Shown one piece after another: positions 1-39,221 of a DNA stretch of 39,221 nucleotides. Positions within the stretch are counted from its first letter, which is position 1. The number at the start of each line of letters is the position of its first letter. The notes beneath the pieces were generated by a model. It was not told the DNA's origin, ran no database searches, and saw nothing but the letters and a program-made list of their open reading frames with translations. The translations under genes were made by a program, and so were the position numbers. Source of the DNA: Candidatus Merdibacter merdigallinarum (lineage in GTDB: Bacteria > Bacillota_I > Bacilli_A > Erysipelotrichales > Erysipelotrichaceae); assembly GCA_019118705.1 (NCBI GenBank), contig DWYK01000055.1, forward strand, positions 1 through 39,221, written 5' to 3'.

Positions 1-126
1 TTCCCCACATCCGGCTTCCTTCAGATTCCACCTCACGATGGACACCCTTGCCTTCGGCTATATCCTTCCCACTACCGGGCGGATTCAGGACTTTCACCTG
101 TTAGAAACGTGCGCCGCCAGGCGCAC
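1..126 (-). mobile_element. 5' end of a group II (IIC-like) intron, truncated by window edge
   Basis: On the minus strand the stretch begins at 126 with GTGCGCC, matching the GUGYG start of group II introns. It continues with features of the 5' part of domain I: AACAGGTGAAAGTCCTGAA, then CAAGGGTGTCC, then GTGGAATCTGAAGGAAGC. These resemble the conserved 5' region of bacterial group IIC introns such as the Oceanobacillus iheyensis one (recalled family knowledge, not aligned here). The exon just upstream is an intrinsic terminator ending in a T run, which is the preferred target of class C introns. The rest of the ribozyme and any reverse transcriptase lie outside the window. Confidence 0.8.
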
Positions 127-127
127 T

Positions 128-173
128 GAAAAAGCGCGCAGTCCAATCCGTTAAAACGGACGAACTGCGCGCT
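128..173 (-). terminator. Intrinsic terminator behind dusB, target of the intron
   Basis: Minus-strand hairpin with a perfect 10-bp outer stem (AGCGCGCAGT at 133-142 pairing with 164-173) and an inner 6-bp stem (147-152 with 155-160), followed by a TTTTT run. It lies about 140 bases after the dusB stop and directly abuts the group II intron. Confidence 0.8.
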
Positions 174-311
174 CGCTCTCATACTGGCCAACACTCGAAA
201 AAAATGAACGGATCCTATTGCTTGCTTAAGCCTGCGCTCATTTTCATCATCTGTCAAGCCCCTTTCTCCTATCTTCTATTTATCACAATTCCCCGCCGCT
301 TGCAAGAATAT

Positions 312-1349
312 TTACACCTGTGCTGCGTGCTGTTCCCATTCGCGGATCCGATCTTCATACGTCCGCAAGATCTCATCGAACTGCGCATAGGTTTCGACGC
401 GCGAGATCTGTTCCTTTACCGGATGACTGCCTGGCAGGCCTTTGATGTACCAGGCACCGTGGCCGCGCATCTCTTTCATGCCGACCACTTCTCCTTTCAG
501 ATCGATCAGACGCTGTGCATGTTCTCTTGCGATCGCAAAGCGTTCCTCACAGGACACCGGCGGCAGCTGTTCGCCTGTTTCCAGATAGTGGGCACACTGT
601 CGGATCAGCCATGGATCTCCCAGCACGCCGCGGCCGATGGCGACCGCATCCACACCGGTCTCTTTCATCATGCGTTCCATGTCGGCGACGCTGCGCACAT
701 CCCCATTGCCGATGACCGGAATGTTCACGGCCTGCTTCACCTGCCGGATGATCGACCAGTCAGCTTTTCCCTCATACATCTGGGCGCGGGTACGTCCATG
801 GATACAAAGGGCGCTTGCCCCGGCTGCTTCCATCCGCCGGGCAAACTCCACCGCATTGATGTGCTCGCTGTCGAAGCCGGAACGAAACTTGACCGTGACC
901 GGTTTTTTCACCGCCTGGACGATCTGTTCCACCAGTGTCTGCGCATAGGCCGGCTCCCGCATCAGCGCACTGCCGGCCTTTGCCTTGATGACCTTGTTGA
1001 CCGGACAGCCCATGTTGATGTCGATGATGTCGCAATCGCTCTGCTCATCCAGCAGTTTTGCGGCATAGACCATGCTGTCGATGTCGTGCCCGAAGATCTG
1101 CAGGCTCATCGGATGTTCATCTTCCATGACCCGGGTCATGTGCAGCGTCTTTCCATTCTCGTAATACAGCGCCTTGTCGCTGACCATCTCCGCACAGACC
1201 AGACCGGCGCCGAACCGTTTGCAGATGCTGCGAAAGGCGATGTTGGAAACACCGGCCATCGGTGCGATCACCAGCGCGTTGGGGATCTTTACATCGCGGA
1301 TCTGCCAGCTAGTCTTTCTGGAATGTCGTAATGAATCGTTCAAGCTCAC
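312..1349 (-). CDS. dusB: tRNA-dihydrouridine synthase (DusB family)
   Basis: Flavoenzyme that reduces uridine to dihydrouridine in the tRNA D-loop. The sequence shows the TIM-barrel start IPNALVIAPMAGVSN, the family signature DINMGCPVNKV with its catalytic Cys, KFRSGFD, CIHGRTRAQMYEG, the FMN phosphate-binding NGDV and AIGRGVLGDPW. I chose the GTG at 1349 (345 aa) because AGGAGG lies 6 bases upstream. A longer frame to 1406 adds an N-terminus that looks unrelated to the family and lies wholly inside hslO. The gene overlaps the 3' end of hslO by 41 bases, suggesting translational coupling, and is the last gene of the tilS-hpt-ftsH-hslO-dusB run, as in Bacillus. The family is certain; the DusB subgroup rests on sequence feel and context. 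Confidence 0.93.
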   Translation of the reverse strand: MSLNDSLRHSRKTSWQIRDVKIPNALVIAPMAGVSNIAFRSICKRFGAGLVCAEMVSDKALYYENGKTLHMTRVMEDEHPMSLQIFGHDIDSMVYAAKLLDEQSDCDIIDINMGCPVNKVIKAKAGSALMREPAYAQTLVEQIVQAVKKPVTVKFRSGFDSEHINAVEFARRMEAAGASALCIHGRTRAQMYEGKADWSIIRQVKQAVNIPVIGNGDVRSVADMERMMKETGVDAVAIGRGVLGDPWLIRQCAHYLETGEQLPPVSCEERFAIAREHAQRLIDLKGEVVGMKEMRGHGAWYIKGLPGSHPVKEQISRVETYAQFDEILRTYEDRIREWEQHAAQV

Positions 1350-2199
1350 GCAGTTCCTCCTCACTGAAATGATAACGTTCGTTGCAGAAATTACAGGTGA
1401 TCTCACAGCCGTGATCTTCCTCGATCATCGCCTGACGTTCTTCCTTGGAAAGCGTGGTCAGCACCCGCTTCATCGTCGCCTTGGAACAGTGACACTTGAA
1501 GCAGATCTCCTGGGAAGAGAGGATCTTCACATCGCTGAACATCTCCTGCAGGATCTGTTCCAGCGAATCTTTTTCTTTGATCAGCGTGGACATCGGAGCC
1601 AGCTTTGCCAGCGCCGCCTCACAGCAGGCGATGTCTTCTTCGCTCGCATCCGGCATCATCTGGACGATCAGACCGCCCGCAGAGAGGATGTGATTGTCCG
1701 TATCGACGAGCACACCGACGCTGACCGCGGAAGGCGTCTGTTCACTGACGGTGAAATAATAAGCGAAATCATCGCCGATCTCCCCGCTCTGCAGGGCGAC
1801 CGCTCCGGACCAGTTCTCTTTCATTCCCATGTCCTTGATGACCTCCAGGGTCCCTTCCTTGCCAACGGCGATGCCCACGGCCAGCTTCCCGGTGTCATTG
1901 TACTGATAATGCACGTGTGGATTGGAAACGAACCCACGCACGTGACCATCACTGTACGCGTCCACCAACACCGTCCCGATCGGTCCGCCGCCATTGATGC
2001 GGATCGTCAGCTGTTCCTTCTCGCTTTTCAACATGCTTCCCATCATCGAACCGACGGTCAGCGTCCGTCCCAGTGCGGCCGATGCGGTCGGCCACAGATC
2101 GAAGCGGGTACGCGCTTCCTCGACCAGTGCGGTCGAAGAACAGATATAGATGCGCACATGTTCATCACATGCGACGGCCTTCAACAAATAGTCCTTCAT
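1309..2199 (-). CDS. hslO: Redox-regulated chaperone Hsp33
   Basis: Cytoplasmic holdase chaperone switched on by oxidation and unfolding. The N-terminal substrate-binding domain has the typical GSMMGSMLKSEKEQLTIRI and VGIAVGKEGTLEVIKDMG segments. The C-terminal zinc switch is visible as CFKCHC (around residues 232-237) and CNFC about 35 residues later, giving the CxC plus CxxC ligand set. At 296 aa it has the normal family length. The ATG at 2199 follows an AGGAGG site. It sits between ftsH and dusB as in Bacillus; coaX, often found between ftsH and hslO there, is absent. Confidence 0.96.
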   Translation of the reverse strand: MKDYLLKAVACDEHVRIYICSSTALVEEARTRFDLWPTASAALGRTLTVGSMMGSMLKSEKEQLTIRINGGGPIGTVLVDAYSDGHVRGFVSNPHVHYQYNDTGKLAVGIAVGKEGTLEVIKDMGMKENWSGAVALQSGEIGDDFAYYFTVSEQTPSAVSVGVLVDTDNHILSAGGLIVQMMPDASEEDIACCEAALAKLAPMSTLIKEKDSLEQILQEMFSDVKILSSQEICFKCHCSKATMKRVLTTLSKEERQAMIEEDHGCEITCNFCNERYHFSEEELRELERFITTFQKD

Positions 2200-2291
2200 A
2201 CGGATTCCTCCTTTTGTTTTCAGTATAGCACAACCGGGAGAATGTGTTTACGATTTCCTCTTGATCTGCCCTCCCGGAAGTTCTCGCACAA

Positions 2292-2317
2292 ATGGCAGAG
2301 CGTTTCCGCTCTGCCAT
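2292..2317 (-). terminator. Perfect hairpin between ftsH and hslO
   Basis: An 11-bp perfect inverted repeat (ATGGCAGAGCG at 2292-2302 with 2307-2317) with a 4-base loop lies just behind the ftsH stop. The downstream tract (ATTTGTG) is poor in T, so this may be a weak terminator, or an mRNA stability or processing element that lowers hslO-dusB expression relative to ftsH. Confidence 0.4.
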
Positions 2318-2324
2318 CCAATCT

Positions 2325-4304
2325 TTATTTCTTTGTGAGCTCCTTCAAGGCCTCTTCCATCTCCTCATCGGAAACGTCCGGTTCCTTCGGTTCCTCCTGT
2401 GGCGGATCGTTTTCTTCCTGTGCTTCCTCCACAGTGTTCTCCTCTGCCGCCTGGGCTTCTTCCTTCGCCTGACGTTGTACTTCTTCCTGCGGAGACGTCA
2501 GTGTGCCGTACTCCACCAGGTTATTGATCTGTTCTTTCGTCAGCGTCTCTTCCTCAAAGAGAGAGTTGGCGATCAGATCGAGCAGATCGCGGTTTTCGGA
2601 GAGGATGCGCTTGCAGTCTTCGTAACACTCATCGACGATCTTGCGCACTTCCTTGTCGATCTCTGCCGCAACACCGGCGGAATAGTTGTTGCCGTTGTTG
2701 TAGTCGCGACCCAGGAACACATTGCCCTGCGGATCGGCATACTGGATCGGACCCAGCGATGACATACCGAAGACACGCACCATCGCCTTGGCGATCTTGG
2801 TGATCTTTTCGATATCATTGACCGCACCGGCACTGATCTCGCCGAAGACCAGCTCCTCGGCCACACGGCCGCCCAGCAGTCCGGTAATCTGTGCCATGTA
2901 TTCTCGCTTGCGGTGGAAGTATTTTTCCTCCCGCGGGGTCATCAGGTTATAACCTCCGGCATCCCCGCGCGGAATGATCGTTACCTTCTGCACCATGTCC
3001 GCATCCTTGAGCTTGATGCCGATCACGGCATGTCCGGCCTCGTGATAAGCGACCAGACGCTTGTCGTCATCGTTGTATTTCTTGGATTTCTTTGCCGGTC
3101 CCATCATGACGCGGTCGATCGCCTCATCCAGATCGTCCATCGTGATCTGCTTGCGGTGATCGCGCACGGCCAGGATCGCACCTTCATTGAGAACGTTCTC
3201 CAGATCGGCACCGGAGAAGCCCGGTGTCCGCTGTGCCAGAGAGGCCAGAGAAATGTCCTTTGCCAGCTTCTTGTTGCGGGCGTGGACGCGCAGGATCGCT
3301 TCACGGCCCTTCTTGTCCGGCAGACTGACCGTGATCTGACGGTCAAAACGTCCGCTTCGAAGCAGCGCCGGATCCAGTACATCCGGACGGTTGGTGGCCG
3401 CAATGATCACGATGCCCTTGTTTTCACCCATACCATCCATCTCGACCAGCAGCTGGTTCAGCGTCTGTTCACGCTCGTCGTTGCCGCCGCCCATGCCGGC
3501 ACCACGCTGGCGTCCGACCGCATCGATCTCATCGATGAACACGATGCACGGCGCTGCCTGCTGTGCCTTTTTGAACATATCGCGCACGCGGCTCGCACCG
3601 GTACCGACGAACATCTCTACGAAATCCGAACCGCTGATGGAGAAGAACGGCACATCCGCCTCACCGGCGACCGCCTTTGCTAACAGCGTCTTACCGGTAC
3701 CCGGAGGTCCCACCATCAGCAGGCCCTTCGGAATGCGGGCGCCCATATCGGTAAACTGTTTTGGATTCTTCAGATAATCGATGATCTCACGGACCTCTTC
3801 CTTTTCCTCATCGCAGCCCGCAACATCCTTGAAGCGCACCTTGACGTTGGACTGGATCTTCGCCCGGGATTTTGCAAAATCAAATGCCTTGTTGTTTCCG
3901 CCGGCATTCATCTTGGAAAAGAAGATGAAGAACACGCCGACCATCAACAGCACCGGAAGCAGGCTGACGAGGATGTTCATGAACTGATTTTCACGGTTTG
4001 GGTCCGTAACGGCGATCCGTCCTTCCCCCAGCGTGTCCGTCAGCCACTGAATGTTCTCATCGGTCTTCGGAACGCTGACGGTAAAGCTGTGTGCTGTGCC
4101 CTTCTCATCTTCATAGGTTCCCTGCACATCGATGACGGTGGTGCCCACCGAGATGGACGACTGCTGAAATTCCATATTTTCCGCTTCACGCACGAACGTC
4201 GAATAGTCAAAATTCTCGGTCCGGCTGTCATTGCTGAATACGATAAGCGAGGCGAGAATGATAATCACCAGTGCATAAGGCAGGTAATTCATCCATTTTT
4301 TCAT
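2325..4304 (-). CDS. ftsH: ATP-dependent zinc metalloprotease FtsH
   Basis: Membrane-bound AAA+ protease that degrades misfolded membrane proteins and short-lived regulators. Two transmembrane segments (about residues 7-24 and 108-130) flank an extracytoplasmic domain. The AAA module has Walker A GPPGTGKT (199-206), Walker B IVFIDEID (254-261), the second region of homology with [20 protein letters not shown], and the pore-loop residues MFVG. The protease domain carries HEAGH (421-425). The C-terminal tail (about 600-659) is very acidic and rich in Glu and Gln, as in many Gram-positive FtsH proteins. Length 659 is normal. The position between hpt and hslO is conserved in Bacillota. Confidence 0.97.
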
Positions 4305-4340
4305 TATTTCAAACCTCCTCTTGTGCCGCGTCGGCTTCCT

Positions 4341-4880
4341 TTATTCGTAGACCGACGGCTTCAACACACCAATATATGGAAGGTTACGGTACTTCTGATT
4401 GTAATCCAGGCCATAGCCAACCACAAACTCATTCGGGATCTCAAAACCGACATAATCCGCATTGATCTCGATCACGCGGCGATCTGGCTTATCGAGCAGT
4501 GAAACGATCTTCACATCGGCAGCTCCCTTGTTGAAGAGCAGCTGTCGGACCTCTTTCAAGGTACGTCCCGTATCGACGATATCCTCTACCAGCAGGATGG
4601 ATTCTCCCTTTACGGATTTGTCGAGATCCTTGTTGATCTTGACATCCCCCACCGACTCGGCGCCATCGTAGCTGGACACATCCATAAAATCAATTTCGAT
4701 GTCCAGGTCGATGTGCTTCATGATCTCTGCCAGAAACGGGACGCTGCCCTTCAGCAGACCGATCACGATCGGTGTCGTTCCTTTTTTGCGGTAATCCTCG
4801 CTGATCTGTTTTCCCAGCTCTTTGCTGCGTCTTACGATTTCTTCTTCACTCACTAAAATACGATCTATTACGTCTATCAC
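4341..4880 (-). CDS. hpt: Hypoxanthine phosphoribosyltransferase
   Basis: Purine-salvage enzyme converting hypoxanthine or guanine plus PRPP to IMP or GMP. The PRPP-binding loop [14 protein letters not shown] is clear, as are the SYDG and KPDRR segments typical of the family. I prefer the GTG at 4880 (179 aa, [15 protein letters not shown]), because GGGAGG lies 8 bases upstream and this gives the normal family length. A GTG at 4910 would add 10 residues and overlap the tilS stop without a good ribosome site. It is co-transcribed with tilS and ftsH. Confidence 0.95.
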
Positions 4881-4909
4881 TCTATAATCCTCCCAATGCA
4901 GAACAACCA

Positions 4910-6133
4910 CTATTGTATCATAAATACATTGGGATTGTTAGAGAAATGTGTAATATCACAGCCGATTTTCGGCACAAAGATCACCGTCCCCTGCGCGTTG
5001 ACCATCACCGGCCAGCGTCTGCGCACATCCTGAGGGATGTGACGGTCGATGAACCAGCGGCTCAGCTTCTTGGTGCCAAAGCGCAGAACGATCGCATCGC
5101 CTGATCGGGCATTGCGGATCGTGATGGGAAAATCGCTTTCCTTCAGGGTGACCCCTTCGATGCGTTCCCCTTGCGGACAGAGAGAGAAATGGTCCGTCTG
5201 CACATAGCGCAGCGTATCATACGTATAAGAAAAACCGCACATCTCTAGTGTATCCAAAACGACGCGTGCATATTCCTTTTTCAGCTGCCAGCGATCATCC
5301 AGCGGCTGTGTCCACTGGGGCTTGTCGCTGCGAAGACGACGCAGCAGATCGCGCTGCGCGCTGTGGGACAGTGTGATGCCACAGCGCGTGCGTACCCAGT
5401 GCTGCAGGATGTAGGCATTCTGTGCATGAGACAACAGCGGCTGCAGGCGCCCGTCCCAGGAAGCCAGGAAGGCATCAGCCTGCCGCTGCAGGTGAGAGAG
5501 GTGCACATTGTCTGCTTCCATCTCGGCCAGCAGCTGTCTGCGGTCTGCTTCGCTCATCTTTTCCAGCTGATGATGGCGGACGCGGTTGCGTTCATAGTCA
5601 TCGCTGTCGTTGGATTCATCATCTTCATAAGGAACGCCCTGCATGTGACAGTACTTACGCAGCTCACTGCGCGTACAGGCGAGCAGGGGACGGATGACAC
5701 GTACACCGAAGATCTCGCTTTCTTCCCGCAGGCCGTAAAAGGAAGGGATCGACCCGCGCTGTTTCTGCATCAGATAAGTTTCCAGGACATCATCCTGCTG
5801 ATGCGCAACGAGCACCCCGTCACAGTGGCAGCGATCGCAGAGCTGCCGGTAGAACGCATAGCGCTCCCTGCGGGCATTTGCCTGAAAGTTTCCGTTTTCC
5901 GGTGTGTGTGCATGCAAAATATGGATGGGGATCGACCACTGTGCGCAATAGCGCTCACAGAGATGCTGATCACGATCCGCACTGTCCCGGTGATGATAAT
6001 TTACATGTGCGCAGTGCAGCTGCAGACCGCTGCGGCGGCAGAGATCCAGCAGCGCCATCGAGTCACCGCCACCGCTGACGCCGATGACCCAGCGTTTCCC
6101 TGCCAGCTGTTTGAGACCATCCAGATTTTCCAT
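4910..6133 (-). CDS. tilS: tRNA(Ile)-lysidine synthetase
   Basis: ATP-dependent enzyme that converts C34 of the CAU-anticodon tRNA(Ile) to lysidine, essential for decoding AUA. The N-type ATP pyrophosphatase P-loop is seen as SGGGDS (20-25), followed by [23 protein letters not shown] and [14 protein letters not shown], all typical of TilS. The C-terminal half is divergent but ends with the usual [16 protein letters not shown] segment. Length is 407 aa. The ATG at 6133 lies only 6 bases after a consensus -10 box and no Shine-Dalgarno is visible, so the message may be leaderless. Confidence 0.93.
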
Positions 6134-6139
6134 GAACGT

Positions 6140-6168
6140 ATTATAGTACAGGGGCCTGAATTACGCAA
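6140..6168 (-). promoter_or_regulatory. Strong sigma-A type promoter for the tilS operon
   Basis: Minus strand -35 TTGCGT (6163-6168), exactly 17 bases, -10 TATAAT (6140-6145). The expected start site falls at or next to the tilS ATG. Confidence 0.8.
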
Positions 6169-6217
6169 TCTTTTTAACCGAATCGCACACACCCTCACAC
6201 AGTCGTCACAAAAAGGC

Positions 6218-6252
6218 AAAAAAAAGGGCGGAAATTTCAACGATTTCCCGCC
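6218..6252 (-). terminator. Intrinsic terminator of spoIIE
   Basis: Minus-strand GC-rich hairpin (GGCGGGAAAT against ATTTCCGCCC, one bulge) with an 8-base T run. It overlaps the spoIIE stop and separates spoIIE from the tilS promoter. Confidence 0.75.
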
Positions 6253-8129
6253 TGAATATGAGAAGTTTCCCCCTTTGTCATCAATCGCTCCGCCTTCTGC
6301 AGACGCAGCAGCAGCGCCGTCGTATCGTCCTCGCGCGGACGCTGCCGCAACAGGCGCATCAAAGCCGCCAGCTCTTCCTGCACCTCGCCTTCCTTTCGGG
6401 CGTGCAGCCAGGTGCGGATCTCCTGCATCCGTACCCCGTCGCTGACCATCAGGATCTCATCGCCCGTCTGCAGCTGCAGCTCCATGCAGTCCGGCTCGAT
6501 CTCCTCCAGCATACCGACCGGCAGCGAGCGTCCATCCAGCTGCAGCAGGTGTCCCTGACGGATCAGCAGCGTCGGACAGGCTGCTGATTTGACCAGATAT
6601 GCCTTTTGGGTATGTGCGTTGACGCAGATCACATCCAGCGTCGCATAGACGTCACTGTGGATCAGCCGGTTGACCGTCTTGACCGCCGCCACGATCTCCA
6701 TATCGCTGGCGATCATCCGCTGCAGGACGCCGGTGATCAGCGCGGAGCTCTTCGCCGCTTCCGCTCCGCTGCCCATGCCGTCGGACAGCGTACAGAGCGT
6801 GTGCACATCATGATGAAAGATGGAACAGGTATCGCCGTTTTCCTGCTTCTGCACGCTGATGGAATCGTAGGCCGCCTGTACCTGCAGCTTGGCCGCACTG
6901 TCGAGCACAAAGCCGGTCGAACGATAAAAGAGCCGGGAATCCTTCAGATGTTCCAGGTGAAAGTCGCTTCGATACAGCGTGTTCAAAAGCGGGATCAGCG
7001 TCTCCTCCATCTCCCGACGCGTGATCTGATCGATGACGCCCTCGATTTGGATCTGAGAAGGCAGCCGCTCCACCCTGAGCGAGCGGACCGTAAACTGATA
7101 CCCTTCCAGGATCTCCGTCAGCGCCGATGCATCCAGCGTCCCCTGGCGGGCATTCAGCTGCTGGGCCATCTGTTCCACGCCGTCTGCCATCTGGTAGAGC
7201 AGACCGCTCTCCTGCTGATGCAGATGCTCATAAAACTGTGCCAGTGAGTAAAAGACGCCTGCGTAGTTCTGCAGCCGGCGCCGCAGGGCACCGTTTTCTT
7301 CCATAGCGGCATGGGGCAGCGACAGTGTCTTCATGCGCTCTTTTCGCCAAAAGAGAAACCAGAGAAGCAGTGCACAGGCGACTGCCGCCAGCTGTACCGG
7401 CGTCGGCCGCAGCAGCCATACCAGAAGCAGCCAGAGCACGAGCGCGATCCCCTTATCCGCCACCAGGCGAAGCACCAGCAACGACAGACACAGCGACAGC
7501 GGAAAATGATAGATGTAACTGTTCAACAACAACACGAACAGCGTGCCGGGCAATGGGCGACAGACCAACAACAGCGCCATCCCGACAGCGACGGCGATCG
7601 TCTGTGTGCTGTGCGGGAAATAATACGCCATGCTCAGACAAAGTGCGCTCAAAAGCGAGCCCGTCCACAGATCATTGCCTTTCCAGTCGCTGCGCAGCCA
7701 GGCGTTCGATCGAAACTGATGTACATACAGCATCCCCAGCAACAACCCGACACATACGATGCGTTCCACATCCTGCAGCTGAATGATGAAGGGAACCTGT
7801 ACGGCCAGGCCGATGACCGTCAGCCACAGCGGCATCGACGCATGGGCTGCGCTGGCACACTGCACGAGCAGAAAAAAAATAAGGATGCCCAGCAGGGTCA
7901 GATACGCGGTCGATACCGACAGTGCAAACAGAAAGATGCTCAGTGAGAACAGAAAGAACAGCAGTGCCTTGCGATTGTGCATGTAGGCATAGGTCAACAG
8001 CGGAAACAGAGCGATATATTGGAAGCGCAGCGGCAAGAGCGCGACCAATGCCCCTGCGCCCAGATAGAACAGGATCTCCAGATTGGTATGCAGGCTGATC
8101 TCCTGATCCTTCCCGGCAGTTTTTTCCAC
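6237..8129 (-). CDS. spoIIE: Stage II sporulation protein E (membrane-bound PP2C phosphatase)
   Basis: In endospore formers SpoIIE dephosphorylates SpoIIAA at the asymmetric septum and so releases sigma-F. Here residues about 18-262 form a run of roughly eight to ten hydrophobic segments, followed by a linker with coiled-coil potential and a PP2C-like domain from about 410 to 615. That domain contains LSDGMGSG (449-455), TLDVICVN and DEILMVSDGV, which supply the metal-binding Asp residues. At 630 aa it is shorter than the roughly 830-residue Bacillus protein, mainly in the central region. It starts with GTG behind GAGGTGAT. The spoIIE-tilS neighbourhood is classical. It implies an ancestor able to sporulate; whether this strain sporulates cannot be told from the window. 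Confidence 0.9.
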   Translation of the reverse strand: MEKTAGKDQEISLHTNLEILFYLGAGALVALLPLRFQYIALFPLLTYAYMHNRKALLFFLFSLSIFLFALSVSTAYLTLLGILIFFLLVQCASAAHASMPLWLTVIGLAVQVPFIIQLQDVERIVCVGLLLGMLYVHQFRSNAWLRSDWKGNDLWTGSLLSALCLSMAYYFPHSTQTIAVAVGMALLLVCRPLPGTLFVLLLNSYIYHFPLSLCLSLLVLRLVADKGIALVLWLLLVWLLRPTPVQLAAVACALLLWFLFWRKERMKTLSLPHAAMEENGALRRRLQNYAGVFYSLAQFYEHLHQQESGLLYQMADGVEQMAQQLNARQGTLDASALTEILEGYQFTVRSLRVERLPSQIQIEGVIDQITRREMEETLIPLLNTLYRSDFHLEHLKDSRLFYRSTGFVLDSAAKLQVQAAYDSISVQKQENGDTCSIFHHDVHTLCTLSDGMGSGAEAAKSSALITGVLQRMIASDMEIVAAVKTVNRLIHSDVYATLDVICVNAHTQKAYLVKSAACPTLLIRQGHLLQLDGRSLPVGMLEEIEPDCMELQLQTGDEILMVSDGVRMQEIRTWLHARKEGEVQEELAALMRLLRQRPREDDTTALLLRLQKAERLMTKGETSHIQAGNR

Positions 8130-8208
8130 AGCATCACCTCATGCCCCTATTGTAGTGAGCCCTCACGACAAAACTTGTCGGTTTGCGCGGATCCCATAAA
8201 AAGACGCA

Positions 8209-8775
8209 TCAGCCGATGACCTGCTGCATACGCTGATGGATGCTGGCAAACAGCTCGCTGTCTCTTTCCAGATGGGCCTTTACATCGATGATACGGGCCG
8301 TATTGATGAATTTGCAGTCATTGAGAAAGAGCGTCGAAGGCTTGCGCAGCCCCGGAAGCTGACCGATGCGCATCAGGTGACGCTTGCCCTTGGGATTGTC
8401 ATAACGGTCATACGCCTGACGATAAGCGAGCGGGTTCCCGCTCATCGGTATGACGAACGCCTTGCCGTGAAACAGCCGCATCACGATGCCGAAATGCTGA
8501 AACCCGATCTCACACTGATAGGCATCCGCCCCAAAGTCGATGAAGCAGATGTCACCGACCCGCGGCGTGATGCCAAACGAGGCGCAGGAATACAGGGAAG
8601 CGCGCTCGCTGTGATTGGCTTCCGAGATGAGGTGTTCTGCCTGTTCCTTGGGATTCATCCGCGAAAAATCCTCTCCCCTCTCTTTTAACAGCTGCTCGTG
8701 AAGCACTTCCCACTGCACGTCGTTTTCTTTGCCAGGGGAACGCTTCCCCTGGGCATATAATGCTCGCACATCCAT
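8209..8775 (-). CDS. PemK/MazF-fold-like protein of unknown function
   Basis: The 188-residue protein has a charged helical N-terminus (1-60) and then a stretch resembling the small beta barrel of PemK/MazF proteins: RVGDICFIDFG, then FGIVMRLFHGKAFVIPMSGNP, then LFLNDCKFINTARI. The order of a GD-containing first strand, a central VxR-like strand and a late ND/IR-like strand fits the fold, but the classical toxin active-site pattern is not clear. No antitoxin-sized gene lies next to it, so a housekeeping or RNA-binding role is as likely as toxicity. The ATG at 8775 follows AGGAGG. It precedes spoIIE by 79 bases and could be co-transcribed with it. Confidence 0.6.
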   Translation of the reverse strand: MDVRALYAQGKRSPGKENDVQWEVLHEQLLKERGEDFSRMNPKEQAEHLISEANHSERASLYSCASFGITPRVGDICFIDFGADAYQCEIGFQHFGIVMRLFHGKAFVIPMSGNPLAYRQAYDRYDNPKGKRHLMRIGQLPGLRKPSTLFLNDCKFINTARIIDVKAHLERDSELFASIHQRMQQVIG

Positions 8776-8903
8776 ACAATTCCTCCTTTCACCCCTCTTA
8801 TACGTCGATCATTCCATTTTGCCCCAGATGTTTACATGAAAAGTATGCCTGGATCTTCCCGCATTTATACCTGATGCCGACCGCGCGGATCACAAAACAA
8901 GAC

Positions 8904-8928
8904 AAAAGGCACGGGGTTTTCCCGTGCC
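8904..8928 (-). terminator. Intrinsic terminator of niaR
   Basis: Minus-strand hairpin GGCACGGG / CCCGTGCC with a short A-rich loop (8908-8928), followed by TTTTGTCTTGTTTTG. It lies 33 bases behind the niaR stop. Confidence 0.8.
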
Positions 8929-8960
8929 ACAGGATCGATATGGAAAAGTGAAAGACCGTT

Positions 8961-9482
8961 TCATCCTTGATCCGATGAACGCTTCGGTTCCTCATACAGC
9001 AGTCCTTTTTTCCGAAGTGCATTCTCCACCCGCTCAAAGACAGCCGCATCCCGACAGCGGATCGTATGGAGGTGCACCCCGTGCGTCAGCTGACTGAGCG
9101 GCTCATTGCCCTGCATCCGATCGATGAACTGATCCACGTCATAGCGAGAAGAGAGCTGCAGCTGTCCGACCAGCTGCCCATAGGTCGGATGCTCAACGAT
9201 GACGTCGACGACCTCCGCTCCCTGATCCACGATCGTATAAAGCTCCTCACGCATCTGCTGCGGTGCGTGCATGACAGCGATCTTTCGTTCGCTGCCGGCA
9301 TTGGAGCGCTCCCACACATATCCCCGCGGCGTGGCGATGATCTGCGTGCCGGATGCGCGGATCAATGCGATGTCCCCGACGATGATCTGCCGGGACACAT
9401 GCAGCTTTCTGGCCAATGCCGATGCGGAGACCGGTGTCTCGCTGGTGCGGATCGCTTCGATGATCGCTGCTTTACGGTCCAT
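8961..9482 (-). CDS. niaR: NiaR-type transcriptional repressor of NAD biosynthesis (HTH + 3H domain)
   Basis: Nicotinate-responsive repressor of nadABC or niacin-uptake genes in Bacillota. Residues about 5-60 form a winged helix-turn-helix (VSASALARKLHVSRQIIVGDIALIRASG). Residues about 70-165 form the 3H domain, with HPTYGQLVGQL and LTHGVHLHT carrying the conserved His residues that bind metal and nicotinate. I chose the ATG at 9482 because AGAAGGAGG lies 9 bases upstream; a start 6 bases earlier is possible. A TATAAT box lies at 9509-9514. None of the expected target genes is in the window. Confidence 0.88.
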   Translation of the reverse strand: MDRKAAIIEAIRTSETPVSASALARKLHVSRQIIVGDIALIRASGTQIIATPRGYVWERSNAGSERKIAVMHAPQQMREELYTIVDQGAEVVDVIVEHPTYGQLVGQLQLSSRYDVDQFIDRMQGNEPLSQLTHGVHLHTIRCRDAAVFERVENALRKKGLLYEEPKRSSDQG

Positions 9483-9508
9483 CTGCACACGCCTCCTTCT
9501 CTTGTTTC

Positions 9509-9514
9509 ATTATA
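9509..9514 (-). promoter_or_regulatory. -10 box of niaR
   Basis: Minus-strand TATAAT, 26 bases before the niaR ATG and overlapping the stop codon of the upstream prepilin peptidase gene. No good -35 hexamer is visible. Confidence 0.5.
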
Positions 9515-10076
9515 ACAGAAAATGCCGCTGCGCACATCCGTTTATGCACAGTGTCAGCACGATGCTCAAAGCGATCCACGGACCAAAAGGAAGCCGCGTC
9601 TGCAGGGTCACTCGCTTTCGGATCAGCAGGATGCCCGCATGGCCGCCGGCGGCGATCACGCCAAGCTGAAGACCATACAGAAAATCAACGCCCAGGGCGA
9701 AGGCTGCCGCCGTGCACAGTTTGACGTCGCCCCAGCCGATGCAGCCCGGCCACAGCGTCCGAAGCAGCCAAAAGCCGCCACCCAGCAGGATCCCGCATAA
9801 ACAGCGTTCCAGCCACACCGCATCTGAAAGAAGATAACCAAACGGCACCACCAACAGAGTGAGCACATCTGGGATCCACAGTTCATGTACATCGATCCAG
9901 GTGATCGCCAGCAGCACCAGAAACAGCCCATGGCACAGCCAGTGCTTTTCCGGTACGAGAAACAGCGCAGACAACAGCGAAGCACCTGATGCGCACACAC
10001 AAAGCGAGGCCCGCTTCCATGAAAACGCCTGCCCGCGAAACAGAAACAGCCACAGAAACAGTGCACCTGCGATCAT
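9510..10076 (-). CDS. Type IV prepilin peptidase-like protein (A24 family), short form
   Basis: Polytopic membrane aspartic peptidase related to PilD/ComC, which removes the leader from type IV-like pilins. Both catalytic Asp motifs are present: WIDVHELWIPD and GWGDVKL (GxGD). At 188 aa with about six hydrophobic segments it lacks the cytoplasmic zinc/N-methylase domain of full PilD, as do other short A24 enzymes. A GGAAGG-rich ribosome site precedes the ATG at 10076. No pilin or secretion ATPase genes are nearby, so its substrate is unknown. Confidence 0.82.
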   Translation of the reverse strand: MIAGALFLWLFLFRGQAFSWKRASLCVCASGASLLSALFLVPEKHWLCHGLFLVLLAITWIDVHELWIPDVLTLLVVPFGYLLSDAVWLERCLCGILLGGGFWLLRTLWPGCIGWGDVKLCTAAAFALGVDFLYGLQLGVIAAGGHAGILLIRKRVTLQTRLPFGPWIALSIVLTLCINGCAQRHFLL

Positions 10077-10121
10077 CTTCTCACTTCCTTCCCCTTCTTC
10101 TATACGCCGTTTTTCGCTAGT

Positions 10122-10154
10122 GCCCTAAAAAGAAAAGGAGCGGATGGCTCCTTT
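10122..10154 (-). terminator. Intrinsic terminator of the nitroreductase gene
   Basis: Minus-strand stem AAAGGAGC / GCTCCTTT (10134-10154) followed by TTCTTTTTAG, 7 bases beyond the nitroreductase stop. Confidence 0.75.
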
Positions 10155-10160
10155 CCTGTT

Positions 10161-10697
10161 TCAGTGATACGTCGTGATGTCCGTTACGCTCTTGCGTTTT
10201 GGCTGCAGCGGGTCGATGTCCGGATAGCCGACGGCGATCACGCTGACGATCGTCTCCTGAGGCGGTATAGACAGCAGCTCACGGATGCGTTTCTCATCGC
10301 GAATGCCCATGACCAGCGTGCCCAGGCCCAGCTCTGTGGCCGCCAGCAGCAGATTCATCGTCTGTAAGCCCAGATCGTAACAGCCCCAGCCATTGCCCAG
10401 CTCATTGCTCGGTTCTCCGCTCTTTTCAAATCCGCTGCGGTCCTTCACGAACGTCGCAACGATCAAAACCGGCGCATCCTCTGCGTTCTCGCCGTTGAAG
10501 CGTGCCAGTCCTTCCCATTTGAGCTTTTCCAGCATCTGCTGCGAGCGGACGACATGATAGCGCCCGGTCTGTGAATTCTTCCAGGTCGGCGCCTGGATCG
10601 CCGCTTCGATCAGCGTTTCGATCATCGCATCGCTGACCTCTTTTTTCTGATATTTGCGAATGCTTCTGCGTTTGTTCATCGCATCTTTCAGTTCCAT
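10161..10697 (-). CDS. Nitroreductase-family FMN oxidoreductase
   Basis: FMN-dependent NAD(P)H oxidoreductase of the nitroreductase superfamily. The N-terminal signature MNKRRSIRKYQKKEV contacts FMN phosphate; AIQAPTWKNSQTGRYHVV and LGLGTLVMGIRDEKRIRELLSIP are typical of the second FMN-binding part. At 178 aa it has the short, single-domain length. It is preceded by its own promoter and GGGAGG site and ended by its own terminator, so it is monocistronic. The physiological substrate cannot be read from sequence. Confidence 0.88.
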   Translation of the reverse strand: MELKDAMNKRRSIRKYQKKEVSDAMIETLIEAAIQAPTWKNSQTGRYHVVRSQQMLEKLKWEGLARFNGENAEDAPVLIVATFVKDRSGFEKSGEPSNELGNGWGCYDLGLQTMNLLLAATELGLGTLVMGIRDEKRIRELLSIPPQETIVSVIAVGYPDIDPLQPKRKSVTDITTYH

Positions 10698-10733
10698 CGG
10701 ATCACCCTCCCTTTCATGGTTTCTCTTTCCTTC

Positions 10734-10762
10734 AGTATAGCGGTTTTTTATGCAAATGAAAA
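10734..10762 (-). promoter_or_regulatory. Promoter of the nitroreductase gene
   Basis: Minus-strand -35 TTTTCA (10757-10762), 17 bases, -10 TATACT (10734-10739). Located 37-65 bases before the start codon. Confidence 0.6.
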
Positions 10763-10782
10763 GTATCTTATTTGGACGATGG

Positions 10783-11496
10783 TCATCTCTGCGTCCGACA
10801 CGTCTCTACCGTCCGCAGCCAGCGATAGCCGATGTTGTGCACGGTCTCGATGTAGCTGCCGTCCTCACGGATCGCTTTTTTGAGGTTGCTGATGTGGACA
10901 TTCAGCGTATTCTGGTCGACAAAGACGCCTCGGTGTTCCCAGATGCAGCTGTTGAACTGATCGCGAAGCACGACCTGTCCGGGATGGGTGACCAGCAGCC
11001 GCAGGATCTCAAACTGTGTCTTGGTGAGCGCGATCATCTCCTCCCGGTGCCACACCTGATGATTGGCGAGGTCGATCGTCAGCACCCCGCTCTTCACCCG
11101 GTCGCTCCCTTTGCCGCTCTGCCACTGCTGGCGGCGGATCAGCGCATGGATGACCGCCATGAGCCCTTCGACGGTAAACGGCTTGTTGATGTAGGCATCT
11201 CCGCCCAGCTCATACCCGCGGATCTGCTCCCGCTCTCCGTCTGCACCGGTCAGAAATATGATCGGCGTCCGGTCCGTTTCCCGAATGTCCCGGCACAGAT
11301 CAAATCCGTTGCCGTCGGAGAGACGCACATCGATCAGATAAAAATCGAATACATCGCTGCGCATTTTCTGCAGTGCTTCCCGGCAAGTATACGCACATGC
11401 CAGCTCGATGGCATGGCGGCGCAGGCCCAGCTTCAGACTGGCCGCCAGGGAACGGTCATCTTCCACATATAAGATTCGCAGCTTCTTTTCCGGCAT
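10783..11496 (-). CDS. OmpR/PhoB-family response regulator, orphan
   Basis: Two-component DNA-binding regulator. The receiver (about 5-118) has the acidic pocket VEDD, the phosphoacceptor Asp at about 56 in YLIDVRLSDGNGFDL, Thr in FLTGAD and the Lys in NKPF. The C-terminal winged helix (about 135-230) has LTKTQFEILRLLVTHPGQVVLR, VDQNTLNVHISNLKKAI and YIETVHNIGYRW. I prefer the ATG at 11496 (MPEKKLRILYVEDD), which has GGAAGG 9 bases upstream; an ATG at 11517 lies inside a long hairpin. No histidine kinase gene is adjacent, and its targets are unknown. Confidence 0.92.
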   Translation of the reverse strand: MPEKKLRILYVEDDRSLAASLKLGLRRHAIELACAYTCREALQKMRSDVFDFYLIDVRLSDGNGFDLCRDIRETDRTPIIFLTGADGEREQIRGYELGGDAYINKPFTVEGLMAVIHALIRRQQWQSGKGSDRVKSGVLTIDLANHQVWHREEMIALTKTQFEILRLLVTHPGQVVLRDQFNSCIWEHRGVFVDQNTLNVHISNLKKAIREDGSYIETVHNIGYRWLRTVETCRTQR

Positions 11497-11513
11497 ATTC
11501 TTCATCCTTCCCC

Positions 11514-11547
11514 GCATCGGTCATTGAAGGCGTTCAGTGACCGATGC
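11514..11547. repeat. 34-base near-perfect palindrome in the leader of the response regulator gene
   Basis: Two 10-base arms (GCATCGGTCA at 11514-11523 and its complement at 11538-11547), a T/G position, 4-base inner arms (TGAA / TTCA) and a GGCG loop give a 15-bp stem. It ends 17 bases before the preferred ATG. It could be an operator, an mRNA hairpin controlling translation, or a terminator-like element without a T run. Confidence 0.7.
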
Positions 11548-11655
11548 TTTCCAGTATTAAGAATAATGCATAAATCTAAATTTTTTATTAAGAAATCGCT
11601 ACGGTATCTGCCACGCCCTCTCTTTAGTAGCTATTCTGCTGGATCCATAATTCGG

Positions 11656-11680
11656 AAAAGGACCGCGTCTGCGGTCCTTT
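11656..11680 (-). terminator. Terminator of the amino-acid ABC transporter operon
   Basis: Stem AAAGGACCGC / GCGGTCCTTT (11657-11666, 11671-11680), 4-base loop, with a modest TTTTCC tail in the minus direction. Confidence 0.7.
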
Positions 11681-11703
11681 CTTCATCCTCAATCTGTTTT
11701 CAC

Positions 11704-12447
11704 TTAGAGCACCTTGCTCAGGAAGTCGATCGTTCGCGGATTCTGCGGATGTTCGAACACTTCCTGCGGTGTTCCCTTCTCCTGGATGATTCCCTGATCC
11801 ATGAAGAACACCCGGTCGCTGATCTGTTTGGCAAACGCCATCTCATGTGTCACGATGACGATCGTCATCCCCTGATCGGCCAGTTCCTTGATGACCTCCA
11901 GCACATCCTTGACCATCTCCGGATCCAGTGCGCTGGTCGGCTCATCCATCAGGATGACATCCGGGTTCATCGCCAGCGCCCGCACGATGGCCAGACGCTG
12001 TTTCTGTCCGCCGGAGAGCTTGCGCGGATACTCGTCTTTCTTATCCAGCAGACCGACCTTGGCCAGCAGCTCACAGGCGTTCTTCTGTGCTTCTTCTCTG
12101 CTTTGTCCCAGTTCCAGCGTCGGTGCCAGCGTGATGTTTTCCAACACGGTCAGATGCGGAAATACATTGAAATGCTGAAAGATCATGCCCATCTTCTGAC
12201 GGTGCTTGTCGATGTCCACGCTTTGATCGGTGATGTCCACCCCTTCAAAGATCACCTGTCCCTTGTCCGGTGTCTCCAGCAGGTTCAGACAGCGCAGGAA
12301 CGTCGACTTCCCGCTGCCGCTGGGTCCGATGATCGAAACGACCTCACCCTTGTGGATCTCTTCGCTGACGCCTTTCAGCACCTCCAGATCATGAAAGCTC
12401 TTATGCAGGTCTTTTACCTGAATCAATGCATCATTAGTCACTGACAC
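11704..12447 (-). CDS. Polar amino-acid ABC transporter, ATP-binding subunit
   Basis: Energises uptake by the SBP-permease encoded just upstream. All ABC ATPase motifs are present: Walker [11 protein letters not shown]-loop [18 protein letters not shown], signature [33 protein letters not shown], and switch His in [16 protein letters not shown]. At 247 aa it is a normal GlnQ/ArtP-class subunit. It begins at GTG 12447, inside the last codons of the permease gene (14-base overlap), so translation is probably coupled. Substrate choice follows the permease; the arginine T-boxes upstream suggest arginine. Confidence 0.95.
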
Positions 12448-13972
12448 TCAGTCTCCTTTCCATGTATTTGACGCCCTTTGACAGGGTAAAGGTCACGATG
12501 AAGTAGATCAGGCCGACGATGACCAGCGGCTCGATCGACTTGTAGGTCGCTGATTTGATCACGGTGTTGACCGTCATCAGCTCACCGATGAAGAAGGTGG
12601 AGGCCAACGAGGTCTCCTTGACCATCATGACGAATTCATTGCCCAGTGCCGGCAGGATGTTCTTGACGGCCTGCGGCAGGATGATCTTCGTCATCGTGTT
12701 GCGATTGCTCATGCCCAATGACTTCGCCGCTTCGCGCTGTCCTTTGTCCACCGACTGGATGCCGCTTCGGATGATCTCTGCCACATAGGCGCTGCTGTTG
12801 ACGACCAGGGCGATGATCACGCTGACCAGCATCGGCATATCGCCGCCGGAAAGCGTGGAGAAGACGGTGATGAACAGCCACAGCTGCAACAGCAGCGGCG
12901 TTCCCCGGATCAGTTCGACATAGGCGGTGCAGACGGCCTGGACGAGCTTGTTCTTCGACAGTTTGATCAAAGCGAACAGCGCACCGACCAGCGTACCGAA
13001 GAAGACGGTGATGGCGGCCAGACCCAGCGTGATCAGCAGGCCCTGCAGCAGCTGCGGCCAGAAGGACTGTACGATCTGAACGAGCGTTCCCAGAAAGCTC
13101 GTCGCAGTGATCGAAGTCATGTTGTTGTTCAGCTCGATGGCTTCCTCATACCACTGTTCATAGAGTCCCTGTTCATTGACGTCCTCGAGGATGGTATTGA
13201 CCTCTTCGATCAGCTCTTTTTCTCCCAGCGGTGCACCGATGCGGGTACCGGCATAGTCCGCGCTGATGTCAAATTCTTCTTCCATCGTCGCCAGATCGCT
13301 GTTGTTCTGCGCATACTGGATACCGGTCGGCATGGAGGTCGCGACCGCATCCACACTGCCGTTCTTCAGCAGGGCGACTCCGTCATCGATGGTCGTGATG
13401 CTCTGCAGCTGCGGATCGCTGATCTGATCCTTTACATACTGTTCCTGGATCGAGCCCGACTGTGCTGCGATCTTCACACCGCGCAGATCCTCCAACGTCC
13501 GATACTTGTCCGCATCCTCCGCACGGATCAGCACGCCCTGTGCGCTCGCTTCGGAATCTTCATCCATGTTGTAACCGATGGAAAGTTCCATCGACTGTGC
13601 CCGGGCCGGCGTATAGGCCAGTCCGGTGATCGCCAGGTCGATCTGTCCGGTCGACAGATTCGCCAGCACCGTATCAAAATTGGATGCCTCGATGCGCAGA
13701 TCGACGCCCATGCGCTGTGCGATGTATTTCGCCAGTTCGATATCGCTGCCGACATACTGATCCTGGCCGGTTTTGGTCGAATCGATGAACTCATTCGGCG
13801 GGAAATCCGGCGATGTACCGACGATGAGCACCCCTCTTTCCTTGATCTCATCCAGCAGTGAGCGCTCTCCATCCGACTCCTCGCCTTCTTGTGCAAAAGC
13901 AATGATCGGCAGACTGGCGAACGCCAGCAGCACGGCAGTCAGACAAATCAGCAGTTTTTTTATTTGTTTCAT
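12434..13972 (-). CDS. Fused substrate-binding protein and permease of an amino-acid (probably arginine) ABC transporter
   Basis: A single 512-residue chain combines both extracytoplasmic binding and membrane functions, as in streptococcal GlnP-like proteins. Residues 1-28 form a signal or anchor ([20 protein letters not shown]). Residues about 40-285 are a type II binding protein with [32 protein letters not shown] and [14 protein letters not shown]. The permease domain (about 305-505) has several membrane segments and the HisM/GlnP signature around [26 protein letters not shown] use the ATG at 13972, where the signal peptide starts, with AGGGG upstream; the reading frame open further upstream is only translated T-box leader. 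Arginine specificity is inferred from the CGU specifiers of the leader. Confidence 0.93.
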
Positions 13973-13996
13973 GTCTCTGTCCCCTTTCCTTCTTAT

Positions 13997-14232
13997 AAAA
14001 AACGTCCTTGTCATCAGACAAGGACGTGTATGCACGCGGTACCACCTTACTTCCCGCATGGCTCTCCCATGCGGACCCTCGACCTTTAACGCAGGTTCTA
14101 CGAACATTCCCTCGCTTCGCTTCGAGAATGCAGCTCCAAGACACGTTCACCTTCTTTGTCTGCCCGCTCGCACCGACCGCGGGCTCTCTGAAAGACGCCA
14201 AACGGCTACTCCTTCTCTTCCTTGCCTTTCCT
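13997..14232 (-). promoter_or_regulatory. T-box riboswitch 2 (promoter-distal copy), CGU/arginine specifier
   Basis: Second T-box leader, directly before the transporter. Minus strand shows AGTA (loop E), AGAGAG, GGTGCGAG (apical Stem I loop), then GAA followed by the specifier CGT (14143-14145) and a purine, and the T-box sequence AAGGTGGTACCGCG (14035-14048). It ends in a terminator hairpin with an 11-bp stem (14002-14012 with 14017-14027) and a T run at 13997-14001. GAA-NNN-purine is the arrangement in the known glycine T-box Stem I, which supports reading CGT as the codon. Uncharged tRNA(Arg) would allow read-through. Confidence 0.92.
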
Positions 14233-14234
14233 AT

Positions 14235-14468
14235 AAAAAACGTCCTTGTCATCAGACAAGGACGTGTATGCACGCGGTACCACCTTACTTCCCGCATGGC
14301 TTTCCCATACGGACCCTCGACCTTTAACGCAGGTTTTACGGAAATTCCCTCGCTTCGCTTCGAGAACTCAACTCCGAGATACGTTCGCCGTCCTTGTCCG
14401 TCTGCTCGCACCGACCGCAGACTCTCTGAAAGACGCCCTCCGGCTACTCCTTCTCTTCTTCGTTTCTT
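14235..14468 (-). promoter_or_regulatory. T-box riboswitch 1 (promoter-proximal copy), CGU/arginine specifier
   Basis: First of two tandem T-boxes, offset by exactly 238 bases from the second. Minus strand shows AGTAGCC, AGAGAG, GGTGCGAG, GGCGAA then specifier CGT (14381-14383) followed by A, and AAGGTGGTACCGCG at 14273-14286. The terminator stem is 14240-14250 with 14255-14265 and a run of T at 14235-14240. Its 3' half is almost identical to copy 2, while Stem I has diverged except for the functional motifs and the specifier. Confidence 0.92.
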
Positions 14469-14474
14469 TGCTAC

Positions 14475-14503
14475 ATTATACGCAGGTTCTTCAAAAAAAG
14501 CAA
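14475..14503 (-). promoter_or_regulatory. Promoter of the T-box controlled transporter operon
   Basis: Minus-strand -35 TTGCTT (14498-14503), 17 bases, -10 TATAAT (14475-14480). Start of the leader expected near 14468, just before Stem I of T-box 1. Confidence 0.8.
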
Positions 14504-14542
14504 CCTCTGATTTCAGAAAATTTCCGGATCTCCCAGGGGCTC

Positions 14543-15010
14543 TCACCCTGATGTGTACTCCATGCGCGCTGCGCTCCACTCTCTGAGCACCTCGCCGTAT
14601 GCTTTCGCATAGCGCTTGGCCGCGGCCAGATCATGATCGCGGTAGTTGCCGCATTCCCGGCTGCAGGCAGCACCGGGGATCTCCCCTTCATAGGCCGCGA
14701 TGAACGCCATCGTCTCCTGTACCAGCGCAAGCGCACGTGCTCTGGACAGCGTATCTCTCGTCAGCAGGTAAAAGCCGGTGCGGCAGCCCATCGGCCCCAC
14801 ATACACGATCGCATCGCTTTCTTCCGTGTTGCGCACATAGGTCGCAAACAGATGTTCCAGCGTATGCAGCCCCGCATTCTCCAGATAGCCGCCCTGGTTG
14901 GGCTTTACCATCCGCAGGTCATAAGTGATGACATCCCCGTCTTCTCTGGATACATACATCCCTTTTTCCAGATGATCATGATCGACACAAAAGCTGGTAA
15001 TTTTCTTCAT
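14543..15010 (-). CDS. luxS: S-ribosylhomocysteine lyase (autoinducer-2 synthase)
   Basis: Cytoplasmic metalloenzyme of the activated methyl cycle; it splits S-ribosylhomocysteine into homocysteine and DPD, the precursor of AI-2. The metal site is HTLEH (His49, His53) plus Cys120 in ECGNY; the catalytic Cys76 is in GPMGCRTGF. Length 155 is normal. The ATG at 15010 follows GGAGGA. It is preceded by a terminator and followed by the T-box promoter, so it is probably expressed alone; its usual partner pfs/mtnN is not in the window. Confidence 0.97.
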   Translation of the reverse strand: MKKITSFCVDHDHLEKGMYVSREDGDVITYDLRMVKPNQGGYLENAGLHTLEHLFATYVRNTEESDAIVYVGPMGCRTGFYLLTRDTLSRARALALVQETMAFIAAYEGEIPGAACSRECGNYRDHDLAAAKRYAKAYGEVLREWSAARMEYTSG

Positions 15011-15027
15011 CGTCTTTCTCCTCCATC

Positions 15028-15054
15028 AAAAAATCCGCTTCCGCGGATTTTTTT
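15028..15054 (-). terminator. Intrinsic terminator between the 102-aa gene and luxS
   Basis: Stem AAATCCGC / GCGGATTT (15031-15038, 15043-15050) with loop TTCC and runs of A and T on both sides, so it could act on both strands. It overlaps the stop codon of the 102-residue gene. Confidence 0.8.
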
Positions 15055-15361
15055 ACTGATCGTTGTCAGCCATCGCCTGCGCGTATGTACGGCGCTCCGG
15101 GCTCAGATTGTCGACATAATAGCGGACCGTCAGCGTTCCGGCACACTTGCTGCGGTTCTTCGGCTCAACGATGAAGTTGTCGCCTTCCAGCATCATCGTC
15201 AGCATCGCCTTGCAGCAGCTGTTGAGATTCTTTACGCCCGGTTCACATTCATTCATGAAATCCTTTGCATTCACTTCGATATAAAGCCATAACTTGTCAT
15301 GCGCTTCGCACTTCATGGCCTGCAGTCGTTCACAGTATTTTTCAACACTCCATTTCTCCAT
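15053..15361 (-). CDS. Conserved-looking small protein of unknown function (102 aa)
   Basis: I do not recognise this protein. It is soluble by composition, starts MEKWSVEKYCERLQ and has five Cys residues: one near the N-terminus, one in HDKLWL's upstream MKCEAH, one in NECEPG and a pair in NSCCKAML, with a further one in SKCAGT near the C-terminal third. The AGGAG site before the ATG at 15361, the terminator right at its stop, and the alternation of charged and hydrophobic residues argue for a real gene. No motif supports a function. Confidence 0.65.
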   Translation of the reverse strand: MEKWSVEKYCERLQAMKCEAHDKLWLYIEVNAKDFMNECEPGVKNLNSCCKAMLTMMLEGDNFIVEPKNRSKCAGTLTVRYYVDNLSPERRTYAQAMADNDQ

Positions 15362-15478
15362 AATGCAAAACTCCTTTTCATTTCCGTTTGATTATAGCAT
15401 GTTTTCACAGTAATGACAAATCTTCCTCTGTTTTCATCCATTTTCAAACAGTTTCATCTCAAAGGATCCTGCCGCCGC

Positions 15479-15507
15479 AAAAAAAAGGAATGCTGTTCGC
15501 ATCCCTT
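15479..15507 (-). terminator. Intrinsic terminator of map
   Basis: Minus-strand stem AAGGGATGC / GCATTCCTT with one mismatch and loop GAACA, followed by eight T. It lies 6 bases beyond the map stop. Confidence 0.8.
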
Positions 15508-15512
15508 CGTAA

Positions 15513-16382
15513 TCAGTAAGCGATGATCTCCACGCCGTGCTCACCGATATAAATGGTGTGCTCCCACTGTGCGCTCAGCGAGCCGTCGCAGGTATAGGCC
15601 GTCCAGCCGTTGTCTTCATCGATGAACAGTTCCCAGCCGCCGGCGTTGATCATCGGTTCCACCGTGATCACCATTCCCGGTGCCAGCACCATTCCGGTTC
15701 CCCGCATGCCGACATGCGGTACGATCGGATCCTCGTGGAAGCCGTTGCCCACACCATGGCCGGCAAAGTCGCGAACGACGGTGTAACCGTTCTTGTGTGC
15801 GTGCTCCATGATCGCTGCGCCGATGTCGCCGACATGGCCCCACGGCTTGATCGCATCGATGCCGATCTGCAGACACTCTTTCGTCACATCTACGAGACGG
15901 CGGGCCTCTTCGCTGACCGCACCGATCAGAAACATCCGCGACGCATCCGCGTAATGCCCTTTGTAGATCGTCGTCACATCCACGTTGATGATATCGCCAT
16001 CCCGCAGGACGACATCCTTGCTCGGGATGCCATGGCAGACCTCGTCGTTGAGCGAGGTGCAGACGCTCTTGGGAAAGCCCTCATAGTTGAGCGGAGCCGG
16101 TATGCCGCCATGCTCGACCGTATAATTGTGCACCAGCGTGTTGATATCTTCCGTGGTCATGCCCGCATGGATGCGTTCAGCGACCAGATCCAGGACACCG
16201 TTGTTGATGGCGGCGGCCTTTCTGATCAGACGCAGATCTTCCGGGCTCTTGATCAGCGAACGCGCCGGCATCGTATGCCCTTCCAGCTTCAGGATGTTGT
16301 AACGGTCATCCCATTTCTCATGGCACTGCTTATACTTCTTCCCGCTGCCGCACCAGCAGCGTGAGTTTCTCTGTGTTTTCAT
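15513..16382 (-). CDS. map: Methionine aminopeptidase type I with N-terminal SEC-C zinc motif
   Basis: Removes the initiator Met from nascent proteins. Residues 1-25 form a SEC-C motif (CWCGSGKKYKQCH; Cys9, Cys11, Cys20, His21), which in such MetAPs is thought to bind zinc and the ribosome. The catalytic pita-bread domain follows with SLNDEVCHGIP, the metal Asp residues in INVDVTTIYKGHYADASR, the His in GHGVGNGFHEDP, and Glu residues in VITVEPMIN and QWEHTIYI. At 289 aa it matches the SEC-C class. It has its own promoter and terminator. Confidence 0.96.
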   Translation of the reverse strand: MKTQRNSRCWCGSGKKYKQCHEKWDDRYNILKLEGHTMPARSLIKSPEDLRLIRKAAAINNGVLDLVAERIHAGMTTEDINTLVHNYTVEHGGIPAPLNYEGFPKSVCTSLNDEVCHGIPSKDVVLRDGDIINVDVTTIYKGHYADASRMFLIGAVSEEARRLVDVTKECLQIGIDAIKPWGHVGDIGAAIMEHAHKNGYTVVRDFAGHGVGNGFHEDPIVPHVGMRGTGMVLAPGMVITVEPMINAGGWELFIDEDNGWTAYTCDGSLSAQWEHTIYIGEHGVEIIAY

Positions 16383-16396
16383 AACATCACCCTCAT

Positions 16397-16498
16397 TTAG
16401 AGATTATAGCACGATTTCTTTGAAAATGAACGACATTCCCCGCTTGCACCAAAGAAATGCGTGACGATCGCCGTCGCTAAAAACAGTTTCTTTTTCAC
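16397..16498 (-). CDS. Possible 33-residue peptide upstream of map
   Basis: A GTG at 16498 is preceded by GGAGG at a 4-base spacing and opens 33 codons with a Lys-rich start and a short hydrophobic stretch (MKKKLFLATAIVTHFFG), then a polar tail with two Cys. The end overlaps the map promoter. The composition could be a small membrane peptide or chance coding; nothing else supports it. Confidence 0.22.
   Translation of the reverse strand: MKKKLFLATAIVTHFFGASGECRSFSKKSCYNL
16403..16430 (-). promoter_or_regulatory. Promoter of map
   Basis: Minus-strand -35 TTCATT (16425-16430), 16 bases, -10 TATAAT (16403-16408), giving a leader of about 15 bases that includes the GAGGGTGAT ribosome site. Confidence 0.65.
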
Positions 16499-16584
16499 AA
16501 TTCCTCCATCCCTGCATCTTCCATCCGTATCGCACAAGACCAGGGCAATTTCATCTGCTTGCCCCCGCTTTCTGACAAAAGGCA

Positions 16585-16627
16585 TAAAAAAAGTGGGAAG
16601 CCCCGTGGTGGGTTCACAGGGCTTCCC
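16585..16627 (-). terminator. Terminator behind prmC / candidate RNA
   Basis: Minus-strand stem GGGAAGCCC / GGGCTTCCC (16595-16603, 16619-16627) followed by seven T at 16586-16592. It lies about 190 bases beyond the prmC stop and ends the structured stretch described in the next entry. Confidence 0.85.
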
Positions 16628-16760
16628 GGCTGCAGGATGAAATGAAAAAGTTGATATTAGGGATAGAGGTCCATCCTGCAGCGGCTGATGTCACAACAGT
16701 CCGCATTTCCTTCAGATCAAAGCAGTCAATCAAAATGATCACGCACTGTTGTATTTAAAG
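16585..16760 (-). ncRNA. Candidate structured RNA behind prmC, unidentified
   Basis: Three hairpins follow one another on the minus strand: an 8-bp stem extended by 2 bp after a mismatch (16693-16703 with 16742-16752), an 11-bp perfect stem (16672-16682 with 16629-16639) enclosing 32 bases, then the terminator. It could be a separate small RNA or a long 3' UTR of prfA-prmC. A TATTCT box lies at 16759-16764, but the best -35 (TTCACA) is 20 bases away, so a promoter is doubtful. I do not see SRP, 6S, tmRNA or RNase P signatures. Confidence 0.4.
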
Positions 16761-16812
16761 AATAGCATCCAAATGTGTCGGTTTTGTGAACATTATGTGA
16801 AAACGTCATTTT

Positions 16813-17664
16813 TTACAGGTTGTGATAAACAAACAGCATGCGATTCTTTCCGCTGAGATCTTTGATGATCTCCACGCGTGCATCCGGGAAATGCTCCTTT
16901 GCCAGCGTCCGCAGACGCTCGCCCTGATCGTAGCCCATCTCAAAGGCGAGAATCGCTTTTTCTTTGATCACCCGGTGCGCATTTGCGAAGATCTCCCGGT
17001 AAAACTTCAGTCCGTCCTCTCCGCCAAACAGCGCGACGTGCGGCTCAAAGTCCACCACGCTGTGTTCCATCTGTTCATGAACCGGGATATACGGCGGGTT
17101 GGAGACGAGGATGTCACAGCGGATGCCCGCTTCGATGAATGGCTCCAGCATGTCTCCGGTCAGAAAGGTCACATCGGCCGCATTGTCCGCCGCGTTCTTT
17201 CTGGCGACGGCCACCGCCTGCTCGCTGATGTCGCTGGCCGTCACCTGCAGATGCGCTTCCTCCTTGCGCAGGGCGATCGCGATCGCCCCGCTGCCGGTGC
17301 CGACATCGATCACATCGACATCCTGCCCGTCAAAGCACTCATCATAGGCTGCCAGGATGTTAGCGACCAGCTCCTCTGTTTCCGGGCGGGGGATCAGCAC
17401 ATCCGGATTGACCTTGAAGCGATAGCCGTAAAACCACTCAAAGCCCAGCACATGTCCTAACGGTTCCCCCTGTTCCATGCGCCGGATCCCCGCTTTAAAG
17501 GCTTCCAGCAGGCCCTGGGGCACCTCTTCGTCATATTCCATATACAGGTTGTGCGCCTCCAAATTGGCCAGTTCCAGCATCAGCAGCTGAGCGGCCTGTT
17601 CGCCCTGTCCGGCCGCATAGAGGCGTTCCTTCGCCTCCCGCAGCACCTGACGATAGCTCGCCAT
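16813..17664 (-). CDS. prmC: Peptide chain release factor N5-glutamine methyltransferase
   Basis: SAM-dependent enzyme that methylates the Gln of the GGQ motif in release factors. The N-terminal helical domain (1-75) is followed by GHVLGFEWFYGYRFKVNPDVLIPRPETEELV, the SAM motif DVGTGSGAIAIAL (about 120-132) and the catalytic NPPY (189-192). At 283 aa it is a normal length. The ATG at 17664 overlaps the prfA stop by one base, with AGGAG 8 bases upstream, so it is translationally coupled to its own substrate gene. Confidence 0.95.
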   Translation of the reverse strand: MASYRQVLREAKERLYAAGQGEQAAQLLMLELANLEAHNLYMEYDEEVPQGLLEAFKAGIRRMEQGEPLGHVLGFEWFYGYRFKVNPDVLIPRPETEELVANILAAYDECFDGQDVDVIDVGTGSGAIAIALRKEEAHLQVTASDISEQAVAVARKNAADNAADVTFLTGDMLEPFIEAGIRCDILVSNPPYIPVHEQMEHSVVDFEPHVALFGGEDGLKFYREIFANAHRVIKEKAILAFEMGYDQGERLRTLAKEHFPDARVEIIKDLSGKNRMLFVYHNL

Positions 17665-18737
17665 CACTTCTCTCCTGCCAGCTTCGCCTGCTGATCCGCC
17701 TGTACCAGCGCATCGAGGATGTCGTCCATCCGACCTTCCATGACACGATCCAGCTGCTGGATGGTGAAGCCGATGCGATGATCGGTCACACGATTCTGCG
17801 GATAATTGTAGGTGCGGATCTTTTCCGCACGGTCGCCGGTACCGATCTTAGAACGGCGTTCCACGCCCTGTTCTTCTTCCAGCTTTCGCTGATGTTCCTC
17901 ATAGACACGGGAACGGATCGTCATGAGCGCGGTCGCACGGTTCTCGTGCTGTGAACGGCCGTCCTGGCACTTGACGACGATGCCCGTCGGCTTATGGATG
18001 ATGCGCACCGCCGAGTCGGTCTTGTTGATGTGCTGACCGCCGGCACCGCTGGCACGCATCGTCTCGATCTCCAGATCGTTCATGTCGATATCAAACTCTT
18101 CCGCTTCCACCTCCGGCGTGACCAGCACCGTCGCTGTCGACGTGTGGATGCGTCCCTGGCTTTCGGTCTTTGGTACACGCTGTACGCGGTGGCTGCCGGA
18201 TTCAAACTTCAGGCGGCCATACACCCCATCCCCGCTGATCTTGCAGGAAACCAGCGAAAAGCCGCCGGCCTCGCTCTCGTCCATCTCGATCGTCTCCACA
18301 CGCCAGCCTTTCGACTCCGCGTATTTCGTATACATGCGGTACAGATCGCCCGCAAAGATATTGCCTTCATCACCGCCGGCCGCACCGCGGATCTCCAGAA
18401 AGGCATTGTGCGAATCATTGGGATCCTTGGGGATCAGCAGGATCTCCAGACGGGCGAGCAGCTGTTCCTGCTTCGGCTCCAGTTCCTCGATCTCCATCTT
18501 CGCCATCTCCCGAAGTTCCTTGTCGTCTTCGCTCAGCAGCGCCTTCGCCTGTTCCAGCGCCTCAGCGGTCTGCTTATATTCCGTATATGCCTCCACGACC
18601 TGGGTCAGTTCTGCCTGCTCGCGTCCCAGTTTGGCAAGCTGTTTATTGTCAGAGGTGATCTCCGGCATCATCATCAGATCGGTGATCTCATGATACCGGT
18701 TGACCATGCCTTCCAACCGTTCGATCATCACACTCAT
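17664..18737 (-). CDS. prfA: Peptide chain release factor 1
   Basis: Recognises UAA and UAG stop codons and triggers peptide release. The GGQ loop is at 233-235 (RASGAGGQHINKTDSAVRI); the conserved GAAGGDEGNIFAGDL and ESGSHRVQRVPKTESQGRIHTS are present, as is the C-terminal IRTYNYPQNRVTDHRI. At 357 aa it is full length. The ATG at 18737 follows AGGAGG. prfA-prmC is the conserved pair in most bacteria. Confidence 0.97.
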   Translation of the reverse strand: MSVMIERLEGMVNRYHEITDLMMMPEITSDNKQLAKLGREQAELTQVVEAYTEYKQTAEALEQAKALLSEDDKELREMAKMEIEELEPKQEQLLARLEILLIPKDPNDSHNAFLEIRGAAGGDEGNIFAGDLYRMYTKYAESKGWRVETIEMDESEAGGFSLVSCKISGDGVYGRLKFESGSHRVQRVPKTESQGRIHTSTATVLVTPEVEAEEFDIDMNDLEIETMRASGAGGQHINKTDSAVRIIHKPTGIVVKCQDGRSQHENRATALMTIRSRVYEEHQRKLEEEQGVERRSKIGTGDRAEKIRTYNYPQNRVTDHRIGFTIQQLDRVMEGRMDDILDALVQADQQAKLAGEK

Positions 18738-18829
18738 CCCATTGCCTCCTTTATCTTCATTTTTTGCCTCTATACTATACCATGCGCCTCTTTTTTATAA
18801 AAGGGCATTCCGGGGGAAAGTTCCCGTTC

Positions 18830-19648
18830 TCAGCGTGAAAGCAGCTGTGAAAAGAGCGTCAGACAGCCTTCCTGCTCATAAGAAGGTACGATCTGCTTCG
18901 CATGGCGCTTGCACAGCGCACTGCCGTTTTCCAGCGTGACGCCCCAGGCGCTTTCCCGAATCATCTGCGCATCGCTGTCTCCATCGCCGATCGCCGCCGC
19001 CTGCGCAAAGCTTCCACCGATCTGTGTGAACAGCTCCTTCAGTCCGCTGGCTTTGTCACAGCCCTGACGGATCACATCGACAAAGGTGTCGGTGCTGCGG
19101 ATGACCCGGTATGGATAACGCGCTTCGACCTGTGTCCGAAACCGATCGAAGCTGCGATCGACCGTTGCTTTGTCTCCGGAGGCGGAGCATTTCCAGATCT
19201 CCTCTCTGACATAGCGCTGAGGCGTATCCGTCAACAGATAGTCGACGGCGCAGTTGTAACGATCCAGGGCGAAGCCCTCGCTGTATCCGCTGGCTACCAT
19301 ATAGGACGGCTGTGCGATGCCGAAGTCCAGTCCCATCTGCCGTGCCATCTCCCACAGCGCCAGGCTGTCCGCCTGCTCGATCGCATGTACGAACAGCGTC
19401 TGATCCCGGCTCACATCATAGCCCAGCGTCCCGTTCTGCGCGATGATATAGCCATGATAGCGGTCCATCTGCAGCTGTCTGGCCAGCGGGAGCACGCCCT
19501 GAAAGATGCGGGCCGAGGCCAGCACGATCGTCATCCCCTGCTCCTGCAGGGCGATGAGCGCATCCCGTACCCGGTCGCTGACCAGCACGCCGCCGCTGGG
19601 TGCCAGCAGCGTCCCGTCCAGATCACAGATCAATGTCTTGATTTCCAT
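18830..19648 (-). CDS. Cof-type HAD hydrolase (sugar or nucleotide phosphatase)
   Basis: HAD superfamily phosphatase with a C2 cap, the Cof/YbiV type that acts on sugar phosphates, flavin mononucleotide or similar. Motif I is CDLDGTLL with both catalytic Asp; motif II is in LASARIF; the Lys of motif III is in GCDKASGL, and motif IV is IGDGDSDAQMIR. VTLENGSALCKRHAK matches the typical ending. 272 aa is normal. AGGAGG precedes the ATG at 19648. It lies 22 bases beyond the stop of the AraC-type regulator and may be co-transcribed with it; whether it serves sugar catabolism is open. Confidence 0.9.
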   Translation of the reverse strand: MEIKTLICDLDGTLLAPSGGVLVSDRVRDALIALQEQGMTIVLASARIFQGVLPLARQLQMDRYHGYIIAQNGTLGYDVSRDQTLFVHAIEQADSLALWEMARQMGLDFGIAQPSYMVASGYSEGFALDRYNCAVDYLLTDTPQRYVREEIWKCSASGDKATVDRSFDRFRTQVEARYPYRVIRSTDTFVDVIRQGCDKASGLKELFTQIGGSFAQAAAIGDGDSDAQMIRESAWGVTLENGSALCKRHAKQIVPSYEQEGCLTLFSQLLSR

Positions 19649-19670
19649 AGTCCCTCCTGTTTTCCCCGGG

Positions 19671-21230
19671 TCATAACCGATTGCGGTATTCCCGGGGGCT
19701 CACCTGATAGAAGCGGTGAAACACCTTGTTGAAATACAGCTGATCCTTCATGCCGACGGCTGCCGCGATCTCCTTGATCTTCATGTCGGTATGTTCCATG
19801 AGCTCGGCAGCTTCCTGCATCTTGCGCCGATTGATGTACTGGATCAGCTGTTCCCCGGTCTGTTTTTTGAAGATCCGCGAGATGTGCACCGGTGTCCGCT
19901 CCAATGTTGCGGCCAGCTGTTCCAGCGTGATCTTCTCATCCAGATGTTCATCGACGTAGGCGAGCACGGCGCTCACCGTCCGGGAATAGCGTTCATCGCT
20001 GTAAGTCTGTATCCATTCCTCGATCTCCTCCAGGATCGCCAGAAATTCTTTCTGCAGCTGGGGGAGCGTCTCCGCCTTGTCAAACAGCGGGGTGCCCTGT
20101 GCGAGGATCGGCGGTGCATCCGCCTTGGCATGGCGGAGCTTCTGATGTTCGATCGCATGGATGATCGAACGGCAGTAGAAGACGACATCCTCCGGATCGA
20201 TCGCCTGTTTCGCCATCGTCTCCATCATCTCCTCACACAGCTGGCGGATCTGTGTCATCGCACCGCTGCCCGACAGTCGCAGAAAACCTTCCTTATAAGT
20301 AAGGCCCTGTGTCTTCAGCGGACGGAAGGACGGCCTGTCCAGCTGCTGCACACAGCCGTTCCCCAGATAAAAGCGCGCATAGCTGCGTTCCGCGATCGCC
20401 ATGTAGGTATCATAAAACTGCTGTTCGCCGATGCATCGATCCGAGATCGTCATGGAGACGTGCAGCTGCAGCCGCTCCCAGAAACGATCCACCAGTTCCT
20501 CACACAGTGCCTGCAGCTGTGGCATCGTCATCGCCTCGACGATGATCACACCGGAGTGCATCTTGGAAAACAAGATCTGATGCGTCAGGCGATCGCGCAG
20601 CGTATCTTCGATCACCTCGCGCAAGGAGGCCTGCAAGGCACCCCGGTCCCGGTACAGCCCTTTGCCGAAGGTCAGCTTGACATCATCCATGCGAAAGCCC
20701 AGCAGATGGTATGGTGCCTGCAGACAGGCGAGCTCCTCCCGCCGCAGCAGGTCCAGCAGTTCCTCCTTGTGCACATCCTGATGATCACGAATGCGTCCCA
20801 GCTGCCGCTGCAGTTCATTGCGCCAGTCCTCGCTGAGCGCCACGCTTCCGCCGTGCAGCCGTTTGGAGCAGATCATCTGCAGGTTTTCGATCACCTGTGA
20901 ATTCTTCAGCATCCCCTTGATCAGATAATCCATGCAGCCGCTGCGCCACGCCTCCCGCATCCGCAGCGGATCGCTCTCATACGAGCACAGGATCACATGA
21001 CAGTGCGGATCGTATGCCTTCAGCTGTTTCAGCAGCGAGATCCCATCCCCCTGTCGCAGCTTGACATCGCTGATGACCAGATCATGGCGATACTCACAGA
21101 AATATTCCACTGCCTTCGCTTCACTGTCACAGTACGTCAGGATCTCAAATCCATACTGTTCCCAGTGCAGCATGTTTCGATAGATCGCATACATCTGCCG
21201 CTGCTTGTCAACGACCATGACTCCCAACAT
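19671..21230 (-). CDS. YesN-like response regulator with AraC-type DNA-binding domain
   Basis: Likely transcription regulator of the neighbouring sugar locus. Residues 1-120 form a receiver with the phosphoacceptor Asp55 (LVISDVKL) and the late Lys in YLIKG, but the N-terminal acidic pair is reduced to VDKQ. A long central region (about 130-410) has no recognised motif. The last about 105 residues form two AraC helix-turn-helix units (ITLEQLAATLERTPVHISRIFKKQTG and IAAAVGMKDQLYFNKVFHRFYQVSPREYRNR). I use the ATG at 21230, which has AGGAGG; the open frame upstream is unlike a receiver. It is divergent from kbaZ. It is clearly related to the regulator at 31471-33102, and no sensor kinase is nearby. 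Confidence 0.9.
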   Translation of the reverse strand: MLGVMVVDKQRQMYAIYRNMLHWEQYGFEILTYCDSEAKAVEYFCEYRHDLVISDVKLRQGDGISLLKQLKAYDPHCHVILCSYESDPLRMREAWRSGCMDYLIKGMLKNSQVIENLQMICSKRLHGGSVALSEDWRNELQRQLGRIRDHQDVHKEELLDLLRREELACLQAPYHLLGFRMDDVKLTFGKGLYRDRGALQASLREVIEDTLRDRLTHQILFSKMHSGVIIVEAMTMPQLQALCEELVDRFWERLQLHVSMTISDRCIGEQQFYDTYMAIAERSYARFYLGNGCVQQLDRPSFRPLKTQGLTYKEGFLRLSGSGAMTQIRQLCEEMMETMAKQAIDPEDVVFYCRSIIHAIEHQKLRHAKADAPPILAQGTPLFDKAETLPQLQKEFLAILEEIEEWIQTYSDERYSRTVSAVLAYVDEHLDEKITLEQLAATLERTPVHISRIFKKQTGEQLIQYINRRKMQEAAELMEHTDMKIKEIAAAVGMKDQLYFNKVFHRFYQVSPREYRNRL

Positions 21231-21550
21231 GTCAGATCCTCCTTCTCTAATTACGAAAATATTAACATATTCCATCACCATTTTCCACAAACCGCCGAAA
21301 ATATGGATCAATCGGCACAATATTTTCCATATATCTGTTTTTTTCCTTTCCGTTGTGCTTCTTTCTGACATAAAAAAATGCTATACTATGGTTGATTTAC
21401 GGGTGTGGAAACATCAGCGTACGGGAAGCCCTCGCCCTCCCCGCACAGACAGATCGCTGTCCGTGTTCTCCATGGCCGCAAAAAAGAAAGGATGGAGGTT
21501 TTCACGTGGAGAGGCAGGGCTTCCTCGTGACAACAGAAGAGGTATTCAAG
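21231..21550. promoter_or_regulatory. Divergent control region between the AraC regulator and kbaZ
   Basis: AT-rich stretch with repeated ATTTTCC-type elements: ATATTCCATC (21268-21277), ATTTTCCAC, GAAAATATGGATC (inverted, 21297-21309) and ATTTTCCATATAT (21322-21334). A kbaZ promoter follows: -35 TTCTTT (21359-21364), 17 bases, -10 TATACT (21382-21387). The roughly 160-base leader holds a 9-bp inverted pair (21424-21432 with 21516-21524). The GTG at 21506 has a very good GGAGG site and could begin a short N-terminal extension of kbaZ or an overlapping start. Confidence 0.55.
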
Positions 21551-22870
21551 ATGAACGAAAACCCATTGAAGCAAATCATTGCGAAGCAGAAGGCAGGAGA
21601 AGCCGTCGGCATCTATTCTGCCTGCAGCGCCAACAGCTATGTGATCGAAGCTGCCATCGAATGCGCAAAGCGCGACAACTCCTGCGTTTTGATCGAGGCT
21701 ACCGCCAATCAGGTAGACCAGAACGGCGGCTACACCGGCATGAAGCCGGCAGATTTCCGCGATTTCGTCTACGAGATCGCCAAGAAGGTCGATTTCACGA
21801 CCGACCGCATCTTTTTGGGCGGTGACCACCTGGGTCCGCTGACCTTCGCATCCAAGCCGGAGGCGGAAGCGATGGCCGATGCCCGCGAGCTCGTCCGCTG
21901 CTATGTGGCAGCCGGCTTCACCAAGATCCACATCGACACCAGCATGAAGGTGGCAGACGACGATCCAAACACACGTCTGAGCGATGAGACGATTGCCCGC
22001 CGCGGTGCCGAACTGGCCCGTGTCTGCGAAGATACGTATCAGGAACTGCTCAAGAGCAACCCGAATGCGGTCCGTCCGGTCTACATCGTCGGAAGCGAAG
22101 TACCGATCCCGGGCGGTGCACAGGATCCAAACGCCGGCATGCAGGTGACCCGCGTCGAGGACTTCAAGGCAACCGTTGCGGCATTTGAGGCCGCCTTCAA
22201 GAAGGAAGGTCTGGAAGAGACCTGGAACGATGTCATCGCCTGTGTCGTTCAGCCGGGCGTTGAGGAAAAAGATGCCGGCTGCACGGAATATGACCGTGCA
22301 AAGGCAGCTGAACTGATGGCCAGCATCAAGGAATTCCCGAACCTCGTATTTGAAGGACATTCCACCGACTATCAGACAAAGTACAAGCTGAAGGAACTGG
22401 TCGAAGACGGTGTCGGCATCCTGAAGGTCGGTCCGGGCCTGACCTACGCGATGCGCGAAGGTCTGTTCGCACTGGCGTACATGGAAGAGATGATCCTGCA
22501 CGGAAAGGAAGAGGAACAGTCCCACTTCATCGACGTGCTGGAGACCGCCATGCTGGCAGAGCCGAAAAACTGGCAGAAGCACTACCACGGTGATGAGAAC
22601 GAACTGTGGTTCAAGCGCAAGTTCTCCTTCTCCGATCGCAGCCGTTACTACATGCCGGTACCGGAAGTCAACGCCGCAAAGGAAAAGATGCTGGCCAACC
22701 TGCGCAAGTACGGCATCTCTCTGGCCGTGCTCTCTCAGTTCATGCCGATCCAGTACACCAAGGTACGCGAAGGCGTATTGGAGAACGATCCGGAAGAACT
22801 GATCAAGGACCGCATCAAGAACACGATCGACGAGTATCTGTTCGCTTCTCATCAGGAAAAACTGTTCTGA
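21551..22870 (+). CDS. KbaZ/GatZ-type tagatose-1,6-bisphosphate aldolase subunit
   Basis: Protein of the GatZ/KbaZ family, needed with GatY/KbaY for class II tagatose-bisphosphate aldolase activity in the galactitol and GalNAc pathways. It matches throughout: KAGEAVGIYSACSANSYVIEAAI, LIEATANQVDQNGGYTGM, GGDHLGP, YVAAGFTKIHIDTSM, VGSEVPIPGGA, EGHSTDYQT, LKVGPGLTYAMREGLFAL and QKHYHGDENE. I chose the ATG at 21551 (439 aa), as its first residues align with the E. coli start; a GTG at 21506 in frame has an even stronger ribosome site and would add 15 residues. The partner aldolase subunit is not in the window. A terminator follows directly, so it is monocistronic. Confidence 0.9.
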   Translation: MNENPLKQIIAKQKAGEAVGIYSACSANSYVIEAAIECAKRDNSCVLIEATANQVDQNGGYTGMKPADFRDFVYEIAKKVDFTTDRIFLGGDHLGPLTFASKPEAEAMADARELVRCYVAAGFTKIHIDTSMKVADDDPNTRLSDETIARRGAELARVCEDTYQELLKSNPNAVRPVYIVGSEVPIPGGAQDPNAGMQVTRVEDFKATVAAFEAAFKKEGLEETWNDVIACVVQPGVEEKDAGCTEYDRAKAAELMASIKEFPNLVFEGHSTDYQTKYKLKELVEDGVGILKVGPGLTYAMREGLFALAYMEEMILHGKEEEQSHFIDVLETAMLAEPKNWQKHYHGDENELWFKRKFSFSDRSRYYMPVPEVNAAKEKMLANLRKYGISLAVLSQFMPIQYTKVREGVLENDPEELIKDRIKNTIDEYLFASHQEKLF

Positions 22871-22889
22871 TTTCCATTCGGAAGCACGC

Positions 22890-22917
22890 AGCGCCGCACA
22901 CAGCGGCGCTTTCTTTT
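22890..22917 (+). terminator. Terminator of kbaZ
   Basis: Stem AGCGCCGC / GCGGCGCT (22890-22897, 22903-22910) with loop ACACA and tail TTTCTTTT, 20 bases after the stop. Confidence 0.85.
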
Positions 22918-23022
22918 CGCCGATAAATAGGAAAAACAGACCATTCCCAAAAGATCGCTGCACAAAATATATAAAATTTCAGCCTTTATGGAACATTCCT
23001 GCCTGCTTCCGGCATCCCACGC

Positions 23023-23051
23023 AGGACAACCAAAGACGACCGTGCTATAAT
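23023..23051 (+). promoter_or_regulatory. Promoter of the TauE/SafE-like gene
   Basis: -35 AGGACA (23023-23028), 17 bases, -10 TATAAT (23046-23051). It lies about 85 bases before the start codon. Confidence 0.65.
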
Positions 23052-23134
23052 ACGGGCAGTTATCCGCTGGCCGGATCTCTGTCATTCACGCAAACAACGA
23101 CCTGTGTCGTTTTCTTTTGGGGAGGGAAATCGTC

Positions 23135-23929
23135 ATGTATGCATTATTTTTTCTGATCAGCTTCGGTGCTTCGATCATCGGCGCCATCTGCGGCATCGGC
23201 GGGGGCATCATCATCAAACCGGTCATGGACGCCTTTGGGGCGCTGGATGTCTCCATCATCAACTTTCTGTCCGGCTGTACCGTTTTGTCGATGACGATGT
23301 ACTCGGTCATCAAGGCCAAGATCGCAAAGGACTCCGTCATCAACATGAAGCTGGGCACGCCGCTGGCCATCGGAGCGGCCATCGGAGGGCTCTTTGGCAA
23401 AGAGCTGTTCTCCTATGTCGAATCTCTGTTCGACACGCCGAATACCGCCGGCGCCGTTCAGGCGTTCGTTCTGATGCTGATCACGCTGGGAACGCTGATC
23501 TACACCATCAACAAAAACAAGGTGCACACCCTGTACGTCACCAACCTGCTCGCCTGCCTGATCATCGGCTTCATCCTGGGCGGATTCTCTTCCTTCCTGG
23601 GCATCGGCGGAGGCCCGATCAACCTGGTCGTGCTGTACTTCTTCTTCACCATGGGAACCAAGGAGGCTGCTCAGAACTCCCTGTACATCATCCTGTTCTC
23701 ACAGATCACCAGCATCGGACGCTCGCTGTTCACCACCGACCTTTCCCAGATCTCCATCGTGCTGCTGATCGGCATGATCGCCTGCGGCATCCTGGGCGGC
23801 ATCTGCGGACGGGCGATCAACAAAAAGATCGATGAGAAGACCGTCGACAAACTGTTCATCGCTCTGATGATCGTCATCATCTTCATCAACATCTACAACA
23901 CGGTCAAATACCTGGGCATCCTGGGCTGA
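23135..23929 (+). CDS. TauE/SafE-family anion permease (candidate sulfate/sulfite exporter)
   Basis: Membrane protein with about eight hydrophobic segments in two homologous halves, each with the family signature: GAICGIGGGIIIKPVMD near residue 18 and SSFLGIGGGPINLVVLYFF near residue 150. Family members export sulfite, sulfoacetate or related anions. Start chosen at ATG 23135 (264 aa), with GGGAGGG 8 bases upstream. It sits between kbaZ and the sulfatase/maturase genes, so export of sulfate set free by cytoplasmic sulfatases is an attractive inference; specificity cannot be read from sequence. Confidence 0.85.
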   Translation: MYALFFLISFGASIIGAICGIGGGIIIKPVMDAFGALDVSIINFLSGCTVLSMTMYSVIKAKIAKDSVINMKLGTPLAIGAAIGGLFGKELFSYVESLFDTPNTAGAVQAFVLMLITLGTLIYTINKNKVHTLYVTNLLACLIIGFILGGFSSFLGIGGGPINLVVLYFFFTMGTKEAAQNSLYIILFSQITSIGRSLFTTDLSQISIVLLIGMIACGILGGICGRAINKKIDEKTVDKLFIALMIVIIFINIYNTVKYLGILG

Positions 23930-23936
23930 AACAGAC

Positions 23937-23962
23937 AAAAACCACCGCACGGTGGTTTTTTT
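23937..23962. terminator. Bidirectional terminator between the exporter and the HIRAN gene
   Basis: Stem AAAAACCACC / GGTGGTTTTT (23937-23946, 23951-23960), T run on the plus strand, A run giving a T run on the minus strand. It serves both convergent genes. Confidence 0.85.
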
Positions 23963-23987
23963 GTCGGATCCAGGGCAAAACGGTTCC

Positions 23988-24386
23988 TCATTCATGCAGG
24001 AAGATCTTGATGGAAAGCGAGAGCCAGTTCCCTTTTTTCTCCTTTTTCGTGATCGTGCCAAACAGCTGCTTTCCGGCATCCATCAGCCGGGCGAACACCA
24101 CATTATCCCTTCTTGGCACATAGCCGACCGTCTGTCCGCTCATTGTCTGCACGAGGATCGCCTGCGGATCGTGCGGATTGTCCGGCTCCCGGAAAAACTC
24201 CAGCCGCTCCCCTTCGCGCAACTGTGATTCCAGCGCTTCGATCCCTTCGACATGGCTGGTTCCCGCCACACAGGTGTCGAAGAGAAAGATGTCCCGTTCA
24301 AATAGGACCGGCATCCCGAGCGTTCCATCTTTCCCATGGATCAGGCCGATGACGCTTCCTCCCTCCGGTTTGATCAGATCGCTCAT
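23988..24386 (-). CDS. HIRAN-domain protein
   Basis: 132-residue protein. Residues about 36-125 match the HIRAN domain: VAGTSHVEGIEALESQLREGERLEFFREPDNPHDPQAI (start), then VGYVPRRDNVVFARLMDAG. HIRAN domains bind DNA ends or single strands in eukaryotic HLTF and occur as stand-alone bacterial proteins of unknown role. It follows the coiled-coil gene by 6 bases with GAGGTGAT as ribosome site, and is the last gene of a three-gene operon ended by the bidirectional terminator. No helicase or nuclease is adjacent. Confidence 0.8.
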   Translation of the reverse strand: MSDLIKPEGGSVIGLIHGKDGTLGMPVLFERDIFLFDTCVAGTSHVEGIEALESQLREGERLEFFREPDNPHDPQAILVQTMSGQTVGYVPRRDNVVFARLMDAGKQLFGTITKKEKKGNWLSLSIKIFLHE

Positions 24387-24392
24387 GAAAGA

Positions 24393-24605
24393 TCACCTCA
24401 GCATTTCTTCGATCTGTTTCTCATAGGTCTGGATATACGCCTGATACTGTTGTAAAAGAGCACTCAGCTCCTGTCGTTTTGCCTCTGTCTTCGCTTCGTC
24501 TGCCAGCAGCTCCTTCATCGTATACGGATAGGAATGCCGGATCTCTTCAATGTTCGCTTTGATGGCATCGATCCGTGTCTGCAGCCGCTCCTGCTCCTCC
24601 TTCAT
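24393..24605 (-). CDS. Small coiled-coil protein of unknown function (70 aa)
   Basis: Almost entirely helical and charged, with heptad-like leucines and isoleucines (MKEEQERLQTRIDAIKANI, then ELSALLQQYQAYIQTYEKQI). Its ATG overlaps the stop of the HPD protein by 4 bases (ATGA), and HIRAN follows after 6 bases. The tight packing argues for a real gene and a shared complex or pathway; no function is recognised. Confidence 0.7.
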   Translation of the reverse strand: MKEEQERLQTRIDAIKANIEEIRHSYPYTMKELLADEAKTEAKRQELSALLQQYQAYIQTYEKQIEEMLR

Positions 24606-25219
24606 CGGACATTCCTCTCTTTCGGGCGTACGGCTTCCACCATTTCCCCGATCGCCCGCAGGGTCAGCAGATCGCCGTTCTTATAGGCCTTCACCACATG
24701 TTCGAACCACCTGCGCTGCATCGATCCCGCCTGTGGATGCAGATCCGGATGCAGGGCCTTCACGATCCGTCGATAGAGCGTTTTCAGCGCACGGCCATCT
24801 TCCACTGACAACGTTTCCGCATTGCGACGTTCCAGCGCCGCGTGCATCTTGTCGACCTGTGCCAGCAGCTGTTTCTGGTATTCGGCAAACTCCTGATCGA
24901 GCTGTGCTTCGATGGCTGCGATCACGATGGCTTCCCGCCGATTCTTCTTCGCCTGGATCCATTCCAGCTTTCGCTTCAGCCGCAGCAGTCGGCACTGTGC
25001 CTCATACACCTCATATTCCAGCGCCCCCACCTTCAACATGTACTCCATCTCCAGATTCTTGCAGATGATGAAGGAGAGCTCCTCCCGCTGTGCATACAGC
25101 TCGGCCAGTTCAGCGCGCAGCCTGGCCAACTGAGCGCGTTCCCTCTCCTCATCTGCGGGTGATCCTTTGATCATTTTCCCGGGTTCGCGGGAAGTCGGCG
25201 CTGTTTTCGGATGTTCCAT
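24602..25219 (-). CDS. Coiled-coil protein with a J-domain-like HPD segment
   Basis: 205-residue protein. Residues about 25-135 form a long charged coiled coil. The C-terminal about 60 residues contain LKTLYRRIVKALHPDLHP, the helix II-HPD-helix III core of J domains, followed by FEHVVKAYKNGDLLTLRAI. J domains stimulate DnaK-type Hsp70 ATPases. Here the J part lies at the C-terminus and lacks the zinc and substrate domains of DnaJ. The ATG at 25219 has GGGAGG upstream. First gene of the operon with the small coiled-coil and HIRAN genes. Confidence 0.72.
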   Translation of the reverse strand: MEHPKTAPTSREPGKMIKGSPADEERERAQLARLRAELAELYAQREELSFIICKNLEMEYMLKVGALEYEVYEAQCRLLRLKRKLEWIQAKKNRREAIVIAAIEAQLDQEFAEYQKQLLAQVDKMHAALERRNAETLSVEDGRALKTLYRRIVKALHPDLHPQAGSMQRRWFEHVVKAYKNGDLLTLRAIGEMVEAVRPKERNVR

Positions 25220-25303
25220 TCTCACGCCTCCCTTTGTGGATCGTTGCCTTTATTATATGGAGCTTTCCCGGTCTTTTCAATTTTTTATGACAGCGGAAGC
25301 AAC

Positions 25304-25341
25304 ATAAAAAAACCGAAGCCCCTTCGCAGGGGATGCTTCGG
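25304..25341 (-). terminator. Terminator of the anSME gene
   Basis: Minus-strand stem CCGAAGC / GCTTCGG with an inner CCCCT / AGGGG-type stem (25313-25341), followed by seven T. Confidence 0.85.
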
Positions 25342-25374
25342 CATTTCATCGTTTCGATCGATGGGCACAGAGGT

Positions 25375-26463
25375 TCAGCGCAGCGTGCGAGCGATCTGCT
25401 GCATACGATCTCCTGCATATTCCAGCAGTTCGCGATACCCGCAGTAGCGATCGTCGTAGTAGGCGCTGTTGAGACGTTTGCAGTTGCGATGGCACATGCC
25501 TTCAAACGGACAGTCACCGCACGCTGCACAGCTGCGGCGCGGCTCCTTGAGAAAGCCTTTCATCGTCTCACAGGTCGCCAGCTCCAGCAGGGTATTTTCC
25601 CTGATGTTGCCGCAGCGGTATTGATCCAGCACGTAGAAATCGCACGGGTAGACGTCACCGTTGCTCTCCACGACGAACTGCGGCGCACAATGCCCCAGCA
25701 TCCCGCACTGCTGCGGAGGATAGCCGGCGAACATCGGGATCACATTGTCAAAGAGCGTCACGCTGATGACATTGCCCTTCACGTACTCCCGATACCACAG
25801 GTCGAAGAACACTTTATAGAAAGAGGCAAACTGTCTGGGATGCAACGAAAATTCGCTCTCCTGTTCGTCCAGACCGGCCAGACACGGAATGAACTGGATG
25901 TACTTGAGATCATGCTTCTGATAAAAGGAAAACAGCTTCTGCGGATGTGCACTGACATAAGAGCTCAGCACCGTCAGGATGTTGAAATCCACCTTTGCGC
26001 GCTTCAGCAGTTCCACCGACCGCATCACCCGCTTGAAGGTCCCCTCATATGCCGCATCCTTGCGCAGATGATCGTGCAGCGCGGCATAGCCGTCCAGAGA
26101 CACGCCGATCAGAAACTGATGCTGCTGAAACAGCGCCACCCATTCCTCATCCAGCAGGGTCGCATTGGTCTGCAGGGCATAGTGGATCGTCTGTCGCTGC
26201 TTATGTGCATCGACATAAGATGTAAATGCCCGAAAGTAATCGATGCCGGCGACCGTCGGCTCTCCGCCCTGAAAGGCGAAGGTGATGTCGGCTTCCGCAT
26301 CCAGGTCCAGCGCACGCTCGATCAGCGCCTGCATCGTGTCTTCCTGCATGATCCCGTGCGAGCGCACTTCCCGATGATCTGCCACGTCATAATAGAAACA
26401 GTAACGGCAGCGCATGTTGCACAGTGACGATGCCGGTTTGATCAAAAAACTGATGTATTTCAT
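25375..26463 (-). CDS. Anaerobic sulfatase-maturating radical SAM enzyme (anSME)
   Basis: Radical SAM enzyme that oxidises the active-site Cys or Ser of sulfatases to C-alpha-formylglycine without oxygen. The SAM cluster motif CNMRCRYC (Cys15, Cys19, Cys22) is followed by FYYD; FQGGEPTVAGIDYFR, ALQTNATLL and GVSLDGYAALHDHLR are typical. The C-terminal SPASM region has the auxiliary-cluster Cys set (CGMLGHC, YPCDFY, CAACGDCPFEGMCHRNC). 362 aa is normal. It lies behind sulfatase 26568-28067, whose CMPAR motif is its expected substrate. Confidence 0.94.
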   Translation of the reverse strand: MKYISFLIKPASSLCNMRCRYCFYYDVADHREVRSHGIMQEDTMQALIERALDLDAEADITFAFQGGEPTVAGIDYFRAFTSYVDAHKQRQTIHYALQTNATLLDEEWVALFQQHQFLIGVSLDGYAALHDHLRKDAAYEGTFKRVMRSVELLKRAKVDFNILTVLSSYVSAHPQKLFSFYQKHDLKYIQFIPCLAGLDEQESEFSLHPRQFASFYKVFFDLWYREYVKGNVISVTLFDNVIPMFAGYPPQQCGMLGHCAPQFVVESNGDVYPCDFYVLDQYRCGNIRENTLLELATCETMKGFLKEPRRSCAACGDCPFEGMCHRNCKRLNSAYYDDRYCGYRELLEYAGDRMQQIARTLR

Positions 26464-26528
26464 ATCGATGTTCTCCTCCGCTTCATTGTATCACAGACCG
26501 CTCTCTCCACGAAGTCCTGTTATGCAGA

Positions 26529-26555
26529 AAGAGGAGATCACTGTGATCCCCTCTG
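26529..26555 (-). terminator. Hairpin between sulfatase and anSME genes
   Basis: Minus-strand stem GAGGGGATCAC against GTGATCTCCTC with one mismatch (26531-26553), followed by TTTCTG. The short T tract suggests partial termination, so anSME could be read through at lower level. Confidence 0.45.
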
Positions 26556-26567
26556 GTCCATATCAGC

Positions 26568-28067
26568 CTATTGGATGCCCAGGCGTTCCTTCTGTTCCTG
26601 CGGTGCATCATAAGCGTCCAGCGCCTGTGAGAGCAGCTCGATGTAGCGTGCTTCCAGTTCACTGTCCACACCGGCCAGATTCTTCGTCTGTCCATAGTCC
26701 GCACAGATGTCGAACAGCTTGGTCTCCAGCACTTCTTTGAGCGGCTCATCGCTCTGATCGATGATGCCCGGCTTCGTGATCGGAATGCGGAACAGCGGAT
26801 ACTGTGTCCGCTTGAAGTAACGTCCCATCTCGATCTTCTCCGGACATTCGACGCCCAGCACGCGGCGGATGGTCGTCGGGAATGCCGTATATTCATAACA
26901 TGGCTGATTCTCCGGCTTTGGTGCACGCAGATACGTGTGATGACCATCGCTGAGGTTGACCGCCATTCCATGATAACCGAAGATCGCATAGTCCTTGGTC
27001 TTCGCCTGCGGATCCTGTGCCAGCGGCTTCAGCGAAACGCCCTGTACGCTGTCCGGGATCTCGATGCCCATGAAATCGAGGATCGTCGGCATCATGTCGA
27101 TGTTCTGCGTGATCTGCTGCACATGCTCGCCCGCACGCTCGCCATGCGGGAATTTGATGATGAGCGGCAGATGCGCCAGTTCATTGTAAAGATGCATGTA
27201 GTTCTTTCCCAGATAGTCGCGCTCTCCGAGGAAATAACCGTGGTCGGTCGTCATGACGACCATCGTGTCTTCATACATATCCAGCTCTTTGAGCTTGTTG
27301 ATCAGCGTACCGAACCAGTGATCGGTCATCGTCACCAGTGCGGCATAACGACGCTGCACATAATCGACCGCGCTTTCTGGCACACCGGCCTCCGATACGC
27401 GCTTATACTGCGGGATCTCATAGTAATCACGGTCCAGTCCGGTGTTGCCTCCGTAAAGATCCATATACTTGTCCGGTACATCGAACGGTTCATGTGGATC
27501 GAATGCCTCGACCATCAGAAAGAAGTCATCATCTCCCTTGTTGTCTTCCAGCCACTCACAGGCGGACGCAAACGTCTTCGGAGAAGGCATGTCCTCCTCA
27601 TTCGGCCACTGCGTCCGGTTGAGCTGATACTGACGGCGCACACGCCCGTAGAACGTCTCCGGCATGTTGTCCGGTTCGTCGATGCGGGATACCCAAGGGT
27701 CTCCCTCCTGTCCGCGGTGATAATCCCACGTATTGAACTGCTGTAAGTAGCCTTCTCCGCCGGTACGCATGTAATGGCAGTGATCGGTCGTGATGTGCGT
27801 ATAGACATCATGATCTCTTAAGACTTTCGGCAGCGTGATGTCAAACGGTTCGATCGGTCCCCAGGAACGCTCCAGAAAATTCAGGCGTCCGGTCAGGATG
27901 TCACGACGTGCCGGCATGCAGGGCGCACTGCCGATCCAGTGCTGATCGAATACCGTCGCTTCCTTCGCAAACGCATCGATATTCGGTGTCTTTACGATCG
28001 TTTCCGGGTTATAGCAGGACAGCGCTTCACGTCGCAGCGTATCCATCAAAACTAAAACAGTTCTCAT
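26568..28067 (-). CDS. Cys-type formylglycine sulfatase, cytoplasmic
   Basis: S1-family sulfatase of 499 aa. The fGly motif is SAPCMPARRDILTGR with Cys50, Pro52, Arg54. Metal ligands are in VLVLMDT (Asp9) and TTDHGYFLGER. There is no signal peptide, since the mature fold begins at residue 1, so it should act in the cytoplasm on imported, probably phosphorylated or cleaved sulfated sugars. AGGAG precedes the ATG at 28067. A -10 box TATGAT lies at 28166-28171, with the recurrent ATTTTCCATATT motif about 50 bases further upstream. The exact sulfate ester cannot be assigned by eye. Confidence 0.93.
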   Translation of the reverse strand: MRTVLVLMDTLRREALSCYNPETIVKTPNIDAFAKEATVFDQHWIGSAPCMPARRDILTGRLNFLERSWGPIEPFDITLPKVLRDHDVYTHITTDHCHYMRTGGEGYLQQFNTWDYHRGQEGDPWVSRIDEPDNMPETFYGRVRRQYQLNRTQWPNEEDMPSPKTFASACEWLEDNKGDDDFFLMVEAFDPHEPFDVPDKYMDLYGGNTGLDRDYYEIPQYKRVSEAGVPESAVDYVQRRYAALVTMTDHWFGTLINKLKELDMYEDTMVVMTTDHGYFLGERDYLGKNYMHLYNELAHLPLIIKFPHGERAGEHVQQITQNIDMMPTILDFMGIEIPDSVQGVSLKPLAQDPQAKTKDYAIFGYHGMAVNLSDGHHTYLRAPKPENQPCYEYTAFPTTIRRVLGVECPEKIEMGRYFKRTQYPLFRIPITKPGIIDQSDEPLKEVLETKLFDICADYGQTKNLAGVDSELEARYIELLSQALDAYDAPQEQKERLGIQ

Positions 28068-28165
28068 AATAAGTGCCTTGCTCCTTTCTCCATCGGATCA
28101 CCTGCCGCCTGCGCACATGCGTGCAAATTACTCCTTCCAGGCTTCCGTGACCCTCCTGCACTTTT

Positions 28166-28234
28166 ATCATAGCATTTCTCAAATCGGTCATCTACGCTGG
28201 TAAATGAAATACCATGCTGATTTTCCATATTTAA
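28166..28234 (-). promoter_or_regulatory. Promoter and candidate activator site of the first sulfatase gene
   Basis: Minus-strand -10 TATGAT (28166-28171) without a good -35. The plus-strand reading ATTTTCCATATTTAA (28220-28234) lies about 50-65 bases upstream of the -10, a normal place for an AraC-type activator. Confidence 0.45.
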
Positions 28235-28299
28235 GTCATATTTTACATATTATTCTCTACAGGCTTCCAAATCAGCGATGTTTTCTATATCCATCGGAA

Positions 28300-28335
28300 A
28301 CAAAGGACCTGCCATCCAACCGACAGCAGGTCTTT
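28300..28335 (-). terminator. Terminator of the PTS operon
   Basis: Minus-strand stem AAAGACCTGC / GCAGGTCCTTT (28302-28312, 28326-28335) with one mismatch and tail TTTGTTT, about 17 bases after the EIID stop. Confidence 0.65.
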
Positions 28336-28352
28336 CGTTCGCTCTTTTGTTT

Positions 28353-29180
28353 TTATGCAAAGATATTGACACCCGTGTAATGACCGATCGCCGCAAATAC
28401 CAGTGCGAATACGATCATACCGATGATGATGGACGCGCTGTTCTTGCCCTGTCCCTTCTTCAGCAGCTTGTAGCAGACGAAGGTCAGAACTACCGGCAGG
28501 ATGCAAGGCATGACCTTGTTCATCTGATCCTGGATGATCAGCGGCTCACCTTCGCTGAAGGCAAACTGCAGCGCCGTAGACAGTTTGACCGTCTGCGGGA
28601 TCAGGCAGCCGACAACGACGACGCCCAGTACGTTCGCCATGTTGCCCAGGCGGTCGAACAGCGCCATACCGCCGCTCTGTACGACTTCCAGACCCTTCGT
28701 GTATCCCAGATGCAGTCCGAAGTACTTCAATGGCCAGTACAGCAGGTTGATCAGCAGGAACATGACCAGCGGTCCGACCAGGCTGCCGTCATTGATGCAC
28801 ATGGATGCACCGATGGAACCGGCGATCGGATACCAGGTCAGGTTCAGCATCGAGTCACCGAGTCCGGCGAACGGTCCCATCAGGGACGTCTTGATCGCAC
28901 GGCAGGTATCTTTCTGATCTTCATCAGTGGACTCCTCCAGTGCTGCCTGGATGCCCAGGATGAACGGAATGGCCAGCGGATGCGTATTGAAATACTCCAG
29001 ATAACGCTGCATTGCGTGTACTCTTTCTTCTTTCGGTCGATCTTTGTACAGTTCCTCCAGTACCGGAGAGAAGCAGTACGTTAAGCTCAGGGACTGCATA
29101 CGCTCGTAGTTATGCGCAAACTGACATCCCTGTGTACGAAGCAATACCTTGTTCAGGGCTTTATTTGAAATCTTTCCCAT
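28353..29180 (-). CDS. Mannose-family PTS EIID component
   Basis: Membrane subunit that with EIIC forms the sugar channel. Family hallmarks are QGCQFAHNYERMQSLSLTYCFSPVLEELY near the N-terminus, MEETTDEDQ-like region here as LEESTDEDQKDTCRAIKTSLMGPFAGLGDS, and a C-terminal stretch of three hydrophobic segments. 275 aa is normal. The ATG at 29180 overlaps the EIIC stop by one base. Last gene of the IIA-IIB-IIC-IID operon, followed by a terminator. Confidence 0.95.
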   Translation of the reverse strand: MGKISNKALNKVLLRTQGCQFAHNYERMQSLSLTYCFSPVLEELYKDRPKEERVHAMQRYLEYFNTHPLAIPFILGIQAALEESTDEDQKDTCRAIKTSLMGPFAGLGDSMLNLTWYPIAGSIGASMCINDGSLVGPLVMFLLINLLYWPLKYFGLHLGYTKGLEVVQSGGMALFDRLGNMANVLGVVVVGCLIPQTVKLSTALQFAFSEGEPLIIQDQMNKVMPCILPVVLTFVCYKLLKKGQGKNSASIIIGMIVFALVFAAIGHYTGVNIFA

Positions 29181-29998
29181 TATAGATCGTACTCTCCTTC
29201 CTCTTCAGAACCAGCCGTGGCAGCGGCAGGCGCGGCGGCGGCAGCTTTCTTCTGTCCTTCCACGATCACATCGTAGAGTCCGGCAAGTGCGGCAGCGATC
29301 ATCGCGCATCCCAGCGTCGGAACGCCCATGTATGCATTCAGAACGAAACCGATCACCAGGAAGATCCACATATCTTTCTTCATCATCATCGTCAGCAACA
29401 TCGCCAGACCGACGGCAGGCATCATGCCACCGGCAGTAGAGAAGCCGCTCAGTACCCAAGGCACGTCGTTCTGCAGGAATCCCATGATCGTATCGATTAC
29501 GGCGGAACCGGCGCCGACGGCGATGAAGGTCGGGACGGCACGAGACAGGAAGAACATCAGCGCACCGATCCAGAAATACTTGTTGATGCTGCTGAACTTG
29601 CCGCTGTCAGCCGCCTTGTCCGCAGCGTGCACCAGCGATACGTTGGTCGTCATGACCAGGATGTTCAGCTGCTGAACGAGCGTCGCGGTCGGGATACCGA
29701 TCGCAACGGCCAACGAAATGGCACTTTCCGTGCTGCCCCCGGACATGATGCCCAGAGAAGCACCTACGATCGTACCGGAGATGACATCCGGCGGTACATA
29801 AGCTCCGATGTTGTTTACGCCCAGCCACATCATTTCCATCGTTGCACCGATCATGATGGCTGTCGTCATGTCGCCTAAGATGATACCTACTCCTACGGAT
29901 GCGAGCAGTGGTTTACGGAAACCTAAATGCGGTCCGAACTGGTCCCATGCACAGAGACCTGCCCACAACGCTATGAGTAGCGCCTGAAAGATTTGCAT
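29180..29998 (-). CDS. Mannose-family PTS EIIC component
   Basis: Polytopic sugar-translocating subunit of 272 aa. It starts MQIFQALLIALWAGLCAWDQ and has the family sequence GDMTTAIMIGATMEMMWLGVNNIGAYVPPD, followed by further membrane segments such as AGGMMPAVGLAMLL. The C-terminus ends in an unusual Ala-rich then Glu-rich cytoplasmic tail (AAAAAPAAATAGSEEEGEYDL region). AGGAGG precedes the ATG at 29998. Within this family GalNAc, GalN, mannose, sorbose and GAG-disaccharide systems are similar; the tagatose-pathway neighbours favour a galacto-configured sugar. Confidence 0.95.
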   Translation of the reverse strand: MQIFQALLIALWAGLCAWDQFGPHLGFRKPLLASVGVGIILGDMTTAIMIGATMEMMWLGVNNIGAYVPPDVISGTIVGASLGIMSGGSTESAISLAVAIGIPTATLVQQLNILVMTTNVSLVHAADKAADSGKFSSINKYFWIGALMFFLSRAVPTFIAVGAGSAVIDTIMGFLQNDVPWVLSGFSTAGGMMPAVGLAMLLTMMMKKDMWIFLVIGFVLNAYMGVPTLGCAMIAAALAGLYDVIVEGQKKAAAAAPAAATAGSEEEGEYDL

Positions 29999-30059
29999 AC
30001 TTTCTTCCTCCTTCTTTTGAATGTATATAGCATCGCTGTGCGATTACTATCCGCGTTTG

Positions 30060-30539
30060 TTACTGAAAGTTCTTCAGCAGTTCCGCTACCGGCTCTTTGC
30101 TGTCGCGGGTCGTCGTCTGCATCCAGCACTCTACGCCCATGCCGATCAGTTCCTCGAAGGCTTCCTTTTCTTCCTTCGTCACCGACATGTTCTTGTGCAG
30201 ACGCGTACGCTGATCGTTAAAACGCATACCGCTGACATTCAGATAGTTATAATCCAGACCGTTCTTCTTCAGCGTCAATGCGTCGATCGGGTTGGTGAAC
30301 AGCACCATCGTCGCCTTTTTGAGCTGCGTCTTCTTCAGAACGTCGATGAATTTCTCCACCCCGAACACGGTGACCTTGATGTTTGGCGCCGCCAGACCGG
30401 CAACGGACTTCTGCACCGGATCGTTGGCGACCGCATCGCTGACGATGATCGCCGACTCGATCCCATAGTCCGGGATCCACGTCGTCGCTACCTGTCCATG
30501 AATCAAACGGTCATCAATATCCACTAATTTCAATGCCAT
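30060..30539 (-). CDS. Mannose-family PTS EIIB component
   Basis: Cytoplasmic phosphotransfer subunit of 159 aa. The phosphorylated His14 lies in DDRLIHGQVATTW, the family signature; LFTNPIDALTLKKNGLDYNYLNVSGMRF is the usual central part. It takes phosphate from EIIA and gives it to the incoming sugar at position 6. AGGAGG precedes the ATG at 30539. Encoded between IIA and IIC. Confidence 0.95.
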   Translation of the reverse strand: MALKLVDIDDRLIHGQVATTWIPDYGIESAIIVSDAVANDPVQKSVAGLAAPNIKVTVFGVEKFIDVLKKTQLKKATMVLFTNPIDALTLKKNGLDYNYLNVSGMRFNDQRTRLHKNMSVTKEEKEAFEELIGMGVECWMQTTTRDSKEPVAELLKNFQ

Positions 30540-30560
30540 AATCTGTCTCCTCCTTTTCTT

Positions 30561-30989
30561 TTACAGATCCATATCTTCTTCATCATCACCGGCCAGCTGG
30601 ACCTCGATCGGGCAGACCGACTGCTGATGAACCGACATCACATGTTCTTTGACCTCTTCTGCGCTGATCTCGCGCGACAGCAGCAGATCGATCAGAATCG
30701 GAAGATTCAGACCGGTAAAGCCGATCATGTTCATCCCTTTTAACATACAGCGGGAGATTGCGTTGAATGGTGATCCCCCGTAAATGTCACAGAGCGCAAC
30801 GACGACATCGCAACGCGAGGAAAGGTCGGCATATGCATCCGCCACTTCTTTTTCCAGGTCATCCAGTGATTTTTCCACGGTGAGCGCCAGCGCATGAACG
30901 TCTTTCTGTTCCCCGGCCAGCATCTCCGCACTGCCGAGTGCCGCTTTTGCGAATTCTCCATGACTTGCCAGAATAATACCAATACTCAT
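30561..30989 (-). CDS. Mannose-family PTS EIIA component
   Basis: First phosphocarrier of the permease, phosphorylated by HPr on His10 in ILASHGEFAKAAL. The segment CDIYGGSPFNAISRC matches the family motif (GGSPFN). The ATG at 30989 has AGGAGG 6 bases upstream; 142 aa is normal. First gene of the operon. Two cre-like sites lie upstream, so CcpA repression by preferred sugars is likely. Confidence 0.94.
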   Translation of the reverse strand: MSIGIILASHGEFAKAALGSAEMLAGEQKDVHALALTVEKSLDDLEKEVADAYADLSSRCDVVVALCDIYGGSPFNAISRCMLKGMNMIGFTGLNLPILIDLLLSREISAEEVKEHVMSVHQQSVCPIEVQLAGDDEEDMDL

Positions 30990-31020
30990 TTGCAACCTCC
31001 TGTTTTCTTTGTGCGTAAAT

Positions 31021-31035
31021 ATGAAAGCGCTTCTA
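31021..31035. promoter_or_regulatory. cre-like site 1 (CcpA)
   Basis: ATGAAAGCGCTTCTA; the opposite strand reads ATAGAAGCGCTTTCA, one mismatch from WTGNAANCGNWNNCA. It overlaps the presumed -10/start region of the PTS operon, a repressing position. Confidence 0.7.
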
Positions 31036-31143
31036 TACTTTCGGCATGGTTATCGTAACATCCCGAAAATGCAGATTCAATAAGCGTTCCGGATTCTTCC
31101 CCACTTTTTTACATAATTTGATTAAATAATTCATATTTTTTAT

Positions 31144-31158
31144 TGGGAAGCGCTTCCA
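31144..31158. promoter_or_regulatory. cre-like site 2 (CcpA)
   Basis: TGGGAAGCGCTTCCA, one mismatch from the cre consensus with a perfect GGAAGCGCTTCC palindromic core; about 110 bases upstream of the presumed PTS start site. Confidence 0.65.
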
Positions 31159-31427
31159 CGATGGAATAAACCATAATTCTCTTCACATAATTTTGCTGAA
31201 TTTTATTTGCTATCGGTCTCAAATATCCCGCAGATCGGTAAAAAAAATTGGAGAATCGAGCCAATTTCTTCTTATTTCTTCATCCGATCCGCCAAATAGG
31301 TGAAATATTCCATATTTTTTGTGATTTCCGTCGATTCAGCGTGATTTTACTAATTTCATCCCCAGATCCGGAGAGTTCTCCCTCATCCGCATTGTATGCA
31401 AAGGCCGATGCCATGATGCGTACGGAC

Positions 31428-31468
31428 AAAAAAAGGCAGCCGTCGTCACTTGGAACAAACGGCCTGCC
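31428..31468 (-). terminator. Terminator of the second AraC-type regulator gene
   Basis: Minus-strand stem GGCAGGCCGT / ACGGCTGCC (31459-31468, 31435-31443) with seven T at 31428-31434, directly behind the stop. Confidence 0.75.
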
Positions 31469-31470
31469 GA

Positions 31471-33102
31471 TCAGATACGCTTGCGGTATTCCCGAGGACT
31501 GAGATGGTAGTACTTCTTGAAGACTTTGTTAAAATACAGCTGATCACTGATGCCTACCATCGCCGCCACGTCTTTGATCTTGCGGGTGCGATCATGCATC
31601 AGCTCTTCCGCCTTCGCCATCTTGCGCTCGTTGACATACTCGATCACACTGTGTCCGACCTCGCTTTTGAACAGCCGGCTGGCGTGGGTCACGCTGAGCC
31701 CGGAGGCAGAAGCGACCATCTCCAGTGTCAGCTTCTCCGCAATGTGTTCATCGATATAGTCCAGCATCGCCGACACCTTGTGGTGATAGCGGCTGATGTG
31801 GTGCTCGCGCACCCAGTCGATCAGCGTCTTGAAGATCTTCTCCAGCTCCAACTGCAGAAACTGGATGCTCTCTGCCTCGTTGATGCCTTCATAGAGGATA
31901 TCAAACGGATACTGTTCGCTGATGCCATGCTCATAGATGACCTTCTTGGTGTCGTGCAGGATCGAGACGAAATAGCCCTTGACGTCGGTAAAGTCGATGA
32001 ACCGTTCGATCATCTGTCCGATCGCCTTGGAGTAAGAACCTTTCACCTTGTCAAAGTTCTGTTCCATGATGCCCTGGGCGATCTCATTGCCGCAGGGGAA
32101 AGAACTGTATTGCAAACGCTGGATCACACGCGCATCCTCTGCAAACTCCACACAGCGATCGCCGTCATAGAACTTGTGGCTCATGTGGTATTCCATCACC
32201 TGCTGATATCCTCCCAGGAAGTCATCGATGCCCTGCTGCTCTGTCGACACCGTGACCGAGAAATCGTAGGTCAGCCGTTCCCCGATCCCGTCGATGATCT
32301 GATGTGCCAGCGCTTCATAACGCTCACGCGGCAGTGGTGGCAGGACGATGACGCCGGAGTGTTTCTTGTTGAAGAGGATGCAGGCGCCTCGAATCCCCTG
32401 CAGGTATTGTGTGATCAGCCGTTTGATCTGCAGCTGGATCTCATCGCGCATGGAGACCTTGTTGCGAAACATGTCGATGAACTCATCGCTGTTCATCCAG
32501 AACGGCTTGTCGTAACGCTTCAGCGAACGATTGAAGTTGCGGATGTTGTCCTGGCGAAAATACAGCAGTCGATAGCGCCCCTGCAGCAGATAGAGCTCCG
32601 GGCGGCTGAGGATCTCCTTGAGCAGATCATAGTCGACCTTCTGTTCGTCACGGATCAGGCCCAGGATCTTTTCCAGCATCTCTTCCCAGCTCTCCTGCAG
32701 ACTGGTCGCCTCTTTCTTCGCCAGATCCTCCCGGATGCGATCCAGCAGCGCCGTCAGCGTCGAATAGCGCAGCCGCGATTTCAGCAGATAATCATACGCA
32801 CCGACGACGAACGCCTCCCGCACGGAATCATAATCTTCATGCGCGGAGATGACGACAACGATGCATTCCGGTCCCAGATGACGCAGCTTCTTGATCAGCG
32901 AGACGCCGTTACCGCCCTGCAGGTCCAGTGCGGTGAAGATCACATCGTACTTATATTCACCATACAGCGCCAGCGCATCCGATTCGCTGTCCGCGACCGA
33001 AGCGATCTGAAAACCGGATTCCTCCCAGGGGATCATATTCTTATAAACATGGATCATCTGCTGCTGTTTCTCCACCAGCAGCACACGGTATAACGCACTC
33101 AT
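31471..33102 (-). CDS. YesN-like AraC-type regulator with degenerate receiver domain
   Basis: 543-residue regulator, paralogous to the one at 19671-21230. The receiver-like N-terminus (1-120) keeps the overall pattern, including the late Lys in YLLKSRL, but aligns Ala58 (VIFTALDLQGG) where the phosphoacceptor Asp should be, and the acidic pair is reduced to VEKQ. The central region (about 130-430) is unrecognised. The C-terminus has two AraC helix-turn-helix units (LTLEMVASASGLSVTHASRLFKSEVG and VAAMVGISDQLYFNKVFKKYYHLSPREYRKR). The start is ATG 33102, with AGGAGGG 7 bases upstream. It lies between the PTS operon and sulfatase 2 and probably controls both, in a way that does not need Asp phosphorylation. 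Confidence 0.88.
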   Translation of the reverse strand: MSALYRVLLVEKQQQMIHVYKNMIPWEESGFQIASVADSESDALALYGEYKYDVIFTALDLQGGNGVSLIKKLRHLGPECIVVVISAHEDYDSVREAFVVGAYDYLLKSRLRYSTLTALLDRIREDLAKKEATSLQESWEEMLEKILGLIRDEQKVDYDLLKEILSRPELYLLQGRYRLLYFRQDNIRNFNRSLKRYDKPFWMNSDEFIDMFRNKVSMRDEIQLQIKRLITQYLQGIRGACILFNKKHSGVIVLPPLPRERYEALAHQIIDGIGERLTYDFSVTVSTEQQGIDDFLGGYQQVMEYHMSHKFYDGDRCVEFAEDARVIQRLQYSSFPCGNEIAQGIMEQNFDKVKGSYSKAIGQMIERFIDFTDVKGYFVSILHDTKKVIYEHGISEQYPFDILYEGINEAESIQFLQLELEKIFKTLIDWVREHHISRYHHKVSAMLDYIDEHIAEKLTLEMVASASGLSVTHASRLFKSEVGHSVIEYVNERKMAKAEELMHDRTRKIKDVAAMVGISDQLYFNKVFKKYYHLSPREYRKRI

Positions 33103-33254
33103 GAATTGCCCTCCTTCCCTAAAATATGCGAAATCAAACCCCTTTTTCACCTGTTCTGATTACATTATACTAAAAAGAACTAAAATGAACAGCCCGTTTT
33201 TCGTGTATTGACTGAATAATCCATAAAATATTTTCACTTTTCGCTGATTTGCAT

Positions 33255-33282
33255 CATTTCTCCATATACCGTTTGTTATAAT
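33255..33282 (+). promoter_or_regulatory. Promoter of the second sulfatase with candidate activator site
   Basis: -10 TATAAT (33277-33282) without a recognisable -35; the motif ATTTCTCCATATACC (33255-33269) covers the -35 position. A second related element, AATCCATAAAATATTTTC, lies at 33218-33235. Confidence 0.5.
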
Positions 33283-33315
33283 GGTTTCAGAAATGCTTAG
33301 AGGAGGAATTTCCCG

Positions 33316-34773
33316 ATGAAACGACCGAATATCTTGCTGGTCATGTGTGATCAGCTTCGCGGGGACTGTCTTTCATTTGACGGACATCCGGATGTCAAGA
33401 CCCCTTATCTGGATACGCTGGCTGCAGACAGTACCTATTTTGAAAACGCCTACTCTGCCTGCCCCAGCTGCATTCCGGCCCGTGCCGGACTGCTGACCGG
33501 ACAGGCGCCTTCCAGCCATGGCCGTGTCGGTTATCAGGATGGCATCGACTGGGAATATGACCATTATCTGGCACAGGAACTGGCCGATCACGGCTATCAG
33601 ACGGCCTGTGTCGGCAAGATGCACGTCCATCCGCCACGGCTGCAGTGCGGCTTTCAGATGATCCGGCTCCACGATGGCTACATCGGCCATTACCGCAAGG
33701 CGAACATCCCTTCCTGGATGAACCAGAATGTATCGGATGACTATATGCATTATCTGCGGGATCATCTGGGGTCCTATGCAGATGTCAACGGTTCCGGTGT
33801 AGAGAACAATTCCTGGATCACCCATCCATGGATCTATGAAGAACGCTATCATCCGACCAACTGGGTCGTCGATGAGAGCATCCGCTTTCTGGAGACGCGC
33901 GATCGCACGAAGCCGTTCTTCCTCATGACGAGCTTTGTCCGTCCGCACCCGCCGTTTGACGCCCCGAAATCGTACTTTGACCTGTACGTCAACAAGCAGC
34001 TGCACGAACCGGCCATGGGAGATTGGGTGGATCCCTCCCTGTGTGAGCGGGACGGCATGATCTTAGACAGCGTGCACGGCTGTCGGGATGCAGAGCTGCG
34101 CCATCAGGCGATGGCCGGCTACTATGCCTGCATCACCCATGTCGATCATCAGTTCGGCCGGCTGATCACCGCGCTGGAAAATGATGAGAGCTATCATGAT
34201 ACGATCATCATCTTTACGGCCGACCACGGCGAGATGCTCTTTGACCATCAGCTGTTCCGCAAGGTGCTGCCATATGAGGGAAGCACGCGCATCCCGATGA
34301 TCATCCACGTTGGCAAGAACATCCGCAAGTGCCTGCCGCATCGCAGCGAGAGCGTCGTCGAGCTCATGGACGTCATGCCGACCGTGCTGGATCTGTGCGA
34401 CATCCAGATCCCGGACAGCGTCGACGGTGCTTCTCTGAAGCAGGAGCTGTTTGAGGCAAAAAGAATCGAGCGGGAATATGTGCACGGTGAGCACAGCCGC
34501 GACAAGGAACAGTCCAACCAGTATATCGTCACCGAAACAGACAAGTACATCTGGTTTACCCAGACGAACATCGAACAGTATTTTGATCTGAAGCAGGATC
34601 CGAAAGAGGAACACGACCGCATCGATGACCCTGCCTGCCAGGAGCGTATCGCCCATCTGCGCTCGCTGCTCATCCAGGAGCTGGAGGGACGCGAAGAAGG
34701 ATATGTGCAGGATGGAAAGCTGGTGGCGGGCCAGCGTCCGATCAGCCGGCTGCAGCACCCGCTTCACCGATAA
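33316..34773 (+). CDS. Cys-type formylglycine sulfatase, cytoplasmic
   Basis: S1-family sulfatase of 485 aa. The fGly motif is CPSCIPARAGLLTGQ (Cys52, Pro54, Arg56); metal ligands are seen in LLVMCDQLRGD (Asp12) and FTADHGEMLFDH. TSFVRPHPPFDAP resembles arylsulfatase/choline-sulfatase-like enzymes, but the specificity is not assignable by eye. No signal peptide is present, so it is cytoplasmic and dependent on the anSME encoded 7 kb away. AGGAGG precedes the ATG at 33316. It is divergent from the pseudo-receiver regulator and convergent with the lyase remnant. Confidence 0.93.
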   Translation: MKRPNILLVMCDQLRGDCLSFDGHPDVKTPYLDTLAADSTYFENAYSACPSCIPARAGLLTGQAPSSHGRVGYQDGIDWEYDHYLAQELADHGYQTACVGKMHVHPPRLQCGFQMIRLHDGYIGHYRKANIPSWMNQNVSDDYMHYLRDHLGSYADVNGSGVENNSWITHPWIYEERYHPTNWVVDESIRFLETRDRTKPFFLMTSFVRPHPPFDAPKSYFDLYVNKQLHEPAMGDWVDPSLCERDGMILDSVHGCRDAELRHQAMAGYYACITHVDHQFGRLITALENDESYHDTIIIFTADHGEMLFDHQLFRKVLPYEGSTRIPMIIHVGKNIRKCLPHRSESVVELMDVMPTVLDLCDIQIPDSVDGASLKQELFEAKRIEREYVHGEHSRDKEQSNQYIVTETDKYIWFTQTNIEQYFDLKQDPKEEHDRIDDPACQERIAHLRSLLIQELEGREEGYVQDGKLVAGQRPISRLQHPLHR

Positions 34774-37011
34774 CGAAAACGACGGTTGCCCGTTTATGGG
34801 AACCGCCGTTTTTCTTTTGGTTTTTCTTTCTGATCTGAAAGCAGATACGCAGCCGCTTTGGCCAGGACAGACGCTCCCATAGCAGTTTTTGCAGGTGCAC
34901 GACCTCTTCCTTCGCCCAGGAAAGCGATGCCGCTGCAGGGGGCGTATGTCCAAACGCCGCCTGCTCCACGATCGCAGCAGCGTCTCGATCTGTTTGCGAT
35001 CCAGCGCGGGCAGCATCTGACAGAGCATCTGCGCAAAGGCGGGGTCGCTTGCCGGTGTCGTTTCCCTGCGAAGAGCGGACAGCATCACTGCGACGGCATC
35101 CATCTGCGCGGCCAGAGAACGCGATGCATCGCGGCGGTGGGTCCGATGAAGCGCGTACACGATACCAAGCACGGCCACCAGCACCGCTCCCAGGACAGGC
35201 AGATGCACATCCGGCACAGAAAGAGCAGAAAAGAGCGGCTGTGAAGGAAGCGAGCGGGCAGCGGAAGGCGTCACCTCGATGGGGATCCAGCCATATTCCG
35301 GCGTATAGACCTCCGTCCAGGCATGCTGATCCGATTCCTGCAACACAGCGACATAGGTGTCGCTTTCCCGGTGAAAATCGCTGACCTCGGCCCGATACCC
35401 GTTCACATAGCGCGCCGGGATCCCGCACAGCCGGAACATGAGCGTTGCGGCAGAGGCAAAATGCTGGCAATAGCCGCGATGCCGTTCAAATAGAAAAGTC
35501 TCGACCAGATCCCCCTCACCACCCATATACCCCGGGGCCAGCGTATACTGCGCATGTGCGGACAGCTGTGTCTGAACAAAGGAGATCGCTTCCTCCAGCG
35601 CGATCGTCACTTCGCGAAGTTCCTCCTGGGTAAAGGCATTGCCTTTGTCCATCAGCGTGCGTGCATCTTCCAGCGCGCCTTCCAGGGCGGCGCGCAGGGT
35701 CTCGTATTGTTCCGGGGTCGCAAAGGCTTCTGAGCTGTCATAATTCGCCAGCAGCTCCTCTGCCTGTGCCAGGTTCTTCACGCGGATATAGTTCGCATAG
35801 GCAAGCAGCGAGAAGTCCTCGCTCTGTTCTTCATCCGCAAACTTCTGTTCAGCGATCGGTTTCAGAGAAGAATAGATGGCTTCCTTCGTTTCTTCACTGG
35901 CCTCCGTATCAGCATACTGCAGCAGCACGCCCATCGTCTGCATGCCCATGGTATCGCCCTGCTGGGCTTTTCGGGATACCGCACGTCCCCGCACGCTGTC
36001 CACCATGTTTCCGCCATAGGACAAAAACGGCAGATAGTGATTCAGCAATGTGTTCTCATAGAACTGAATGTCTTCCTCATCGATGACGTAGTCGGTATAG
36101 CTGAGCAGGATGATGCAGTTGGTCAGCTCATTGAGCAGCACATACCCGTAGGAACCATTGTATGGAATGTTTCCATGCCGGATAAAGCTGCCATCCGGGT
36201 AATAACCATCGCCGGAAGAAGAGTAGGCAAACAGCGGTGCCATGCATTCCTTCGCATGTGCCAGCCGCTCCTCGTTGCCGTCGAGCGCCGCACGCTTGAT
36301 GACGATGGCGACCTTGTCGATCAGGTTAGCACCGGTCTCCTTCAGAGAAGAGTTCAGACGATAATCCGCTTTCGGCACGAAGCGGTCGATCGTCGCTGTC
36401 ACATCTGCGATCGTCTCCGCATCCAGATCGTCATAGAGCAGGATGGCAATATCCACCATCGCCTTCGGTGCGCCGATCTCCCAGTCCCACCAGTTGGAAG
36501 ACCCCTTTACGGTATCCGGGCCATATTTCTTATCCAGTACGAAACGAAGTCCTTCCAGTACCTTCGTCTTAGCGGTCTCATCCTGATAAAGGGAGGACAT
36601 CGGCTCATTGATCTGAATGGCGATCATCTTCAGACGATCCAGCGTCTCGGTCGCTTTCGCCCCCATCTCCGCATCATTATAGGCCTGATCGTCCCACAGG
36701 TGATCACCGGAGGTCGGCAACATCGTATCCAGGTAGTGCTGCGCCTTCGCATCCAGCTGTTCGATGACCGTTTGAAGATCACCGTCTTCGCTCAGGCCTT
36801 CCGTATCGCCCAGCAGTTCCGTTCGCCAGTATTCCCGCACCGCTTCATATGTCGTATCATCCAAAGTCTGTGCGTGATCCTTCTGCTTCTGCACATCGTC
36901 GCCATGATCGTTCGCCAGCACCTGCAGCACGCTGCCCGGCAACATCTGCAGCGCCAGAGACATGCTCAGAAACGCAAGTAATTGTTTTTGTCCTTTCATA
37001 TGCTGATTCAT
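34742..37011 (-). pseudogene. Chimeric remnant: PL8 polysaccharide lyase alpha domain + FIVAR-like + membrane transglutaminase tail, frameshifted
   Basis: Starting at ATG 37011 there is a signal peptide (about 5-34), then an alpha/alpha-toroid typical of PL8 hyaluronate/chondroitin lyases (about 60-390): SSNWWDWEIGAPKAM, and catalytic Asn229 (TGANLIDK), His279 (FIRHG) and Tyr288, with the 50- and 9-residue spacing of the pneumococcal enzyme. The beta-sandwich domains that should follow are missing. Instead come FIVAR-like helices (about 425-477), then a transglutaminase core with Cys515 (RGYCQHFASA), His563 (HAWTEVY) and GWIPIEVTPSA, and a membrane segment (about 603-622). Near 34975 the natural tail shifts frame (IVEQAAFG, then WAKEEVVHLQKLLWERL). 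Unshifted, the frame runs on to 34063 antisense to the sulfatase, which I consider spurious. PL8 and transglutaminase identities are solid; whether any product works is doubtful. Confidence 0.7.
34782..34818 (+). terminator. Terminator of the second sulfatase gene
   Basis: Stem ACGGTTGCCC against GGGAACCG with a bulge (34782-34791, 34798-34809), tail TTTTTCTTTT. It may also serve the convergent gene weakly. Confidence 0.7.
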
Positions 37012-37026
37012 TCTCCTTCCGCGCAA

Positions 37027-37041
37027 AGTAAAACGCTTTCA
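37027..37041. promoter_or_regulatory. cre-like site at the lyase gene
   Basis: AGTAAAACGCTTTCA, two mismatches from the cre consensus, with the core AACGCTTTCA intact. It lies between the -10 and the start codon. Confidence 0.5.
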
Positions 37042-37048
37042 CGATTCT

Positions 37049-37077
37049 ATTAAAACATCCTGTATTTTTTCGCTCAA
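37049..37077 (-). promoter_or_regulatory. Promoter of the lyase-fusion gene
   Basis: Minus-strand -35 TTGAGC (37072-37077), 17 bases, -10 TTTAAT (37049-37054). Confidence 0.6.
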
Positions 37078-37236
37078 GCACGGCGATTGGTACAAAACCG
37101 ACATATTCTTCTGAGTTCGTTTTCCTACCAAAACTTTTTGACTTTTCCGTAAATGTCGAATTTATCCATAAAACAAACAATTGTTTTATTAAACCAAACA
37201 TATAAGAACCATATTATCTCTGTATTTTCCATATAC

Positions 37237-37325
37237 ATTGTCGTGCCTTCCTGTATTTCCGCAGATGATGAAGAGGTGTCCCCACCACTTTCCTGACCGA
37301 ACCGCTTTTTATTCGAGTGTTCCCC
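37237..37325 (-). pseudogene. Possible remnant of an AraC-type DNA-binding domain
   Basis: One frame reads VRKVVGTPLHHLRKYRK, resembling the end of the second AraC helix-turn-helix (F-RK-VG-TP-YRK pattern); just upstream another frame gives NKKRFGQ, which would complete the pattern. The frame change and absence of the rest suggest a degraded fragment. The match is short and could be chance. Confidence 0.25.
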
Positions 37326-37336
37326 CGGACAAAACA

Positions 37337-37361
37337 AAGGAGAAGCGAATCACTTCTCCTT
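37337..37361. terminator. Terminator-like hairpin in the intergenic region
   Basis: Stem AAGGAGAAG / CTTCTCCTT with 7-base loop; tail TACATTTTTTA on the plus strand and TGTTTTG on the minus strand. No intact gene obviously uses it, consistent with gene loss here. Confidence 0.5.
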
Positions 37362-37593
37362 ACATTTTTTATGAATGATGCCGATGCTTTCTGGCAAGAA
37401 GCAGACCGAGTCCGATCCATGCGCAGAATGGTAATATCCTGCGCCTGTATACAGTTATCGAGTTTATTCTATATAGAAATTCAGTAAATGAAGAATATTC
37501 ACATTTTTCCATAACTTCTTTGCCCCCCTCCCCATCAGATCAGACAAGATGTGCCCTCCTTCAGATAAATGATTTGTTTCCATACCCATAAAT

Positions 37594-37620
37594 AAAAAAC
37601 CGGCCCTGTTTTGGACCGGT
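37594..37620 (-). terminator. Terminator of the 155-aa membrane protein gene
   Basis: Minus-strand stem ACCGGTCC / GGGCCGGT with one G-T pair and loop AAAACA, followed by TTTTTTATTT, 8 bases beyond the stop. Confidence 0.85.
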
Positions 37621-37627
37621 CCTATGT

Positions 37628-38095
37628 CTATTTGCCGAAATGGTAGATCCTGCGTTTTTTGCGCAGATACTCCTCCACTTCTTCCACTGTCGTATCGGCC
37701 AGCTCCAATGTGCGCTGCCCCTTCTTGCGGGTATAGGTCAGCACGACCTTCCCCTTCTCGTTTTTCACCGATGCCTTGTTGATCTGTTTCCAGGACATCT
37801 TGATCCCTTCGATGTACAGACCGCTTTCCCCGATCCCGCTTCTGCCGATGGCCATCATCAGCGCAAAGATCACCAGGACGAAGGCTGCTCCGAGATCCTC
37901 GGTTCGCTGTCCGTTGTAAAAATAGTTGCCGAAACCGATGACGATCAATACGAGCGCGATCAGCGGTGCCCATTTGGACTTTGGTGAAGCAAATCGCAGA
38001 TTGCTTCTCTGATCGAAGAAGATGTAGATGACATACACCAGCAAAACGACCGAGATCGCGATCAGCAACAGTAACGCTGTGCTAAAACTCTCCAT
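37628..38095 (-). CDS. Small membrane protein of unknown function (155 aa)
   Basis: Hydrophobic segments at about 5-27, 42-60 and 68-85, followed by a soluble C-terminal part (about 90-155) that looks like a small beta domain with a basic end: GESGLYIEGIKMSWKQINKASV, then KVVLTYTRKKGQRTLELADTTVEEVEEYLRKKR. This layout, membrane anchors plus a PH-like domain, is common in DUF-type Gram-positive proteins. GAGGAG precedes the ATG at 38095 and a good terminator follows. No functional link to the sugar genes is evident. Confidence 0.7.
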   Translation of the reverse strand: MESFSTALLLLIAISVVLLVYVIYIFFDQRSNLRFASPKSKWAPLIALVLIVIGFGNYFYNGQRTEDLGAAFVLVIFALMMAIGRSGIGESGLYIEGIKMSWKQINKASVKNEKGKVVLTYTRKKGQRTLELADTTVEEVEEYLRKKRRIYHFGK

Positions 38096-38161
38096 ATCAA
38101 TAAACTCCTCTTTTGTCTGTCATAGCTGAATTTCCAGGAAAGGGCAAATCGCCCATTGCTC

Positions 38162-38189
38162 AAAAAGGAACCTTTCGATTCCTTTTTTC
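38162..38189 (-). terminator. Terminator of the lacAB genes
   Basis: Stem AAAAAAGGAA / TTCCTTTTT (38163-38170 region with 38179-38188) with an 8-base loop; the minus-strand tail is TTTTTGAG. It lies just beyond the lacB stop. Confidence 0.7.
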
Positions 38190-38191
38190 GT

Positions 38192-38707
38192 TTAATCGTG
38201 GTACTCGCCGCGGTCCCACTTTTCCAGGAACTCATCGAAGAAGTGCTCATCACCGATATAATCCGTACGATCGATCAGCCCGTCGATCTTTTCGATCAAC
38301 GCTTCGTTTTCCTTTGTCGGATGATATTCCGCTCCGAAGTAGGCATCCATGATGTCCTCGATCATTCCGATACCGGATACACGGCCGCCGACACCGATCA
38401 CGTTGCAGTTGAGCTGTTCCTTGGCATATCTGGCCGCACAGACATCACCGACCAGTGCGCAGCGTGCGCCCTTTATCTTCTGTACCGCATTGGTGATGCC
38501 GACGCCGGTACCGCACATGACGACGCCCAGATCGCATTCGCCGCTTACGACTTTCTCCGCTACGCGCTTGCCATAGATCGGATAATGCGTGCGCTCGAAG
38601 TCATAGGTCCCACAGTCCACGACCTCAAAGCCCTTCTTTTCCAAATATTCCTTGATATGATTCTTGATATCTGTGACGATGTGGTCACATCCGATTGCTA
38701 CCTTCAT
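38192..38707 (-). CDS. lacB: Galactose-6-phosphate isomerase subunit LacB
   Basis: With LacA it converts D-galactose-6-phosphate to D-tagatose-6-phosphate. It is an RpiB/LacAB-fold protein of 171 aa, the usual LacB length. [31 protein letters not shown] opens the fold (residues 1-31), [20 protein letters not shown] holds the catalytic segment, and [26 protein letters not shown] completes it. AGGAGG precedes the ATG at 38707. It follows lacA by 19 bases, the order found in streptococcal and staphylococcal lac operons. Confidence 0.94.
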
Positions 38708-38726
38708 CTGCTTCTCCTCCTCTTCA

Positions 38727-39158
38727 TCAGCACATCTTATTCAGCATATCCACACGGATCTGATGACGTCCGCCGGAATACTGTGCCACACAGAAGCGAT
38801 TGGCGATCCGACAGGCAACATCTTCACCGATCACGCCGCTGCCCATCGTAATGACATTGGCATTGTTGTGATCACGTGTCATCTTCGCAGAGTGCTCATC
38901 GTTGAGCTCCGCACAGATGATGTATTTGAACTTGTCCGCCACCATGAACGGTCCCGCACCAAACTCATCGATAATGATGCCTTTGTTTGCCTTGACATCC
39001 TTGAGCACCTCGTTGACGACCTTGATGCTCGCTTCATAGAAATCCACATCTCCCTGAGGAGTGAGATCTTCTACCTCAAAGCTCTGGTCCCGCAGATACT
39101 CAACGATCCTGTTTTTTAATTCCAATCCCTTTTTGTCTGAACTGATTACGATTCTCAT
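38727..39158 (-). CDS. lacA: Galactose-6-phosphate isomerase subunit LacA
   Basis: Partner of LacB in the heteromeric isomerase of the tagatose-6-phosphate pathway. It has 143 aa, close to the usual 142, and begins [32 protein letters not shown]. The segment [19 protein letters not shown] replaces the Cys-containing catalytic loop of LacB, as expected for LacA. It ends in the usual [12 protein letters not shown]-like tail. I chose the ATG at 39158 since the fold begins there; an AGGAGG site lies about 12 bases upstream. The promoter and any further lac genes (lacC, lacD) are beyond or near the window end. Confidence 0.93.
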
Positions 39159-39221
39159 AGCTTCTTTCTGCCTCCTGTATCTTAAAGATATGTCTCCCTT
39201 GGTCAAGGATATGTTAGCATT

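Follow-up and report, generated by a model that had tools for sequence, protein, structure and literature searches.

A PL8 lyase alpha domain joined in frame to a transglutaminase core in one Erysipelotrichaceae draft genome: a candidate for recent fusion through deletion

How does the alpha domain of a PL8 polysaccharide lyase come to share one open reading frame with a transglutaminase core, and what could the resulting protein still do? The locus lies on the minus strand of the window analysed here, a stretch of 39,221 nucleotides that comprises the entire contig C226 of a draft bin (2.24 Mb in 234 contigs, 86% complete, 2.2% contamination). Among named genomes, those most closely related to the bin are Erysipelotrichaceae, with the contigs that carry L025 and L026. 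Translation of the window places the start of the fused frame at 37011 or 36999. The ATG at 37011 opens a signal peptide region at 36910–37011, while the ATG at 36999 matches the start of the intact relatives L025 and L026 in an N-terminal alignment. The signal peptide is followed by the PL8 alpha/alpha-toroid domain (residues 62–414; 35770–36828), a FIVAR-like three-helix bundle (35587–35769), the transglutaminase core (35248–35586) and a single transmembrane helix (35130–35202). No in-frame stop interrupts the 720 codons of the fused gene. Pfam recognises both domains in this one frame, and the in-frame union that had been predicted from the sequence is thus correct.

The alpha domain matches Lyase_8_N with 251.6 bits (E 1e-74; profile positions 1–318 of 323) and is 67–70% identical to the intact PL8 proteins L025 and L026 up to Leu414. 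The PL8 spacing noted originally holds, with 50 residues from Asn229 to His279 and nine from His279 to Tyr288; Arg341/343 and the WW pair are also retained. Foldseek aligns the fused protein with 1rwa, 2e24 and 1egu (E about 1e-14). Solved PL8 enzymes, namely hyaluronate lyase (1f1s/1egu), xanthan lyase (2e24) and chondroitin AC lyase (1rwa), share the alpha/alpha toroid at 22–27% identity, with Asn, His, Tyr and Arg conserved. However, they possess a beta half that completes the cleft, which the fused protein does not. Lyase_8 (the super-sandwich) and Lyase_8_C are unmatched downstream at E 1, as had been anticipated, and both are present in the intact relatives. A search of the whole bin found no PL8 beta domain elsewhere. 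The bin contains no further PL8 alpha domain either, and the organism probably has no PL8 enzyme.

Comparison with the intact relatives places a first join between Leu414 and Ala415 (35769–35770). Directly after Leu414 the alignment jumps to residue 1018 of L025 or residue 1007 of L026. Missing at this point are the beta super-sandwich, Lyase_8_C and the discoidin domain, about 596 codons when measured against L025, and the reading frame is kept. In PL8 lyases, the catalytic cleft is formed by the alpha and beta domains together, and the catalytic tetrad is Tyr-His-Arg-Glu (PMC10697930). L025 and xanthan lyase carry an NSEN motif that the fused protein lacks; the Glu-bearing region that contains it, next to the alpha domain in L025, falls within the lost part. 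We take the tetrad glutamate to be the Glu of this motif just after the alpha domain. By itself, the alpha domain provides only half of the substrate cleft. The fused product would no longer be able to work as a lyase, because both the cleft and the tetrad glutamate either reside in the missing half or require it.

The intact PL8 genes used for comparison come from the same family, L025 with an open frame of 1872 aa and L026 with one of 1766 aa. Both encode Lyase_8_N, the Lyase_8 super-sandwich, Lyase_8_C, F5/8 type C, Big_2 and other domains, with alpha domain, beta-sandwich, discoidin and FIVAR following one another as expected, and the fused gene corresponds to both ends of such an arrangement without the middle. 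A related composition of PL8, discoidin, Big2, FIVAR and LPXTG is known from Enterococcus faecalis HylA, a cell-surface lyase of Firmicutes (PMC11238560). The fusion shares the signal peptide, the alpha domain with its catalytic residues and the FIVAR-like stretch with HylA, L025 and L026, but it lacks their beta-sandwich, Lyase_8_C, discoidin, Big2 and LPXTG-type end, and carries a transglutaminase in their place. In alignments of the alpha domain, the fusion is 73–74% identical to L025 and L026, which are 82% identical to each other. Measured against the more distant L027 and L028, identity is 59–60% for the fusion and 57–59% for L025 and L026. The fused alpha domain shows no acceleration relative to the intact copies, and decay, if any, has therefore only begun. 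L027 (5522–13417) and L028 (6316–14007) are giant PL8 open frames, 2632 and 2564 aa long, in which the alpha domain starts only at about residue 760, after a long N-terminal part.

The original prediction also called for a domain search on the product and described FIVAR-like helices behind the alpha domain. The search recovered Lyase_8_N and Transglut_core but, besides the two missing lyase domains, no FIVAR (PF07554, no match at E 1 in the fused protein). Nevertheless, the helices are homologous to the intact relatives' first FIVAR-like stretch, with 45% identity to L025 1018–1082 and 36% to L026 1007–1070 over about 64 aa. Downstream of this first FIVAR nothing of the lyase remains; from near residue 475 the chain consists of the C-terminal ~40% of a TgpA-like transglutaminase. 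The position of this second join (about residue 475/476, 35587/35586, within 35578–35598) follows from the onset of the TgpA profile and from the structure model, in which the third FIVAR helix continues as the first helix of the transglutaminase core. The AlphaFold model has a mean pLDDT of 77, with the toroid and the transglutaminase core confident; this confidence says nothing about function. The in-frame fusion is confirmed in the sequence, with two joins instead of the single fusion point initially assumed.

Transglut_core matches with 77–82 bits (E 1e-21 at 77 bits; profile positions 16–107 of 108), which is the highest score among the three in the genome and as good as that of intact copies. 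Cys515, His563 and a transmembrane helix C-terminal to the core, aligned with that of TgpA relatives, agree with the predicted Cys/His core and membrane anchor. The third triad position is Glu579, and a Glu also occupies it in the genome's own C133 copy. The residue preceding the catalytic His is Gln, whereas nearly all relatives have Ala and a few have Ser. A TgpA-family profile, for which 22 full TgpA-like proteins were used, scores 186 bits and begins to match at fusion residue 470, corresponding to node 440 of 726. The match from node 440 only means that the front 60% of the transglutaminase, including its N-terminal multi-helix membrane half, is missing. Nearly all relatives of this transglutaminase are open frames of about 680–1080 aa. 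In all seven whose neighbourhood was tested, MoxR lies about 2.5 kb upstream, and DUF58 was detected in four. The sole MoxR of the bin sits at C133, and the fused gene has neither partner; a search of the bin found no second MoxR and no second transglutaminase N-terminal half. In the tree, the fused transglutaminase clusters, at moderate support (85/82), with a branch common to one Erysipelotrichaceae genus and Lachnospiraceae. We rejected a recent duplication of the C133 gene as its origin, given 48% identity and a different tree branch.

Foldseek also matches the fused model to TgpA (6g49/6g4h). The core, the adjacent transmembrane helix and the tail homology are common to the fusion and to TgpA-type proteins, here Pseudomonas aeruginosa TgpA (PDB 6g49) and the C133 copy in its MoxR/DUF58 operon. 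In contrast to these, the fusion is devoid of the N-terminal membrane half and of MoxR/DUF58, has a piece of lyase as its extracellular part and ends in a tail that is probably frameshifted. A periplasmic fragment of TgpA lacking the membrane half has been purified and assayed for transglutaminase activity, albeit with a longer N-terminal part than that left in the fusion (PMC3507681). By analogy, transglutaminase-type activity of the fused product is possible.

Where the gene ends depends on this tail. An end at 34742 had been proposed, and the homologous tail does end there, but in another frame, so that this end presupposes a frameshift; the uninterrupted frame runs on to 34063. The tail homology (from KRLR to the end, frame 2) is weak in profile searches, with 3–6.6 bits, and clearer by eye in the alignment. 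Its occurrence in another frame points to a one-base shift, which probably lies between about 34986 and 34960 in the cytoplasmic tail. We rejected the full 987-aa ORF as a real protein, since its last ~240 codons (34063–34740) are antisense to an intact convergent sulfatase, a neighbour outside the fusion (33316–34773, plus strand; Pfam Sulfatase, 180.6 bits). In the gap between the two genes, a strong hairpin (34776–34813; −22.2 kcal/mol, z −4.9) could serve as a terminator from both sides. Automatic annotation of this locus would yield a spurious 987-aa lyase/transglutaminase, and the organism would be listed as having a PL8 enzyme that is probably absent from it.

The fused gene is surrounded by an island (25375–34773 and 38192–39206 of the window). 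The contig encodes two sulfatases, a radical-SAM/SPASM protein that is probably a sulfatase maturase, a mannose-family PTS (EIIA, B, C and D, with an EIID-AGA component), two AraC-type response regulators and two LacAB/RpiB isomerases. This island appears to be made for sulfated amino-sugar polymers, which would put a piece of lyase in a fitting place. A DNA search of two genomes from the same genus gave no match to the part between 28000 and 39221. Before the fused gene lies an intergenic region of about 600 bp (37030–37628) with hairpins at 37623–37596 and 37361–37337, in which no sigma-70-like promoter was found.

The same fusion was found in none of the 273 genomes of the family, nor in the genome-contig and viral-contig collections or plasmids, and is known from a single draft genome. 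In all relatives the lyase and transglutaminase genes are separate. We consider it fairly probable that the locus records a genuine and recent deletion-born fusion in one Erysipelotrichaceae lineage, which disabled the lyase. Its ancestor would have been a surface PL8 lyase with a signal peptide, alpha toroid, beta-sandwich, discoidin domain, FIVAR, Ig-like and further domains and a C-terminal anchor. One in-frame deletion inside the lyase gene would have removed the beta half and the discoidin domain. Another would have removed the 3' part of the lyase gene together with the 5' part of a second TgpA-like transglutaminase gene, by then positioned downstream of the lyase, and would have joined the C-terminal 40% of that gene in frame. 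Either deletion may be the earlier. The lyase signal peptide would direct export of the product, if made, and the transmembrane helix of the transglutaminase would anchor it. The proposed fusion of two neighbouring genes by one internal deletion therefore survives as regards deletion, but two joins are needed, and the former adjacency is a supposition; the four relatives with intact genes that were compared all lack a transglutaminase next to the lyase.

Could the join have arisen in the assembly instead? The contig would then connect unrelated reads at one or both points, with an intact lyase and transglutaminase hidden in the missing 14% of the genome. The fragmented, slightly contaminated bin and the uniqueness of the fusion speak for such an error, but two in-frame joins within 183 bp would be required. 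Repeat-driven misjoining was rejected: the 21-mers over both joins have no second copy in the bin at up to two mismatches, and that of the second join is unique except for one match with three mismatches. Judged from the relatives, no more than a few codons are common to the two sides of the first join, which is insufficient for a k-mer join; GC3 is equal on both sides (0.67) and in line with the contig, and there are no undetermined bases. We regard misassembly as unlikely and place the event in the genome. Some features agree better with selection for a product than with mere deletion debris: two independent joins 183 bp apart would both keep the frame with a chance of about 1 in 9, both lie near domain boundaries, the core has the top score and in-frame stops are lacking. 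The absence of acceleration and a core score on par with intact copies mean that the fusion is recent or its product still constrained. This lends some weight to a functional new surface protein, in which the toroid would be a glycan-binding module without lyase activity, the FIVAR stretch a spacer, and the membrane-held transglutaminase-like domain would act extracellularly on wall peptides or proteins. The retained Asn, His, Tyr and Arg, the WW pair, the Cys/His dyad and the confident model with its continuous helix across the second join speak for it. On the other hand, it has been seen in just a single draft genome, its tail is probably frameshifted and lacks the proper stop, Gln replaces a near-universal Ala before the catalytic His, and we know of no demonstrated binding role for lone PL8 alpha domains. 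We think such a protein doubtful, and give slightly less credence still to the fuller claim that the architecture is selected and expressed with the inactive toroid as the binding module of an extracellular enzyme. The suggestion that it anchors to peptides while binding GAG is speculative. A functional product would, to our knowledge, be the first case of a PL8 toroid put to use in the absence of the beta half.

Recent fusion by deletion, the reading we prefer, would mean that a polysaccharide-lyase gene has been caught soon after losing its catalytic half, and its two in-frame joins would provide a concrete case of domain fusions arising through deletion. Transglutaminase matches also fall in open frames of about 1017 aa in G093:C11, G120 and G142; the G093 frame holds two such matches and may encode a double transglutaminase domain. 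In other genomes of the family, transglutaminase genes at G165:C79:1098-1451 and G129:C35:142691-142990 contain stops inside the match and are probably decaying TgpA-like genes.
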